Below are positions 1-64,000 of a DNA stretch of 64,000 bases, piece by piece. The DNA is from Clostridia bacterium (GTDB taxonomy: Bacteria; Bacillota; Clostridia; Christensenellales; Borkfalkiaceae). The notes below the pieces were generated by a model that had not been told where the DNA came from, searched no databases, and saw only the letters and a list, made by a program, of their open reading frames with translations. Position 1 is the stretch's first letter, and each line of letters begins with the position of its first letter. The stretch is from NCBI GenBank assembly GCA_017536205.1, contig JAFXHX010000010.1:1-64000 (forward strand), given 5' to 3'. The translations under genes were made by a program, and so were the position numbers.

Positions 1-62
1 GATAAAAAGAAAATCATTGACAAAATTTAATCAAAATGTGACTAAATTGTGACATAAAAGAA

Positions 63-86
63 AAAACCACTATATATTGTGGTTTT
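63..86. terminator. possible terminator hairpin near left edge
   Basis: An 8-bp perfect stem (63-70 with 79-86, AAAACCAC paired with GTGGTTTT) has an 8-nt loop. The flanking A run at 61-66 gives a T tract on the minus strand, and TTTT closes the plus-strand side. It may end a transcript from a gene left of the window. Confidence 0.4.
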
Positions 87-123
87 AATCTTGAATTTAA
101 GCATATATTTGGTGTTTAGAGTT

Positions 124-465
124 TCGCGTCTCCCCTGCCAACAAAATAAAGCAATCTACAATAGTAGGTTGCTTTTTTTGTTAATAGTAGCGATGAGAAC
201 GCGCAAGTGTTCGGTGCTTTTGCGAAGCAAAACCATTTGCCGAAGACAACCTTTGACGGGCTTTTATAAAGGGCAATATCGCGTCTCCCCTGCCAACAAG
301 AACGTTTTGCTGTTAATTATGGCAAAGCGTTTTTTATTTTCAGCAACCTACGGTTAGCGTGTGACGCTCGCATTATATTGCTTGCTATTCCGTCGCCTTG
401 CTCCTTACGAATCGCGTCTTTATGCCAACAAAATAAAGCAATCTACAATAGTAGGTTGCTTTTTT
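124..465. repeat. three degenerate repeat units, each ending in a hairpin
   Basis: Units at about 124-179, 279-336 and 412-465 each begin TCGCGTCT, continue through TGCCAACAA, and end in a stem-loop followed by a T run. Units 1 and 3 share the same 12-bp stem (148-159 with 164-175; 435-446 with 451-462, one G-U pair). Unit 2 has a different stem (301-310 with 322-331). Unit 3 lacks the CCCC found in units 1 and 2. Bases 1-505 hold no convincing gene: the one open frame (79-357) has no ribosome binding site and runs through two units. The pattern looks like repeated 3' ends of an RNA gene with its terminator, or scars of insertion. The identity is unknown. Confidence 0.6.
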
Positions 466-472
466 CTATAAT

Positions 473-500
473 AAAAAACGGTTGCGCTGCAACCGTTTTT
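473..500 (-). terminator. terminator of the GH-like gene
   Basis: A 9-bp GC-rich stem (477-485 with 489-497) has a 3-nt loop. The A run at 473-478 reads as a U tract on the minus strand, directly downstream of the gene ending at 506. T bases to 500 make it potentially bidirectional. Confidence 0.75.
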
Positions 501-505
501 GTTTA

Positions 506-2587
506 TTATAAAGTTTTTATTCTTTCAATATGCTTTTTAGTTTCGCGTTCATAGTAGTTAAGTTCGCCGTTTATCATAGAGTTTACTTGCTTAATTTTCC
601 AGTTAACTCTATCTACACCGCCAACGTATAACATAGACGCTTCAAAACCTATTGACGAATCTTTTTTAACAAACCTTAAACTATACTCGGCATTTTTAAT
701 TTCGTCGTTTGCAATTTTGCGTATTTTCTTGCATATTTCAAGCATTTTTGCAGGATTTTCGCAAAGTTTTAAGGCAACTCTTTGCTCGTAGAAAAGTTTA
801 GCGTTTATGCCCGTTTGAACGCAACAAGCAATATATTCGCAAAGGTTTAAAACTGTTAAAAGTTCTTTATTTTTGCCTTGAATTGCCTTAAGTTTTTTAA
901 CGCCCGATTTCATTAAACGGAGCATTTCTTTAAGCATTTTAATTTCGGTTTTATGGCGAAGGCCGTAGGGTATGCCTATATCGCTAAAACCAAGCCCTAT
1001 ATTTTCTTCAAACTGACCATAAAAACCTGGCCAGAAAATATCGCCATAAACTGCATCAGGTTGCTTTGGGGGCTTAACTGAAGAAATTAAGCAAAGCGGG
1101 AACGCCGTGCCTATTCTAAACGGACCATATTGCTCTTCAATTGATGGTGGCATATAACTTATCGACTTGCTTATATCTTCAAAAGCATCGATAATTTCTT
1201 GCGAAGAATTATCAAAATATGCGTTATAAACACGTTTAAGATTTTTTTCGTATGAATTATCAAAGGTATAGCAAAGTTGAGCAAGTTTTGATATAAAACT
1301 TGGGAATAAGCCGTAGTGATGGCTTTCCATTAAACCACATAAACCGTAAAGATTTTTTGCTTCGTTAATTGCTTTATACCTTTCAATCCACTGGTTAGGC
1401 ATTGGGAAATACGGGCAAGTGCCTATATCCCAAGTTCTACCACCCGTGTTTACCATAGCGTAAAGTTTAAGACCACGCTCTTTAGCAACCTTTGCTTCGC
1501 TAATAAAGTACGGGCCTGCGTTGGTTTTAGCAATTGTATAGTCGGTAACCGTTTGGTCGCTACCAAGCATATTGTAGTGCTGGAACATTTCAAAAGTTAC
1601 GAGCAAAGTAACGTCGGTAGGAATAGTGTTAACAAGTTCTACCCTATCTTTTTCAGGCGCCCAACCCCAGTTATACGACCAAAATACAACGTCGGCATCG
1701 GGGTTATGCTTCCTTATGCTATTTTTAACAAAGTTAATCCAAATAGGATAATCTCTGCAAGGATACCAACCTGGTGTTGGCAACCCTTCGGGTAAATTAT
1801 CAGCAGGTTTTTGTTCTCTCGAGTGATGAAGAACTCTCTCGTCACGGCTTGCAAACTCAACCGATTCGCCAACTAACGTTATACCTTTAAGCCTTGGGCA
1901 ACTTGCAAACACTGCGCCGTAAGTTTCGTCAAACTCTTTTTCTGCATTTTCGGCATAAACGTCAATATATCTACCGAAAGCGGCGTAAACGTAAACGTCT
2001 AAACCGTATTCGCTTGCACGGTCGACAATGTCGTTAAAGTCAAGGTAGCCAGCAGGCGAAGAATTAACGCCGTTAGTATATAACAATATAGCATCGTAAC
2101 CGTGGTGAGCAATATTTGATAAATATTCGTTGGGGAATAAATCGAAACCGTAACCAGAGTGCACCATTCTTGGCGTAAACGGTAAATTAACGGTTATGCT
2201 ACCCTTTTGAATAATGGGTGCTTTCTTTTCGGTAAGTAAAAACTCAAAGTAATAAATACCTTGCGCAACAGACCTATTCGTGTCGCCTAATATAACAATA
2301 CCGTCGCTCGATGCGGTAATAGTGTATGAACGCTTTGCTTGAAGTGGGTTAATTTTACTTTCAATTTTAAAACCTGCGCCCGTTAAATCAATTTCGCAAG
2401 TAACGTCAAGCGAAACTTTAAAAAACTTTTTAAGGTCTTTTATAGCGTTGTTAATAACAACGTCGTCACTTTTAATAAGCGTAACGAGGTTTGGTATTTG
2501 AACTTCGCCATCAAGTGCCGAAATATCTTTTCTTATGTTCTTTGGGTGAAAATCTACAAGTTTTTTACGAAAATCAAAGTATGCCAT
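506..2587 (-). CDS. glycoside-hydrolase-like protein (GH20/GH67-type N-terminal domain plus TIM barrel)
   Basis: This 693-residue protein has no signal peptide and is probably cytoplasmic. Residues about 1-135 look like the alpha/beta domain that precedes the barrel in GH20 hexosaminidases and GH67 alpha-glucuronidases; ILGDTNRSVAQGIYYF near 99-114 matches the usual GxT..G..Y.. helix. A barrel-like region follows, with acidic candidates E241 and E244 in GESVEF near a strand end, aromatic-rich stretches around residues 300-450, and a helical C-terminal part. The order and length resemble GH67, but I do not recognise the GH67 or GH20 catalytic signatures, so substrate and family are open. The start is supported by AGGAGA 5 nt upstream. 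It lies downstream of rny, separated by a small hairpin. Confidence 0.6.
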   Translation of the reverse strand: MAYFDFRKKLVDFHPKNIRKDISALDGEVQIPNLVTLIKSDDVVINNAIKDLKKFFKVSLDVTCEIDLTGAGFKIESKINPLQAKRSYTITASSDGIVILGDTNRSVAQGIYYFEFLLTEKKAPIIQKGSITVNLPFTPRMVHSGYGFDLFPNEYLSNIAHHGYDAILLYTNGVNSSPAGYLDFNDIVDRASEYGLDVYVYAAFGRYIDVYAENAEKEFDETYGAVFASCPRLKGITLVGESVEFASRDERVLHHSREQKPADNLPEGLPTPGWYPCRDYPIWINFVKNSIRKHNPDADVVFWSYNWGWAPEKDRVELVNTIPTDVTLLVTFEMFQHYNMLGSDQTVTDYTIAKTNAGPYFISEAKVAKERGLKLYAMVNTGGRTWDIGTCPYFPMPNQWIERYKAINEAKNLYGLCGLMESHHYGLFPSFISKLAQLCYTFDNSYEKNLKRVYNAYFDNSSQEIIDAFEDISKSISYMPPSIEEQYGPFRIGTAFPLCLISSVKPPKQPDAVYGDIFWPGFYGQFEENIGLGFSDIGIPYGLRHKTEIKMLKEMLRLMKSGVKKLKAIQGKNKELLTVLNLCEYIACCVQTGINAKLFYEQRVALKLCENPAKMLEICKKIRKIANDEIKNAEYSLRFVKKDSSIGFEASMLYVGGVDRVNWKIKQVNSMINGELNYYERETKKHIERIKTL

Positions 2588-2604
2588 ATTTCTCCTATAT
2601 AGTC

Positions 2605-2627
2605 AAAGACACCTAAAAGGTGTCTTT
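2605..2627 (-). terminator. hairpin between rny and the GH-like gene
   Basis: A 9-bp perfect stem (2605-2613 with 2619-2627) has a 5-nt loop. The T tract on the minus strand is short, so it may be an attenuating or partial terminator after rny rather than a full stop. Confidence 0.5.
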
Positions 2628-2629
2628 AT

Positions 2630-4228
2630 TTATTTTGCGTATTCAACGCTACGCGATTCTCTTATAACGTTAACTTTAATTTGACCTGGATATTCCATAG
2701 ATTCTTCAATTTTTCTAGCAATATCTTTTGCAAGGAACAACGCTTGACTATCGTCAATTTGTTCGGGGCGAACTATTACCCTAACTTCACGACCTGCTTG
2801 AATAGCGTAAGACTTTTCAACCCCCTTAAACTCGTTAGCGATGTTTTCAAGTTGTTCAAGTCTTTTAACGTAACTTGATTCAATTTCTTTTCTTGCGCCG
2901 GGGCGAACGCCAGAAATTGCGTCTGCCGCTTGAACTAAAACGGCTTCGATGCATCTTGGCTCAACGTCGCCATGGTGCGATTCGATACAGTTAATAACGA
3001 ATTTGTTTTCTTTATACTTTTTAGCAAGTTCAACGCCAAGCGCAATATGCGTGCCTTCGTTTTCAAAGTCGACAGCCTTACCTATATCGTGTAAAAGACC
3101 ACCACGTTTAGCAAGTTCAACGTCACACCCTAATTCTTGAGCCATAAGCCCTGCAAGGCGCGAAACTTCGGTTGAGTGCTTTAATACGTTTTGACCGTAA
3201 CTAGTTCTAAACTTAAGTTTACCAAGTATTTTAATAAGTTCGGGGTGAACGTTATAAACGCCACACTCAAACGTTGCCGATTCGCCCGTTTCTTTAATAA
3301 TATTGTCAAGGTCCTTTTTAACCTTTTCAACGGTTTCTTCAATACGAGTGGGTTGAATTCTACCGTCTGCAATAAGTTTTTCAAGCGCACGGCGAGCAAC
3401 TTCACGCCTAACGGGGTCAAAACCAGACGCCACAACAACTTCGGGCGTATCGTCTATAATAAGTCTTATGCCCGTTGCGTTTTCAAGAGCGGTAATGTTT
3501 CTACCTTCTCTACCTATTAAGCGAGCCTTCATATCGTCGTTAGGAATTGATATTGAAGTAACGGTGAGTTCGTTGCTTTGGTCAACTGCACAGCGTTGAA
3601 TTGCAAGTGAAATAATTTCTTTTGCCTTTTTATCAGCCTCGTCTTTCGCTTGTTGTTCTTGGTTGCGAACGTAGCCTGCCGCTTCGCGACGAGCATCGTC
3701 TTTAACCTCTTCAATTATCATTTTTTTGGCTTCTTCTTCGGTCATTTGAGCAACTTTTTCAAGTTCTTGAACGAAGATTTCGTGCTGGGTTTCAAGTTTT
3801 TTAACCAAAGCGTCGGCTTCGGCTTGCTTCTTTTCGAGATTTTTAGAAAGATTTTCTACTTCTTCGGTACGCTTTAAAAGCGTAGCGTCTTTTTTATTGA
3901 GTATTTCATCTTTTTGGTTAAGGCGTTGCTCCATTTTTTGAAGTTCTGCCCTTTTTTCTCTAGTTTCTCTGTCTAATTCGTTTCTTAATTTAATTTCCTG
4001 TTCTCTTACTTCAACAATTGCTTCTTTTTTAAGCGCTTTGCATTCATTTTCGGCATTAGAAACCATTTCTTTAACCAAACGCTCGGTAGAAGTTATTTTG
4101 TTTTTACGCATTATAGAAGTAACGGCGAAAAATACGCCGACGCCAACGATAAGGCCAATTACGCCACCTAAAATACCAACGGTAACTGGTGACATTGCAA
4201 GTAACAGGAAGGTTGCGTTTTGTAACAT
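2630..4228 (-). CDS. rny: ribonuclease Y
   Basis: Membrane-anchored endoribonuclease that starts mRNA decay in Bacillota. The 532-residue product has the family order: one N-terminal membrane helix (about 15-38), a long charged coiled coil (about 45-210), a KH RNA-binding domain (about 228-290, with IGREGRNI), and an HD phosphodiesterase domain with the metal-binding H380-D381 in LLHDIG. Length matches the family (about 520). AGGAGG lies 8 nt before the ATG. A TTGACA-17-TAAAAT promoter sits 76-104 nt upstream. rny often neighbours recA in this phylum; here recA is more than 50 kb away in the window. Identification is secure. Confidence 0.97.
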
Positions 4229-4303
4229 ACGGTTACCCTCCTTGTGAATATGAATTGTAAATTATATAAAGCAAAAGTTCGCTAAATATCTAAATACATA
4301 TTT

Positions 4304-4332
4304 ATTTTATAATAAATATATAAAATTGTCAA
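4304..4332 (-). promoter_or_regulatory. rny promoter
   Basis: Read on the minus strand, TTGACA (4327-4332), a 17-nt spacer and TAAAAT (4304-4309). The implied 5' leader before rny is about 70 nt. Confidence 0.7.
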
Positions 4333-4366
4333 TATGGTTTTGGTTAAAAAATGCCGAAAAATCCAC

Positions 4367-4391
4367 AAAAAAACCCTTGCTTGCAAGGGTT
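4367..4391 (-). terminator. terminator of lipoprotein gene 1
   Basis: A 9-bp stem (4372-4380 with 4383-4391) is preceded on the plus strand by an A run (4367-4373) that reads as a U tract for the minus-strand gene ending at 4397. Confidence 0.75.
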
Positions 4392-4396
4392 AGTTG

Positions 4397-5368
4397 TTAT
4401 TTAACTTTGGGAATACCGTTTTCATCGTATTCCCACTCGCCTAATAAGTAATAGCTTAAATTATCGGGGTTCCAACCCGATGCAAAGGTGGTAGGAACAG
4501 ACGTAACGTTAAAATATATTTTACAAGACGGATTGCAACCTGCAAACTGATTGCTAACGCCACTTGACGACGCCATCGTTTTGCAACCTGACGGTAAAAC
4601 TACGTATTCAAGTTTTATGCAACCATTAAATGCATTAACGCCTATTTTACTTATAAGGTCGCCAAAATATACGTTTTTAAGGTTTATGCACGCATTGAAA
4701 GTGTTTGCCCCTATTTCAGAAATGTTACTGCCTAAATACACCCTTTCAATACCTTGCGAGCCTTTAAAAAGAGAGTGACCAAAATTAGAAACGCTGTTTG
4801 GAATGCGAACTTCTTTAAGTGAAGGCGTGTAAGCAAAGGCTTCGGTACATATTGACGTAAGCCCTGAGTTTAATTTTAGACTTTCAATAGGGTCGTTTTT
4901 AAAAGCGTAGTAAGAAAGTTCAACTACGGGATAAGTTACACCTTCGTAAACTTCATGCGAAGGTATTTCAACGTGCACCCAGTCGTGTTCGGGGGTTGCA
5001 ACGTGGTCTTTTCCAGCAGAATCGTAAGGCACAGTGTCGCCATTACTATAGGTATATCCGTTAGGATTTGCGGCGCCGTAACAAATTAAACCATTTCCAT
5101 ATCTATTTAACTTATAAGTTAAATAAGGGCATTTAAAATAGTAACCGCAATCGCATTTACCCTTTTTGTTAACGTGACTGCTAAAATCTACCACGGGCAA
5201 ATCTTCATCGCCACCTTCTAAGAGTGGGCGCCAGTGGTTTTGCGCGTCGTAAACAAAATAATCTGCGTAAACGGGACCTTCGGGTTCTTTATTGCACGAA
5301 GTGAGCGCAAAAACTGAAACGCACGTGAATATTGATAATATAAGAGATAGTGTTTTTTTAATATTCAT
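4397..5368 (-). CDS. BspA-like leucine-rich repeat lipoprotein 1
   Basis: This 323-residue predicted lipoprotein has a basic N-terminus, a hydrophobic core and the lipobox LTSC (22-25), so it should be lipidated at C25 and held on the outer face of the membrane. A conserved segment follows with H65, C72, C74 and C80 (pattern H-x6-C-x-C-x5-C), which could bind a metal. From about residue 150 there are LRR_5 (BspA-type) repeats of about 23 residues with the F..C..L..V.L spacing. BspA-like repeats commonly mediate adhesion or ligand binding; the ligand here is unknown. It is paralogous to the next two genes. It has its own promoter and terminator and no Shine-Dalgarno: the -10 box ends 6 nt before the ATG. 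Confidence 0.8.
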   Translation of the reverse strand: MNIKKTLSLILSIFTCVSVFALTSCNKEPEGPVYADYFVYDAQNHWRPLLEGGDEDLPVVDFSSHVNKKGKCDCGYYFKCPYLTYKLNRYGNGLICYGAANPNGYTYSNGDTVPYDSAGKDHVATPEHDWVHVEIPSHEVYEGVTYPVVELSYYAFKNDPIESLKLNSGLTSICTEAFAYTPSLKEVRIPNSVSNFGHSLFKGSQGIERVYLGSNISEIGANTFNACINLKNVYFGDLISKIGVNAFNGCIKLEYVVLPSGCKTMASSSGVSNQFAGCNPSCKIYFNVTSVPTTFASGWNPDNLSYYLLGEWEYDENGIPKVK

Positions 5369-5374
5369 ACAGTT

Positions 5375-5403
5375 ATAATATCATTAAAGGATATAATTGT
5401 CAA
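5375..5403 (-). promoter_or_regulatory. promoter of lipoprotein gene 1 (predicts leaderless mRNA)
   Basis: On the minus strand, TTGACA (5398-5403), a 17-nt spacer, TATTAT (5375-5380), then 6 nt (AACTGT) and the ATG at 5368. A normal start site about 7 nt after the -10 box would fall on the start codon. No purine-rich ribosome binding site is present. Confidence 0.7.
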
Positions 5404-5416
5404 TTTATTACATAGT

Positions 5417-5450
5417 AAAACACGCAGTAAATTGATAATAACTGCGTGTT
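5417..5450 (-). terminator. terminator of lipoprotein genes 3-2 operon
   Basis: A 10-bp perfect stem (5419-5428 with 5441-5450) has a 12-nt loop and an A run at 5417-5420 (U tract on the minus strand), directly after the gene ending at 5461. Confidence 0.65.
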
Positions 5451-5460
5451 TAATTTTTAA

Positions 5461-6444
5461 TTATAAAGCGTAAGGTTCGCCGTTAGCGTCGTAAGCCCAC
5501 TGACCTTTCCAATAGCATTTAATCCCCATAATGTTCCAGTCGTGAGCAAAGCCCGCTGGCGCCGATTCGTGTTCTAAATATATTGTTGCTTTGCGATTAG
5601 TTTCTAAAAAAGGAGGATAAGTCGTTGCAGGCGATGCAGGACCAATGTTATCCATTTCAACGCACGATTCGGGAATAACGATATATTCAAGACTAGTGCA
5701 ATTGTAAAAAGCAACTGCATAAATAGCCTTTAAGTTTTTGTTAGTATAAACCCTTTTAAGATTTGAGCATTTATAGAAATTATAACTGCGAATTAAAGGA
5801 ACGTTTTCACCTAAATAAACAGTTTCAATACCATTTGACTGAAAAAATAATGACGTACCAACGCTATTAACCGAGTCTGGAATACGAACTTCTTTTAGCC
5901 TTGGAGTGTACGAAAACGCTTCTGTACCTATAGATTTTAACCCTTCGTTAAGTTTAATAGATTCAACTAATTCAGAAGTAAAGGCGTATGAAGCAAGTTC
6001 AACAACAGGATAAGACGTGCCTTCATATTCAGCATATTTAGGAACTTCAACGTGCACCCAGTTATAAGTAGAAATACTATCTACACCATTTTTATCTTCG
6101 TAAGAATGATATTCTTCACCATTAGAATATTCGTAATAGTAACCATTATCAAGGTCTGCAGCGCCGTAACAAATTAAACCATTTCCATTTCTATTTAACT
6201 TGTAAGCCAAATAAGGGCATTCAAAGTAGTAACCACAAACGCATTTGCCTTTTTTGTTAACGTGTTCACCGTAATCGGTATACGTGGGGTCGGTTTCGCT
6301 ACCTTCAAGTAGAGGGCGCCAGTGGTGCTCTTCATCATAATCGTACTCTTCTGAATAAACAGGACCAGTTGGACCACAAGAAGTTAAAATAAACGATGAA
6401 AAGCACAAAATTATAGATAGAATTAACGTGAAAAGTTTTTTCAT
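5461..6444 (-). CDS. BspA-like leucine-rich repeat lipoprotein 2
   Basis: This 327-residue paralogue has signal sequence and lipobox LTSC (20-23), a tyrosine/acid-rich segment ending HHWRPLLEG, the HVNKKGKCVCGYYFECPYL cysteine motif, and C-terminal LRR_5 repeats ending in a GQWAYDANG-type tail shared by all three copies. The N-terminal half is close to gene 3 (6474-7463) even at nucleotide level, which implies recent tandem duplication. It starts 29 nt after the end of gene 3 and, unlike its neighbours, has a GAGG ribosome binding site 6 nt before the ATG, as expected for an internal operon gene. It should be surface-exposed; the ligand is unknown. Confidence 0.8.
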   Translation of the reverse strand: MKKLFTLILSIILCFSSFILTSCGPTGPVYSEEYDYDEEHHWRPLLEGSETDPTYTDYGEHVNKKGKCVCGYYFECPYLAYKLNRNGNGLICYGAADLDNGYYYEYSNGEEYHSYEDKNGVDSISTYNWVHVEVPKYAEYEGTSYPVVELASYAFTSELVESIKLNEGLKSIGTEAFSYTPRLKEVRIPDSVNSVGTSLFFQSNGIETVYLGENVPLIRSYNFYKCSNLKRVYTNKNLKAIYAVAFYNCTSLEYIVIPESCVEMDNIGPASPATTYPPFLETNRKATIYLEHESAPAGFAHDWNIMGIKCYWKGQWAYDANGEPYAL

Positions 6445-6473
6445 ATAAACCTCGTTATATATTTTTAGAAGTT

Positions 6474-7463
6474 TTAAAGAACGTAAGGCACGCCTTTTGC
6501 GTCAAGCGCCCACTGTCCATTTAAATAATACGGTATTATATCAGTATTCCACTCTTTAGGAAAGGTTGAAGGTATAGCATCTGCTTTAAAATATAGTTTT
6601 AAAACTTTAGGGTCGCAATTTTGGAATGGCGAATATTTTAAACCCTCAATAGACGTCCAGTCAACGTTAATACTAGTGCAAGTTTCAGGAATGATTAAAT
6701 ATTCAAGCTTAGAGCAGTTATTAAACGCAGATATTCCTATATAATTAATTTTATCGTTTAAATAAACGTTTTTTAGATTTCGACAATCATAGAAGTTGTA
6801 TCCACCAATTTGAGTAACGTTTGCGCCGTAATATACGGTTTCGATAAAACTATTTTCATAAAATAACGAATGACCAATGTCAGTAACCGAGTCGGGAATA
6901 CGAATTTCTTTCACTCCTGAATAAGAAAACGCTTGACTTCCTATCTTTAAAAGCCCTTCGTTAAGTTTAACAGATTCAACCATATCAAGAGTAAAGGCGT
7001 ATGAAGCAAGTTCTACAACGGGATAAGACGTACCTTCATATTCAGCATATTTAGGAACTTCAACGTGAAGCCAGTTGTTAGTAGCAATGTTATCTACACC
7101 ATTTTTATCTTCGTAAGAATGATATTCTCCACCAGTAGAATATTCGTAATAGTAACCATTTTCAACGTCTGCAGCGCCGTAACAAATAAGCCCACCCCTA
7201 CCGTTTAAACGATAAGACAAATAAGGGCATTCAAAGTAGTAACCACAAACGCATTTGCCTTTTTTGTTAACGTGCGTGCTATAATCGGTATAAGTTGGGT
7301 CAGTTTCGCTACCACTAATAAGGGGGCGCCAGTGATGCTCTTCATCATAATCGTACTCTTCTGAATAAACAGGACCAGTTGGACCACCTAGAATGCAAGC
7401 AGTCAACGAAAACGTTGAAAAACAAATTATAAGCGATAAAATTATAGTAAATATTTTCTTCAT
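6474..7463 (-). CDS. BspA-like leucine-rich repeat lipoprotein 3
   Basis: This 329-residue paralogue is the first gene of a two-gene unit with lipoprotein 2. It has lipobox LTAC (20-23), the same HHWRPL segment, the same three-cysteine motif following NKKGKC, and LRR_5 repeats from about residue 150. The shared tail (GQWALDAKG) suggests a conserved C-terminal cap. It is driven by a perfect TTGACA-17-TATAAT promoter whose -10 box ends 6 nt before the ATG, and no Shine-Dalgarno is present, so translation is probably leaderless. The MKK signal-peptide start argues against a later start codon. Confidence 0.8.
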   Translation of the reverse strand: MKKIFTIILSLIICFSTFSLTACILGGPTGPVYSEEYDYDEEHHWRPLISGSETDPTYTDYSTHVNKKGKCVCGYYFECPYLSYRLNGRGGLICYGAADVENGYYYEYSTGGEYHSYEDKNGVDNIATNNWLHVEVPKYAEYEGTSYPVVELASYAFTLDMVESVKLNEGLLKIGSQAFSYSGVKEIRIPDSVTDIGHSLFYENSFIETVYYGANVTQIGGYNFYDCRNLKNVYLNDKINYIGISAFNNCSKLEYLIIPETCTSINVDWTSIEGLKYSPFQNCDPKVLKLYFKADAIPSTFPKEWNTDIIPYYLNGQWALDAKGVPYVL

Positions 7464-7469
7464 GTTGTT

Positions 7470-7498
7470 ATTATAGCATATAATAAAATATATGTCAA
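7470..7498 (-). promoter_or_regulatory. promoter of lipoprotein 3-2 operon (predicts leaderless mRNA)
   Basis: On the minus strand, a consensus TTGACA (7493-7498), a 17-nt spacer and TATAAT (7470-7475), then AACAAC and the ATG at 7463. The geometry is identical to the promoter at 5375-5403. Confidence 0.8.
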
Positions 7499-7511
7499 TA
7501 ACTACAAAATG

Positions 7512-7534
7512 AAAACCCCGATTAAATCGGGGTT
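7512..7534 (-). terminator. terminator of the YfbR-like gene
   Basis: A 9-bp GC-rich stem (7514-7522 with 7526-7534) with a 3-nt loop and a short A run on the plus strand lies just after the gene ending at 7539. Confidence 0.7.
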
Positions 7535-7538
7535 GATT

Positions 7539-8117
7539 TTATTCGAGTTCATCTAGCGAGCAAAGGTATCTGGGCGCAATATTTTCCATAAAATATTTAA
7601 CTTCTTCTCTATCGATATTCATAACGGAATTATAAAGCGTTTCTTTTGCTTTAACGAATTCGCTATTTCCAGACTTAACTTCTTCAACGCATTTAATATA
7701 CGCCGATATTTTATCTGCCGACTTCATAATTTTATATTCTTCACTATTTTCGTCGGGTAAAACGTAAGGCTTATAACCATCAAGCAATTCTGTTGGTAGC
7801 GTTTCTAGTAGTTTAAGGCAAGCACCCTTTTCAATATCTTTATAAGCGGAATTGATTTCTTTATTAAAGTATTTGATAGGCGTTGGTAAATCGCCCGTTA
7901 TTACTTCACTAGTTTCGTGGTATTGCGAATAAAGCACAACCTTTAAAACGTCAACTTTACCACCGAAGTAGCGATTTTTAATTTCGGCAAGAGCGTGAGC
8001 AATAACGCTAACCTGCTCGGTATGTTCGCTAACGTTTTCTTCAACGGTGGAACGCATAAGCGCCCAACGCTTGATATATTTCATTCTATTTATATATGCA
8101 AAAAAATCGTATTTCAT
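7539..8117 (-). CDS. yfbR: YfbR-like HD-domain 5'-nucleotidase
   Basis: This 192-residue protein matches E. coli YfbR, a dNMP 5'-nucleotidase, through its whole length: FFAYINRMKYIKRWALMR at the start, ENVSEHT, the HD-family YHETSEV (E replaces the usual D of YHDASEV), and LTGDLPTP-type ITGDLPTPIKY. In E. coli the enzyme removes phosphate from deoxyribonucleoside monophosphates. Homology places the start at 8117, with AGGAG about 6 nt upstream. A second in-frame ATG nine codons earlier (8144) also has its own AGGAG, so a 201-residue form is possible. It is divergent from thiT. Confidence 0.85.
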   Translation of the reverse strand: MKYDFFAYINRMKYIKRWALMRSTVEENVSEHTEQVSVIAHALAEIKNRYFGGKVDVLKVVLYSQYHETSEVITGDLPTPIKYFNKEINSAYKDIEKGACLKLLETLPTELLDGYKPYVLPDENSEEYKIMKSADKISAYIKCVEEVKSGNSEFVKAKETLYNSVMNIDREEVKYFMENIAPRYLCSLDELE

Positions 8118-8181
8118 AAAAACTCCTTTTGAAAATTGTAACATAACTTCACTCCTTTTTCAAGAGTTTAGCAAAATATTG

Positions 8182-8210
8182 TTGACAGATTTAGTCATAA
8201 GTGATAAAAT
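8182..8210 (+). promoter_or_regulatory. thiT promoter
   Basis: TTGACA (8182-8187), a 17-nt spacer and TAAAAT (8205-8210), just upstream of the TPP aptamer. Confidence 0.8.
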
Positions 8211-8225
8211 AAAATTACAATTTAA

Positions 8226-8294
8226 AAGCAGGGGTGCTACGGCTGAGATTATACCCTTAGAACCTGCCATGGTAATTCATGGAAGGAAGGTTGT
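8226..8294 (+). promoter_or_regulatory. TPP riboswitch (THI element)
   Basis: The sequence carries the conserved THI-box blocks in order: GGGGTGC, GGCTGAGA, ACCCTTAGAACCTG and a terminal GGAAGGAAGG segment. It binds thiamine pyrophosphate in this family. Placement between a promoter and a thiamine transporter gene supports the call. The downstream hairpin at 8304-8322 suggests control by transcription termination. Confidence 0.92.
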
Positions 8295-8303
8295 TTTTTT
8301 CGT

Positions 8304-8332
8304 GCGCCCAAATTATAGGCGCTTTTATTTTT
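8304..8332 (+). terminator. riboswitch expression-platform terminator
   Basis: A short GC stem (8304-8308 with 8318-8322) is followed by TTTTATTTTT. The thiT ribosome binding site GGAGG (8333-8337) lies directly after the T run, so the element could switch both termination and ribosome access. Confidence 0.65.
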
Positions 8333-8344
8333 GGAGGAGATTTT

Positions 8345-9025
8345 ATGTATAATTTGCTTGCACTTAACGAACAACAAATCACTAACCTCTATATAGGAAT
8401 ATCGGTTGCACTTATAGTTTTGGCACTTGTATTAGTTCTTATATTAGGTAGAAAAACCGTGCGTTTTACGGCTAAAAAACTTGCTTTCGTGGCAGTTTCG
8501 GTTGCGCTTACAACCGTTTTGTCGCTAATAAAGTTTGAAATGCCGTTTTTAAACGGTGGCTCGATAACGCTATTTTCACTAGTACCAGTTTTACTAGTCT
8601 CTTATGCGTTTGGGCTTTATTACGGTTTAATTACGGGCTTTATAACTGGGCTTTTGCAGTTTATAACGTCGCCTTGGGCGTTAACGCCATTATCGTTCTT
8701 TTTAGACTATATTCTGCCCTATTCTTGCGTATGCTTTGCGGGAGTATTTAAAAAGAACGTTAAAAACCAAACGCTTGCAATAAGTTTGGGAACGGTTTTT
8801 AGTTACTTAGTTAGGTTTGTTATGCACTTTTTATCGGGACTTAACTACTACTCTATGGGCTATATAACGGAAGGTTTCCCCGCAGATAATATGTTTATTT
8901 ATTCGTTTGTGTATAACCTAGCGTACGTTATGCCAGATATGGTAATTTGCTTAATTTTCTTAATACCGTTTACGTTTACAAAACCGTTTAAAACTTACTT
9001 TTTAACGGGTGAAAACTTTAAATAG
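8345..9025 (+). CDS. thiT: thiamine transporter, ECF substrate-binding subunit ThiT
   Basis: This 226-residue membrane protein is the S component of an ECF transporter that captures thiamine and works with a shared energy-coupling module encoded elsewhere. Six or seven hydrophobic helices are visible, including an extra N-terminal one (about 14-34). SPWALTPLSFFLDYILPY and YYSMGY resemble the ThiT substrate-site segments. I chose the ATG at 8345 because GGAGG lies 8 nt upstream; an in-frame ATG at 8279 is inside the riboswitch aptamer and is not a start. The TPP riboswitch upstream predicts repression when thiamine pyrophosphate is plentiful. Confidence 0.92.
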   Translation: MYNLLALNEQQITNLYIGISVALIVLALVLVLILGRKTVRFTAKKLAFVAVSVALTTVLSLIKFEMPFLNGGSITLFSLVPVLLVSYAFGLYYGLITGFITGLLQFITSPWALTPLSFFLDYILPYSCVCFAGVFKKNVKNQTLAISLGTVFSYLVRFVMHFLSGLNYYSMGYITEGFPADNMFIYSFVYNLAYVMPDMVICLIFLIPFTFTKPFKTYFLTGENFK

Positions 9026-9054
9026 AAAAAAGCGTTCGATTGAACGCTTTTTTT
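9026..9054. terminator. bidirectional terminator between thiT and cysK
   Basis: A stem (AAAAAAGCGTTC with GAACGCTTTTTTT, 9026-9037 and 9042-9054) serves the convergent genes thiT and cysK. It overlaps the cysK stop codon. Confidence 0.85.
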
Positions 9055-9970
9055 ATTTGAATAAATCGGTTGACATATATTTAAAACCGTTGTCGGGAAT
9101 AATTGCAATAACTTTTTTAAAGTTATTGTTTTTAATTACTTCTATTGCGCCGTAAACGCTAGCGCCCCCTGATATTCCAACGAATAACCCTTCTTCATTT
9201 GACAGTAGTTTTGCAGTTTCTATCGCGCTTTTCGTTTCTACGGGAATAACACCGTCTAAAACCGATAAATCAAGAACTTTTGGAATAAACCCTGCGCCTA
9301 TGCCTTGAATACCGTGTGCGCCCGCTTTTTTGCCTGATATAACTGCGCTTTCGCTAGGCTCTACGCCGTAAACTTTAAAGCCGTTAATTTTTTCTTTTAA
9401 GTACCTACCCGTACCAGTAATAGTTCCACCCGTTCCTACGCCAGCAACCAAACAATCGATTTCGCCAGAAAAATCGTTAAATATTTCAACGCCCGTCGTT
9501 AGATAGTGAGCGTTGGCGTTTTCGGGGTTATCAAACTGATTAGGCATATAAGCGCCAGGCAACGCTTTTAAAAGTTCGTTAGCCTTTTCGATTGCGCCTG
9601 CCATACCCTTTTCTTTTGGGGTTAAAACAACGTCTGCCCCGTAGGCTTTAAGTAGTTTTATGCGTTCTTCGCTCATATTTTCGGGCATAGTTAAAATAAC
9701 CTTATAGCCTTTTAACTTGCCAACGAACGCTAATCCTATACCCGTGTTGCCACTAGTAGGCTCTATAATAACGCCACCACTTTTAAGTTTGCCACTTTCT
9801 TCAGCAACCTTAATTAAATGGTATGCAACCCTATCTTTAACGCTACCAGAAACGTTAAAATATTCAAGTTTAGCGTAAAGTTCCGAGTTTAGCGAATAAA
9901 ACTTTTCAATTTTTTTAAGGCGAACTACGGGGGTATTCCCTATAAGTTCAAACGCGTTATCAACTTTCAT
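9053..9970 (-). CDS. cysK: cysteine synthase (O-acetylserine sulfhydrylase)
   Basis: This 305-residue PLP enzyme makes L-cysteine from O-acetylserine and sulfide. The SGSVKDR motif places the PLP lysine at K45. PTSGNTGIGLA is the substrate loop and GVGTGGTITGTGRYLKE the phosphate-binding loop of the family. It could also be a closely related cystathionine-synthase-like paralogue, but no cysE or metB homologue is next to it. The ribosome binding site is weak (AGGT). It appears monocistronic, lying between the bidirectional terminator at 9026 and the rplS terminator. Confidence 0.93.
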   Translation of the reverse strand: MKVDNAFELIGNTPVVRLKKIEKFYSLNSELYAKLEYFNVSGSVKDRVAYHLIKVAEESGKLKSGGVIIEPTSGNTGIGLAFVGKLKGYKVILTMPENMSEERIKLLKAYGADVVLTPKEKGMAGAIEKANELLKALPGAYMPNQFDNPENANAHYLTTGVEIFNDFSGEIDCLVAGVGTGGTITGTGRYLKEKINGFKVYGVEPSESAVISGKKAGAHGIQGIGAGFIPKVLDLSVLDGVIPVETKSAIETAKLLSNEEGLFVGISGGASVYGAIEVIKNNNFKKVIAIIPDNGFKYMSTDLFK

Positions 9971-9987
9971 ATTCTACCTATAAAAAT

Positions 9988-10013
9988 AAAAGCGCATAAT
10001 TACTATGCGCTTT
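9988..10013 (-). terminator. rplS terminator
   Basis: A 9-bp stem (9989-9997 with 10005-10013) with a 7-nt loop and an A-rich plus-strand flank lies directly downstream of rplS on the minus strand. Confidence 0.75.
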
Positions 10014-10017
10014 AAAA

Positions 10018-10362
10018 TTAACGTATAACTTCTTTAACTTTTGCAGCCTTACCGGTAAGGTTACGAAGATAGTAGAGTTTAGCACGCCTTACAGCGCCTT
10101 TCTTAACAACCTTAATATCGGTAATTTTTGGTGAGTGAAGTGGGAAAGTTCTTTCAACGCCAACACCGAAACTAATTCTTCTAACGGTAAAGGTTTCACT
10201 AATGCCACCACCGCGTTTTGCAATTACGATGCCTTCGTATGCTTGAATTCTTTCTCTAGTACCTTCAACGACTTTAACCGATACCTTAACAGTATCACCA
10301 ACGTTAAACGAGGGAACCTCTTTCTTTACGTTTTCTTGATTGATTTGATCAATTATATTCAT
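10018..10362 (-). CDS. rplS: 50S ribosomal protein L19
   Basis: This 114-residue L19 sits at the interface of the 30S and 50S subunits. [40 protein letters not shown] and RRAKLYYLR are typical. rplS usually follows trmD directly; here four to five genes intervene and it has its own TTGATT-17-TAAAAT promoter and terminator. GGAGG lies upstream of the ATG. The 5' leader of about 70 nt could hold an autoregulatory L19 leader element, but I could not fold it with confidence. Confidence 0.98.
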
Positions 10363-10430
10363 GACTTATACCTCCATAATTACGTAGTGTTCATTGACAT
10401 TTTCAAGAGGACCACCCGAAGTCTTTAAAT

Positions 10431-10459
10431 ATTTTAGCATAAACGCTTGTATAAATCAA
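10431..10459 (-). promoter_or_regulatory. rplS promoter
   Basis: On the minus strand, TTGATT (10454-10459), a 17-nt spacer and TAAAAT (10431-10436). Confidence 0.65.
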
Positions 10460-10477
10460 GCAATTTTATATGCTTTT

Positions 10478-11614
10478 TTACAATTTTTTATACGTTTTTT
10501 CGGGTTTTTTACCCATAATGCTATAAAAAGTACACTCTAACTTACCGTTATAGATTTTACGCTTTTTAGTTGCCTTAACGCCAAGCAAACGCTCGCAATC
10601 TGATACGGGAGTAATAAGATATAGCGACCACTCGTTTAGCGATTTATACGCTTTTGAAAAGTTTTTATAAAGGCTAACTATACCCTGCCTTTCCATAAGC
10701 CTTTCACCGTAAGGTGGGTTAGTAACTATAACGCCGTAACTTTCGCTACTTGATATTTCGCAAGCGTTTTTAACCGAAAAACTAACGGCGTCGAGAACGC
10801 CTGCGTTTTTAGCATGGTATTTTGCTAGTTTTATTTGGCTTTCTTCTATATCACTACCAAAAATAGTTACTTTTTCGGGGCTTTTAATTTCGCTTAACGC
10901 ATCTTGTTTCATTTTACAATAAAATGAAGTATCAAACTTATTAAAGTGCAAAAAGTCAAAATCTCTATATAAGCCGGGGGCAATATTTTTAAGAATCATA
11001 CCCGCTTCTATAACTATCGTACCACTGCCGCAAAACGGGTCGATAAGCGGTTTGTTTGGGTTCCAAACGGAAAGAAGTAGCATTGAAGATGCAACCGTTT
11101 CTTTAATAGGTGCTTCGCCGTTTAGCGTTCTATAACCCCTTTTGTGAAGTGGCTCGCCCGACGTGTTTAAATAGACGGTAACGTAGTCGTGGCGCAAAGA
11201 AATCTCTATTTTATGTTCAAAGCCGTTTTCAGTTTGTTTTTGCTTGTAAAAGTTTTCAAGCCTTTCAAAAATTGCTTTTTTAGCAACGGATTTTATTGCT
11301 TGAATTGAAGAAAGTTTACTTTCAAACGAAGAAACGTTTACCTGTATTTTAGCGTTGTTTGCTATATAATTTTCAAAATCTAAATCTTCAACACCACTAA
11401 AAAGTTCGTTAAAATCGGTTGCCTTAAACTCGCCTATTAAAATATAAACACGGCTAGCAGTTCGCATTTTAAGGTTTAAAAGCGCAACGGTTTCTAATTC
11501 GCCTTCAAAGGTAATTTTGCCGTTATAGGAAGGCGCGTCTATCCTCGTTAAACTCAATAATTCTCTTTTAACAACGCCTTCAAGACCAGACGGTGCCGTT
11601 ATAGTAATTTTCAT
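10478..11614 (-). CDS. rlmL: THUMP-domain 23S rRNA N2-guanine methyltransferase (RlmL/YpsC family)
   Basis: This 378-residue SAM-dependent methyltransferase has an N-terminal ferredoxin-like/THUMP RNA-binding region (about 1-155) and a UPF0020 catalytic domain with the SAM motif DPFCGSGT (192-199) and the amino-methylase motif TNPPYGE (around 300). By family it methylates a guanine N2 in 23S rRNA (position 2445 in E. coli RlmL). It is shorter than E. coli RlmKL because it lacks the RlmK half, as usual in Bacillota. Its ATG overlaps the yraN stop codon by one base (TAATG), so it belongs to the same operon. Confidence 0.9.
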   Translation of the reverse strand: MKITITAPSGLEGVVKRELLSLTRIDAPSYNGKITFEGELETVALLNLKMRTASRVYILIGEFKATDFNELFSGVEDLDFENYIANNAKIQVNVSSFESKLSSIQAIKSVAKKAIFERLENFYKQKQTENGFEHKIEISLRHDYVTVYLNTSGEPLHKRGYRTLNGEAPIKETVASSMLLLSVWNPNKPLIDPFCGSGTIVIEAGMILKNIAPGLYRDFDFLHFNKFDTSFYCKMKQDALSEIKSPEKVTIFGSDIEESQIKLAKYHAKNAGVLDAVSFSVKNACEISSSESYGVIVTNPPYGERLMERQGIVSLYKNFSKAYKSLNEWSLYLITPVSDCERLLGVKATKKRKIYNGKLECTFYSIMGKKPEKTYKKL

Positions 11615-11973
11615 TAAAATGCATCCGTAATTATATTTATTTCTTCGCCTATAACTTCGGCGACTGCAAACGATATTATAGCATCGTTAAGCCCGTTTTC
11701 TAAAACGTAAAAATTAGCAATTTCTCGGTATTTTTGCTGTTTTTTATAACCTACTGCGCTAGCGGGATTACCGTATTTATTAGAAGACCTTGTTTTAACT
11801 TCAATAAAGACCGTAACGCCGTTTTTTATAGCGACGATATCTGCCTCGCCAAACGGGGTAACGTAGTTGGTTTTTAGTATTTTATAGCCAAGTTTTTTAA
11901 GGTGCTTTACAGTTAGGCTTTCGCCCGTTAGCCCCAAAAGTTTTTTATAAAGGTTTTTCGGTGAATTGGGCAA
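11614..11973 (-). CDS. yraN: YraN family protein (UPF0102, endonuclease-like fold)
   Basis: This 119-residue UPF0102 protein has a PD-(D/E)xK nuclease-like core: GEADIVA and FIEVKTRSS hold the expected acidic residues and lysine. Biological function is not settled; the gene is often next to rnhB, as here. The assigned start is TTG at 11973, overlapping the end of rnhB by 46 nt, with only a weak GGGGGTAGGA upstream. Family alignments usually begin close to the GLTGE segment (residue 14), so a slightly later non-ATG start is possible. Confidence 0.85.
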   Translation of the reverse strand: MPNSPKNLYKKLLGLTGESLTVKHLKKLGYKILKTNYVTPFGEADIVAIKNGVTVFIEVKTRSSNKYGNPASAVGYKKQQKYREIANFYVLENGLNDAIISFAVAEVIGEEINIITDAF

Positions 11974-12536
11974 GGTCCTACCCCCTTTATTGCGTTAATG
12001 TGTTCTTTAGTGCCGTAACCACTGTTTCTATCAAACCCGTAATCGAGATAAAGTTCGGCGTATTTTTTCATAAGTTCGTCTCTATAAACTTTTGCTAAGA
12101 TAGACGCTGAACTTATAGTGTAACTTTTAAGGTCGCCTTTTATTATGGGAACGGTTTTTATAGAAATATCTAGTTTAACCGCGTCAACCAAAACGACGTC
12201 TGGCGTTATTTTAAGCCCGTTTATTGCCATTTCCATACATTTTTTAGTTGCTTGTAAAATGTTTATTTCGTCAATTTCTTCGGGCGATATTTCTTTAATT
12301 GAATATGCAAGCGCTTTTTCTTTAATTTGGCTTGCTAGCAATTCGCGCTTTTTTTCGCTTAACTTTTTACTGTCTGTTACGCCTTCTATAATATCGCTTA
12401 AAGGCATAATGCACGCAGCGCAAACGACGGGGCCTGCAAGTGGACCTCTGCCAACTTCGTCTACCCCTGCTATATAATTAAGGCCTTTTGATAGGCACTC
12501 GTTTTCGTAATCTAATTGTGGAACGTATATTTTCAT
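11928..12536 (-). CDS. rnhB: ribonuclease HII
   Basis: This 202-residue enzyme cleaves the RNA strand of RNA-DNA hybrids and starts removal of ribonucleotides from DNA. GVDEVGRGPLAGPVV holds the catalytic Asp-Glu pair of the type 2 family, and VLVDAVKL and SASILAKVYRDELM carry the further acidic residues. It overlaps rbgA by one base and yraN by 46, indicating a tightly packed operon. Confidence 0.96.
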   Translation of the reverse strand: MKIYVPQLDYENECLSKGLNYIAGVDEVGRGPLAGPVVCAACIMPLSDIIEGVTDSKKLSEKKRELLASQIKEKALAYSIKEISPEEIDEINILQATKKCMEMAINGLKITPDVVLVDAVKLDISIKTVPIIKGDLKSYTISSASILAKVYRDELMKKYAELYLDYGFDRNSGYGTKEHINAIKGVGPCPIHRKTFIKNFWG

Positions 12537-13366
12537 TATTTAAAGGCAATTTTGCCAAGTTTTCCCTTTCTAAGGTCGGCAATTATAATATTTGAAGCCC
12601 TTTCTTCATCAATTTCGCCACCTTTTTTAAGCGCACCACGCTTTTTGGCAATATCTAAAAAGATTTGTTCGGGCTGTTTTTCAAGCGTTTCTACTTTATA
12701 AACGGTTTCTATAACGCCGTTATAGTTTTGAGTTAAATAACTAATAAGTTCTAAAGAAAGTTCGGTAAAATCAACTATATCGTCGTTTATCGAGCCGATA
12801 AATGCAAGGTATTTTGCAAAGGTTTGATTTTCGAAACTTGGTGGAGTTGTTCCAGGTGTATCTAAAAGTTCAATACTTTTAACTTTTACCCACTGTTTAT
12901 CTTTGGTAACGCCTGCTTTATCGCCCGTTTTTGCGCGTTTGTTTCCGCACAAAAGATTAATGAGCGTTGATTTTCCCGTGTTTGGAATACCTGCAACCAT
13001 TACCCTTAAAGGCTTGTTAACGCCTTTGTTTTTATATTTTTCTCTTACGGGAGCAAGCGCTTTTTCAATAGCGCCGTAAAGAGTTTGTGCGCTTTTTTCA
13101 CTTGTTCCTATAATTGAAATAACGTTTTTAAAAGATTTTTTAAGTTCGCTTTCAAAATACTTAACGTCTTTACTATCTACAAGGTCGCACTTGTTAAGAA
13201 CGTAAACGACGGGCTTATTGCCAAAAATTGCCGTTAGTTTTTGGTTAAAGCACGCTAAAGGCGCCCTTGCGTCTAATACCATAACGATACCGTCGCAAAG
13301 CCTTACTTCTTCTTCCATCATTCTTAACGCTTTGGTCATATGACCGGGAAACCATTGTAAAAACAT
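12536..13366 (-). CDS. rbgA: ribosome biogenesis GTPase RbgA (YlqF)
   Basis: This 276-residue circularly permuted GTPase is required for late 50S assembly in Bacillota. The motif order is permuted as expected: G4 NKCD (58-61) comes before G1 GIPNTGKST (126-134) and G3 DTPG (169-172). The N-terminal WFPGHMTKAL is the family signature. It follows trmD by 2 nt. The C-terminal helical domain binds the ribosome in studied homologues. Confidence 0.96.
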   Translation of the reverse strand: MFLQWFPGHMTKALRMMEEEVRLCDGIVMVLDARAPLACFNQKLTAIFGNKPVVYVLNKCDLVDSKDVKYFESELKKSFKNVISIIGTSEKSAQTLYGAIEKALAPVREKYKNKGVNKPLRVMVAGIPNTGKSTLINLLCGNKRAKTGDKAGVTKDKQWVKVKSIELLDTPGTTPPSFENQTFAKYLAFIGSINDDIVDFTELSLELISYLTQNYNGVIETVYKVETLEKQPEQIFLDIAKKRGALKKGGEIDEERASNIIIADLRKGKLGKIAFK

Positions 13367-13368
13367 AA

Positions 13369-14034
13369 TTATTTAAGTAAGTCGGGGCGATTTTTTTTGG
13401 TTATTTCTAATGATTTTTGCTTGCGCCACTTTTCAATTTCGGCGTGGTTACCAGAAAGCAATACGTCGGGAACTTTAACGCCTTTAAAATCTTGTGGGCG
13501 CGTGTACTGCGGATATTCAAGTAAATTAGACGAAAAACTTTCTTCTTGAAGTGAGTTTTCGTTAATTACGCCTGAAACGTAGCGAGAAACGGCATCGGTT
13601 ATAACCATTGCGGGAAGTTCGCCACCCGTTAAAACGTAATCGCCGATAGAAACTTCTAAATCGATACAAAGTTCTATAATTCTTTCGTCAATTCCTTCGT
13701 AATGACCGCATAGAATTAAAAGGTTTTTGCTTTTTGCAAGTTCACAAACAAGCCCTTGCGACAAGGTTTTACCCTTTGGCGAAGTGAAAATACGAATTGA
13801 TTCGTGACGTGGGTCGATAGCGTTAATCGCATCGTAAACGGGCTGTGGCATCATAACCATACCTGCGCCACCGCCAAAAGGATAATCGTCACATTTTTTA
13901 TGTTTATCGGTTGAATAATTTCTTATATCGTGAACGTTAATTTCTAGCGCTCCCGATTTTTGAGCCCTTCCTATAATGCTTTCGTTTAAATACGAAAACG
14001 TTTCTGGAAAAAGGGTTAAAATATCAATCTTCAT
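13369..14034 (-). CDS. trmD: tRNA (guanine-N1-)-methyltransferase
   Basis: This 221-residue SPOUT-class enzyme methylates G37 of tRNAs to prevent frameshifting. Diagnostic segments are ILTLFPETF at the N-terminus, the flexible YPFGGGAGMVM loop, and the trefoil-knot SAM site (LCGHYEGIDER, YVLTGGELPAM). It overlaps rimM by 11 nt, which suggests translational coupling. Confidence 0.97.
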   Translation of the reverse strand: MKIDILTLFPETFSYLNESIIGRAQKSGALEINVHDIRNYSTDKHKKCDDYPFGGGAGMVMMPQPVYDAINAIDPRHESIRIFTSPKGKTLSQGLVCELAKSKNLLILCGHYEGIDERIIELCIDLEVSIGDYVLTGGELPAMVITDAVSRYVSGVINENSLQEESFSSNLLEYPQYTRPQDFKGVKVPDVLLSGNHAEIEKWRKQKSLEITKKNRPDLLK

Positions 14035-14530
14035 AAAAAATTACCCCGTCGAGTTTTGATTTTTCAACGCTTAACGTACTATTTTCTAAATCGATTTTTA
14101 TATCAAGCGTTTTCAAAAAGGGAAAATAGGCTTTTTTACCACTTAAAAGTTCAATTTCAAACATATCTACGTTTGACTGAACAACGTCCTTAACGGTGCC
14201 GAAAGGCTCGCTTGAAACCATAACTTTTAAGCCTAATAAGTCGGCTATAAAAAAGTCGTTTTTATTCTTTGCTATTTGCGATTTTTCGGCATAAAAAGTA
14301 ACGCCACGGAAAAGTTCCGCGTCGTTTCTAGTTACGACCGAATCAAGCGCAATAAATGCAAAACCGCCGAACGCATCTTTAACGGTTTTCACTTTAAAAG
14401 CGTTACCGTTATCATCGTACAGCGTTTTTATAGACTTTACGCTTGATAAGCCGTCTGCAAGTATTTTGGCTTTTAATTCACCTTTAATTCCCTGTGGTTT
14501 TACCACGGTAAAACAAGCAAGTTTTTCCAT
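14024..14530 (-). CDS. rimM: 16S rRNA processing protein RimM
   Basis: This 168-residue 30S assembly factor binds the S19 region. The N-terminal barrel carries the KPQGIKGELKAKIL signature, and the C-terminal PRC-barrel carries LLGLKVM and GTVKDVVQSN. It sits in its usual place between the KH protein and trmD. Confidence 0.93.
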   Translation of the reverse strand: MEKLACFTVVKPQGIKGELKAKILADGLSSVKSIKTLYDDNGNAFKVKTVKDAFGGFAFIALDSVVTRNDAELFRGVTFYAEKSQIAKNKNDFFIADLLGLKVMVSSEPFGTVKDVVQSNVDMFEIELLSGKKAYFPFLKTLDIKIDLENSTLSVEKSKLDGVIFYED

Positions 14531-14542
14531 AAAATGAAGAGA

Positions 14543-14785
14543 TTAAAGTTCGCCCTTCGCTTTTATTTCAACGTTATACTTTTTGTTTTCTTTCGCGCTA
14601 GCCGAACGAACGATAGTGCGAAGTGCCTTGGCAAGTTTGCCTTGACGGCCTATAACTTTACCCATATCGCTATCGTCAAGCACTACGGTTATAGTCACTA
14701 CGCCGTTTTCTTCGCTTTCTAAATACTGAATATCGTCTTTCTTTTCAGCAAAATGCGAAACTACGTATTTAACAAGGTCGAGCAT
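14543..14785 (-). CDS. khpA: KH-domain RNA-binding protein (YlqC/KhpA family)
   Basis: This 80-residue single-KH protein has the GKVIGRQGK nucleic-acid-binding loop. Homologues bind sRNA and mRNA and can pair with KhpB to affect cell elongation. Its place between rpsP and rimM is conserved in Bacillota. It is 12 nt from rimM and 13 nt from rpsP. Confidence 0.93.
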   Translation of the reverse strand: MLDLVKYVVSHFAEKKDDIQYLESEENGVVTITVVLDDSDMGKVIGRQGKLAKALRTIVRSASAKENKKYNVEIKAKGEL

Positions 14786-14798
14786 ACCGTCTCCTTAA

Positions 14799-15095
14799 TT
14801 ATTTCTTTTTCTTCTTGGGGTTAGTTTTAGCGGGTGAAAGTTTAGCGGGTTTTTCAATAACGCCTGCTTTTACAAGAATGTTTTTAACGGTCTCGGTGGG
14901 TTGAACGCCGTTTGCAAGCCATTTTTTAGCCTTTTCAACGTCTACAACTACTTCTGCAGGGTCGGTATTAGGATTGTAGTGACCGATTTTTTCGATATAC
15001 TTTCCGTCTCTTGCAACTCTTGAATCAACAACAACGATTCTGTAAAGTGCGTTACCCTTGTCACCAAGTCTGGTTAATCTCATTTTTACTGCCAT
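14799..15095 (-). CDS. rpsP: 30S ribosomal protein S16
   Basis: This 98-residue protein begins MAVKMRLTRLGDKGNALYRIVV-like S16 sequence, with SRVARDGKYIEKIGHYNP and the lysine-rich tail. AAGGAG lies upstream of the ATG. It lies 46 nt after ffh; a short hairpin in that gap may balance expression of the ribosomal and SRP genes. Confidence 0.98.
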   Translation of the reverse strand: MAVKMRLTRLGDKGNALYRIVVVDSRVARDGKYIEKIGHYNPNTDPAEVVVDVEKAKKWLANGVQPTETVKNILVKAGVIEKPAKLSPAKTNPKKKKK

Positions 15096-15141
15096 GATTT
15101 TTTCTCCTTAAAATATAATATTTACACGCTACACGCGTTTT

Positions 15142-16470
15142 TTACATAAAAGGCATTCTTCTTTTGCCGTTTTTTAGTTGTTTCATTAAAAGTTTGGTTT
15201 GATCAAACTGTTTAAGAAGTTGATTTATCTCTTGAATAGTGGTGCCACTACCCTTTGCAATTCTAACTTTTCTTGAATAGTTTAAAATTGACGGGTCGCG
15301 CCTTTCTTTTTTAGTCATTGAATAAATTATTGCTTTGGTGCGCTCTAACTTACTCTCGTCAACGGTGGCGTTTTTAAGCCCTTTCATATTGCCAAAGCCC
15401 ATACCTGGGAGCATATTTAGCATTTCTTGAGCGCCACCCATTTTCTTGACCATATCAAATTGTTGAAGATAATCTTCTAAAGTGAAGGAGTTTTCCTTCA
15501 TTTTCTTTTCGAGTTTTTTAACGTCTTCTTCAGTGATTGCTTCTTGCGCCTTTTCTATAAGCGACATAACGTCACCCATACCTAAAATGCGCTTTGCCAT
15601 ACGGTCGGGGTAAAACGACTCTAAATCTTGAAGTTTTTCGCCAACGCTTGAAAACTTAATGGGTTTTCCGGTAACTTCTTTAACAGATAAGCAAGCGCCA
15701 CCACGAGTGTCCCCGTCAAGTTTAGTAAGAACGCAACCTGTAATTGCAAGTTTTTCGTCAAACGATTTTGCAACGTTAACTGCGTCTTGCCCGGTCATAG
15801 AGTCGATAGTTAAAAGTATTTCGGTGGGGTGAACTTCGTTAGAAATATCGATAAGTTCGTTCATAAGTTCTTCATCGATATGAAGCCTACCTGCCGTGTC
15901 TATAATAACGGTATCAAAGCCGTACTGTTTAGCGTGTTTAACTGCGTTTTGAGCAATTTTTACTGGGTTTTTTTGACCTTCTTCGTAAACTTCAACGCCT
16001 GCTTGCGAGCCAACTACTTTAAGTTGGTTAATTGCGGCGGGGCGATAAATATCGCACGCAACGAGTAATGGTTTTTTACCGCCTTTTTTAAGGTGGAGCG
16101 CAAGTTTACCAGAAAGCGTTGTTTTACCAGCGCCTTGAAGACCACACATCATAATAACTGTTGGTGGCTCTGGCGATATAAGAAGTTTAGAGTTTGTGCT
16201 ACCCATAAGTTCGGTAAGTTCATCGCAAACGATTTTAATAACTTGTTGCGTAGGACTTAAACTTTTTAAAACTTCTTGACCAAGTGCCTTTTCGCTTACC
16301 CTTTGAACGAAGTTTTTGGCAACCATTAAACTTACGTCTGCTTCTAAAAGGGCAATTCTAATTTCACGCATTGCTTGCTTAATTTCAAGTTCAGTAAGCG
16401 TGCCCCTTTTAGTAAGTTTGGTAAAAACGTGATTTAGTTTTTCTGAAAGACCACTGAATACGTTTGCCAT
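15142..16470 (-). CDS. ffh: signal recognition particle protein Ffh
   Basis: This 442-residue SRP54 homologue targets ribosomes making membrane proteins to FtsY. It has the N-terminal helical bundle, the G domain with GLQGAGKTT near residue 109, DTAGRLH and TKLDGDTRGG, and the methionine-rich M domain (from about 325, ending GKRRMPFM). It starts one base after ylxM stops, the usual ylxM-ffh pair. The receptor ftsY is at 22558-23454. Confidence 0.98.
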   Translation of the reverse strand: MANVFSGLSEKLNHVFTKLTKRGTLTELEIKQAMREIRIALLEADVSLMVAKNFVQRVSEKALGQEVLKSLSPTQQVIKIVCDELTELMGSTNSKLLISPEPPTVIMMCGLQGAGKTTLSGKLALHLKKGGKKPLLVACDIYRPAAINQLKVVGSQAGVEVYEEGQKNPVKIAQNAVKHAKQYGFDTVIIDTAGRLHIDEELMNELIDISNEVHPTEILLTIDSMTGQDAVNVAKSFDEKLAITGCVLTKLDGDTRGGACLSVKEVTGKPIKFSSVGEKLQDLESFYPDRMAKRILGMGDVMSLIEKAQEAITEEDVKKLEKKMKENSFTLEDYLQQFDMVKKMGGAQEMLNMLPGMGFGNMKGLKNATVDESKLERTKAIIYSMTKKERRDPSILNYSRKVRIAKGSGTTIQEINQLLKQFDQTKLLMKQLKNGKRRMPFM

Positions 16471-16471
16471 T

Positions 16472-16768
16472 TTACTCCCCTAAAGCGTTTAATATTTTAC
16501 TTTTTAACTCTTCGCTATCGCAACTTTCTGCAATTTCTTTTAAGTTGCTTTTAATTTTGCAAAGCGAAAGTTTGTTTTCGTAACCTAACAAAATATCTTT
16601 AGTTTTATTGATAGCGTCACTAACGCTTTGGCGTGAAACGCCTTTAATTTCGGCAATTTCGCCAAGAGAAAGGTCGCACTCGACGTAAAGCGAAAAAACT
16701 TCAACTTGTTTTTCAGTTAAAAGATTTTTATAGGTTGAAAATAACTCTAAATAGTCGAAAAGTACCAT
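16472..16768 (-). CDS. ylxM: YlxM/p13-like DNA-binding protein
   Basis: This 98-residue helix-turn-helix protein resembles sigma-factor region 4 (LTEKQVEVFSLYVECDLS; IKGVSRQSVSDAI). Homologues associate with SRP in Bacillota and can affect Ffh GTPase activity. I chose the ATG at 16768, preceded by AAGGA; an upstream in-frame start at 16816 falls on the promoter -35 box and is excluded. It is the first gene of the ffh-rpsP-rimM-trmD operon. Confidence 0.9.
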   Translation of the reverse strand: MVLFDYLELFSTYKNLLTEKQVEVFSLYVECDLSLGEIAEIKGVSRQSVSDAINKTKDILLGYENKLSLCKIKSNLKEIAESCDSEELKSKILNALGE

Positions 16769-16787
16769 AATTTCCTTATCTACGGTA

Positions 16788-16816
16788 ATTATACACGAAT
16801 AAAACGCCACTGTCAA
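16788..16816 (-). promoter_or_regulatory. ylxM-ffh operon promoter
   Basis: On the minus strand, consensus TTGACA (16811-16816), a 17-nt spacer and TATAAT (16788-16793). The -35 box lies inside the inverted repeat at 16810-16833. Confidence 0.85.
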
Positions 16817-16833
16817 GCATTTTTACTTGACAG
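16810..16833. repeat. perfect inverted repeat over the ylxM -35 box
   Basis: CTGTCAAG and CTTGACAG arms (16810-16817 and 16826-16833) have an 8-nt centre. It lies downstream of the minus-strand AraC-type gene and could be its terminator (weak U tract), an operator for the ylxM promoter, or both. Confidence 0.6.
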
Positions 16834-16870
16834 TTTTAAATATTTCTTATCGTATAAAAAACTAATCAAT

Positions 16871-17641
16871 TCATAATCGCGCGTTGTTTTCACGATACTG
16901 CCTAGGTGTTAACCCTAAATACGATTTAAAGTTGCGATTAAAACTGCGCACGGAATCGTAGCCACTATCATACGCACATTGTATAATACTAAAACTTGTA
17001 TTTTCTAAAAGAAAACAAGCGTGACCAAGACGATAGTGGTTTACGTAAGAATTATAAGAAATACCAACAGTCTTTCTAAAAATACGAGAAAGATAAGCGT
17101 AATCATATCTTAATATTTCTGCAAGTTTTTTTAACGAACAATCCTTTCCGTAACACTCTTCAACAAAAGTAAATATTTTATTTAGAACCCCGTCTTTATC
17201 TACCTGCCTATTTTCGTATAGTCTATTATTATCAAACTGAGCACATATTGAATAAAGAACGCCCTTTTTTTGCGTTATTGTAGATGTAACTTTAAGATTA
17301 TGAAGCGCATCAACAAGATAATCATCTAAACAAAACAAATTATCCACAGGGTTTTTTCCTATAACCCCTGTAGAAAACTCTTGTACTAAATCAGGCGAAA
17401 ATATGCAAAGCACGTGCTCACTCTTAACAGATTCAAGTGAATGAATTTGATTTGGGAAAATTAAAACACCTTGATTCTTCTTTAAATGGTACGTAGTTCC
17501 ATCAACTTCCACGTGCATTTCACCTGAAAGAATTACTATTACTTCAAAACATTGATGTAAATGTGGTGGATAACAAAAATTACTACCACTTTCAATTTTT
17601 AAATACCCTGGCATTGCCAAATGATTAAACTGATAAAACAT
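16871..17641 (-). CDS. AraC-family transcriptional regulator (cupin sensor)
   Basis: This 256-residue regulator has an N-terminal cupin-like sensor (PPHLHQCFEVIVILSGEMHV, then the barrel to about residue 90) and two C-terminal helix-turn-helix motifs (KKLAEILRYDYAYLSRIFRKTVG and the SFSIIQCAYDSGYDSVRSFNRNF region). It is divergent from xylB-xylA-GH120 and its promoter overlaps theirs, so it most likely activates or represses xylose use in response to a sugar ligand. The ligand is an inference from context. Confidence 0.9.
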   Translation of the reverse strand: MFYQFNHLAMPGYLKIESGSNFCYPPHLHQCFEVIVILSGEMHVEVDGTTYHLKKNQGVLIFPNQIHSLESVKSEHVLCIFSPDLVQEFSTGVIGKNPVDNLFCLDDYLVDALHNLKVTSTITQKKGVLYSICAQFDNNRLYENRQVDKDGVLNKIFTFVEECYGKDCSLKKLAEILRYDYAYLSRIFRKTVGISYNSYVNHYRLGHACFLLENTSFSIIQCAYDSGYDSVRSFNRNFKSYLGLTPRQYRENNARL

Positions 17642-17673
17642 ATTTCCTTAAAAAAAACAATTTTTGTCTATAT

Positions 17674-17702
17674 ATTATATACTTTCTTTCTTGTAATGTC
17701 AA
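17674..17702 (-). promoter_or_regulatory. promoter of the AraC-type regulator
   Basis: On the minus strand, TTGACA (17697-17702), a 17-nt spacer and TATAAT (17674-17679). Its -35 box abuts the -35 box of the divergent xylB promoter. Confidence 0.75.
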
Positions 17703-17719
17703 CAATAGCCCATTATACT
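17691..17719 (+). promoter_or_regulatory. xylB-xylA-GH120 promoter
   Basis: TTGTAA (17691-17696), a 17-nt spacer and TATACT (17714-17719). The weak -35 is compatible with activator dependence. The TTGT...ACAA imperfect dyad at 17691-17705 is a candidate regulator site. Confidence 0.7.
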
Positions 17720-17739
17720 ATAAAAAAGGAGATTACTAA

Positions 17740-19215
17740 ATGACTTATTATATTGGAATAGACCTTGGAACGTCTGCTATGAAAATTGTTTTAACAGACG
17801 CTTATGGAACAATATTTAATACCGTTACTAAAGAATACCCTTTAAGTTTTCCTAACCCTAATTGGTGTGAACAGTCGCCAAGGGATTGGATAACTGCTTT
17901 AGTTGACGGAACTAACGAACTTTTAAACGGGTTTGACGCTTCAAAAATCGCAGGTATTGGGTGTGCAGGACAAATGCACGGATTAGTTGTTTTAGATGAC
18001 GTAGACAACGTTATTCGCCCTGCAATTTTATGGAACGATGGCAGAACTTTTAAAGAAGTTGATTACCTAAACAACATTATCGGCAAGAACAACCTTTTAA
18101 AATGGACTGGCAACGTTGCATTTGCAGGTTTTACAGCGCCAAAACTTATTTGGTTAAAAAATAACGAACCTTCTAACTTTTCAAAAATTGCTAAGGTAAT
18201 GCTACCAAAAGACTACGTAAACTACACGTTGACAGGAGTTTTTAGTAGCGATTATTCAGATGCTTCTGGCACGCTTCTACTAGACGTTGCAAACAAGCAA
18301 TGGAGTAAAGAAATGCTAACTATTTGCAATATTACCGAAGAGCAAATGCCCACGTTATATGAAAGTTATGCTCCTATAGGAAAGGTTTTACCTAATATTG
18401 CAAAATTGTTAGGAATACCTAATTCCGTTACGGTGTGTGCAGGAGCAGGCGACAACGCTGCGGCTGCAGTAGGTGCAGGAATCGTTGATGGTGAATGCAA
18501 TATAAGCATAGGCACGTCTGGTACTGTTTTTATTTCATCAAAAACGTTTAGCGTTGATAATAATAATGCTCTTCATTCATTTGCTCATGCAGATGGAAAA
18601 TATCATTTAATGGGATGTATGTTATCTGCTGCATCATGTAACAAATGGCTTATGGAAAACGTTTTTCAAACAAGCGATTATAAAGCAGAGCAAGAACTAA
18701 TTTCTTATGATGATTTGGGTGAAAATAAAGTTTACTTCCTACCCTATTTAATGGGCGAACGTAGCCCTATTAACGACACGAACGCTCGTGGAACTTTTAT
18801 AGGAATTACATTAGATACTAAGCGTAGCGACCTTACTCAAGCGGTTTTAGAAGGAATAGCCTTCGCAATTCGCGATATTGTGGAAGTGGCGCGCAGTTTA
18901 GGCATTAAAATAACCACGTCTAAAATATGTGGTGGTGGCGCGAAATCTAAACTTTTGAAGCAGATTATCTCAAACGTATTAAACGTTAATTTAGAAGAAA
19001 ATAATTTAGAACAAGGCCCATCAATTGGAGCATCAATTCTTGCAATGATTGCGTGTGGCGAATATGATAGTGTCAAAACGGCATGTAATAAACTTACGTC
19101 AGTTACCACAACAGTTAAGCCTAATGCAAAATTAGTTGAAAAATACGAGATACGTTATAAGCAGTTTAAACACATATATCCTGCGTTAAAAGAAACATTT
19201 ACTAAACTTATATAA
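17740..19215 (+). CDS. xylB: xylulokinase
   Basis: This 491-residue FGGY kinase phosphorylates D-xylulose to xylulose-5-phosphate for the pentose phosphate pathway. The N-terminal [11 protein letters not shown] phosphate loop, [13 protein letters not shown] and ILWNDGRT are typical of xylulokinase, and [32 protein letters not shown] and CGGGAKSKL form the second lobe. AAGGAG precedes the ATG. It is the first gene of the xylose operon, 13 nt before xylA. Confidence 0.95.
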
Positions 19216-19228
19216 GGAGAAATTATTT

Positions 19229-20539
19229 ATGTATTTTCCAAACGTAACTAAAATTAAATACGAGGGGCCTAATTCTAAAAACCCCCTAGCCTTCAAGTTT
19301 TATGACGCCGAAAAAATTGTCGCTGGTAAGCCTATGAAAGAACATTTGCGTTTTGCTATGGCTTGGTGGCACAACCTTTGCGCTTGCGGTACGGATATGT
19401 TCGGTCGCGATACAGCCGATAAATCCTTTGGAACTATAATAGGCACTATGGAACACGCAAAAGCAAAAGTTGATGCTGGTTTTGAGTTTATGCAAAAATT
19501 AGGCATTGAATACTTTTGTTTTCATGACGTTGATATCGTTCCAGAATCAAATAATTTAAAAGAAACTAATCGCCGTTTAGATGAAATTACCGATTATATG
19601 CTTATTAAAATGAAGCAAACCGGAATTAAATGCCTTTGGGGTACTGCCAATATGTTTAGCAATCCACGCTTTGCAAACGGAGCAGGCTCTACGAACTCTG
19701 CCGACGTTTTTTGCTTTGCAGCAGCGCAAGTAAAAAAAGCGTTAGACATTACCGTAAAACTCGGTGGTAAAGGCTATGTTTTTTGGGGTGGTCGCGAAGG
19801 CTATGAAACCTTACTTAATACCGACGTTAAGTTTGAACAGGAAAACATTGCTAGACTAATGAAAATGGCTGTAAAATATGGACGCAGTATTGGATTTAAA
19901 GGAGATTTTTATATTGAACCCAAACCAAAAGAACCTATGAAACATCAATATGATTTTGATGCGTCAACTGCAATAGGTTTTTTGCGTCAATACGGACTTG
20001 ATAAAGATTTTAAAATTAACGTTGAAGCAAATCATGCAACGTTGGCGGGACACACCTTTCAACATGAATTAAGGATATCTGCAATAAATGGAATGCTTGG
20101 CTCTATTGATGCAAACCAAGGCGATTATCTTTTAGGTTGGGATACAGATGAATTTCCGTTTAACGTTTACGAAACCACAATGTGTATGTACGAGGTTTTA
20201 AAGGCAGGCGGTCTTTCAGGTGGATTAAACTTTGATGCTAAAAACCGTCGCTCATCATATACGCATGAAGACATGTTCAATGCTTACATTTTAGGTATGG
20301 ACGCATTTGCACTTGGACTTATAAAAGCTTCAAAAATTATTGACGATGGCACGATAGACGACTTTATAAATATGCGCTACAACAGTTTTAAACATGGAAT
20401 TGGCGCCAAAATAGTATCTGAAAACACGACTTTAGAAGAACTTTCTAACTACGCAGAAAACTTGGGTGAAGCGAAACTACCTGGGTCAGGTAAACAAGAA
20501 TATCTTGAAAGCGTTTTAAATAACGTGCTGTTTGGTTAA
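19229..20539 (+). CDS. xylA: xylose isomerase
   Basis: This 436-residue enzyme converts D-xylose to D-xylulose using two divalent metals. The length and the N-terminal extension mark the group II type found in Clostridia. Key residues visible are H99 and D102 in [11 protein letters not shown], the conserved [10 protein letters not shown], the metal-ligand [15 protein letters not shown] segment, [12 protein letters not shown], and GSIDANQGD with [15 protein letters not shown] precedes the ATG. It acts with XylB and the GH120 enzyme encoded in the same operon. Confidence 0.97.
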
Positions 20540-20552
20540 AAGGAGGCTAACC

Positions 20553-22496
20553 ATGATTTATTACGTTTCAGTAAACGGAAGTAATTTAAACGATGGCTCG
20601 ATTAATTTACCCTTTAAAACTATAAATCACGCATCAAAAATTGCCGTTGCAGGTGACACTATAAGAGTATTTGGTGGAACTTATAGAGAGTGGGTTGACC
20701 CAAAAAACGGTGGGACTAGTAATAATAACCGAATAACATACGAAGCTGTTCAAGGCGAACATCCCGTTATTAAAGGTTCTGAAGTAATAACAGGATGGAA
20801 AAATATTGGAGACACCGTTTGGACAAAAACCATATCAAACTCATTGTTTGGCGATTGGAATCCATTTGCTATAATGGTTGAAGGAGATTGGCTAGTTGAC
20901 CCGATAAAAGAATATCGCGTTCATCTGGGCGACGTTTATATAAACGGCGTATCAATGTTTGAGGCGAAATCTATTAGCGACCTTTACGACTCTACTTTAA
21001 GAACAATTGGTGCTCAACATTATAGGCGAATTGAAGACGAACTAATTTTAAATCCAGAACTTACCAGATATAAATGGTATGCAGAAGTAGACGATACTAC
21101 AACCACCCTATACTGCAATTTTCACGAATACAATCCAAACATTGAACTTATAGAAATTAACGTACGCCCTTGCTGTTTTTATCCAAAATTAACAGGCGTA
21201 AACTACATTACTCTTCGCGGATTTGAAATTGCACATGCAGGTTGCCCCTGGACACCTCCCACTGCAGACCAAATAGGTATGGTAGGTCCACATTGGAGTA
21301 AAGGATGGATTATTGAAAATAACGATATCCACGACGCTAAATGCAGTGCAATCAGCCTTGGCAAAGAAATTAGAACCGGGCATAACACGTCTTCAAGATT
21401 TCATAGAAAATCTGGGCACCGCTATCAACTTGAAGCTGTATTTTCTGCACTTAAAATGGGGTGGAATAAAGATAGCGTTGGTTCTCATATCGTTCGAAAC
21501 AACGCAATTCACGATTGTGGACAAAACGGTATAGTTGGACACCTTGGGTGTATTTTTTCAAAAATAGAGCATAACAACGTGTACAATATAGGTGTAAAAC
21601 ACGAGTTTTGGGGACATGAAATTGCTGGAATTAAGTTTCATAGCGCAATCGACACACATATAATAAATAATAATATTCACGATTGCACACTTGGCATGTG
21701 GCTTGATTGGGAAGCACAGGGCATGCGTGTAACGAGAAACGTTTTTCATAAGAACAATCGCGATTTTATGATTGAAGTTAGTCACGGTCCTATACTTATT
21801 GACCATAACGTTTTTACTTCTCAATATTCAATCGATAACTGGTCGCAAGGAAGTGCCTTCGTTCACAATTTAATATTGGGAAAAATATTTAATAGAACTA
21901 TTTTAGAACGCTCTACACCATATCACCAAGCTCACTCTACCAACGTTGCGGGCTACTGCGAGATTTACGGTGGCGACGACCGATACTATAATAATATTTT
22001 TGCTGGAAAATGGGAAAACAACTGTGAGTTTTTAGAACAATTTTCTACAAATTGTGATAGATTTACGTCCCCAGAAGAATACAATGAAAAAATAAATAAA
22101 ATATACGATGAGTGCGGTCATATTGGATATAAACTTATTGTGGAACAACCAGTTTGGCTAAAAGATAACGCTTACTCAGGTTATGCGCGCCCATCTAAAC
22201 ACGATAAAAATGCATTTATAGCAAAAGGTCTTTTAGCGGAAATAAATGAAGATAATGGCAACGTTTTTCTCTCTCTTAACGTGCCTAAAGAAGTCGCTTA
22301 TGCTAATTGTGAGCGTATTTCAACTAAACGTCTTGGCGAAACGCGAATTTCTGCACTACCATTTGATGCTCCAAATGGTGATGATTATGACTTTTCATTT
22401 GACCTTATAAACGAATCTTATGGCGATAACGTTAAGCCCGGTCCATTAGCATCGTTAAACGAAGGTTACCAAGAAGTTTTAGTTTGGAAAAAATAG
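20553..22496 (+). CDS. GH120 beta-xylosidase
   Basis: This 647-residue right-handed beta-helix enzyme matches the GH120 family (type enzyme XylC of Thermoanaerobacterium saccharolyticum) along its length: AGDTIRVFGGTYREWV, NVRPCCFYP, HDAKCSAISLGKE, HDCGQNGIVGH, and EVSHGPILIDHN. The nucleophile and acid/base of that family correspond to D385 (WLDWEAQG) and E408 (IEVSHGP), 23 residues apart as in the type enzyme. It has no signal peptide, so it should cleave imported xylo-oligosaccharides in the cytoplasm. AGGAGG (20541-20546) fixes the start at 20553 rather than the upstream ATG at 20532, which overlaps xylA. It is the last gene before a strong terminator. Confidence 0.93.
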   Translation: MIYYVSVNGSNLNDGSINLPFKTINHASKIAVAGDTIRVFGGTYREWVDPKNGGTSNNNRITYEAVQGEHPVIKGSEVITGWKNIGDTVWTKTISNSLFGDWNPFAIMVEGDWLVDPIKEYRVHLGDVYINGVSMFEAKSISDLYDSTLRTIGAQHYRRIEDELILNPELTRYKWYAEVDDTTTTLYCNFHEYNPNIELIEINVRPCCFYPKLTGVNYITLRGFEIAHAGCPWTPPTADQIGMVGPHWSKGWIIENNDIHDAKCSAISLGKEIRTGHNTSSRFHRKSGHRYQLEAVFSALKMGWNKDSVGSHIVRNNAIHDCGQNGIVGHLGCIFSKIEHNNVYNIGVKHEFWGHEIAGIKFHSAIDTHIINNNIHDCTLGMWLDWEAQGMRVTRNVFHKNNRDFMIEVSHGPILIDHNVFTSQYSIDNWSQGSAFVHNLILGKIFNRTILERSTPYHQAHSTNVAGYCEIYGGDDRYYNNIFAGKWENNCEFLEQFSTNCDRFTSPEEYNEKINKIYDECGHIGYKLIVEQPVWLKDNAYSGYARPSKHDKNAFIAKGLLAEINEDNGNVFLSLNVPKEVAYANCERISTKRLGETRISALPFDAPNGDDYDFSFDLINESYGDNVKPGPLASLNEGYQEVLVWKK

Positions 22497-22505
22497 ACAA
22501 ATAAA

Positions 22506-22543
22506 AGGATAGTATTGAAAAAAATCAATACTATCCTTTTTTA
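22506..22543 (+). terminator. xyl operon terminator
   Basis: A 13-bp perfect stem (22506-22518 with 22525-22537) is followed by TTTTT. This is a strong intrinsic terminator on the plus strand. Confidence 0.9.
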
Positions 22544-22557
22544 TACAATATAACTGT

Positions 22558-23454
22558 TTAAAATAAATTATCAATAAACTCGTTTAGGTTAAACTCTTCT
22601 AAATCGTCAAGTTTTTCGCCAACGCCAACGTAGGCAACGGGCACTTCGTGCTCTGCAAGCATTGAAATTACAAAGCCACCTTTTGCAGTTCCGTCAAGTT
22701 TAGTTAGCACTATACCATCAAGATAAACGGCTTCGTCAAACGTTTCAACTTGACTAACGGCGTTTTGACCTGTTGTTGCGTCTAAAACGATTAACTTATA
22801 AAAGTTTGCTTCACTATATTCACGCTCAACGACCCTACTCATTTTTTTAAGTTCTTCCATAAGGTTTTGCTTAACGTGAAGCCTACCTGCCGTGTCGATA
22901 ATCAAAACGTCGGTTTGTTTTGCCTTTACTGAAGAAATTGCATCGTAAACAACTGCAGACGGGTCTGCGCCTTCGGCGTGTTTAATAATTCTAACGTCTG
23001 CCCTTTTTGCCCACTCTGAAAGTTGGTCGCTTGCGGCGGCTCTAAACGTGTCTGCTGCGCATAAAGTAACCGTTTTACCTTTATTTTTAAAGTAGTTTGA
23101 AAGTTTGCCTATCGTTGTAGTTTTACCAACGCCGTTAACGCCTACTAACATAATTACAGCGGGATAGTCAAGCGCAAAATCTTCGACGTTTTCGCACATT
23201 TTGATTATTGCGCTTTTAAGCGCGCGCTTAACTTCTTCTTTATCTTTAACGCTACCGTCTATCATTTCTTCGCGAAGATTATCAACTAAATCCATAGCAA
23301 AGGTAACGGACATATCGGCAGAAATTAACGCGTCTAAAAGTTCATCATAAAACACTTCGCCTATACGGTCGATTTGAAAAACTCTAGCAAAAGTATCGCT
23401 AATTTTATCTTTAGTTTTTTTAAGCGATTCGGCAAGTTTTGAAAATATACCCAT
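22558..23454 (-). CDS. ftsY: signal recognition particle receptor FtsY
   Basis: This 298-residue membrane-associated GTPase docks Ffh-ribosome complexes. NG-domain motifs are GVNGVGKTTTIGKL, DTFRAAASDQL, DTAGRLH and TKLDGTAKGG. The acidic N-terminal A domain is minimal, as in many Clostridia. It shares one base with the end of smc and is the last gene of the asnS-plsX-rnc-smc-ftsY string. Confidence 0.98.
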   Translation of the reverse strand: MGIFSKLAESLKKTKDKISDTFARVFQIDRIGEVFYDELLDALISADMSVTFAMDLVDNLREEMIDGSVKDKEEVKRALKSAIIKMCENVEDFALDYPAVIMLVGVNGVGKTTTIGKLSNYFKNKGKTVTLCAADTFRAAASDQLSEWAKRADVRIIKHAEGADPSAVVYDAISSVKAKQTDVLIIDTAGRLHVKQNLMEELKKMSRVVEREYSEANFYKLIVLDATTGQNAVSQVETFDEAVYLDGIVLTKLDGTAKGGFVISMLAEHEVPVAYVGVGEKLDDLEEFNLNEFIDNLF

Positions 23455-26400
23455 TAAGCGTTCTTCCTTTCAAGTTCGATAGCATCTGAAAGTTTAACTG
23501 AAACGATGCTTGATACACCCTTTTCGGGCATTGTAACACCGAAAAGACCGTCTGCATTTTCCATTGTAACTTTTTTGTGCGTAATACAAATAAATTGTGT
23601 TTCTTTAGCAAAGTTTTTAAGGTATTTTGCAAACCTTGCAACGTTAGCGTCGTCAAGCGCAGCTTCAATTTCGTCAAGCACGCAGAACGGCATTGGGCGA
23701 AGGCGAAGTATTGCAAAGAGTATTGCAATAGCGGTAAGCGACATTTCGCCACCAGAAAGTAGCGATATTTTTTGAAGTTTCTTTCCCGGTGGTTCTGCAA
23801 CGATTTCAATGCCTGCGTCAAGCGGGTCGCCCGTCGTACTTTCTTCAACGACAAGGTCTGCACTACCACCACCGAACAACTCTTTAAATATTTTAGAGAA
23901 GTTAGAACGAATAGTTTTAAACCCTTCGTTGAAGGTAAGCGTCATTTCCTTGGTTAAGTCGTCTATAACTTTTTGAAGGTCGTCTTGCGCTTTGTAAAGG
24001 TCGTCGCGTTGAGAAACTAGTTCGTTATACGCTTCGCTTAACTCGTTATACTCTTCAATAGCGTTAGGGTTAATACTACCAAGAGCAGCAATTTTGCGCT
24101 TTAAAGTTGATATTTCTTGTTGAGAAGTTGCTATTTCGTAGTTTTCGTCGCGAAGTGGCAAGCAAGTTTCGTACGTAAGTTGATATTCGGTAAATATGTT
24201 TTGCGACATAAAGTCAAGTTCGGTGTCAACTTTTGTATAGTTAACTTCTTCGCTTGCCTTTCTTTCACTATTTTTATCAATATCGGCTTGTAAAACTTCA
24301 CGCTTTAAGTTGTCTTGCGCAATAAGTTCGTTTAAGCGTTCTTTTTTACTGTCGAATTCGGCTTGTTGCTTGCGTAAATCTTCAAGGTGCTTTTTATCGT
24401 CTGCATTAAGCGAAACCTCTTCAGCCTTGCGAATAAGCCCTTCGATAATTTTTAAGTTACTTTCAGTAACTTTTTTGTTGTTTTCGTTAGCCGTGTTAAG
24501 ATTTTCTATTTCTAAACCAAGCCTTTCGATATCGGCTTCTGCGCCCGCAATTTCCGAACGAAGATAAGAAAGCCTTGACTGAACGCTAGTGTTTTCTTTA
24601 AGGACTTCATCGCGTTGTTTTCTAAGTTCGGTAAACATTTCACGATGTTGCGACTGTTCTTTAGAAGCCGTTTCTTTTTGCCTGTTAAGTTCTTCGTTGC
24701 CTTTATTTATATCGGTGTATGCAAGCGATATTTCAGAAAGACGTTGCGAAATAACGGCAATATCGTCTTTATACTTTTCAATTTCAAGTTGAGTATCTTG
24801 AATAACTTTATCGGTAACCACTAATTTTTCGCGTAAAATTGCCGATTTTTGTTTAGCCGAGAACAAACTTTCGTTAAGAGCGTTAAGCTCGTCTACTTTT
24901 TCGTTAACTTGCTTTAAAAGGTTTTGTTTGTTGGTAGATAACAAATTAAACTCGTTCTTTCTTTCGGTAATTTTTTGCGTAAGTTCGGCAATTTGACGGT
25001 CGATAGTAAGCAAGTTGTTAGAGTGCTTTGCTTGCGCACCACCCGTCATACTACCAGAAGTAGCAATAACGTCGCCTTCAAGGGTAACGATTTTAAAGTT
25101 GAAATGGTATTTGTGCGCAATTTGCCTTGCGTTTTGAAGATTATCTACGATTAAAGTGCCACCTAAAAGATGTTTTACTATATTTTCGTAGTACGTATCG
25201 TACTTAACGATATCGGTTGCTAAACCTAGCGAGCCCGTTTCGTTTATTGCGCTAATTAAATCGCCACCGTTACCCCTTACCTTTACAGTTTCAATAGGAA
25301 GGAAAGTTATTCTACCTATATTCGACTTTTTAAGGTAAGAAATTAAATATTCAGTGTCTTTAGAAGTTTCGGTTACAACGTTTTGAATTGCACCGCCTAT
25401 TGCCTTTTCAACTGCAAGTTCGTACTTTTTATCAGTTGACATAATTTCGGCAACTACGCCCTTTACCTTTTGAGCCAAGTTTTTATCTTGCTTGGTTGCT
25501 TCCATAAGGCGCTTAATCGCTTCGTTATAACCTGCGTAAGAATCTTTTACGCCAAGGGTAAACTTTAAGCGAGTGTCTATTTCGCTAATAATGCGTTCAA
25601 GTTCTAAAAGTTTGTTAGTAACTTGCTCTATAAAGTTGTTGGTTGAAGATACGCTATCTTCTTTATCTTTAACTTCAAGTTTAGCGTTTGAAATAAACTC
25701 TTCTAATGAAGCAAGTTCTTTCTTATTTTCGTCGTTTTCAAGCATTAACGCCGTGCATTTATCAACGAGAGCGTTAACTTTATCGACAATAGATTTTTGT
25801 TGCGAAGAAATAACGCTTTCTTCTGCCGATATTGCGCCAAGGTTTTTGTTCATATCGGCAAGGCCTTCAACGCTTTTAATAACTTCGTTTTGAACTGACT
25901 CGGCTAAGTCTTCACCACGGGTGATTTCGCCCGATAATTCGGCGATTTTCTTGCTAATTTCGGCAGATTTTTTAGTTAAAGCATCAATTTCTTTGTTGCA
26001 AGAAACGGTGTAACTTTTTTTGTTTTTAAGTTGAGTTTCATTTTCGCTAATTTTTTCGGTGTTTTTAGCCGTTTCGCTAGACAAACGCTCGTTTTCAGAA
26101 CGGAAAAACGATATTTTTTCGGCAAAAACTTTGGCTTCGCCCGACTGCTTTTCTATATCAACCGAACGGTCGGTAATTTCGTTAGCAATTGCGCGCAAAA
26201 ACTCGTCTGCGTGCTTAACTTCGTCAAGATGCGAATTATAAAGCGCGATAGTTTCGTTAAGTTCAACCCTTCTTGCTTCAATTTCTTCGGTTAAACCTTT
26301 AATTCTATCGTTAATTTTGCGCTTGGTTTCGCTAGCGTTTTCGTATTTATATAAGTAAGTGTTAATTTCGTGGTGTTTAAGTTGTTCGGAAAGCGCACGG

Positions 26401-27050
26401 TTTGCCCTTGTTTTTTCGGCTTGCTTTCTAAGTGGTTCAAGTTGGCGTTCACGCTCGGTAATAATATCGCTTACACGGGTAATGTTATCGTTAGTTCTTG
26501 CAAGTTTGTTAATAGTTTCGTTTCTATCTTTTTTAGTTTTTGCAATACCAACGGCTTCTTCAAAAATCGCTCTTCTATCTTCGGGTTTTGAAGAAAGTAT
26601 TTCGCTAACTTTACCTTGACCTATAATGGTATAACCTTCTTTACTAACGCCACATTCGTGAAGTAAGTTGATAAGGTCGCGCATACGGCAAGGCTGACGG
26701 TTAAGATAATATTCGCTTTCGCCACTTCTGTATAGTTTTCTAGTCATAACTACTTCGGTGTAGTCAAGGCTTGGAAATATTTTTTCGCTATTGTTAAAGT
26801 AAAGCGAAACTTCGCAATAAGAAAGCGATTTTCTTGATTGTGTACCGTTAAAAATAACGTCTTGCATAGACGAGCCACGCAAGGTTTTTGCCGATTGCTC
26901 GCCAAGAACCCACCTAATAGCGTCGGCAACGTTACTTTTGCCACAACCGTTAGGACCTACTATTGCGGTAATACCGTCGAGTAAGTCTATTTTAACTTTA
27001 TCTGCAAAGGACTTAAATCCTAAGAGTTCAATTCTTTCAAAATTAAGCAT
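23454..27050 (-). CDS. smc: chromosome segregation protein SMC
   Basis: This 1198-residue ATPase compacts and separates the chromosome with ScpA and ScpB. It has Walker A GPNGCGKSN (32-40), a first long coiled coil (about 165-500), a hinge (about 510-670, including GGAIQNVV), a second coiled coil, and the C-terminal ABC signature LSGGEMS followed by Walker B CVLDEIEAALDD. Full length, with no interruption. It is 5 nt after rnc and overlaps ftsY by one base. Confidence 0.98.
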   Translation of the reverse strand: MLNFERIELLGFKSFADKVKIDLLDGITAIVGPNGCGKSNVADAIRWVLGEQSAKTLRGSSMQDVIFNGTQSRKSLSYCEVSLYFNNSEKIFPSLDYTEVVMTRKLYRSGESEYYLNRQPCRMRDLINLLHECGVSKEGYTIIGQGKVSEILSSKPEDRRAIFEEAVGIAKTKKDRNETINKLARTNDNITRVSDIITERERQLEPLRKQAEKTRANRALSEQLKHHEINTYLYKYENASETKRKINDRIKGLTEEIEARRVELNETIALYNSHLDEVKHADEFLRAIANEITDRSVDIEKQSGEAKVFAEKISFFRSENERLSSETAKNTEKISENETQLKNKKSYTVSCNKEIDALTKKSAEISKKIAELSGEITRGEDLAESVQNEVIKSVEGLADMNKNLGAISAEESVISSQQKSIVDKVNALVDKCTALMLENDENKKELASLEEFISNAKLEVKDKEDSVSSTNNFIEQVTNKLLELERIISEIDTRLKFTLGVKDSYAGYNEAIKRLMEATKQDKNLAQKVKGVVAEIMSTDKKYELAVEKAIGGAIQNVVTETSKDTEYLISYLKKSNIGRITFLPIETVKVRGNGGDLISAINETGSLGLATDIVKYDTYYENIVKHLLGGTLIVDNLQNARQIAHKYHFNFKIVTLEGDVIATSGSMTGGAQAKHSNNLLTIDRQIAELTQKITERKNEFNLLSTNKQNLLKQVNEKVDELNALNESLFSAKQKSAILREKLVVTDKVIQDTQLEIEKYKDDIAVISQRLSEISLAYTDINKGNEELNRQKETASKEQSQHREMFTELRKQRDEVLKENTSVQSRLSYLRSEIAGAEADIERLGLEIENLNTANENNKKVTESNLKIIEGLIRKAEEVSLNADDKKHLEDLRKQQAEFDSKKERLNELIAQDNLKREVLQADIDKNSERKASEEVNYTKVDTELDFMSQNIFTEYQLTYETCLPLRDENYEIATSQQEISTLKRKIAALGSINPNAIEEYNELSEAYNELVSQRDDLYKAQDDLQKVIDDLTKEMTLTFNEGFKTIRSNFSKIFKELFGGGSADLVVEESTTGDPLDAGIEIVAEPPGKKLQKISLLSGGEMSLTAIAILFAILRLRPMPFCVLDEIEAALDDANVARFAKYLKNFAKETQFICITHKKVTMENADGLFGVTMPEKGVSSIVSVKLSDAIELERKNA

Positions 27051-27055
27051 ATTTT

Positions 27056-27727
27056 TTACCGTTTTGCTAGTTTTTCAAGCGCAAGGCGGGCAACCTCTTG
27101 CTCGGCTAGTTGTTTTTTTCCTTGTTTGGTTGCTTTTGCAATAAGCACACCGTCGATATAGAGTGCAACAGTGTGAGTTGGGTCGTTATCTAAACCCGAT
27201 TTATCTACCGTTTCGTATTTTACTTCGTGGCGATATTTAGAAACGTATTCGTTAAGTTCGCTTTTATAATCGGTTTTATTTAGGCTAGTACCATCGCTTT
27301 TTATAATAAAGTTATAAATAAAGTTTTTGCAGGGCTCGTAACCACCGTCTAAATACATTGCGCCTATAAGCGATTCAACTAGATTTTCCCTTAAATTATC
27401 GGTAATTTTAACGTTTTCTCCAAGCAAAAGTTCGCTTTCTATTCCAAGGTTATAGCAAACGCTTGCAAGGGGTTTACTTGAAACTATCGACTGTTTTTTA
27501 AAGGTCATTTTACCTTCGCTTAACTCGCCTAACTTATAAAGGTATTCGCTTACGACAAGCCCTAAAACGCTATCGCCTAAAAACTCTAAACGCTCGTTAT
27601 TTTTTTCGCCTGCTTTTTCGTTGGCAAACGATGCATGAGTAAAGGCGTTTAATAAAAGTTCTTTGTCGCCAAACTCGTAACCTATTATTTTTTCTACGAA
27701 ACCGTAATTTATTTTCATATTAGTCAA
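27056..27727 (-). CDS. rnc: ribonuclease III
   Basis: This 223-residue enzyme cleaves double-stranded RNA, including rRNA precursors. NERLEFLGDSVLGLVVSEYL is the catalytic signature, a second acidic motif LVESLIGAMYLDGG follows, and a C-terminal double-stranded-RNA-binding domain starts near residue 150 (DYKSELNEY...). It overlaps plsX by 8 nt. Confidence 0.97.
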   Translation of the reverse strand: MTNMKINYGFVEKIIGYEFGDKELLLNAFTHASFANEKAGEKNNERLEFLGDSVLGLVVSEYLYKLGELSEGKMTFKKQSIVSSKPLASVCYNLGIESELLLGENVKITDNLRENLVESLIGAMYLDGGYEPCKNFIYNFIIKSDGTSLNKTDYKSELNEYVSKYRHEVKYETVDKSGLDNDPTHTVALYIDGVLIAKATKQGKKQLAEQEVARLALEKLAKR

Positions 27728-28742
27728 AAGTTAAAGATTTTATATCTTCTCTATTTAAAACTTCAAAAATCTCTTCTCTTATATCTTCTTTAATTGCTTG
27801 TTCGGCTTGGAAAAGAGTTGCTTTAAACGCAGGTGATTTCGAAGAGCCGTGAGTTTTGCAAATAGTGCCGTTAACACCTAAAAATACTGCGCCACTGCGA
27901 CTGTTGTAGTCCATTTGCTTCATAGTCTTTTTAAAGGCTTTTTTCATAAGTAAAAAGCCCATTTTAGCCTTGAACGAAGACATAATGTTTTCTTTTAAAA
28001 TGGCAATTATAGCGTTTGCAGCGCCTTCAATTGACTTAACTGCAACGTTACCGCTAAACCCGTCCGTTACGACAACGTCGTATTCGCCGGTTAAAATATC
28101 TCTACCTTCGATATTACCTGCAAAGTTAATGGTTTTAATTTGCTTTAACGCCTTGAAAGTTGCGTGAGTAAGTTCGTTGCCCTTTTGGTCTTCAGTGCCG
28201 TTGCAAAGTAGTCCTATTCTGGGGTTTTTAACTCCACCTATACGGCGCATATAAATATCTGCCATAAGCGCAAAGTGAACAAGGTTTTGGGGCTTGCAGT
28301 CTGCGTTAGCGCCACAGTCCATAAAAAGCGTTGGATTTCCTTTAATGGTAGGAAGTAAAGTTCCAAGCGCAGGGCGTGAAACGCCTTTAATTCTACCCGT
28401 TAACAAAACTCCCGCAGTTAAAAGCGCACCCGTTGAGCCTGCCGACACAAAAGCGTCGTACTCGCCCGTTTTAAGCGCTTTTAAGCCAACCGTTATAGTT
28501 GAATCGGGCTTTTGTTTAAAAGCCGTTGTGGGCGCTTCGTGGCAGGTTATAATTTCAGTTGCGTTCATTATTGATATGTTCTTTTTAGAATAGCCGTTCT
28601 CTTCAAAAATCTTGTTGATAACGTCTTCCATACCAACGAGGCAAACTTCGCAAGCACCGCCTTCTGCAATATATTCTACTGCGCCTTTAATAACTTCAAG
28701 TGGCGAATTATCTCCACCAAACGCATCTAATAAAATCTTCAT
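27720..28742 (-). CDS. plsX: phosphate acyltransferase PlsX
   Basis: This 340-residue enzyme makes acyl-phosphate from acyl-ACP for the first step of phospholipid synthesis with PlsY. DAFGGDNSP and FVSAGSTGALL, then TDGFSGNVAVKSIEGAA, are typical. The usual partners fabD and acpP are not here; acpP is alone at 60717-60941. It starts 9 nt after asnS. Confidence 0.97.
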   Translation of the reverse strand: MKILLDAFGGDNSPLEVIKGAVEYIAEGGACEVCLVGMEDVINKIFEENGYSKKNISIMNATEIITCHEAPTTAFKQKPDSTITVGLKALKTGEYDAFVSAGSTGALLTAGVLLTGRIKGVSRPALGTLLPTIKGNPTLFMDCGANADCKPQNLVHFALMADIYMRRIGGVKNPRIGLLCNGTEDQKGNELTHATFKALKQIKTINFAGNIEGRDILTGEYDVVVTDGFSGNVAVKSIEGAANAIIAILKENIMSSFKAKMGFLLMKKAFKKTMKQMDYNSRSGAVFLGVNGTICKTHGSSKSPAFKATLFQAEQAIKEDIREEIFEVLNREDIKSLTFD

Positions 28743-28751
28743 AAGTGCTCC

Positions 28752-30146
28752 TTAATAATCAAGATTTGAAACCGTTCTTGGGAACGGGATTACGTCGCGA
28801 ATATTTGAAATGCCAGTTAAGTACATTATCATACGCTCAAAGCCTAAACCAAAGCCTGCGTGGGTAACGCCACCAAACCTACGAAGGTTTAAGTACCAGT
28901 CGTAATCTTTTTCTTTAAGGCCCATTTCGTTTATTCTTGCCCTTAAAACGTCTTCACGCTCTTCTCTTTGCGAGCCACCTATAAGTTCGCCTATTCCAGG
29001 AACTAAAAGGTCGCTTGCGGCAACCGTTTTGCCATCGTCGTTAAGGCGCATATAGAACGCTTTAATTTCCTTTGGATAATCGGTTAAAAATACAGGCTTT
29101 TTAAACACTTCTTCGGTAATGAAACGCTCGTGTTCAGATTGAAGGTCGCAACCCCAGTATACGGGATATTCAAACTTATCTTTATAAGGCTCTAAAATCT
29201 TAATTGCTTCGGTGTAAGGTAATCTTACAAACTCGTTAGAAACAACGTTGTTAAGCCTTTCAAGTAAGCCTTTATCAACGAAAGCGTTTAAGAACTCAAG
29301 TTCGTCTTTACACGTTTTCATAACGTGGTTAATTATTGCTTTAACCATACCTTCGGCAACGTCCATATCGCCTTGAAGGTCGCAAAAAGCCATTTCAGGC
29401 TCTATCATCCAAAACTCTGCTGCGTGGCGAGCGGTGTTAGACCTTTCCGCCCTAAACGTTGGGCCAAAGGTGTAAACCTTGCCAAATGCTAGCGCATACG
29501 CTTCTGCCGAAAGTTGGCCAGAAACCGTTAAACTTGCAGGTTTTTCAAAAAAGTCTTCTTTATAATCGACTGCGCCGTTTGTTTTGGGAACGCTATTTAG
29601 GTCAAGCGTGGTTACTTGGAACATTGCGCCTGCACCTTCACAGTCAGACCCCGTGATAATGGGCGTGTTAACGTAAACGAAGCCGTTTGAATTAAAGTAG
29701 TTGTGAATTGCAAAAGCCGCTTCACTTCTAATTTTAAACACGGCGTTAAAGGTGTTAGTTCTTGGGCGAAGATAAGCAATTTCACGCAAATACTCGAAAG
29801 AGTGGCGCTTTTTTTGCAAGGGATAATCGGGAGTTGAAGTGCCTTCAACTTCAATTTCGGTTGCGTTAATTTCAAAAGGTTGTTTAGCGTTAGGAGTTAA
29901 AATTACAGTGCCCGTTACTTTTAAAGACGCGCCTACGTTTTGGCGAGCAATATCATCGTAATTACCTACTTTTGCACGCTCGAAAACTATTTGAACGCTT
30001 TTAAACGAACTACCGTCGTTAAGTTCAATAAAGCCAAAGGCTTTACTATCACGAATAGTTCTTGCCCAACCCATAACGGTTACAAGTTTACCTTCAAATG
30101 CCTGCGAGTTATTAAATATTTCTTTTAAACAAGTTCTTTTAAGCAT
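28752..30146 (-). CDS. asnS: asparaginyl-tRNA synthetase
   Basis: This 464-residue class II synthetase charges tRNA-Asn. It has an N-terminal OB-fold anticodon-binding domain ([20 protein letters not shown]), motif 2 ([28 protein letters not shown]) and motif 3 ([15 protein letters not shown]). No T-box leader is visible in the short upstream region. It heads the plsX-rnc-smc-ftsY string; a TATAAT box (upstream on the minus strand, near 30200) exists but its -35 is poor. Confidence 0.97.
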
Positions 30147-30279
30147 AATTTCACCTATATTTTATTAAAGTGCGTAAAAATACGTATAAATTATAACATA
30201 TAATTTATGGTTTTGCTACCTTTTTTTTAAAGTTTATTTAATATTTGTAATAAATTATCTCTAATGCGCACTACAATTA

Positions 30280-30306
30280 AAAACGCGCCCAAGTTGAGCG
30301 CGTTTT
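30280..30306 (-). terminator. terminator after the small ORF and rubrerythrin
   Basis: GC-rich stem AACGCGC with GCGCGTT (30282-30288 and 30298-30304), with an A run on the plus-strand side reading as U on the minus strand. Confidence 0.65.
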
Positions 30307-30307
30307 G

Positions 30308-30415
30308 TTAGTCTTTTTTAGTTGGCTCGGGTAAAGTTACGTCTTCCCCACCCGATATTTCGCTTATATATTCTAAATACTCTTTATCATTTAACGTTTT
30401 AATATTTTTTGACAT
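30308..30415 (-). CDS. small ORF, 35 residues, unknown function
   Basis: This short reading frame has an ATG at 30415, AGGAGA 5-6 nt upstream, and a TAA immediately before a terminator. It encodes 35 residues beginning MSKNIKTLNDKEYLEYI and containing SGGEDV, acidic in the middle and ending PTKKD, with no membrane helix. It lies 36 nt after rubrerythrin on the same strand, so it is probably co-transcribed. The good ribosome binding site and the tight fit before the terminator favour a real gene. I do not recognise the family. Confidence 0.5.
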   Translation of the reverse strand: MSKNIKTLNDKEYLEYISEISGGEDVTLPEPTKKD

Positions 30416-30451
30416 AACTTTCTCCTAAAATAATCAACTTTACGCGATATT

Positions 30452-31048
30452 TTATATTTGCAAATACTGTGGTAAAGTTATTTCAAACGTTTCACGTTTT
30501 GCTAGGCAAAGCGGGCATTTTTCAGGTGCAACGGTTGCTTTTATAATATGACCACAACTTGGGCAAATCCAGTCTTTATCTTTATCAGAATTGAATAATT
30601 TTTTAGATTTTACTTTGTCGTATAAATATAAAAGTATTTTTTTGTGTTTAAGTTCAACTTTTCTTATCATATCGAAAAGCCCTGCAATTTCACTAAACCC
30701 TTCTTCTTTTGCCGTTTTATAAGCGCGCATATAAAACTTTGCCTCGTCTTCTTCATCTTCGGCAACGAGTTTTAAGTTTTCGGTTAAGTCCCACTTTTGT
30801 CTAAACGGAAGAGTAAGCGAAATCTTTTCGTTTTCGATAATTTCTTTACTTGCGTTTTGTATATGAGTGTAAAGCATACGCGCGTGATTAAACTCTTGAT
30901 AAGCAATTTTATCGGTTATTTTTGCAAGCCCTTCAAAGCCGTTCATACGCTGACCGTATTCAACGAATTCGTACCTAGTTCTTGCGGCACACTCTGCAAT
31001 AAACGCCTTTTTTAAATATTCGTAAGTTTTAGATGATTTTAATTCCAT
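30452..31048 (-). CDS. rubrerythrin
   Basis: This 198-residue non-haem di-iron protein protects anaerobes by reducing peroxide. A ferritin-like four-helix domain carries the paired E and ExxH ligands (AECAARTRYEF; AYQEFNHARM; EDEEDEAKFYM; VELKHKKILL), and a C-terminal rubredoxin-like iron site has two CxxC pairs (CPSC and CPLC). GGAGG lies upstream of the ATG. It has no redox partner gene next to it. Confidence 0.93.
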   Translation of the reverse strand: MELKSSKTYEYLKKAFIAECAARTRYEFVEYGQRMNGFEGLAKITDKIAYQEFNHARMLYTHIQNASKEIIENEKISLTLPFRQKWDLTENLKLVAEDEEDEAKFYMRAYKTAKEEGFSEIAGLFDMIRKVELKHKKILLYLYDKVKSKKLFNSDKDKDWICPSCGHIIKATVAPEKCPLCLAKRETFEITLPQYLQI

Positions 31049-31100
31049 AAACTACCTCCGCTAGTAGTTATTGACAAAATTAAAATATTCTATACAAAAA

Positions 31101-31125
31101 AATAAACCCTCCTAAAAGGAGGGTT
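31101..31125 (-). terminator. uxu operon terminator
   Basis: A 9-bp stem (31105-31113 with 31117-31125) with a 3-nt loop; the plus-strand A run around 31096-31106 gives a U tract downstream of the SDR gene ending at 31136. Confidence 0.85.
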
Positions 31126-31135
31126 AAATATTGAA

Positions 31136-31981
31136 TTAAACACCGCTGTATGAAGCGAAACCACAGTCAATAGGAAGAACAACGCCCGTAATTGCCGAAG
31201 CCGACTTATCGTCGCAAAGGAATAACGTGCCACCGAGTAATTCGTCTGCATCAACAAATCTACCCATAGGCGTGCCTTTAAGTATTTTTTCACTTCTTGG
31301 CTTTGGCGTTCCATCTTCATTAAATAAAAGACTGTAGTTTTGAGCCGAAACAAGGAAACCGGGAGCAATAGCGTTACATCTAATACCAGTGCCTGCAAAG
31401 TGAGTAGCAAGCCACTGAGTAAAGTTAGAAATGCCCGCTTTTGCAGCAGAGTATGCAGGTATTTTAGTAAGCGGAGTGTAAGCGTTCATTGAAGAAATAT
31501 TTAAAATGCAACCTTTCTTTTTAGCAACTAAATCTTTAGCAAATACTTGCGTGGGAATTAAAGTGCCTTGGAAGTTAAGTTTAAATACGAAGTCAACGCC
31601 AGACGCATCAAGGTCAAAGAACGACTTACCGCCTTCTTTTGCTTCGTGTTGATATTCGTTATCGGTAGTTGCTCTTGGATTGTTACCACCAGCACCGTTA
31701 ACTAAAATATCGCAAGGACCAAGGTCTTTTAAAACTGCTTGGTGCACTTCTTCTAAAATATCGGCGTCTAAAACGTTTGCTTTGTAGCCTTCGCAAATAA
31801 AGCCTTCGGCTTTAATTTCATCGGCAAGTTTTTTAACTGCTTCTTCGTTTAAGTCAAGCGCGGCTACTTTAGCGCCTGATTGAGCAAACGCTCTTGCCAT
31901 TGCGCCACAAATAAGACCACCTGCACCCGTTACAACGACAACTTTACCGCTGTAATCTACGTTTAATGGAAGTTTTATCAT
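31136..31981 (-). CDS. uxuB: SDR oxidoreductase, probable D-fructuronate reductase / mannonate oxidoreductase
   Basis: This 281-residue short-chain dehydrogenase has the NAD(P)-binding glycine motif VTGAGGLICG (18-27), NGAGGNNP in the NNAG position, and the catalytic S-Y-K set (NISSMNAY...YSAAKAG). The long form with the NNPRATT insert matches SDRs encoded beside uxuA in Bacillota, which interconvert fructuronate and mannonate. The assignment rests mainly on the uxuA neighbour. It is the last gene of the operon. Confidence 0.8.
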   Translation of the reverse strand: MIKLPLNVDYSGKVVVVTGAGGLICGAMARAFAQSGAKVAALDLNEEAVKKLADEIKAEGFICEGYKANVLDADILEEVHQAVLKDLGPCDILVNGAGGNNPRATTDNEYQHEAKEGGKSFFDLDASGVDFVFKLNFQGTLIPTQVFAKDLVAKKKGCILNISSMNAYTPLTKIPAYSAAKAGISNFTQWLATHFAGTGIRCNAIAPGFLVSAQNYSLLFNEDGTPKPRSEKILKGTPMGRFVDADELLGGTLFLCDDKSASAITGVVLPIDCGFASYSGV

Positions 31982-31992
31982 AATAATTCTCC

Positions 31993-32625
31993 TTATAATA
32001 TATTTTTATAAAATGCTTTTAGCCATTCGTCGGCTATAACTTTTGCACCAGGAGCGTCGGGATGAACACCGTCGTCCATATAGCAAGAAACACCGTTTTT
32101 CTCTGCTAATGCAGTTAGCGTTTGTTGAAGTGGAACGAAAGTGCAACCGTATTCTCTTGCAAGTTTTTTAACTACTTCGGCGTATTTATACACTTCTTTA
32201 AAATGTTCAATATGCTCTTTTGTTGCCGTACCTTTTAAAACGTAAGGCTCCATAAGCATAATTTTAACGTTTGGAAGAACTTTTTTAGTGTCTTCAATTA
32301 GCATACGATAAACTTTTTCAAATCTATCTAGTTCAACGCCGTTATGGTTAATAATTTCGTGCCACACGTCGTTAACACCTATTAAGATACTTAAAACGTC
32401 GGGGTTTTCGTTCCAAACGTCGCGTTTTACGCGCCCGTATAAATCGACTATTCTATCGCCACCTATTCCCCTGTTTACAACTTCGAAACGGTTTGGATAT
32501 TTAGCCAAAAGGTCGGCACTTGCTAAAAAGACGTAACCTTCGCCGTATGCAAACGCCGAACGAGTAACGGCGTTACGGTCTCTACCCATATCGGTGATAG
32601 AGTCTCCGAAAAAAAGTATTTTCAT
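31993..32625 (-). CDS. SGNH/GDSL-family hydrolase, probable carbohydrate esterase
   Basis: This 210-residue serine esterase has the SGNH blocks: FGDSITDMG (nucleophile Ser in block I), GIGGDR (block II Gly), LIGVNDVWHE (block III Asn) and DGVHPDAPG (catalytic Asp-His). It has no signal peptide. Its place between uxuA and the SDR (9 and 11 nt gaps) suggests removal of acetyl groups from uronate-containing or xylan-derived oligosaccharides in the cytoplasm; the substrate is inferred from context only. Confidence 0.85.
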   Translation of the reverse strand: MKILFFGDSITDMGRDRNAVTRSAFAYGEGYVFLASADLLAKYPNRFEVVNRGIGGDRIVDLYGRVKRDVWNENPDVLSILIGVNDVWHEIINHNGVELDRFEKVYRMLIEDTKKVLPNVKIMLMEPYVLKGTATKEHIEHFKEVYKYAEVVKKLAREYGCTFVPLQQTLTALAEKNGVSCYMDDGVHPDAPGAKVIADEWLKAFYKNIL

Positions 32626-32634
32626 AGTGCTATT

Positions 32635-33717
32635 TTATTTATTATCGTATCTTTCAAGGCTATCCCAAACGCCAAGCATATACATAATGCCAAGCGCACG
32701 GTCGTATAAACCGTAACCAGGTCTAACGGTACCAGGGCCTTCAGTCCATAAATGCCTGCCGTGGTCGGGACGGATATAACCGTCAAAGCCACAGTCGTGA
32801 TATGCTTTTAAGATTTCTAAAATACCCGTGTCGCCGTCACAGTCACGATGGCTTCTTTCTTGGAAGTCGCCGTTTTCGAAGTGCTTAACGTTTCTAATGT
32901 GAGCAAAAGCAATTCTATCGCAGTGCTTTCTAACGATTTCTGCAACGTTGTTGTTGGGGTTAGCGTTTAAACTACCCGAGCAAAGCGTTAAGCAGTTATA
33001 TTCGTCGTCTACCATATTTAAAAACTTAGCAATACTTGCTTCGTCAACGAGTAATCTTGGTAAACCGAAGATATCCCACGGTGGGTCGTCCATATGAATT
33101 GCCATTTTAATATCGCATTCACGGCAAGTGGGCATAATTGCTTCAAGGAAGTATTTTAAGTTAGCCCAAAGTTTTTCGTGGTCAACGCCTTCGTAAGCCT
33201 TGAAAAGTTCGTCGAGCTTAGCCATACGTTCTGGTTCCCAACCAGGGAAAGACATATTGTATTTTTCAGTGAAATCAAGAATATACTTCGCCATAGCGTT
33301 GTAATCGTCTTGAATCATATTCTTTTCATAGAAAAGTGCGGTAGACCCGTCGCCAACTTCTTTGAAAAGGTTACTTCTAGTCCAGTCGAAAATGGGCATA
33401 AAGTTATAACAAATAACTTTAACGCCAAACTTAGAAAGGTTTTTAATGGTGGTTTTGTAGTTTTCGATATACTTATCTCTCGTAGGTAAGCCGATTTTAA
33501 TATCGTCGTGAACGTTAACCGATTCAACTACGTCCATATTAAAGCCGTATTCATCAAGTTGCTTTTTAACTTCGGCAATTTCTTCTTCATACCATATTTC
33601 GCCAGGCATTTTGTGGTGCAAAGCCCAAACGATACCTTCAACACCGGGGATTTGCTTAATGTCTGACAACTTGATACGGTCGTTACCTTCGCCGTACCAG
33701 CGGAACGTCATTTTCAT
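32635..33717 (-). CDS. uxuA: D-mannonate dehydratase
   Basis: This 360-residue enzyme converts D-mannonate to 2-keto-3-deoxygluconate in hexuronate breakdown. Diagnostic stretches are GVEGIVWALHHKMPGE, VICYNFMPIFDWTR, HMDDPPWDIFGLPR, LTLCSGSLNANP, and FAHIRNVK with HRDCDGDTG and YIRPDHGRHLW, which supply the metal-binding Cys, His and Asp residues. It is the first gene of uxuA-esterase-SDR. A KDG kinase and aldolase are not in the window. Confidence 0.97.
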   Translation of the reverse strand: MKMTFRWYGEGNDRIKLSDIKQIPGVEGIVWALHHKMPGEIWYEEEIAEVKKQLDEYGFNMDVVESVNVHDDIKIGLPTRDKYIENYKTTIKNLSKFGVKVICYNFMPIFDWTRSNLFKEVGDGSTALFYEKNMIQDDYNAMAKYILDFTEKYNMSFPGWEPERMAKLDELFKAYEGVDHEKLWANLKYFLEAIMPTCRECDIKMAIHMDDPPWDIFGLPRLLVDEASIAKFLNMVDDEYNCLTLCSGSLNANPNNNVAEIVRKHCDRIAFAHIRNVKHFENGDFQERSHRDCDGDTGILEILKAYHDCGFDGYIRPDHGRHLWTEGPGTVRPGYGLYDRALGIMYMLGVWDSLERYDNK

Positions 33718-33750
33718 AATAAATACTCCTATACCCTTTCGGGATTTAAC

Positions 33751-33771
33751 ATGATATGATAATTATATCAT
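33751..33771. promoter_or_regulatory. palindrome over the uxuA -10 box, candidate operator
   Basis: ATGATAT and ATATCAT arms (33751-33757 and 33765-33771) flank a 7-nt centre and cover the -10 box. The position fits a repressor site; no regulator gene is adjacent. The arms are AT-rich, so chance occurrence is possible. Confidence 0.45.
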
Positions 33772-33789
33772 ATTTTTAGCGATTTTCAA
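33762..33789 (-). promoter_or_regulatory. uxuA operon promoter
   Basis: On the minus strand, TTGAAA (33784-33789), a 16-nt spacer and TATAAT (33762-33767). Confidence 0.7.
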
Positions 33790-33840
33790 GGCTTTTTTAC
33801 TATTTTAGAAGGTAATTTTTAAATATTTTTTATTAAATTA

Positions 33841-33868
33841 AAAACCACCCTAGAAAACGGGTGGTTTT
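33841..33868 (-). terminator. aspS terminator
   Basis: A 10-bp perfect stem (33841-33850 with 33859-33868) has an 8-nt loop and an A-rich plus-strand flank, just downstream of aspS. Confidence 0.85.
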
Positions 33869-33872
33869 AGTT

Positions 33873-35675
33873 TTATTTTTTAGAAATGGGTTGAACGTGA
33901 AGTTCGTTAAGTTGCTTTTCTTCAACAAGGTCGGGCGCACCCGTCATTAAGCAAGATGCAGTTTGAACTTTGGGAAAAGCAATAACTTCTTTTATTGAAT
34001 CGGTTTTAGTAAGGAGCATTACGAGCCTATCAAGACCGAGCGCTAATCCACCGTGTGGTGGAGCGCCGTAACGGAAGGCTTCTACGAAGAAACCGAAACG
34101 CTCTTTAACGTCTTCGGGGGTAAAGCCAAGCACCGAAAACATTTTTTCTTGAACGTCACGACGGTGAATTCTAATTGAACCGCCACCCGCTTCTTGACCG
34201 TTGATAACTATATCGTAAGCCTTTGCCCTTGCCTTTTGAGGGTCGGTAAGGCAAAGTTCAATATCTTCGTCGAACGGAGCGGTGAACGGATGGTGAACTG
34301 CAACGAAACGTCCTTCTTCTTCGCTATAATCGAACATAGGAAACTCTGTAATCCAAAGAACGTCGTAACTGTTTTTGTCAATTAAGCCGTATTTTTCGGC
34401 AAGGTGTAAACGCAAGCCACCAAGAGTGTTAAACACAACGGCGTCTTTATCGGCGGCGAAAAATAACACGTCACCTTCTTCAAAGTTGAGCGCATCGCTA
34501 AACTCTTTTAAAGTTTCTTCGGTAAGGAACTTTAATATCGAGCCTTTAACTTCTTGACCTTGTGGGTGTGAAATCCAAGCAAGACCTTTTGCGCCTAACG
34601 TTTTAACGAATTCAACGAGCCCGTCTATATCTTTTCTAGAAAGTTTTGACGCAAAGCCCTTGGCGTTAATAGCCCTAACGCTACCCTTTACAATACCGTT
34701 TATTGATAGAGCGTCTTTAAACACTTTAAAGTCTGTTTTACTAGCAATATTTGAAACGTCTTTAAGTTCTAAACCAAAGCGAGTGTCTGGCTTATCAGAG
34801 CCAAAGCGTTCCATCGCTTCTTTATAAGGCATTTGACGGAAGTGCTCGCTACCAAGGTCTAAACCTATTGTTTCTTTAAATATAGCCTTTATTAAACCTT
34901 CAACGGGATATAACACGTCTTCAATCTTTTCAACGAAACTCATTTCTAAGTCGATTTGAGTGAACTCTGGTTGACGGTTAGCCCTTAAGTCTTCGTCACG
35001 GAAACACTTGGTAATTTGATAATATCTATCAAAACCCGAAACCATTAAGAGTTGCTTATAAAGTTGTGGCGATTGTGGAAGCGCGTAAAAACACGTTGGG
35101 TGTATTCTTGAAGGAACTAAATATTCCCTTGCGCCCTCTGGCGAAGATTTGCCGAGCATAGGCGTTTCAATTTCACAAAAATCAAGCGCGTCAAGGTAAT
35201 TTCTAGTTGCTTTGGTTACCTTGTGGCGCATAAATATATTGTTTTGAAGTACGGGACGGCGAAGGTCTAAATAACGGTATTTTAAACGTAAGTTTTCGTT
35301 AACGTCGGTATCGTCTAAAATCTCGAAAGGAGTGGTATCTGCTTCGGCAAGTATTTTAAGTTCGCTAACTAAAATCTCGATATCACCCGTGGCAATTTTG
35401 TCGGTTTTATTTTCCCTTTCGCGAACTGCGCCCGAAACGGCAAGAACGTATTCCGAACGGATAACGCTTGCTTTTTCAAACAATTCGGCATTTGCGCTAC
35501 TATCGAAAACTATTTGAACTAAACCGCTTTTATCTCTTAAATCAATAAAGATTAAACTGCCAAAGTTTCTTCTTTTTTGCACCCAACCGGTTACGGTTAC
35601 GTTAGCGCCAACGTTTTTAATGGACAATTCGCCACAGTAAACGGTACGCCTTAAATTACCCATAAGCTCTGCCAT
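33873..35675 (-). CDS. aspS: aspartyl-tRNA synthetase
   Basis: This 600-residue bacterial-type class II synthetase charges tRNA-Asp. It has an N-terminal OB fold (GWVQKRRNFGSLIFIDLRDKSG), motif 2 (QITKCFRDEDLRANRQPEFTQID), the bacterial GAD insert domain (about 285-415), and motif 3 (GGLALGLDRLVML). I chose the ATG at 35675, preceded by GGAGAGAATT; an in-frame TTG at 35687 overlaps that ribosome binding site. A gene for asparaginyl-tRNA synthetase is also present (28752), so this enzyme is probably discriminating. Confidence 0.97.
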   Translation of the reverse strand: MAELMGNLRRTVYCGELSIKNVGANVTVTGWVQKRRNFGSLIFIDLRDKSGLVQIVFDSSANAELFEKASVIRSEYVLAVSGAVRERENKTDKIATGDIEILVSELKILAEADTTPFEILDDTDVNENLRLKYRYLDLRRPVLQNNIFMRHKVTKATRNYLDALDFCEIETPMLGKSSPEGAREYLVPSRIHPTCFYALPQSPQLYKQLLMVSGFDRYYQITKCFRDEDLRANRQPEFTQIDLEMSFVEKIEDVLYPVEGLIKAIFKETIGLDLGSEHFRQMPYKEAMERFGSDKPDTRFGLELKDVSNIASKTDFKVFKDALSINGIVKGSVRAINAKGFASKLSRKDIDGLVEFVKTLGAKGLAWISHPQGQEVKGSILKFLTEETLKEFSDALNFEEGDVLFFAADKDAVVFNTLGGLRLHLAEKYGLIDKNSYDVLWITEFPMFDYSEEEGRFVAVHHPFTAPFDEDIELCLTDPQKARAKAYDIVINGQEAGGGSIRIHRRDVQEKMFSVLGFTPEDVKERFGFFVEAFRYGAPPHGGLALGLDRLVMLLTKTDSIKEVIAFPKVQTASCLMTGAPDLVEEKQLNELHVQPISKK

Positions 35676-35704
35676 AATTCTCTCCAAAACTGTTATTTTA
35701 TAAT

Positions 35705-35733
35705 ATTTTAATATTACTTAATAAAATTGTCAA
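35705..35733 (-). promoter_or_regulatory. aspS promoter
   Basis: On the minus strand, TTGACA (35728-35733), a 17-nt spacer and TAAAAT (35705-35710). Confidence 0.75.
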
Positions 35734-35784
35734 TCTTTTTATGCCCCACCCCGTTTAATTGTATTAAAAAATAATTATCATTTT

Positions 35785-35798
35785 CGAACATTTGTTTG
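35785..35798. promoter_or_regulatory. LexA/DinR-type SOS box 1
   Basis: CGAACATTTGTTTG matches the Bacillota SOS-box form CGAAC-N4-GTTYG. It overlaps the -35 box of the radical-SAM operon promoter. Confidence 0.75.
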
Positions 35799-35824
35799 AC
35801 TTTTTGTTTTGCTTGGTGTATAAT
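35796..35824 (+). promoter_or_regulatory. promoter of the radical-SAM/DUF4130 operon
   Basis: TTGACT (35796-35801), a 17-nt spacer and a perfect TATAAT (35819-35824), flanked on both sides by SOS boxes. Confidence 0.8.
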
Positions 35825-35825
35825 A

Positions 35826-35839
35826 TGAACAAATGTTTG
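35826..35839. promoter_or_regulatory. LexA/DinR-type SOS box 2
   Basis: TGAACAAATGTTTG lies directly after the -10 box and fits GAACRNRYGTTYG at every conserved position except the first outer base. Its centre is 41 bp from box 1, close to four helical turns. Confidence 0.8.
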
Positions 35840-35856
35840 CTTTTGGAGAATAGTTT

Positions 35857-37098
35857 ATGGATAGGGCTAAACTTGAAATACTTGCCGATAGCGCTAAATA
35901 CGACGTTTCGTGTTCATCATCTGGAAGTTCAAGAAGAAACGTGGGTGGGCTTGGAAACGCTTGTTCAGCGGGGATTTGCCACTCGTTCACGCAAGACGGC
36001 AGGTGCATTTCGCTACTTAAAATACTTATGACTAACGATTGCGTTTACGACTGCGAGTACTGTGTAAATAGGCGAAGTAACGACGTTAAAAGGGCTATTG
36101 CCACGCCCGACGAGATTTGCACGCTTACCGTTGAGTTTTACAAACGCAATTACATTGAAGGGTTATTTTTGTCGTCTGCCGTATACAAAAACCCCGATTA
36201 CACTATGGAATTACTGCTTGAAACGGTAATAAAATTAAGAAAATTATACGGTTTTCACGGGTATATTCACCTTAAAGGAATACCCGGCGCAGACCAAGCG
36301 CTTATAATGCGAGCGGGCGAATACGTTGACAGAATGAGTTTTAATATTGAACTTCCTAGCGAAAAGAGTTTAAGACTGCTTGCCCCGCAAAAAACTAAAA
36401 AGAATATACTAACCCCCATTTCTATGATTTACGGGGAAAAAGACGCCGACAAAAGTAAAAAAAGCAGGTTTTTACCTGCTGGGCAAACTACGCAAATGAT
36501 AATAGGCGCTAGCCCCGAAAGCGACGGGCACGTTTTGCGCCTTACCGAAGGGCTTTACAACAAATATCAACTTAAAAGAGTTTATTATTCTTCTTACGTT
36601 CCCGTAATTAAAAGTAATATTTTGCCAAGCGTTCCAACGGGACTTCTTCGTGAGCATAGGCTTTATCAGGCGGACTGGCTTATTAGGTTTTACGGGTTTA
36701 AGGTTGACGAACTAGTTTCGCCAAACGAAAACTTATCAACCGAATACGACCCTAAATGCGCTTGGGCGTTAAAACACCCCGAACTATTCCCACTAGACGT
36801 TAACACCGCACCGCTTGAAATGCTTATTAGAATACCCGGAATAGGCGTTAAAAGCGCACACAAAATTATATCGGCAAGGCGTTACGGTAGGCTTACGCTT
36901 GAAGATTTTTTAACCATGAAAATACCGTTAAAGCGAGCAATACATTTTATTACGTTTACGGGTAAATACTTTGGCTATAAGACGGATAAAGCCATAACCA
37001 CTGCGCTTAAAGCAATAGAAACTAACGGGAGTTACCAGCAACTTACGCTATTTTCTTCGCCCGAAGTTTTAAGTTCGGTTTTAAGGGGTGAATTATGA
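35857..37098 (+). CDS. putative DNA modification/repair radical SAM protein (TIGR03916-like)
   Basis: This 413-residue protein has a radical-SAM cluster motif C62-V-Y-D-C66-E-Y-C69, further cysteines upstream (C19, C36, C41, C50) that could bind a second metal site, a barrel region, and a C-terminal helix-hairpin-helix DNA-binding segment (LIRIPGIGVKSAHKI, about 323-337). The layout matches the family annotated as putative DNA modification/repair radical SAM protein. The reaction is unknown. Its ATG has GGAG 8 nt upstream, and its 3' end overlaps the next gene by 4 nt. Two SOS boxes at the promoter predict induction by DNA damage. Confidence 0.88.
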   Translation: MDRAKLEILADSAKYDVSCSSSGSSRRNVGGLGNACSAGICHSFTQDGRCISLLKILMTNDCVYDCEYCVNRRSNDVKRAIATPDEICTLTVEFYKRNYIEGLFLSSAVYKNPDYTMELLLETVIKLRKLYGFHGYIHLKGIPGADQALIMRAGEYVDRMSFNIELPSEKSLRLLAPQKTKKNILTPISMIYGEKDADKSKKSRFLPAGQTTQMIIGASPESDGHVLRLTEGLYNKYQLKRVYYSSYVPVIKSNILPSVPTGLLREHRLYQADWLIRFYGFKVDELVSPNENLSTEYDPKCAWALKHPELFPLDVNTAPLEMLIRIPGIGVKSAHKIISARRYGRLTLEDFLTMKIPLKRAIHFITFTGKYFGYKTDKAITTALKAIETNGSYQQLTLFSSPEVLSSVLRGEL

Positions 37099-37823
37099 TT
37101 TTTATTATTGACGGAAGTGCCGACGGGCTATTTACCGCCCTATTTAATTCGTATCTTTTAAAACAGTTTCCCACTGCCGTTTCTTGTGGCGACGTTCAAC
37201 TTTCAATAGACGACGAGTGCGTTGACGTTTTAACTAATAAAGATAAAGCGGACAGAGTTTTTAAAAAACTGCAAAAAATATTGCCAAATAGCGAAATAGA
37301 GCGAATATTTATTGCCTTAAAGCACGGCGACCCTGCAAAGTTTACCATAGTTTTCGAGTACTTAAAACTTATTGTTGACGAGAATAAAAACCTATCGCAA
37401 AAATATAGCGATAAAAGAGTTTTAAGGTTTGATAATTTAGTTCACCAAGTGCTAATTGAAGCGCACAGGTTTAAGGGCTTTATAAGATTTTCTAAAGCGC
37501 CTAACGGAATATATTACGCTAAATACGAGCCGGATAACGATATTACTTCACTAATACTACCCCACTTTAAGGAGAGATATAAAAATATGCCGTTTATTTT
37601 ACACGATATAAAGCACGACGTTTTAGCAGGCCACGCAAGCGGTAAAACTAAAATCGTTTGCAAAAAGATTAAAGCACTTGAAATTGAAGATGAGTTTTCT
37701 AGCCTTTTTAAAGCGTATTACAACGCAAGTTTCATTAAAGAACGTAAAAACGAAAAGTTAATGCGTGGTTTTATGCCAAAGCGTTACCACAAAAACCTAC
37801 CCGAAAAAGACGAACTGATTTAA
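37095..37823 (+). CDS. TIGR03915/DUF4130-type DNA metabolism protein
   Basis: This 242-residue protein belongs to the DUF4130 group that regularly follows TIGR03916 radical-SAM genes. It begins MIFIIDGSADGLFTALF and contains RFKGFIRFSKAPNGIYYAKYEPDND-like sequence with DIKHDVLAG, features shared by members that in some genomes are fused to uracil-DNA glycosylase. No catalytic motif is obvious to me. The 4-nt overlap with the radical-SAM gene indicates coupled translation, so the two proteins probably act together in repair or processing of modified bases. Confidence 0.85.
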   Translation: MIFIIDGSADGLFTALFNSYLLKQFPTAVSCGDVQLSIDDECVDVLTNKDKADRVFKKLQKILPNSEIERIFIALKHGDPAKFTIVFEYLKLIVDENKNLSQKYSDKRVLRFDNLVHQVLIEAHRFKGFIRFSKAPNGIYYAKYEPDNDITSLILPHFKERYKNMPFILHDIKHDVLAGHASGKTKIVCKKIKALEIEDEFSSLFKAYYNASFIKERKNEKLMRGFMPKRYHKNLPEKDELI

Positions 37824-37876
37824 AAATAAAAACGCAAGTGAAAACTTGCGTTAAATGGTAGCCCCAAGGGGAATTG
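37822..37876. repeat. 55-bp direct repeat, copy A (partial tRNA-Glu 3' end plus terminator)
   Basis: Identical to 38012-38066 at an offset of 190 bp. It contains the terminator stem (37831-37839 with 37844-37852) and the last 20 or so bases of tRNA-Glu including the CCA end, but no tRNA body follows. It looks like an att-type duplication or the remains of a second tRNA gene. Confidence 0.9.
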
Positions 37877-38011
37877 CTCCGTTTAGCAAACGCTAAACTA
37901 TCACGCCTGTGTGGCAAACAGTGGGTGTCCACTGTTTGTCGGCAACTAATTTAGATATTTAAACTTTTAAGTTGCCGATGCCCACCCGTTCAATTCCCCC
38001 TGTATTCTTAC
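37877..38011. other. 135-bp structured insert at the tRNA-Glu 3' end
   Basis: The insert holds three hairpins: 37881-37887 with 37892-37898 (7 bp), 37915-37924 with 37929-37938 (10 bp, 4-nt loop) and 37940-37947 with 37970-37977 (8 bp). An outer 9-bp pairing, GGGGAATTG (37868-37876) with CAATTCCCC (37991-37999), closes the whole and reuses the tRNA T-arm sequence. It has no supported reading frame. It could be a small terminal-inverted-repeat element, a structured RNA, or a decayed integrated element. Confidence 0.65.
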
Positions 38012-38066
38012 AAAAATAAAAACGCAAGTGAAAACTTGCGTTAAATGGTAGCCCCAAGGGGAATTG
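38012..38066. repeat. 55-bp direct repeat, copy B (tRNA-Glu 3' end plus terminator)
   Basis: The intact-locus copy of the repeat at 37822-37876. It covers the end of the functional tRNA-Glu and its minus-strand terminator stem (38021-38029 with 38034-38042), which is preceded by an A-rich stretch reading as U. Confidence 0.9.
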
Positions 38067-38120
38067 AACCCCTGATTGTGCCTTGAGAGGGCACCGTCTT
38101 AACCTCTTGACCATGAGGCC
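38046..38120 (-). tRNA. tRNA-Glu (anticodon CTC)
   Basis: A 75-nt cloverleaf on the minus strand runs from GGCCTCA to an encoded CCA. The anticodon stem is GTGCC with GGCAC around the loop CTCTCAA, giving anticodon CTC (Glu, GAG codons). The T arm AGGGG-TTCAATT-CCCCT is perfect. The acceptor stem pairs with two G-U wobbles, including G1-U72. A plausible promoter is at 38140-38168. Confidence 0.93.
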
Positions 38121-38139
38121 GAATATTCTTAACGCAACT

Positions 38140-38168
38140 ATATTATCATTTTTATGCGAAAAATGCAA
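38140..38168 (-). promoter_or_regulatory. tRNA-Glu promoter
   Basis: On the minus strand, TTGCAT (38163-38168), a 17-nt spacer and TAATAT (38140-38145), 20 nt before the mature tRNA 5' end. Confidence 0.55.
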
Positions 38169-38188
38169 ACGTTTTTTAGGGTTTGGTT

Positions 38189-38220
38189 AAAAAAATACGG
38201 CAGGTAATTCTGCCGTATTT
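38189..38220 (-). terminator. terminator of the two-component operon
   Basis: An 11-bp stem (38193-38203 with 38210-38220) has a 6-nt loop; the A run at 38189-38195 reads as a U tract downstream of the membrane-protein gene. Confidence 0.9.
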
Positions 38221-38221
38221 T

Positions 38222-39250
38222 TTATTCGTAATTTTCGGCGCGTATTGCCGAGTTTACCGCATTATATAGTAGCATTGCCGTTATAAATATAGAAATACCG
38301 TTATATATAACGTTTAAGTAAATAAAGGGCGACTCGATATTAGATAAAACGTAAGTTACAATGCAAAATAGCGTTATAAATATAGAGTTTAATACCCTAT
38401 CTTTTTTAGTTAAAAAGTCGTTTTGGAATATTTCGGTAATTATTATAACTAGCGACATAAACAAGCACGGTTTGTACACCGAGTTTTTAACTATTCCTTC
38501 TAGTAGTGAAGTTGCCGATTTAGCAATAAAATCTTTAACGTTTATAATTGCACCAACCGTTTCGTTGGTAACGCCAACGTTAACTGAAATAAATAGTTCG
38601 GAAAAATTATCGCTTATTCCCCTTGCCATTGCATAGCCACCAGATATTACCGTTGCAATTAATATAATTGACATAACCGATTTTGGACGGCGATATTTAA
38701 CAACTATTAAGCACGATAGCATAGTAATAGTTAGTTCTATTATAGAACGAACGGTAGTTATGCCTATACTACTATTGAAAAAAGGCTCTAATAACGTTTC
38801 GCTTATAAGCGAACATAAAACGAAATCGCTAACCCCAACGAATAAAAACAACGAAATGCTTGAAAACGAGTATTTTTCACGAGTTTCTAGCGAAAAAATA
38901 AAATACATAAATATTAGCGGTAACGACGTGCCTATAACGCAAACTGCAAGTTCTAATAAATACATTTTGTTTAAAAACACGCTTGCAACTGCAAGTAAAA
39001 CGCCGAATAACGTTAGTATTATTGCAAAGAAAACGCTATCCATTAGTTTAGGTCTTGGCGCTAATATCGTTTTTTCGGCAACAATACCGCCACCCGTTTC
39101 GTTAAGTTCTTCAATTATAAAATCAACAGCGCGCCTTTCATCGCTAGCGTGCTTTTTTACGGTTGATTTTTTACTGCCAGCCGAGTATTTATTAACAGTT
39201 TTATCATTTTTAGCGCTATCGTTACTAACTCTTAAATATTCGTTATTCAT
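38222..39250 (-). CDS. multi-pass membrane protein of unknown function
   Basis: This 342-residue protein has a soluble, lysine/serine-rich N-terminal part (about 1-70) and about eight hydrophobic helices from residue 72 to the C-terminus. No enzyme or transporter signature is recognised. It overlaps the end of the histidine kinase gene, with an AAGG ribosome binding site inside that gene fixing the ATG at 39250 (a GTG at 39259 is the alternative). Third gene of the response-regulator/kinase operon, so it may be a sensor accessory or the system's target; this is inference. Confidence 0.75.
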   Translation of the reverse strand: MNNEYLRVSNDSAKNDKTVNKYSAGSKKSTVKKHASDERRAVDFIIEELNETGGGIVAEKTILAPRPKLMDSVFFAIILTLFGVLLAVASVFLNKMYLLELAVCVIGTSLPLIFMYFIFSLETREKYSFSSISLFLFVGVSDFVLCSLISETLLEPFFNSSIGITTVRSIIELTITMLSCLIVVKYRRPKSVMSIILIATVISGGYAMARGISDNFSELFISVNVGVTNETVGAIINVKDFIAKSATSLLEGIVKNSVYKPCLFMSLVIIITEIFQNDFLTKKDRVLNSIFITLFCIVTYVLSNIESPFIYLNVIYNGISIFITAMLLYNAVNSAIRAENYE

Positions 39251-40673
39251 TTTTGTCACCTTCTACAATAACGTTAAACTTTACGAAAAAGTTAGTTCCT
39301 AGCCCTTCTTTAGAAAGAACGCCGTATTCAAGTTCGTGAATATCGAAAACTGCTTTTACGATAGACAAGCCTAGCCCCGTTCCTTTTACGGTTCTTTTAT
39401 GAGTTTCGCTATAACGGTAATATTTTTCCCAAATAGTTTCTAGTTTCTCGCTATCGATGCCTTTACCACTATCAATAATTTCAAGGGTAGCAATGCCGTT
39501 TTCGGTTGTTAAAAACACTTTAACGGTTTTATCTTCGCCGGTATAGTTAATTGCGTTGCCTATAAGGTTATAAACTGCTTGTTCAATTTTTTGCTCGTCG
39601 CCTTTAACGAACACGTTTTCTTCTATACTTTTTTCAAAAGTGTAACCCTTTTCTATCATAACGTCGTCGAAACGATAAATAACGGTTTCAACAAGTTCGC
39701 TTAAATTAAAGCATTTAACGGTTAACTCTTCGGCGTTTGCTTGTAGTTTAGAAAGGTTTAAAATATCGTTTACAAGAAGTGTTAACCTATCGCTTTCATC
39801 TATAATAACTTTTGTGTGTTTATCGCGCTTTTCTTTATTATCGCCCGATATATCTTTAATCATTTCGGCGTAAGCCTTTATCATAGTGAGCGGTGTTTTA
39901 AGGTCGTGCGAAACGTTGGCGAGTAAGTCTTTTTGAAGTTTACCCGTTTTGTTAACTTCAACTTTTGCCTTATTTAAAGCGTTTGCAAGTTCATCCATTT
40001 CGGCGTAAGTTCCCGAAGTGAAAACAACTTCATCGTCACCTTTTGCCCACTTTTCTGCTACGGCGCTCATATCGTTTATGGGTTTTGATATGCTATTCGA
40101 TATAAGATAAGATATAAAAAGCGAAATTGAAGTAACGACTACTGCAACTAATAAGAGTTGTTCTCTTAAAACGTTAACGGCGTCTTGCGCGTAACTTGCA
40201 CCCGAAGATAAAATTAAATATCTCGTTCCTTGAAAAGTGCTAATTTCTCTTGCGGTAAAAACTATTATAGAGCCTGCAAAACTGCCTTCGCCCGTATATT
40301 GAGCAAGGTTTTTAACGTTCATTTCTTCAATTACCGATAAAATTGCAACGTGGTAAGGGTTATCTTCGTTATATTTAACGCTACTTGGGTAAATAAAGCC
40401 TATTTCGCCTTGCATTGAATAAACTAGCGACACTGAAACGCCCGAATCTTTAAGCGTTAAAACGTGTTCTTCTCTAATTTCGCCCGAACTAGTATATTCG
40501 TTACTTATAATGTCGGCGTAGGCGTTCATTGTTTCGCCTTTTACTTTTTGGTAATTGTATTCAAAAAACACCGTCTGAAGTAGCCATATTAGCGAAACCA
40601 ACAAGACGGTGAATATTACGAAATATATCCATATTCTGTTACGGAGTTTATTTAGTTTTAACTTTGATATCAT
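39243..40673 (-). CDS. membrane sensor histidine kinase
   Basis: This 476-residue kinase has two membrane helices (about 14-35 and 172-193) around an extracytoplasmic sensor of about 135 residues, a HAMP linker, a HisKA domain with phospho-acceptor H256 (SHDLKTP), and a HATPase domain with N-box NAINYTG, G1 DSGKGID and G2 GTGLGLSI. It pairs with the OmpR-type regulator just upstream (4-nt overlap). The stimulus cannot be read from the sequence. Confidence 0.93.
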   Translation of the reverse strand: MISKLKLNKLRNRIWIYFVIFTVLLVSLIWLLQTVFFEYNYQKVKGETMNAYADIISNEYTSSGEIREEHVLTLKDSGVSVSLVYSMQGEIGFIYPSSVKYNEDNPYHVAILSVIEEMNVKNLAQYTGEGSFAGSIIVFTAREISTFQGTRYLILSSGASYAQDAVNVLREQLLLVAVVVTSISLFISYLISNSISKPINDMSAVAEKWAKGDDEVVFTSGTYAEMDELANALNKAKVEVNKTGKLQKDLLANVSHDLKTPLTMIKAYAEMIKDISGDNKEKRDKHTKVIIDESDRLTLLVNDILNLSKLQANAEELTVKCFNLSELVETVIYRFDDVMIEKGYTFEKSIEENVFVKGDEQKIEQAVYNLIGNAINYTGEDKTVKVFLTTENGIATLEIIDSGKGIDSEKLETIWEKYYRYSETHKRTVKGTGLGLSIVKAVFDIHELEYGVLSKEGLGTNFFVKFNVIVEGDKNE

Positions 40674-41341
40674 ACTTCAAACTTGTAGCCAACGCTACGA
40701 AGGGTTATAATAAACTTGCGATATTCTTTAAGATTTTGGCGAAGCATTTTAACGTGCGTGTCAACCGTTCTATCGTCACCGTAATAGTCGTAACCCCAAA
40801 CTTCACGCAAAAGTTTTTCGCGAGAGAGCGCTAAGCCTATGTTTTTTACAAAGTAAAAAAGAAGTTCGTATTCTTTGGGGGTAAGCACTGCTTTTTCACC
40901 GTTAACGTAAACGTTTCTACCTGCAAAATCAACGATTAATCCTTCAAACCTAACTTCGTCAACGTTAGTAGTAATCGTAGCGTCGGTACGCTTTATTACG
41001 GCGTTAACCCTAGCCATAACTTCTTTTGGAGAAAAGGGCTTAACAACGTAATCGTCTGCGCCGAGTTCAAAACCAAAGAGTTTATCGTATTCTTCGGTGC
41101 GAGCAGATAACATTATTACGGGAATATCTTTAATTTTTTTAATTTCCTTAACTGCCGAAAAACCATCGAGTTTTGGCATCATAACGTCCATAATAATAAG
41201 GTCGAAATTATCTTCTTTGCACATTTTAACGGCTTCCATACCGTCGCGCGCTTCGCAAGTTTCGTAACCTTCGAATTCGGCGTATTCTTTAAGGACTTCT
41301 CTTATTTTATCTTCATCATCAACTATAAGTATTTTTTTCAT
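40670..41341 (-). CDS. OmpR/PhoB-family response regulator
   Basis: This 223-residue regulator has a receiver domain with acidic D9-D10 pocket, phospho-acceptor D52 (IIMDVMMP), conserved Ser/Thr (MLSARTEE) and Lys (VVKPFSP), followed by a winged-helix DNA-binding domain (about 128-223; LTPKEYELLFYFV, VDTHVKMLRQNL). AAGGAG precedes the ATG. First gene of the operon with the kinase and the membrane protein. Confidence 0.95.
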   Translation of the reverse strand: MKKILIVDDEDKIREVLKEYAEFEGYETCEARDGMEAVKMCKEDNFDLIIMDVMMPKLDGFSAVKEIKKIKDIPVIMLSARTEEYDKLFGFELGADDYVVKPFSPKEVMARVNAVIKRTDATITTNVDEVRFEGLIVDFAGRNVYVNGEKAVLTPKEYELLFYFVKNIGLALSREKLLREVWGYDYYGDDRTVDTHVKMLRQNLKEYRKFIITLRSVGYKFEV

Positions 41342-41417
41342 AATTGCTCCTTTTATAAGAAGATGATAGCATCTAGTTATATTGAGTATAAAATAATCGT
41401 GTGAAAACTGTGTGAAA

Positions 41418-42113
41418 TTATAGGCTTTTTTCAGTAATTATTCCGTTTTCTTGGGTTAAAAGGTAGGCGTTATTACCACTTGATACCGTTTTTTCAAAAA
41501 CGCCGTTTTTAAACACCAAGGCGCAATCATCGCATACGGCGTAAACGCTATTTACGCTCATTGTAACCATTGCGCTTTTAAGGTCTTTTTCACGAAGGTT
41601 ATAGTGCGGGCACATACTTCCGTTTATTAAACCAAGACCTTTATAAAACTTATATTCGTTTGATGCGCCCGAGAGTATTTCGCTATCGGTGTACATATTT
41701 TCAAACCAGCATACTGCGCCTGCCGACCTACCTGCTAAAATAACGCCGTTATCGTAAGCGCTTATTATCTTTTGAGTTAGCCCGCGCTCTTGCCACTTTT
41801 TAAGCATATATAAGGTATCGCCACCTGAAACGTAAATAAAATCGGCTTTAGAAAGTTTTTCATCGATTTTCTCGCTAGTCGTTTCAACCTTTTCAAGAAG
41901 CAAACAATCTGCCTTTATATTAAAAACCGAAGTGTAAGTTTTTCTAAACGTGTTAAAAGCGGGCATAAAATCGTGCGAAGCAGTGCCTATATATAGCCCA
42001 ACTGCACGCCTATCACCTGCACGCTCTTTTGCAAGATTTGCAATATATTCGTCAATTTTCAAAGTGGTTTTAAGGCGCATATCGCCCCCACCTATAGCAA
42101 CTAAAGTTTTCAT
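41418..42113 (-). CDS. pepE: peptidase E-like serine hydrolase (peptidase S51 family)
   Basis: This 231-residue cytoplasmic protein has the S51 fold signatures: the N-terminal IGGGD, YVSGGDTLYML, the nucleophile elbow AGRSAGAVCW (catalytic Ser), and CPHYNLRE with the conserved His. Peptidase E cleaves Asp-X dipeptides; related S51 members have other roles, so substrate is tentative. The ATG at 42113 fits the family start (MKTLVAIGGG). It has no ribosome binding site, and a TTTACA-17-TATAAT promoter ends 6 nt before it, so the mRNA is probably leaderless. An ATG at 42131 also lacks a ribosome binding site. Confidence 0.85.
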   Translation of the reverse strand: MKTLVAIGGGDMRLKTTLKIDEYIANLAKERAGDRRAVGLYIGTASHDFMPAFNTFRKTYTSVFNIKADCLLLEKVETTSEKIDEKLSKADFIYVSGGDTLYMLKKWQERGLTQKIISAYDNGVILAGRSAGAVCWFENMYTDSEILSGASNEYKFYKGLGLINGSMCPHYNLREKDLKSAMVTMSVNSVYAVCDDCALVFKNGVFEKTVSSGNNAYLLTQENGIITEKSL

Positions 42114-42119
42114 ATTTTT

Positions 42120-43629
<1,510 letters not shown>

Positions 43630-43635
43630 TAAATT

Positions 43636-43664
43636 AAAAAGCGAAGTTTTTCTTCGCTTTTTTT
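43636..43664 (+). terminator. gdhA terminator
   Basis: An 11-bp stem (43636-43646 with 43652-43662) with a 5-nt loop and a run of T. Confidence 0.9.
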
Positions 43665-43673
43665 ATAATTTTT

Positions 43674-44400
43674 ATGAAAAAAGTTACAAACTATTTAGAA
43701 AACATAATTAAAAAACTTAATATTCCTTACGTTGACGTAGCAGTTGCAAAAGGCTATGATACGGTTTATAGGCACGTTATAAACGGAGATAAAAGCGAAA
43801 AACTACTTATGTTTTCAATGTCTAAACCGATAACGGCAGTTGCTACTTTATTAGCAGTTCAAAAAGGCATAATTAGTTTTAGCGACCCCGTTTCAAAATA
43901 CCTACCCTTTGTTAGTAACGCTTTTTTACTTGAAAACGGCGTAAAGGTTAAACCTAAAACTAAAATTACCGTTTATAGCCTTATTACTATGACGTCTGGG
44001 CTTGACTACGTTTTAGAAACGCCCGAAGTTGAAAACGCCTTTATACGTAACGACCTAACCGATACCGTTACTGCACTAAAACTAAAATTATTATCACCAC
44101 TAGCGTGCGAGCCCAACACAAAGTTTTTATATAGCCTTTCGCACGACTTATTAGGTGCAGTTATTGAAGTTGCATCTAATAAACGCTTTGCAGATTTTGT
44201 TAAAGACGAACTGTTTATTCCCCTTGATATGAAAAACTCAACTTTTTCATATGTTGAGAGCGGGCTCTTATTTACTAGTTGACCCTATAAATAAAGTTTC
44301 GATAGTTATGGGCTTTAACCTAACGAACTGGCCGTTAATTTTTGACGGCTTACACCTTAAAATAGTTGAAAAGATTTATAAAGAACTTAAACTTAATTAA
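43674..44400 (+). pseudogene. beta-lactamase-like serine hydrolase, internally deleted and frameshifted
   Basis: The first reading frame (43674-44282, 202 residues) carries the class C/penicillin-binding-type SxxK motif (S48-M-S-K51) and YSLSHDLLGAVIE, then stops. Directly after, in the +1 frame, a fragment of about 39 codons (DPINKVSIVMGFNLTNWP... to the TAA at 44398-44400) reads like the extreme C-terminus of the same family. About 100-150 residues of the middle are missing, so the gene is probably dead. No ribosome binding site is visible upstream. Confidence 0.75.
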
Positions 44401-44411
44401 AAACCACATAT

Positions 44412-44442
44412 AAAAAACGCTTGGGAAAACCCAAGCGTTTTT
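44412..44442 (-). terminator. pfkA-pfp terminator
   Basis: A 13-bp stem (44413-44425 with 44430-44442) with a 4-nt loop lies just downstream of pfp; symmetric A and T runs make it bidirectional. Confidence 0.9.
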
Positions 44443-44445
44443 AAA

Positions 44446-45699
44446 TTATTTCTTTTCAACAAGAACTTTTTTAAGTTTAGCAAATCTAGGAAGACCGTCA
44501 ACGAGCGGAGCCTTAGAGTCGCCTTGAATAAGGGGAAGCGCATATTCAACGAATTCGTTAGAAATATAAGTACCGTCGTTAATAATCCATTCAAGTGGAA
44601 CGGTTTTTTCGGTGTTAGCGGCAAGTTTAAGGTTAACTAAACTATATTTGCATTTATAGTTGCCGTTTTTATCAACGTCACGCTTATAAACTACCATTTT
44701 GTCGGTAGTGCCACGGCAAGCGGCCTTAACTGCTTCACGACCTGCTCTAAACGCTTCTTCAACGTCAACTTTCGAAGCAAGGTGAGCACCACATCTTTGC
44801 ATAAGTGAAAGTTCGATTGCTCTAGTTTTAAAGCCCGTTTCTTGCTTAATAATATTTGCTAAAGTAGAGCCAACGCCACCAAGTTGAGCGTGACCGAAAC
44901 TATCTCTTGCAACTGCGCCTGCAACTTCGCAAATAAGGTTACCGTCTTTATCGTGAATACCTTCAGAAACAACTGCAATACACTTATTGTTGTTTTTAGC
45001 GCAAACTGCCTTAACGTCGCTAACGAACTTGTTAACGTCGAAAGCAACTTCAGGAAGGTAAATAAGGTCTGCACCTAAACCCTTGTGGCCTGCAAGTGCA
45101 GCGGCAGCAGTAAGCCAACCAGCGTTTCTACCCATAACTTCGATTACGCATACCATAGGAGTATCGTAAACCTTAGCGTCAAGGTTAATTTCCATAATGG
45201 TGGTTGCAATATATTTAGCAGCAGATGCGTAACCTGGGCAGTGGTCGGTACCGAAAAGGTCGTTATCAATGGTTTTGGGAACACCTATAACGTTGCAATC
45301 CCAACCAGATTTTTTAATGTATTTAGAAATCTTGTTGCAAGTGTCCATACTGTCGTTACCACCGTTGTAGAAGAAGTAACGAACGTTATATTTTTTAAAT
45401 ACTTCAACAATTCTCTTATAATCGGTATCGTCTTTTTTAGCGTCTTTAAGTTTATATCTTACCGAGCCAAGCGCCGAAGAAGGAGTGTTCTTTAAAAGTA
45501 AAAGTTCTTCCATATCTTCTTTAGAGATATCGTAAAAGTTTTCTTCTAAAACGCCTTTAATGCCGTGAGCCGCGCCGTAAACTGCGGTAATTTTATCTTG
45601 CTTTAACGCTTCGATAAATACGCCTGCCGCGCTTGAGTTAATAACGGAAGTAGGTCCGCCCGATTGTGCAAACATTGCTGCGCCAACTAGATTTTTCAT
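44446..45699 (-). CDS. pfp: pyrophosphate-dependent phosphofructokinase
   Basis: This 417-residue phosphofructokinase-family enzyme has GGNDS in the nucleotide site where ATP enzymes have GGDGT, and PKTIDND in place of PGTIDND; these two changes mark the PPi-dependent type. It would phosphorylate fructose-6-phosphate with pyrophosphate, reversibly. EVMGRNAGWLTAA is the substrate loop. It lies 25 nt after pfkA in the same unit, so both enzyme types are made together. Confidence 0.92.
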   Translation of the reverse strand: MKNLVGAAMFAQSGGPTSVINSSAAGVFIEALKQDKITAVYGAAHGIKGVLEENFYDISKEDMEELLLLKNTPSSALGSVRYKLKDAKKDDTDYKRIVEVFKKYNVRYFFYNGGNDSMDTCNKISKYIKKSGWDCNVIGVPKTIDNDLFGTDHCPGYASAAKYIATTIMEINLDAKVYDTPMVCVIEVMGRNAGWLTAAAALAGHKGLGADLIYLPEVAFDVNKFVSDVKAVCAKNNNKCIAVVSEGIHDKDGNLICEVAGAVARDSFGHAQLGGVGSTLANIIKQETGFKTRAIELSLMQRCGAHLASKVDVEEAFRAGREAVKAACRGTTDKMVVYKRDVDKNGNYKCKYSLVNLKLAANTEKTVPLEWIINDGTYISNEFVEYALPLIQGDSKAPLVDGLPRFAKLKKVLVEKK

Positions 45700-45724
45700 A
45701 ATTTTCTCCTTAATATATCAATTT

Positions 45725-46687
45725 TTATCTTGCTAAGATATTCATAACTTTGTAAAGTTCGCTATCAAACTCTCTTGGCATAGCGAGTGCTTCGCTAATA
45801 TCAAAATCGTTGATAACGTTATTGTTAACACCAACTACCCTATTCGTTTTACCTTCTAATAAAACGTCAACCGCTCTAACTGCCATACGCGCTGCAAGAA
45901 CCCTGTCAACCATACTAGGAGCGCCACCGCGTTGAACGTAACCGAGCGTTGTTGTTTTAACCGATATGCCCGTTTTTTCTTTAATTTGACGGCAAATCTC
46001 TTCTCTATCGCCTGCGCCTTCTGCAAACACTATCATATTAGAAGTTTTACCACGCAAACGACTTTTTAAAAGAGTTTTTGACATCTGCTCTATATCGACT
46101 GGGTGTTCGGGGGTAATACAAAACTCTGCGCCACCTGCAAGCGCTGCGTAAAGCGCAATATCGCCACACTTTCTACCCATAACTTCAAGTAGCGATACAC
46201 GGTCGTGCGAGCCCATAGTGTCGCGAAGGTTGTTCATTGCGTCAAGAACGGTGTTAACGGCAGTATCGAAACCGATAGTAAAGTCGGTATACGCCAAGTC
46301 GTTGTCGATAGTTCCAGGTATTCCACAAACGTTAATACCGCAGTTATCACTAATATCTTTAGCGCCACGGAAAGTACCGTCACCACCGATAACGATAAGC
46401 CCGTCTATACCGTAAGCCGATAAAGTGTCGGCTGCTTTTTGTTGATATTCAACTTTTAAGAACTCTGGACATCTTGCAGTTTTAAGAATTGTGCCACCTT
46501 TATGAACTATATCGGAAACGGAACGAGAGTTCATAACCGATATTTTATTATCTAATAAACCTTGCCATCCACGTTCAACGCCGAAAACGTCAACGTCTTT
46601 AGCAATAGCGTATCTTACGCACGCCCTTATAGCGGCGTTCATGCCAGGCGCATCGCCACCACTTGTTAAAATTGCGATTTTCTTCAT
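45725..46687 (-). CDS. pfkA: ATP-dependent 6-phosphofructokinase
   Basis: This 320-residue enzyme commits fructose-6-phosphate to glycolysis. LTSGGDAPGMNAAIR, GGDGTFRGA, the ATP-type PGTIDNDL, and EVMGRKCGD are visible, and the size matches the allosteric bacterial tetramer. AGGAGA precedes the ATG. Its promoter lies at the 3' end of dnaE. Confidence 0.97.
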   Translation of the reverse strand: MKKIAILTSGGDAPGMNAAIRACVRYAIAKDVDVFGVERGWQGLLDNKISVMNSRSVSDIVHKGGTILKTARCPEFLKVEYQQKAADTLSAYGIDGLIVIGGDGTFRGAKDISDNCGINVCGIPGTIDNDLAYTDFTIGFDTAVNTVLDAMNNLRDTMGSHDRVSLLEVMGRKCGDIALYAALAGGAEFCITPEHPVDIEQMSKTLLKSRLRGKTSNMIVFAEGAGDREEICRQIKEKTGISVKTTTLGYVQRGGAPSMVDRVLAARMAVRAVDVLLEGKTNRVVGVNNNVINDFDISEALAMPREFDSELYKVMNILAR

Positions 46688-46729
46688 AAAAATCTCCTAT
46701 TTTTCGTCACTTTTTATATAATAGCATAA

Positions 46730-46757
46730 ATTATATAAAATAGCCACTATTTTTCAA
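46730..46757 (-). promoter_or_regulatory. pfkA-pfp promoter
   Basis: On the minus strand, TTGAAA (46752-46757, inside the dnaE 3' end), a 16-nt spacer and TATAAT (46730-46735). Confidence 0.65.
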
Positions 46758-49700
46758 AAAATATTATATCTTCTTCACTAATTATTGAAACAAGTTCGCT
46801 AAATAAGCCGTTACACTTTCTAACCTTAACCGACGCTTTGAGGGCTTTTCCGTCGCATTTAATATAAACGTCAACGTCGCCGGGGTACGCTTCTAAAGTT
46901 TCAAGCACTTCATTAAGTACTGCGCTTTCAATTTTTAAACCAAGGCACTCTTTTTTAGGCGAAACTTCTTCGGTTTTAACGTTTTGAACTTGCGTTTCTT
47001 CGTTAAACGGAGTTACGCTATCGATAACAACGCTTGGCGCCCTACCATCGCGAATTTGAAGTTTACCCTTAATTTCAACGATAGAATCAACTTCAAGTTT
47101 ATTATAAAACTTTTCGTGAACCTTAGGAAACATTACGCATTCAATACTGCCGTATAAGTCTTCAACGTTTAAAACGCTCATAAACTGCCCCGATTTAGTG
47201 GCAAGTTTTTTACTTGAAGCAAGTATACCGCCCATAACTATACTATCGCCGTCTGAAACGTCGGTATAAACGACTTCACCATCGGGTTGTTCTTCTTTTG
47301 AAAGAAGCCTTCTAGTAGAGAACGTGTAGTTTGATAAACGCTCTTTATAATCGTCGAGCGGGTGACCTGAAACGTAAACGCCTAAAACGTTTTTCTCGTT
47401 TATAAGTTTGGTTTTTTGGTCGTATTCTTTAACGTTTGGATAAAGTAGCGTTAAAGTTTTAGGCTCTTCAATTAGCGTTCCAAAAAGCGATATTTGGTCG
47501 CTTTCTTTTTCTTTATATAACGCTTGCGCTTTATCAAGCGCTTCTTCGTAAACGCCTATAAGTTTTGACCTTGGAACGTTAAATCTATCGAAAGCGCCTG
47601 CGTAAATTAAGTTTTCAACTAGGCGTTTATTAACGTACTGAACAGAGCGGAGCGCAAAGTCTTCAAACGAAGTAAAGTCACCGCCACTTTCACGCTCTTT
47701 TATAATTTCATCGATTACCGCAACGCCAACGCCTTTAACCGCCGCCAAGCCAAAGCGTATTTTTCCGTTTTTAACCGAGAAGTAAGTTTTACTTTCGTTG
47801 ACGTCTGGCGCAAGAACGGGTATTTTTTCTTCTTTAGCGTAGGTAACGTAGTTGGTAATTTCGTCGATATCGGTAATGCGGTTGTTTAAAACTGCCGTTA
47901 TAAACTCTGCCCTATAATACGTTTTTAAGTACGCCGTTTGGTAAGTAACTAAACTGTACGCTGCGGCGTGCGACTTATTGAAAGCGTATTTAGCAAAGTC
48001 TTTCATTTCGTTCCAAATCTGCTTTGCAACGTCTTCTGGAACGCCACGCTTTATACAACCGTCAATTGCGGGAATAACTTTGCCGTCTTTAACTTCTTCA
48101 GGCTTGCCGTTTATAAAGGTTGCTTCTTCTTTAATCATTTCAGCGACCTTTTTCTTACCCATCATACGCCTAACGTTATCGGCTTGACCAAGGGTATAGC
48201 CTGCTAAATCTTGAACGATACGCATAACTTGCTCTTGGTAAACTATACAGCCGTAAGTTTGTTCGAGTATAGGAATAAGCATGGGGTGCGCATATTTAAT
48301 TTTATGTGGATTGTGTTTATTTTCAATAAACTTGCCGATAGAATCCATAGGACCGGGTCTATAAAGCGACACGGCTGCAATTATATCTTCAAGACAAGTT
48401 GGTTTAAGCCTTGACAAGAAGTCTTTAAACCCACTTGATTCTATTTGGAAAATTGCAGTGGTGTTTCCTGACGATATAAGGTCGTAAACCTTGGGGTCGT
48501 CGTAACCGTTTCTATCAAACACTACGTCAACACCGTGGTTTTCTTTAACGTATTCTATTGCAAGCTTAATATCTGATAAGTTCCTAAGCCCTAAAAAGTC
48601 CATTTTTAAAAAGCCTAGGTGTTCAAGTTCAACGCCCGTATACTGCGTGGTAACGTCTTTTTCCTTGCCTACTGAAAGTGGCATATGCCTATCTAAAACG
48701 TCTGCTCCGATAATTACGCCACAAGCGTGAACACCTGATTGACGGGGCGCGTCTTCAAGTTTAATCGCATAGTCAATAACGCGCTTAATTTCGGGATTTT
48801 CGTTATATATTTCAACGAGTTCTGGAACGGCGTAACTCTCGCTTGTAAGCCAAGGGTTTTGTTCAAGTTCCTTTCCACTCGGTTTGTAAAAACCGAAAAC
48901 TTTTTCTAGAATATTTGGGCGACCTATATCAATTGTATGGCTACCCTTTTGAACTTTATTTGGTATTGCTTTCGTAACTTTATCTAGTTCGGCGTAAGGA
49001 ACGTGAAGCACCCTACCTATATCTTTTATGGCGTTCTTTGCAGCCATAGTGCCGAAAGTTATAATTTTGGCAACCGTTTCTTCGCCGTATTTGCGCTTAA
49101 CGTAGTCGATAACTTCTTGACGGCGCGAGTCTTCAAAGTCAACGTCGAAGTCGGGCGCAGATACGCGCTCACTATTTAAAAAACGCTCGAAGTATAAGCC
49201 GTATTTTAAAGGGTCTATATCGGTAATGTCGATAAGGTACGCAACTATTGAGCCTGCGCCCGAGCCACGCCCCGGTCCTACCGATATTCCCATTTTTCTT
49301 GCGTTAAAGATATAGTCCCAAACGATAAGGTAATATTCAATAAAGCCTTGCTTTGATATAACGCCAAGTTCCATTTCGATACGGTCGCGTATTTCTTTGG
49401 TTTCTTCGCCATATTTGCGCTTAATGCCTTCATCTATAAGCGAGCGAATAAACTCCATAGGAGTTTGACCGTTTTCGGGAATATAGTGCGGGAACTTATA
49501 CTGACCGTAAACGAACGAGAAGTTGCATTTATCGGCAATTTCGTTAGTCGCCTCGATAGCGTCTAAATCATCGGGGAAAAGCGCAAGCATTTCGTCGTAC
49601 GATTTAAGGTAAAACTCGTTGCACGGCATTTTCATACGGTTGGGCGTGTCGATATTAACGCTAGTTTGAACGCACATTAAAACGTCTTGCGCATCGGCAT

Positions 49701-50352
49701 CGTCTTTATTTATATAGTGAACGTCGTTAGTAACAACGGTTTTTACGTTAAACTTTTTAGCAAGCGCCTTTAAGTGAGAATTGACGTACGCTTGGTCTTC
49801 AAGACCGTGATTTTGAAGTTCCAAATAAAAATCATCGCCGAAAATATCTTTAAAAAATACAACTAATTCTTCTGCTTTTTTAAAATCACGGCGTAGTATT
49901 GCCTGTGGAATATCACCACCTAAACAAGCCGACAAACATATTAAACCTTCGTGATACTCTTTTAAAACGTCTAACTGAATTCTAGGCTTGTAGTACATAT
50001 GCTTAAAGGCAATAGAGTTAAGCATTGAAAGGTTTTTATAACCCGTTTCATCTTTAACTAGCAAAACTAAATGCCTTCTATCTTTATAGCCTTGGTCAGC
50101 GTCGTCGCTAACGACTTTACCACGAAAGTTCATATCGTCGCAAGTGTAAAACTCCGTGCCGATAATAGGTTTAATTCCCACCGATTTACAAGCATCGAAA
50201 AACGCAACCGCGCCGTACATATTGCCGTGGTCGGTTATTGCAAGCGCAGTTTGACCAAGTTCTTTTGCACGCTTGGTTACGCTTTTGATTTTTGCCATAC
50301 CGTCTAGGAAAGAAAACTCGGTATGAACATGAAGATGTGTAAAATTAGCCAT
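46747..50352 (-). CDS. dnaE: DNA polymerase III subunit alpha
   Basis: This 1201-residue DnaE-type polymerase has an N-terminal PHP domain (HLHVHTEFSFLDGM, ITDHGNMYG), the catalytic palm (GPGRGSGAGS, then PDFDVDFEDSRR with the metal-binding aspartates, and KMDFLGLRNL), fingers, a helix-hairpin-helix, and a C-terminal OB fold (GGILASSKK). In Bacillota DnaE works beside PolC in replication, usually initiating synthesis from RNA primers. Full length. It is 5 nt after hemW. Confidence 0.97.
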   Translation of the reverse strand: MANFTHLHVHTEFSFLDGMAKIKSVTKRAKELGQTALAITDHGNMYGAVAFFDACKSVGIKPIIGTEFYTCDDMNFRGKVVSDDADQGYKDRRHLVLLVKDETGYKNLSMLNSIAFKHMYYKPRIQLDVLKEYHEGLICLSACLGGDIPQAILRRDFKKAEELVVFFKDIFGDDFYLELQNHGLEDQAYVNSHLKALAKKFNVKTVVTNDVHYINKDDADAQDVLMCVQTSVNIDTPNRMKMPCNEFYLKSYDEMLALFPDDLDAIEATNEIADKCNFSFVYGQYKFPHYIPENGQTPMEFIRSLIDEGIKRKYGEETKEIRDRIEMELGVISKQGFIEYYLIVWDYIFNARKMGISVGPGRGSGAGSIVAYLIDITDIDPLKYGLYFERFLNSERVSAPDFDVDFEDSRRQEVIDYVKRKYGEETVAKIITFGTMAAKNAIKDIGRVLHVPYAELDKVTKAIPNKVQKGSHTIDIGRPNILEKVFGFYKPSGKELEQNPWLTSESYAVPELVEIYNENPEIKRVIDYAIKLEDAPRQSGVHACGVIIGADVLDRHMPLSVGKEKDVTTQYTGVELEHLGFLKMDFLGLRNLSDIKLAIEYVKENHGVDVVFDRNGYDDPKVYDLISSGNTTAIFQIESSGFKDFLSRLKPTCLEDIIAAVSLYRPGPMDSIGKFIENKHNPHKIKYAHPMLIPILEQTYGCIVYQEQVMRIVQDLAGYTLGQADNVRRMMGKKKVAEMIKEEATFINGKPEEVKDGKVIPAIDGCIKRGVPEDVAKQIWNEMKDFAKYAFNKSHAAAYSLVTYQTAYLKTYYRAEFITAVLNNRITDIDEITNYVTYAKEEKIPVLAPDVNESKTYFSVKNGKIRFGLAAVKGVGVAVIDEIIKERESGGDFTSFEDFALRSVQYVNKRLVENLIYAGAFDRFNVPRSKLIGVYEEALDKAQALYKEKESDQISLFGTLIEEPKTLTLLYPNVKEYDQKTKLINEKNVLGVYVSGHPLDDYKERLSNYTFSTRRLLSKEEQPDGEVVYTDVSDGDSIVMGGILASSKKLATKSGQFMSVLNVEDLYGSIECVMFPKVHEKFYNKLEVDSIVEIKGKLQIRDGRAPSVVIDSVTPFNEETQVQNVKTEEVSPKKECLGLKIESAVLNEVLETLEAYPGDVDVYIKCDGKALKASVKVRKCNGLFSELVSIISEEDIIFFEK

Positions 50353-50357
50353 AATTT

Positions 50358-51470
50358 TTAACCTATAAAATCAACTAAAATTGAGTTTTGAACGTATAAA
50401 TATTCACTTTTAATTTTTATATTTTTTTCGGTAATATCTAAATATTTGCGATTTTTTTTAATTGCATTGGCAAAATCTACTAAAAAGTTAGAACCAAAAG
50501 AAAGTTCGTATGATAATAAACTTACGCCAAACTCTGTTCTAAGTGCAAGCATAGCATATTCCTTTTTAGCGTCTTCCCCGTCAACTTGCTCGCTAAACAC
50601 TTCGGGCGACCTATTTCTTAAAACGGCGCTAACGTATTCGTCTATACTTTCGGTGTTTGTAAAGCGCCTATTATCTATAAAAGAACTTGCGCCAACGCCA
50701 AAGCCTATATACTCCCCGCGTTGCCAGTAGTTTAGGTTGTGTTTTGAAAAGTAACCTTCTTTTGAGAAGTTTGAAACTTCGTATCTATTAAAGCCTTTTT
50801 GCTTTAAATATTTAACGCTTTCTTCGTAAATATCGGCAACTTCGTCGTCGCTTAAAAGTTCGCCGTTTAGGTATTTAGAAAACATAGGCGTGCCTTCTTC
50901 TGCCTTTAATGCGTAGAGCGATATATGTTTTACAGAATTAGAACTAGTTGCTAAGTCTATCGTATTTTTAACGTGCGAAAGGGTTTCTTCAGGTAGCCCT
51001 ATCATAACGTCGACAGACAAATTATACCCGTCTAAATATTCAAGCGCTTTTTTAAACTCGAAGTCGGTATGACAGCGATTTATGCTTGCAAGCGTTTGGT
51101 TGCACGCCGACTGCAAGCCTATACTAAAACGGTTTATACCTGCGTTTTTATAGACTTTTAACTTTTCTTTGGTAAGCGTGCCGGGGTTTACTTCTAGCGT
51201 GATTTCGGCGTTTTTATCAATTTTATAGCACGAATATATTTGTTTTAAAGCACCGTATATATATTTTGGCTCAACGAAACTTGGCGTTCCGCCACCAAAA
51301 TAAATAGTTTGAAAGGTTTTACCCTTTAAAAGTTCACTTTTTGATTTTATTTCTTTATAAAGGCACGCAAAATAGGCTTCTTGCTTTCCTATTTCGTTAG
51401 GATAAGAAGCAAAATCGCAATAGGTGCATTTTTGTTTGCAAAATGGTATGTGAACGTATATTCCCGCCAT
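50358..51470 (-). CDS. hemW: radical SAM haem chaperone HemW-like protein
   Basis: This 370-residue protein has the radical-SAM cluster C11-K-Q-K-C15-T-Y-C18, YFGGGTPS, EVNPGTL and GLQSACNQTLASINR of the HemN/HemW group, and the C-terminal HemN domain (RRFTNTESIDEY). It is HemW rather than the coproporphyrinogen dehydrogenase HemN by its short N-terminus and its lepA neighbour, the usual context. Haem handling is inferred from homologues. Confidence 0.93.
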   Translation of the reverse strand: MAGIYVHIPFCKQKCTYCDFASYPNEIGKQEAYFACLYKEIKSKSELLKGKTFQTIYFGGGTPSFVEPKYIYGALKQIYSCYKIDKNAEITLEVNPGTLTKEKLKVYKNAGINRFSIGLQSACNQTLASINRCHTDFEFKKALEYLDGYNLSVDVMIGLPEETLSHVKNTIDLATSSNSVKHISLYALKAEEGTPMFSKYLNGELLSDDEVADIYEESVKYLKQKGFNRYEVSNFSKEGYFSKHNLNYWQRGEYIGFGVGASSFIDNRRFTNTESIDEYVSAVLRNRSPEVFSEQVDGEDAKKEYAMLALRTEFGVSLLSYELSFGSNFLVDFANAIKKNRKYLDITEKNIKIKSEYLYVQNSILVDFIG

Positions 51471-51478
51471 AGTAATTC

Positions 51479-53296
51479 CTATTTATCGCTCGAATCGATT
51501 TTAAGTATTGACATAAACGCTTCGCTTGGTATTTCAACGCTACCAAGTTTACGCATTTTCTTTTTGCCTTCTTTTTGTTTTTCTAAAAGTTTTTTCTTGC
51601 GCGTTATATCGCCACCGTAACATTTGGCAAGAACGTCTTTACGGAGCGCTTTAACCGTTTCGCGCGCTATTACTTTACCACCTACCGCTGCTTGAACGGG
51701 TATTTCAAACATTTGGCGGGGTATTACTTCTTTAAGTTTTTCGGCTATTGCCCTACCACGAGCGTAAGCCTTTTCACGATGGACTATTATTGAAAGCGCA
51801 TCGCAAAGTTCGCCGTTTAAAAGCATATCGAGTTTAACAAGGTCGCTCTTTTTATAGCCCGAAACTTCATAGTCGAAAGATGCGTAACCTTTCGTTCTGG
51901 ATTTAAGCCCGTCGAAAAAGTCGAAAACTATTTCGTTAAGGGGAAGTTCATAGTTAAGTTTAACACGCTTGCTGTCAATGTAAACCATATCTTCAAACAC
52001 ACAACGCTTTTCTTGGCAAAGTTCCATTATTGCGCCTACGAATTCGGGTGGCGTATAAATATTCGCCTTGATTACGGGCTCTTCCATATATTCAATTTCA
52101 ACTGCAGGTGGAAGTTTTGTTGGGTTTTCAACGGTGAAAACCGTTCCGTCCGTTTTATGAACGATATACGATACTGACGGAGCAGTAGTAATAATGTCAA
52201 GCCCAAACTCACGCTCTAACCTTTCTTGAACTATTTCCATATGAAGTAGCCCTAAAAAGCCACAGCGAAAACCAAAGCCAAGCGCCGTAGAGTTATCGGG
52301 CTCGAAAGTAAGCGCGGCATCGTTAAGTTTTAGTTTTAAAAGCGCTTCTTTAAGGTCGTTAAACTTTGAGCCGTCTAGCGGATAAACACCACTAAACACT
52401 ACGGGGAGCGCCTTTTTATAACCGGGAAGTGGCTCGCTAGTTGGTTCGTTTACGTCAAAAACGGTATCACCAACTTCAATATCGGCAATAGATTTAATAG
52501 ATGCTGCAATATAGCCTACTTCGCCAGAGTATAGCGCTTGTTTTGGGCGAAGTTCGGGATTGAAAGTTCCAACTTCAACAACGTCGAAGGTCTTGTCCGA
52601 CATAAAGGTTTTAATTTTCGTGCCCGCTTTAACGATGCCGTCTACTATTCTAACGAATAGTATTACACCCTTAAAGTTATCGTAATAACTATCGAAAATA
52701 AGCGCTTTTAACGGAGCGTTATCGTCGCACTCGGGCGCAGGGATTTCGGTAACTATTTTTTCAAGAACTTCTTCGATATTAACGCCCGTTTTTGCAGATA
52801 TTCTAGGAGCGTTAGTACCGTCTAGCCCGATAACGTCTTCAATTTCTTTGCCTGCACCGTCCGGGTCGGCAGAAGGAAGGTCGATTTTATTTATAACGGG
52901 CATAATTTCAAGGTTGTTATCAAGCGCTAAATAAACGTTTGCAAGCGTTTGAGCCTGAATACCTTGCGAAGCGTCAACTATTAAAATTGCGCCTTCACAC
53001 GCCCTTAACGAGCGTGAAACTTCGTAAGTAAAGTCAACGTGACCAGGAGTGTCGATTAAGTTAAATATATATTCTTTACCGTCTTTTGCAGTGTAAAGCA
53101 TTCTTACGGGGGTAAGTTTAATGGTTATTCCCCTTTCACGCTCTAAATCCATACTGTCAAGAAGTTGGTCTGCCATATCGCGCTCGGCAACCTGCCCCGT
53201 CATTTCAATAAGACGGTCTGCTAGCGTTGATTTGCCGTGGTCGATGTGGGCGATAATGCAAAAGTTTCTTAAATTGTCCTTTTTAATTTTTGCCAT
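51479..53296 (-). CDS. lepA: elongation factor 4 (LepA)
   Basis: This 605-residue translational GTPase has G1 [14 protein letters not shown], switch I RGITIKL, G3 DTPGHVDF and G4 [13 protein letters not shown]-like domains II, III and V, and the LepA-specific C-terminal domain (SYKKSDL-type region and [34 protein letters not shown]). AAGG precedes the ATG. The 5' leader has an 8-bp hairpin (53327-53349). First gene of lepA-hemW-dnaE. Confidence 0.98.
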
Positions 53297-53326
53297 AAAT
53301 ACCTTGTTTTGAGTGGACTAAACACT

Positions 53327-53349
53327 ACTATCGCTACGCACGCGATAGT
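53327..53349. other. hairpin in the lepA 5' leader
   Basis: Arms ACTATCGC (53327-53334) and GCGATAGT (53342-53349) are perfect, with a 7-nt loop. They lie between the lepA promoter and start codon. No T run follows, so this may be a stability or regulatory element rather than a terminator. Confidence 0.55.
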
Positions 53350-53360
53350 AATGCTTATAT

Positions 53361-53389
53361 ATTATATAATAAATTATTACAATTTTCAA
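53361..53389 (-). promoter_or_regulatory. lepA-hemW-dnaE promoter
   Basis: On the minus strand, TTGAAA (53384-53389), a 17-nt spacer and TATAAT (53361-53366). Confidence 0.75.
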
Positions 53390-53398
53390 GTCAGTTGC

Positions 53399-53426
53399 TT
53401 GCTATTTTTTTAAAATATGATAAAAT
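53399..53426 (+). promoter_or_regulatory. promoter of the phosphodiesterase gene
   Basis: TTGCTA (53399-53404), a 16-nt spacer and TAAAAT (53421-53426), divergent from the lepA promoter. Confidence 0.55.
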
Positions 53427-53445
53427 ATTACGGAAAGGAGTTATT

Positions 53446-54192
53446 ATGAAAGACGTTAAAAACAGTTGGCTATTTAAAATACCCGTTGCTCACCGTGGGC
53501 TTTGGGATGAAAACGCACCCGAAAACACTAAAACTGCTTTTTTACAAGCAATAGAAAAAGGCTACGCCATTGAAATTGACGTGCAAATGACGCTTGATAA
53601 AGTACTTGTTATCGTGCACGACGATAATATGAAGCGCATTTTTGGAATTGATAAAGATATTAGAAACTTAACGTATGACGAAGTTAAAGACTTAACGCCG
53701 TTTGGTAAAAACGATAAAATTATGACTTTTAAAGAGTTTTTAGAGTTAGTTGACGGTAAAACTCCACTTCTTATTGAAGTTAAACCGTCAAACCAACCAG
53801 GTGTTGAGGAGCTTTTAGTTGACACTCTTAAAGATTATAAAGGCGAATTTGCAGTTCAAAGTTTTAACCCGTTTATTATTAGAAACCTTTATAAAATTGC
53901 ACCTGAATATTTACTTGGCGTTATTATTTCAAAGGAAAAGTGGGCGCACATAAAACCCATAGTAAGATGGTTTTTACACACGCTTTTATTTACCTATTTT
54001 ATGAAGATAGACTTTTTGTCGGTTAGAGCAACCGATATTGAAAAGTATAATAAAAGGTTATTTAAGTACCCACTTATTAGTTGGACAATTAGAAGTAAAG
54101 AAGATTTAGAGTGCGCCGAGAAACACGCCCTTAATATTATATTTGAAAAAACCACCCCACACTTATCGCATTTTGGCGAAAAGAAATGGTAA
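53446..54192 (+). CDS. ugpQ: glycerophosphodiester phosphodiesterase family protein
   Basis: This 248-residue cytoplasmic enzyme cleaves glycerophosphodiesters to glycerol-3-phosphate and an alcohol. GDPD motifs are AHRGLWDENAPENT (catalytic His), AIEIDVQMTLD (metal Glu and Asp) and IVHDDNMKR (second catalytic His), with LIEVKPSN further on. AAGGAG fixes the ATG at 53446. Monocistronic, ended by the shared terminator with recA. Confidence 0.9.
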   Translation: MKDVKNSWLFKIPVAHRGLWDENAPENTKTAFLQAIEKGYAIEIDVQMTLDKVLVIVHDDNMKRIFGIDKDIRNLTYDEVKDLTPFGKNDKIMTFKEFLELVDGKTPLLIEVKPSNQPGVEELLVDTLKDYKGEFAVQSFNPFIIRNLYKIAPEYLLGVIISKEKWAHIKPIVRWFLHTLLFTYFMKIDFLSVRATDIEKYNKRLFKYPLISWTIRSKEDLECAEKHALNIIFEKTTPHLSHFGEKKW

Positions 54193-54200
54193 AAGTTACT

Positions 54201-54230
54201 AAAAAAGCCCCACGAAAAGTGGGGCTTTTT
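54201..54230. terminator. bidirectional terminator between ugpQ and recA
   Basis: A stem of 12-13 bp (54201-54213 with 54219-54230) with a 5-nt loop and symmetric A/T runs between two convergent genes. Confidence 0.92.
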
Positions 54231-54243
54231 AATATTTTTGATT

Positions 54244-55245
54244 TTATTTAAGTTCGTTTTTTTCTGCGTGGGCTTGCCTAATTTTTGCTTCGATTTCGCT
54301 AGCAACTTCGGGGTTGTTTGCAATAAAATCTTTTGCTTTCTCTCTACCTTGGGCAACCTTTTCGCCACCGTAAGAGAACCAAGCACCAGACTTTTCAATA
54401 ACGCCGTATTCAACGCCAAGGTCAACTAAGCAACCTTCTTGCGAAATACCGTGACCGTAAATAATATCGAACTCGGCAGTTTTAAACGGGGGCGCAACTT
54501 TATTCTTAACGATTTTTGCTTTCGTTCTATTACCAAACATACCGTCGCTATCTTTTAAGGCGTCGGCCTTTCTAACGTCGATACGAACTGAAGAATAGAA
54601 CTTGAGCGCTTTACCACCCGGGGTAGTTTCGGGGTTGCCGAACATTACGCCAACCTTTTCACGAAGTTGGTTAATAAATATTACGCAAGTTTTAGACTTA
54701 TTTGTAATACCCGTGAGTTTACGAAGTGCTTGCGACATAAGCCTTGCTTGAAGGCCAACGTGTTGGTCGCCCATATCGCCTTCAATTTCTGCCTTTGGAG
54801 TAAGTGCGGCAACGGAGTCGATAACGATAATATCAACTGCTCCACTCTTTACTAAACTTTCGGTAATATCAAGCGCTTGTTCGCCCGTGTCGGGTTGAGA
54901 AACGTAAAGGTCGTCTAAATTAACGCCGAGTTTTTGAGCGTAAGATGGGTCAAGCGCGTGCTCTGCGTCGATAAATGCGGCAATACCACCTTTCTTTTGA
55001 GTTTCTGCTATAACGTGAAGTGCAACGGTGGTTTTACCCGAAGATTCGGGGCCGTAAATCTCTACTATTCTTCCACGTGGCATACCGCCAACGCCAAGCG
55101 CTAAGTCTAGCGCAATACAGCCCGTTGATATAACTTCTATATCAAGGTTTTGCGAGCCTGCGCCAAGTTTCATAATAGCGCCCTTGCCGTATTGTTTTTC
55201 AATTTGACCGAGCACCTGTTCTAATGCTTTTTGTTTTTCATCCAT
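54244..55245 (-). CDS. recA: recombinase A
   Basis: This 333-residue protein performs strand exchange and triggers LexA self-cleavage. Walker A is GPESSGKTT (65-73); [30 protein letters not shown] and [10 protein letters not shown] with ETTPGG (loop L2) are present. I see no SOS box in the 18-nt gap to cinA or near the ftsK promoter, so its damage induction, if any, is not visible here. Confidence 0.98.
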
Positions 55246-55263
55246 GAGTTTATCCCCTTATAA

Positions 55264-55953
55264 TTAAATATCGAAGTCGCTACTACGAAGCGCCATTACG
55301 GCGTGGAAAATAGCAGCGTATTTTCCTTGTTTTGTAATTTGTTCTCTCGTTCCAGAAAAGTTGTGTTTAAACACTTTAATTTTACTTTCAGAACCAACTG
55401 CTATATAGCAAAGCCCAACGGGTTGACCACTTTCGTCACTACTTGGGCCTGCTATACCCGTGGTTGAAATTGCTAAAGTTTCGCTACCGTCTATAAGACC
55501 ACTACACATTTCGCTTGCAGTTTGGCTTGAAACGGCGCCGTAAGTTTCAATAGTCTTTTCGCTAACGTTTAGTCTATTTATTTTTGCTTGATTAGAGTAA
55601 GCCACTATTCCTTCGTAAAAAACTTGGCTTGCTCCTGAAATTGCAGTTAATTCGCTTGCAATACTGCCACCCGTAAACGATTCGGCAGTTTTAATTTTAA
55701 TATTGCGAAGTTTTGCTATTTTTATAAGTTGGTTAGCAAGCGTTTCGTCACTTTCGGCGTAAATGTTTTTTTGATATTTTAAAGTGAAGTTTGATAAAAA
55801 CGAATAAACGAAACTTTCTTCTAAATTAGAATAGTCAAAGGTAACTTTAATTCCGTTAACGCTACTTGATAAACGGTATTTTACGCCCGACTTAAGTAAA
55901 TATGCGTTTAAATCTTCTACGGTAACGCCGTAGAGTTTAAAAACTTCACTCAT
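55264..55953 (-). CDS. cinA: CinA-family protein lacking the N-terminal MoaB-like domain
   Basis: This 229-residue protein has the C-terminal CinA/PncC domain (from about 80): TAESFTGGSIASELT, YEGIVAYSNQAKI, GAVSSQTASEMC and STTGIAGP, which in homologues is nicotinamide-nucleotide amidase. The first 75 residues resemble the middle domain of full CinA. The N-terminal COG1058 domain, present in the usual 410-residue CinA, is absent, and no trace of it is left upstream, where pgsA overlaps by 4 nt. The cinA-recA order is conserved in Bacillota. Confidence 0.9.
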   Translation of the reverse strand: MSEVFKLYGVTVEDLNAYLLKSGVKYRLSSSVNGIKVTFDYSNLEESFVYSFLSNFTLKYQKNIYAESDETLANQLIKIAKLRNIKIKTAESFTGGSIASELTAISGASQVFYEGIVAYSNQAKINRLNVSEKTIETYGAVSSQTASEMCSGLIDGSETLAISTTGIAGPSSDESGQPVGLCYIAVGSESKIKVFKHNFSGTREQITKQGKYAAIFHAVMALRSSDFDI

Positions 55954-56519
55954 ATAAGCACGTCCTTATTCTTAACAAGGTAAGTTACGCCCGAATACAC
56001 GGTTAAAATTACCGCTAAATAGTAGCAAATTATTGCGGGAATAAATAAAACGCCATACTCTAACGCTAAAAATAGTAAAATTACTGCAATATCGGTTAAA
56101 AAGGTTTTTACTTTGCCTATTTTTTCGGCGGGAAGCACCCTGTTTTTGCTTGCGGCAACCATACGAAGAACTGAAACTGTAAGTTCCCTTGCAATAATAA
56201 GCGTTACGCCTATTCCACCTGATAACTTGCCGAAAAGTTCGGGGTAAGCGCCCGAAAACGCCCTACTTTCAGTTAGCATTATAATAAACGCCGAAAGCAC
56301 CAAAATCTTATCGGCAATAGGGTCTAAAAACTTGCCGAAGTCGGTTATAAGATTATATTTTCTTGCAATATACCCGTCTAAAAAATCGGTGAGCGCCGAT
56401 ATTACAAAAACGAGCGTTGCCCACAAGTAGTTATAGGGAATTACCGTTAGGTAAAATAGTGCAACCATAACGGGAATTAGTGCTATTCTAAGTATTGAAA
56501 GTTTGTTAGGTAAGTTCAT
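55950..56519 (-). CDS. pgsA: CDP-diacylglycerol-glycerol-3-phosphate phosphatidyltransferase
   Basis: This 189-residue membrane enzyme makes phosphatidylglycerol phosphate. It carries the CDP-alcohol phosphotransferase motif (SALTDFLDGYIARKYN followed by GKFLDPIADK; D-x2-D-G-x2-A-R-x8-G-x3-D-x3-D) and about five hydrophobic helices. It overlaps rimO by 14 nt and cinA by 4 nt. Confidence 0.95.
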   Translation of the reverse strand: MNLPNKLSILRIALIPVMVALFYLTVIPYNYLWATLVFVISALTDFLDGYIARKYNLITDFGKFLDPIADKILVLSAFIIMLTESRAFSGAYPELFGKLSGGIGVTLIIARELTVSVLRMVAASKNRVLPAEKIGKVKTFLTDIAVILLFLALEYGVLFIPAIICYYLAVILTVYSGVTYLVKNKDVLI

Positions 56520-57837
56520 CTTGAACGCTCCCGTATAAATCGTATTCGTTAGAGCCCGTAATTTTTACAAGGTAGGTTTCGCCTTCGCAAATAGCACCGT
56601 CTTCATATGTAATATACACTTTACCATCGATATCGGGGGCAAAGAAGTAAGGCCTACCGTAGAAATACTGCTTGTCGTAATCAATGCCGTCACAAGTAAC
56701 GGATATAGTTTTTCCAACCCACTTTTTAAGAAGTTTTTTAGATATTTTGCGTTGAACTTCATATAGTTTACGGGCGCGTTCTTGCTTAACTTCTTCATCA
56801 ATTTGGTTAGGAAGTTTATATGCGGGCGTGTCTTCTTCTCTAGAATAAGCAAAGAACCCTGCGCATAAAAACTGCGCCTTTTTAATAAAACTTATAAGAC
56901 CTTTAAAATCTTTTTCGGTTTCCCCAGGAAAACCCGTTATAAAGGTTGTTCTAATTGCAATTTCGGGTATTTCGGTTTTAAGAGTTTTTATAAGTTCAAG
57001 ATATTCTTCACGACTTCCACGCCTATTCATACGCTTTAAAACGGCGTTTTCACTATGTTGAAGTGGAATATCTATATATTTTAAAACCTTTGGGTTGTTT
57101 TTTATTTCGCTAATAAGTTCGCTAGATATTGCATCGGGATAGCAATAAAGTAGCCTTATACTTTTAATATTATCTAGTTTTGTTAGTTCTTTTATAAGTT
57201 TTACAATTTGGCGCGAGCCGTATAAGTCTTCACCGTACCTAGTAACGTCTTGCGCAACTAAAATAAGTTCGTTTAGGTCGCCAAGCGATTTTGCTTCGCT
57301 TATAAGCGACTCTATATCGGTTGAAACGTATCTACCCCTTATTTTAGGAATTAAGCAGTAAGTACACTTATTGTTGCACCCGTCTGCTATTTTAAGATAA
57401 GAATAGTGACAAGGGGTTGTCAAAACTCTATTTTTTATTAAAACTTTTTGATTTTTTGCAACAAAGTTAACTCTTTTATCTTTATAGGCAAGTTCTAGCG
57501 CATCAAAAAGCAAGTCGTAATCTAAAAAACCCATAAAAACGTCGACTTCTATAAGTTCTTCAAAGAGTTCGTTTATATATTTTTGGGGCAAGCAACCCGT
57601 TAAAACTATTTTTTCAAGGTTTTTAGTGCGAAGTTCGTTTACTTCAAAAACGGTGTCAATCGCTTCTTTACGGGCGCTTTCTAAAAAGGCGCACGAGTTA
57701 ATTATAACTACGTTAGCACTTTCTAAATCGTTTGTTAATATCGCACGTTCTTTTATGAGAGATAAAGCCCTTTCAGAGTCTACCCTATTTTTATCGCATC
57801 CGAGCGATATTAGCCCGATTTTTTTATCTTTAAGCAT
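56506..57837 (-). CDS. rimO: ribosomal protein S12 methylthiotransferase RimO
   Basis: This 443-residue radical-SAM enzyme adds a methylthio group to an aspartate of S12. It has the N-terminal UPF0004 domain (ISLGCDKNRVDSE, VIINSCAF), the radical-SAM motif in CNNKCTYCLIPKIRG, and a C-terminal TRAM domain (from about 375). The LGCDKN start separates RimO from MiaB. It overlaps ftsK by one base. Confidence 0.95.
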   Translation of the reverse strand: MLKDKKIGLISLGCDKNRVDSERALSLIKERAILTNDLESANVVIINSCAFLESARKEAIDTVFEVNELRTKNLEKIVLTGCLPQKYINELFEELIEVDVFMGFLDYDLLFDALELAYKDKRVNFVAKNQKVLIKNRVLTTPCHYSYLKIADGCNNKCTYCLIPKIRGRYVSTDIESLISEAKSLGDLNELILVAQDVTRYGEDLYGSRQIVKLIKELTKLDNIKSIRLLYCYPDAISSELISEIKNNPKVLKYIDIPLQHSENAVLKRMNRRGSREEYLELIKTLKTEIPEIAIRTTFITGFPGETEKDFKGLISFIKKAQFLCAGFFAYSREEDTPAYKLPNQIDEEVKQERARKLYEVQRKISKKLLKKWVGKTISVTCDGIDYDKQYFYGRPYFFAPDIDGKVYITYEDGAICEGETYLVKITGSNEYDLYGSVQDELT

Positions 57838-60590
57838 TAGTTTTCACCGAATTTTTCTTCAAAGTCTTCACGGGTTATTATCATTTGGCGTTTGCCACCA
57901 ACTGCGTTGGGGGTTATATAGCCGTTTGATTCAAGCCAGTCTATAATTTTACCTGCTCGTGGATAGCCAACGGCAAGTTTTCGTTGTAACATTGATACCG
58001 ATAAACCACCGTTATCAAAACCAAGGCGCATCGCCTTTATGCAAAGTGGGTCAACGTAGCCTTCCATATCGTCTTCTTGCCCATCGCTACTTGAATCGCT
58101 TTGAGAAGGTTGTGAAGGAGTTACCGAGGCCTTAATTTTTGCCCAGTTATTGTGGTCGTAATACTTTTCGTTATGCTCTGAAACGTAGTCGATAACGGCA
58201 AACATTTCTTCATCGCTAACGTATGCGCCCATAACACGTTCTACGTTGAGCATACCACCCGTTTTATAAAGACAGTCGCCCCTACCTAAAAGTTTTTCAG
58301 CGCCGGCTTCGCCTAAACTTACCATACTATCTGCAAGTGACGATGCACGGAACACGACTCTTGACGGAAGGTTTGATTTGATAGGACCTTCAACAACGTC
58401 AACCGATGGCCTTTGCGCTGCAAGAACAAGGTGAATACCCGCCGCCCTTGCCTTTTGAGCAATTAAGCAAACCTTAACGGCAACGCCCTTTTTATCTTGA
58501 AGCATTATGTCGGCAAACTCGTCCATCATAATAACTATTCGGGGCATAATTTTATCGCCGTTTTGGCGGGCTTTAATATTATAGTCTTTAATGTTTTTAA
58601 CTCGACTTGATGCAAGCATAACGTAACGGCGTTCCATTTCTTGAACTGCCCACCCTAGCATTGCGTTAGTCGTAGGCACGTCTTCAATAATTTCGCCAAA
58701 CATCATATGCGGAAGTTCTTTAAACGGCTCTAAATCAACACGTTTGGGGTCAACGATAACGAACCTTAACTCGTCAGGGCCGTATTTAGTTATTAGACTA
58801 ATAACAAGCGAGTTTAAGCAAACGCTTTTACCAGAACCCGTAGTACCCGTTACAAGCATATGTGGCATATCGGCAAGGTCGAGAGATACGGGCCTGCCTA
58901 TAACGTCTTTACCCAAGGCAAAAATAAGCGAGAAAGGCTTGTTTACCATAAAATCGTCGCTAACTAAAATATCTTTAATGGCAACGCTATCTGGAACGCT
59001 ATTTGGAACTTCTATACCAACGTAAGAAGTGTTTGGCACGGGCGCTATCATTCTAACTGCGCTACGAGCCGCTATTCTAAGGTTTAGGTCGCCGTATAGT
59101 TTGGTAACCTTGTTCATAGGAACGTCGGGCGGGATTTCAATATCGAAACGGGTAACTGCAGGACCACGATAAACTGCGGCGATTTTGGTATCTACCCCGA
59201 AAGTTTTTAATGTGGCAAGTATTTTTGCAACCGTTTCACCTTTGAACACTTCGTGGTCGTAGTTATTTGCGCTATTATCTACCGTTTTGAATATAGACAT
59301 AGGTGGCTTAACGTACTTATAGTTTTTAGGCATATTTTCTATAAGGTGCTTCGTGTATTCTTCGCCACCTTCTTGAATATTATCGCTAACCGTTTCAGGC
59401 TCTACGCTTGGCGTTTTAGGTGCGTTATTTTCGTTAAAGAAAGAAGAAACGGGGCTTTTTATTGCCGTGTTAGAAGTATTGTTTACTTCTTCAATTTCTT
59501 CAACGTCTTCTATATCTTCTATATCGTTAACGTCGCTTATATCGTTATCTTTTAAATCTTCAACCGTTTCTTCGCTATCGAATTCGTCGAACTCGTCGAA
59601 CTCGTCAAAATCGCTAGAAGTGGGAGCCGTTGTGCTAAAACTATCTTCAACGTCGAAAGGAACGCTAGTTTTGCTTATTGACGGCGAATTGTCTATAACA
59701 GGGGGGTCTTGCGGTTTAACTTCGTTAACGCCACTACTAACGGGCGGTTGTAAATTATAAGACGCTTGATACGAACTAGGATAGCCGTTTTGATTGCCGT
59801 AGAGTATTTGCATATTTTTATCGTGCAAGTCTCTATCACTATAAACGGCGCCTTGTTGCAAGGGGTTAACGTACGGTTGGTTTTGATAGCCAGAATACGG
59901 GTTTGGCTCGGTGGGTTGAACGTAAGTAGGCTGAACCTGCTGATTATATATAGGTTGTTGATTATATACGGGTTGAGTTGGTTGAGCGTACTGCTGTGGG
60001 CTAGGTTGCGCTTGTTGAACGGGATTTTCGCTTGCCTTTTCAGTTTGAGCGGGCTTTATTATGCGAGTTTTGTAAGCGTAAACGCCAACGATTACTGCAA
60101 GTATTAAAAAGGCAACGATTGCGCCTATATAAGTTAAATATTTTACGGGAAGGTATGCAATTAATGAAAATAAAACGCCACCTGCAACAACCGTTTGAAG
60201 CCCACCCCTACCTGAATTATAAGCGTGAGATATATATTCGCTAAAATCGGCGGGAGTTTTAATAGACGTTAAAACGGTTAAAAGAGATAGTATAATTACT
60301 AAATAAATTGCTAAAATTACCACGTTTTTAGTAGAGTATTTTGCGCTTGGCTTTTTGCCGAGTAGCATCATAACGCCTATTGCAGTGGTACAAATTAGCA
60401 AAGGATATGAAAAATAGCCGAATAGCCCTAGAATAAAGGACTGAACTTCAAAGCCTATTTCAAAAAGAACGCTTTTACCGAAAAAAAGGCACACGAGTAA
60501 AAGGAACGACGATAAAATAACCGTCACTCCAAAAAACTCTATTGTAAAAAACTTATCATTAGGTTGTTTGCCTTTTACCGAGTTACTCAC
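57837..60590 (-). CDS. ftsK: DNA translocase FtsK/SpoIIIE
   Basis: This 917-residue septal DNA pump has about four N-terminal membrane helices (within 1-180), a long linker (about 185-435) rich in Q, P and Y and then in acidic repeats (DEFDEFDEFD and runs of IED/EVE), the motor with Walker A GTTGSGKSV and Walker B VIMMDEFAD, and a C-terminal winged-helix gamma domain that reads orienting DNA sequences. The start codon is GTG with AAGGAGA 6 nt upstream. First gene of ftsK-rimO-pgsA-cinA-recA. Confidence 0.97.
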   Translation of the reverse strand: MSNSVKGKQPNDKFFTIEFFGVTVILSSFLLLVCLFFGKSVLFEIGFEVQSFILGLFGYFSYPLLICTTAIGVMMLLGKKPSAKYSTKNVVILAIYLVIILSLLTVLTSIKTPADFSEYISHAYNSGRGGLQTVVAGGVLFSLIAYLPVKYLTYIGAIVAFLILAVIVGVYAYKTRIIKPAQTEKASENPVQQAQPSPQQYAQPTQPVYNQQPIYNQQVQPTYVQPTEPNPYSGYQNQPYVNPLQQGAVYSDRDLHDKNMQILYGNQNGYPSSYQASYNLQPPVSSGVNEVKPQDPPVIDNSPSISKTSVPFDVEDSFSTTAPTSSDFDEFDEFDEFDSEETVEDLKDNDISDVNDIEDIEDVEEIEEVNNTSNTAIKSPVSSFFNENNAPKTPSVEPETVSDNIQEGGEEYTKHLIENMPKNYKYVKPPMSIFKTVDNSANNYDHEVFKGETVAKILATLKTFGVDTKIAAVYRGPAVTRFDIEIPPDVPMNKVTKLYGDLNLRIAARSAVRMIAPVPNTSYVGIEVPNSVPDSVAIKDILVSDDFMVNKPFSLIFALGKDVIGRPVSLDLADMPHMLVTGTTGSGKSVCLNSLVISLITKYGPDELRFVIVDPKRVDLEPFKELPHMMFGEIIEDVPTTNAMLGWAVQEMERRYVMLASSRVKNIKDYNIKARQNGDKIMPRIVIMMDEFADIMLQDKKGVAVKVCLIAQKARAAGIHLVLAAQRPSVDVVEGPIKSNLPSRVVFRASSLADSMVSLGEAGAEKLLGRGDCLYKTGGMLNVERVMGAYVSDEEMFAVIDYVSEHNEKYYDHNNWAKIKASVTPSQPSQSDSSSDGQEDDMEGYVDPLCIKAMRLGFDNGGLSVSMLQRKLAVGYPRAGKIIDWLESNGYITPNAVGGKRQMIITREDFEEKFGEN

Positions 60591-60614
60591 GTGCTTTCTC
60601 CTTATATACTATTA

Positions 60615-60643
60615 AGTATAGCACAAAGGCGCCGTTTTGTAAA
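60615..60643 (-). promoter_or_regulatory. ftsK-recA operon promoter
   Basis: On the minus strand, TTTACA (60638-60643), a 17-nt spacer and TATACT (60615-60620). Confidence 0.65.
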
Positions 60644-60680
60644 CGGTTAATTATAAATTAACCGAATATTTTACGGCACA

Positions 60681-60708
60681 AAAAAACCACGGCGTTTTGC
60701 CGTGGTTT
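60681..60708 (-). terminator. acpP terminator
   Basis: A 10-bp stem (60684-60693 with 60699-60708) has a 5-nt loop; the plus-strand A run from 60681 reads as U on the minus strand. Confidence 0.9.
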
Positions 60709-60716
60709 AATTTTTA

Positions 60717-60941
60717 TTAGTTATCGATAATATCAACGATATCTTGAACGGTTTTAATGGCTTCGGTTTGTTCGTCGCTTATAGTAATGCCGAAGTTTTC
60801 TTCAAGAGATAAAAGCATTTCAACAAGGTCGAGCGAGTCTGCACCAAGGTCTTTAATAATTTCGCTATCGGGGGTGATTTTATCAGCCGATATACCGAGT
60901 TTATCAACTAACATATCTTTGATTTTTTCAAAAGTGGACAT
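60717..60941 (-). CDS. acpP: acyl carrier protein
   Basis: This 74-residue acidic protein has the phosphopantetheine site DLGADSLDLVEML with attachment Ser36. It carries growing acyl chains in fatty acid synthesis and supplies PlsX. It stands alone with its own consensus promoter and terminator, away from fab genes and from plsX. AAGGAG precedes the ATG. Confidence 0.97.
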   Translation of the reverse strand: MSTFEKIKDMLVDKLGISADKITPDSEIIKDLGADSLDLVEMLLSLEENFGITISDEQTEAIKTVQDIVDIIDN

Positions 60942-60966
60942 AGTTAACTCCTTTTGTTTTTATTTT

Positions 60967-60995
60967 ATTATAGCAACCAACGCAATTTTTGTCAA
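60967..60995 (-). promoter_or_regulatory. acpP promoter
   Basis: On the minus strand, consensus TTGACA (60990-60995), a 17-nt spacer and TATAAT (60967-60972). Confidence 0.88.
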
Positions 60996-61025
60996 TACGT
61001 TTAACAAATAATATGCATTTGCCCA

Positions 61026-63197
61026 TTATTTTATGCCTTTCATTGAAAGGGCTATTCTATTTTTCTTAACGTCGATACCCTTTACCCTAACTTGAACGGG
61101 CTCGCCTACCTTAACAACGTCTTGCGGGTTTTTAACGAAGTTATCTGAAAGTTCGCTAATATGAACGAGTCCGTCTTGGTGAACGCCGATATCTACGAAC
61201 GCACCAAAGTCTGTTACGTTTCTAACAACGCCTGAAATTATCATACCTTCTTTAAGGTCGGTAAGCGATAAAATGTCACTTCTTAAAACGGGTTTTGGTA
61301 AACTGTCTCTAACATCGCGACCGGGTTTTACTAATTCGCTGACAACGTCGTCTAGCGTATCGATACCAAGCCCGCAATTTTGCGCTACTACCGTTTTACC
61401 CATTTTCTTAACTTTATTTGGAAGGTCTGCAAGTTTATTCTCTAAAACGTCTTTATCGGTGTAGTTGAAAAGCGCCAAAAGTTTTTCTGCGCCCTCGTAA
61501 CTTTCGGGGTGAACTGCAGTGCAATCAAGTACGTTTGCGCCACCTACTATTCTTAAAAAGCCCGCACATTGAGTAAAAGCCTTATCACCTAGTTTTGAAA
61601 CTTTTAAAAGTTCTTGCCTTGAAGTGAACTTGCCGTGTTTTTCACGGTAGTCAACAACGTTTTTAGCGATTGCTTTGTTAAGACCTGCAACGTAAGAGAG
61701 TAGTTCTGCGCTTGCAGTGTTAAGGTCAACGCCTACGCTGTTAACGCAGTCTTCAACGGTACCACCCAAAACGGCATCGAGCCTTGCTTCGGGCATATCG
61801 TGTTGATATTGACCAACACCTATTGATTTTGGGTCGATTTTAATAAGTTCGGCAAGCGGGTCTTGAAGTCTTCTTGCTATTGATACGGCAGAACGCTCTG
61901 AAACGTCGAAATCGGGAAACTCTTTTGCGCCGAGTTCCGATGCCGAGTAAACTGATGCGCCCGCTTCGCTTACAACTATATATGAAACTTTACCCGAGAA
62001 GTTTTTAATAAGGTCGGCAATAAATATTTCGCTTTCTTTTGACGCCGTGCCGTTACCTATTGCAATAACGTCTACGTTAAACGCGTTTATAAACTTGTTA
62101 AGGGTTACTTTTGCTTGTTCTTTCTTCTTTTCATCAGGTAGCGTTGCAAAGCAAACCGTTTTGCCCATAACCTTACCCGTTTCGTCAACTACGGCAATTT
62201 TACAACCCGTTCTTAAACCGGGGTCAAAGCCCATAACCGTTTTACCTTTAAGTGGTGGTTGCATAAGCAAGGGGCGAAGGTTGTTTTCAAACGTTTTGAT
62301 GGCTTTTTCTTGGGCATTTTCGGTAAGTAGACTTCTTACTTCACGCTCGATAGAAGGCTCGATTAAACGCTCGAAAGCATCTTCACAAGCGCTAGAAACA
62401 ACGCTTGAATATGGGCTTTCGCCTTTAAGGTAAACCGATTTGATAATGTTAATTGCAAGGTTTGTATCAACGGTGATTTTAACCTTTAAAACGTCTTCTT
62501 TCTCACCGCGGTTAAGCGCTAAAACTCTGTGCGCTTTTAAACTGCCGATAGGCTCGCTAAACTCTTTATACATTTCGTAAACACCGGCTTTTTCACCACT
62601 TTCGTCAACGCCTTTACAAAATGCAGAGTTCATAACGCCAAGTTTAATAAACATACGGCGAAGGCGCTTTCTAATATCGGCGTCGTCGCTAATTTTTTCG
62701 GCAATAATATCGCTTGCGCCCTGAACTGCGTCTTTAATAGAATTAACGCCCTTTTCTTCGCTTAAATAAGCGTTTGCGAGTTCTTCGATAGGTGCGCCTT
62801 GTGGATTTTGCTCTAAAATAGCATCGGCAAGCGGAGTTAAACCCTTTGCTACTGCAACGGTTGCTCTCGTTTTCTTTTTTTGCTTGAACGGCCTATAAAC
62901 GTCTTCTGCTTCGGTTAACGTTTCGGCTTTAGAAAGCGCCAAGGCGATTTCTTCGGTAAACTTGCCCTGCTCGGTAATGCTTTTTTCTATTTCTTGCTTT
63001 CTTTTTTCAAGGTTGCGAAGGTAAGTAAGCCTATCAAGTAAGTTACGAAGAACTTGGTCGTCGATATGCCCCGTTAGTTCTTTACGATAACGCGCTATAA
63101 ACGGAACGGTGTTACCGTCGTCTAAAAGCGCAATAATATTATCGGTGTGCTCTTGGGTAAGCCCAAACTCTTGCATAATTTTTTCGTTAATAAGCAT
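61026..63197 (-). CDS. tex: Tex-family S1 RNA-binding protein
   Basis: This 723-residue Tex/Spt6-like protein has an N-terminal helical region (FIARYRKELTGHIDD), a YqgF RNase H-like domain (VMGFDPGLRTGCKIAVVD), helix-hairpin-helix repeats (SVGVDLNTASAELLSYVAGL), and a C-terminal S1 domain (GVVRNVTDFGAFVDIGVHQDGLVHISELS). It acts in transcription-related processes; the exact role is not settled. It overlaps the upstream GH13 gene by 11 nt. Confidence 0.96.
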   Translation of the reverse strand: MLINEKIMQEFGLTQEHTDNIIALLDDGNTVPFIARYRKELTGHIDDQVLRNLLDRLTYLRNLEKRKQEIEKSITEQGKFTEEIALALSKAETLTEAEDVYRPFKQKKKTRATVAVAKGLTPLADAILEQNPQGAPIEELANAYLSEEKGVNSIKDAVQGASDIIAEKISDDADIRKRLRRMFIKLGVMNSAFCKGVDESGEKAGVYEMYKEFSEPIGSLKAHRVLALNRGEKEDVLKVKITVDTNLAINIIKSVYLKGESPYSSVVSSACEDAFERLIEPSIEREVRSLLTENAQEKAIKTFENNLRPLLMQPPLKGKTVMGFDPGLRTGCKIAVVDETGKVMGKTVCFATLPDEKKKEQAKVTLNKFINAFNVDVIAIGNGTASKESEIFIADLIKNFSGKVSYIVVSEAGASVYSASELGAKEFPDFDVSERSAVSIARRLQDPLAELIKIDPKSIGVGQYQHDMPEARLDAVLGGTVEDCVNSVGVDLNTASAELLSYVAGLNKAIAKNVVDYREKHGKFTSRQELLKVSKLGDKAFTQCAGFLRIVGGANVLDCTAVHPESYEGAEKLLALFNYTDKDVLENKLADLPNKVKKMGKTVVAQNCGLGIDTLDDVVSELVKPGRDVRDSLPKPVLRSDILSLTDLKEGMIISGVVRNVTDFGAFVDIGVHQDGLVHISELSDNFVKNPQDVVKVGEPVQVRVKGIDVKKNRIALSMKGIK

Positions 63198-64000
63198 TTG
63201 TGTCTCCTAAAATTAAGTATGAATATTTTTTTATTTCGAACGACGTTTTAACTTCGCCCGTAATTAGATTTTTTAGTTTATATTTGGAGTTTACGTTGTA
63301 AACGTAATTTCCCATATTTGTAATAACTGTAACGCTTTCGCCTTTATACGTTCTTTTAAAAGCAAAAACACCGTTTTTTGCAGTAATTATTTCTAAATTG
63401 CCTAGTTTTAAAGCGTTTGATGCATTTCTAACTTTTGCAAGGCGTTTATAGTGGTTTAAAAGTTCTAAATTACCACCAGTAAAGGTCATACACTTTCTAT
63501 TAAACGGGTCTTTTCCACCTTCAAAGCCACGCTCGTCGCCATAATATATGGTGGGAGAGCCGTAAAGCGTAAATAAAAGCGCCGATATAACCTTTAAGCG
63601 TTTTACTGCAAGTTCACGCTCTAAACTAGAAATTGTAAAATTCGCTTGCTCGCAACGTTTTTCAGGTAGTGGTTTTCCCGATAGCACCGTTAAAATGCGT
63701 GGCGTGTCGTGCGTTGACAAAACGTTCATAAGAAGTGGGAGCGTACTTTTAGGGTAATTGTTAAGTTGCTCGCAAACGATTTTTGTAAGTTCGTATTCGC
63801 TACCAGATAGCGCGTAAGAAATTAGCGCGTTTTTAAGTGGGTAGTTCATAACGGAATCTAGTTCTTCGCCAAGAAAATATTCACGGCGAGTACCGTAGGC
63901 TATTTTATTAGTAGCATCTTCCCAAACTTCGCCTATAATTACGGCGTTGTTATCTAGTTTTTTAACCGCCTTTCTTATTTTTTTAGTAAAGCGTGCGGGA
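63187..64000 (-). CDS. GH13 alpha-glucan hydrolase, 5' end outside the window
   Basis: The reading frame is open from the window edge to the stop at 63187, so this is the C-terminal part (about 270 residues) of a longer gene; the internal ATG at 63849 is not the start. AVIIGEVWEDATNKI contains the GH13 general-acid Glu, ELDSVMNYPLKNAL is typical of neopullulanase/cyclomaltodextrinase-type enzymes, STHDTPR carries the transition-state-stabilising Asp (S replaces the common N), and a beta-sandwich C-terminal domain follows. It probably cleaves maltodextrin or pullulan. It is translationally coupled to tex by an 11-nt overlap. Confidence 0.88.
   Translation of the reverse strand, partial: PARFTKKIRKAVKKLDNNAVIIGEVWEDATNKIAYGTRREYFLGEELDSVMNYPLKNALISYALSGSEYELTKIVCEQLNNYPKSTLPLLMNVLSTHDTPRILTVLSGKPLPEKRCEQANFTISSLERELAVKRLKVISALLFTLYGSPTIYYGDERGFEGGKDPFNRKCMTFTGGNLELLNHYKRLAKVRNASNALKLGNLEIITAKNGVFAFKRTYKGESVTVITNMGNYVYNVNSKYKLKNLITGEVKTSFEIKKYSYLILGDTNAY

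Follow-up and report, generated by a model that had tools for sequence, protein, structure and literature searches.

The locus raises the question of why two neighbouring lipoprotein genes each carry a promoter with its -10 box only 6 nt away from the ATG, and whether such genes are expressed from leaderless mRNAs. An earlier note had reported TTGACA-17-TATTAT/TATAAT followed by 6 nt and the ATG, without a Shine-Dalgarno (SD) site, at both leading genes, and direct reading together with promoter scans confirmed the exact boxes. The features of the locus, and a third candidate elsewhere in the window (the whole 64,000-nt stretch of DNA that was analysed), are as follows.

4397..5368, minus strand: LRR_5 (BspA-type) lipoprotein of 323 aa, single-gene transcript (Pfam PF13306, E 2.4e-25; signal peptide and lipobox read from the sequence).
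5366..5403, minus strand: predicted leaderless promoter of lipoprotein gene 1, from direct reading and promoter scans (-35 box TTGACA, 5403-5398; -10 box TATTAT, 5380-5375; discriminator AACTGT, 5374-5369; ATG, 5368-5366).
5418..5451, minus strand: stem-loop AAACACGCAG/CTGCGTGTTT followed by a short T run, a likely terminator between the two transcripts, read from the sequence (its loop exceeds the length limit of the terminator scan).
5461..6444, minus strand: internal paralogue, an LRR_5 lipoprotein of 327 aa, second gene of its transcript (SD-like GAGG at 6453-6450).
6474..7463, minus strand: LRR_5 (BspA-type) lipoprotein of 329 aa, first gene of a two-gene transcript (Pfam PF13306, E 5.3e-26).
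7461..7498, minus strand: predicted leaderless promoter of lipoprotein gene 2, from direct reading and promoter scans (-35 box TTGACA, 7498-7493; -10 box TATAAT, 7475-7470; discriminator AACAAC, 7469-7464; ATG, 7463-7461).
7514..7534, strand not given: stem-loop terminator of the preceding HD-domain gene (7539-8144), from the terminator scan, 15 nt upstream of the -35 box.
41421..42148, minus strand: ORF of 231 aa, third leaderless candidate in the window (TTTACA-17-TATAAT-AAAAAT-ATG at 42148-42111).

The two lipoprotein promoters are the top two matches of the region in the promoter scan (12/12 and 11/12), and both include the extended -10 TG. The spacer of gene 1 is 17 nt long (attatatcctttaatga), with TGA ahead of the -10 box, and that of gene 2 has the same length (tatattttattatatgc), with TGC ahead of the box. 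The SD score was 0 for both leading genes, which start at 5368 and 7463. A check upstream of the two leading ORFs found no in-frame ATG, GTG or TTG; the nearest in-frame stop is a TGA at 5 codons in gene 1 and a TAA at 26 codons in the other. A start further downstream is unlikely for either gene because the ATG opens a short signal peptide with a lipobox (LTSC and LTAC, read from the sequence). The internal paralogue follows 29 nt behind the gene at 6474-7463, with whose product its own is 65% identical, and the GAGG that the earlier note attributed to it was found at 6450-6453. Tandem arrays of diverged paralogues of this LRR_5 lipoprotein family also occur in other species of the genus (G473:C19 and G504:C3; L105 and L103). 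Beyond the HD-domain gene, a TPP riboswitch match at 8220-8305 on the plus strand (44.9 bits against the Rfam gathering score of 54.3, E 9e-8) precedes a gene for a multi-pass membrane protein at about 8348-9025, perhaps a component of a thiamine transporter.

The distance from the end of a -10-like hexamer to the first ATG was then measured for 1,031 ATG-start genes in 1.24 Mb of the 1.39-Mb genome. A simple script based on codon usage supplied the gene calls, and some starts may therefore be wrong. An exact TATAAT ended 6 nt before the ATG in 31 of the 1,031 genes, compared with 0 to 5 genes at each spacing of 1-5 and 7-11 nt. With one mismatch allowed in the -10 box, 65 genes had a spacing of exactly 6 nt against a mean of 5.25 at neighbouring spacings (Poisson p ∼4e-47), an approximately 12-fold enrichment. 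The excess amounts to about 60 genes, approximately 6% (5.8%) or one gene in 17. Adding a -35 box with up to two mismatches left 39 genes at 6 nt and 0 to 3 at 4, 5, 7 and 8 nt (2, 3 and 0 at 5, 7 and 8 nt, respectively).

The genome has a G+C content of 39%, and it could be argued that its AT-rich intergenic DNA yields TATAAT near ATG by chance. This explanation is refuted by the absence of any peak at 4, 5, 7 or 8 nt, and the strict pattern TTGACA-N16-18-TATAAT-N4-9-ATG gave 12 matches while its reversed-pattern control gave none. Furthermore, gene-level histograms repeated the 6-nt peak in two G+C-rich relatives, G064 (58% G+C) and G080 (56% G+C), and we consider the probability of a chance origin negligible. 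The genome-wide peak likewise refutes, as a full explanation, the proposal that the arrangement was inherited by tandem duplication at the two lipoprotein genes and reflects nothing general. The three lipoproteins are indeed tandem paralogues, 50-65% identical, and duplication may explain why two neighbours share the spacing; however, some 60 mostly unrelated genes have the same spacing, as do orthologues in other genomes, which makes this proposal very improbable.

A logo drawn from the 57 best members of the 6-nt class reads TTGACA-N14-TGTGN-TATAAT-NNNNNT-ATG, an extended sigma-A consensus. The T at -1, which played no part in selection, is present in 95% of the class compared with 68% of SD genes (p 1e-4). 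Start codons preceded by an exact TATAAT at 6 nt were ATG in 33 cases, GTG in none and TTG in one. The peak coincides with missing SD sites: a match of 4 nt or more was found in only seven of the 65 class genes, leaving 58 without. The statement that nearly all other genes have strong AGGAG sites was too strong when extended to the whole genome, where an SD match of at least 5 nt is present in about 63% of genes. The view that leading genes are leaderless and internal genes use SD sites held as a general pattern: 3 of 53 class genes (6%) lie within 30 nt of an upstream gene on the same strand, compared with 46% of SD genes (p 9e-10 for depletion from operon-internal positions).

A minor class was also seen in this genome, comprising 15 genes with a -10 box 9 nt before the first ATG (p 4e-4). 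The sixth base after the box is often T and the seventh a purine, which suggests some leaders of 3 nt; for a few of the 15, a shifted hexamer also places the gene in the 6-nt class.

It could be that the promoters close to the ATG are secondary and that the main transcripts originate at more distant sites and so have a leader, as in Clostridium phytofermentans, where most genes with a potentially leaderless start possess a second one upstream and retain a ribosome binding site (PMC5171806). In the present class, however, 58 of the 65 genes lack an SD site. At the lipoprotein locus the intergenic space before gene 2 is short (75 nt, 7464-7538) and contains a terminator and the promoter, and the promoters in the window are the best matches of the region. 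We therefore regard such secondary promoters as an unlikely account of the class.

The best explanation, to which we assign a probability of approximately 0.88, is that the two lipoprotein transcripts belong to a leaderless class of about 60 genes (∼6%) whose translation would begin at a 5'-AUG independently of SD sites. Sigma-A promoters normally start transcription approximately 7 nt after the -10 box. In the proposed mechanism, sigma-A RNA polymerase would recognise a complete TTGACA-17-(TG)n-TATAAT promoter in which exactly 6 nt separate the -10 box from the ATG. With this spacing and a T at -1, +1 would therefore fall on the A of the ATG, so that the mRNA would lack a leader and carry AUG at its very 5' end. 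Ribosomes would then initiate directly on the 5' AUG without SD pairing; mRNAs with a 5'-AUG are translated in this way from the 5' end in other bacteria. The class would consist mostly of single or first genes, while downstream genes in the same transcripts would keep their SD sites. We infer from the DNA where transcription starts, that the mRNA lacks a leader and that translation initiates at a 5'-AUG. Several features strongly support the leaderless reading: the 6-nt spacing is exact and exclusive genome-wide, SD sites are missing, a T stands at -1, starts are restricted to ATG, and the genes head their transcription units. Leaders as short as 1-3 nt may also exist in the class. S1 domains are present in the genome, including a 732-aa frame with two of them, and there is thus no obvious case for a loss of S1-like proteins as the cause. 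A 16S rRNA gene was not found in the assembly.

The earlier note had tied the leaderless promoters to lipoprotein genes. While the leaderless part of that proposal is strongly supported, the link to lipoproteins is not. By a crude lipobox regular expression, the 57 leaderless candidates include two convincing lipoproteins and one further match that looks false, compared with 37 matches among 663 SD genes. In the same genus, SD sites such as AGGAG precede the genes for the closest homologues of the window lipoproteins. A lipoprotein-specific leaderless set was thus rejected, and the two genes in the window probably share their arrangement owing to tandem paralogy.

The members of the class are diverse, comprising five AraC-type regulators, at least three of Xre type and one of TetR type, RNase R, SmpB, a UvrD-like helicase, Maf and others. 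This composition suggests that regulators are enriched in the leaderless class. The Fisher tests of that enrichment took 0/75 for SD genes, an insecure figure since families matched only once would be hidden in the comparison set of 75, whose 25 commonest families include no HTH family.

This genome contains 26 matches to the pattern TTG-N20-TATAAT-N6-ATG; it is the sole listed member of its order in a phylum sample of 348 genomes, where the next counts were 18 in one genome and then 9 or fewer. The genome with 18 matches at the 6-nt spacing (G457) belongs to the same taxonomic class and another order, and this class of genes may occur in a second lineage. Across 121 genomes of the order, the 6-nt form gave 1,015 matches compared with 395 for an 8-nt control. 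When the counts were transferred by hand into a family comparison, the 6-nt excess among these genomes was strong in families f1, f3, f6, f8, f16, f28 and f32 and absent in f4, f13, f15, f23, f31 and f33; the gene-level histogram of G035, a member of f4, had no 6-nt peak. The spacing is thus enriched in about half of the better-sampled families of the order, missing from others and uncommon in the sample of the phylum. Within the genus the pattern count ranges from 26 to 4. One genus relative, G490, had little or no excess and no significant peak (p 0.08); its TetR orthologue and one AraC orthologue retain TATAAT at 6 nt.

The smpB gene provides a further comparison, with at least 8 of 30 family members having a -10 box at exactly 6 nt in flanking DNA that looks dissimilar. 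The chance expectation is about 0.15 genes (p ∼2e-12, with species treated as independent). The script labelled 8 of the 30 as leaderless; the smpB genes of two more, L187 and L203, have a -10 box at 6 nt as well, and for these the script called an SD site from G-rich letters at or upstream of the -10 box. In L021 (15175-17755), smpB lies next to rnr, and both genes have a separate -10 box at 6 nt from the ATG, the smpB promoter sitting in the 37-nt gap behind rnr and in the end of rnr itself. What is directly observed is the arrangement in the DNA, together with its statistics and the fact that it recurs in relatives. A more speculative and distinctly doubtful extension is that several families of the order share a sizeable, partly gene-conserved, regulator-enriched leaderless class, and that this class would form a translational regulon answering jointly to ribosome state (e.g., 70S availability or stress) in a lineage thought to be near-universally SD.

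Leaderless mRNAs are known to be translated from the 5' end without SD pairing in other bacteria (PMC12340547). In a survey of 953 genomes, Zheng et al. (2011) found TA-led leaderless genes within the Firmicutes mainly in Lactobacillales and Mycoplasma (PMC3160421). The class described here resembles the TA-led genes in that a Pribnow-like signal directly before the start codon takes the place of an SD site; the strong TATAAT of low-G+C Firmicutes is a further point of likeness, as is the enrichment of transcription genes if the suggested excess of regulators holds. It differs in belonging to another Bacillota-type order and in having a recognisable -35 box in most members. The -10-adjacent ORFs of Deinococcus-Thermus are also similar, since a -10 motif placed a few bases ahead of the ORF directs synthesis of a leaderless mRNA, and their spacing requirement was shown by experiment (PMC12340547). 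There, however, the motif is TANNNT, works without a -35 box and serves about one third of D. radiodurans genes, whereas the present arrangement is TTGACA-17-TATAAT in about 6% of genes, as predicted from DNA.

The nearest published start-site maps found were those of C. difficile, with only 15 leaderless candidates (PMC7438776), and C. phytofermentans, in which the leaderless set is rare and mostly bears ribosome binding sites (PMC5171806). In two enterococci, leaderless genes make up less than 1% (PMC7724050). No published report of a leaderless class in such a lineage was found in the part of the literature covered, and an earlier prediction in related genomes is possible. The GeneMarkS-2 paper reportedly classified leaderless genomes widely, with predictions for thousands of genomes. 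On the best reading, a known mechanism, the leaderless mRNA, would thus occur in a new place, as a sizeable minority class.

If transcript 5' ends confirm this, leaderless expression would be a regular, sequence-predictable mode for approximately 6% of the genes, and this in a lineage of Bacillota type that belongs to neither of the two Firmicutes clades for which it was reported. Gene finders that seek SD sites may misplace the starts of class genes during annotation. Moreover, the on/off pattern among close families and genera offers a natural comparison for the study of switching between SD-led and leaderless expression.
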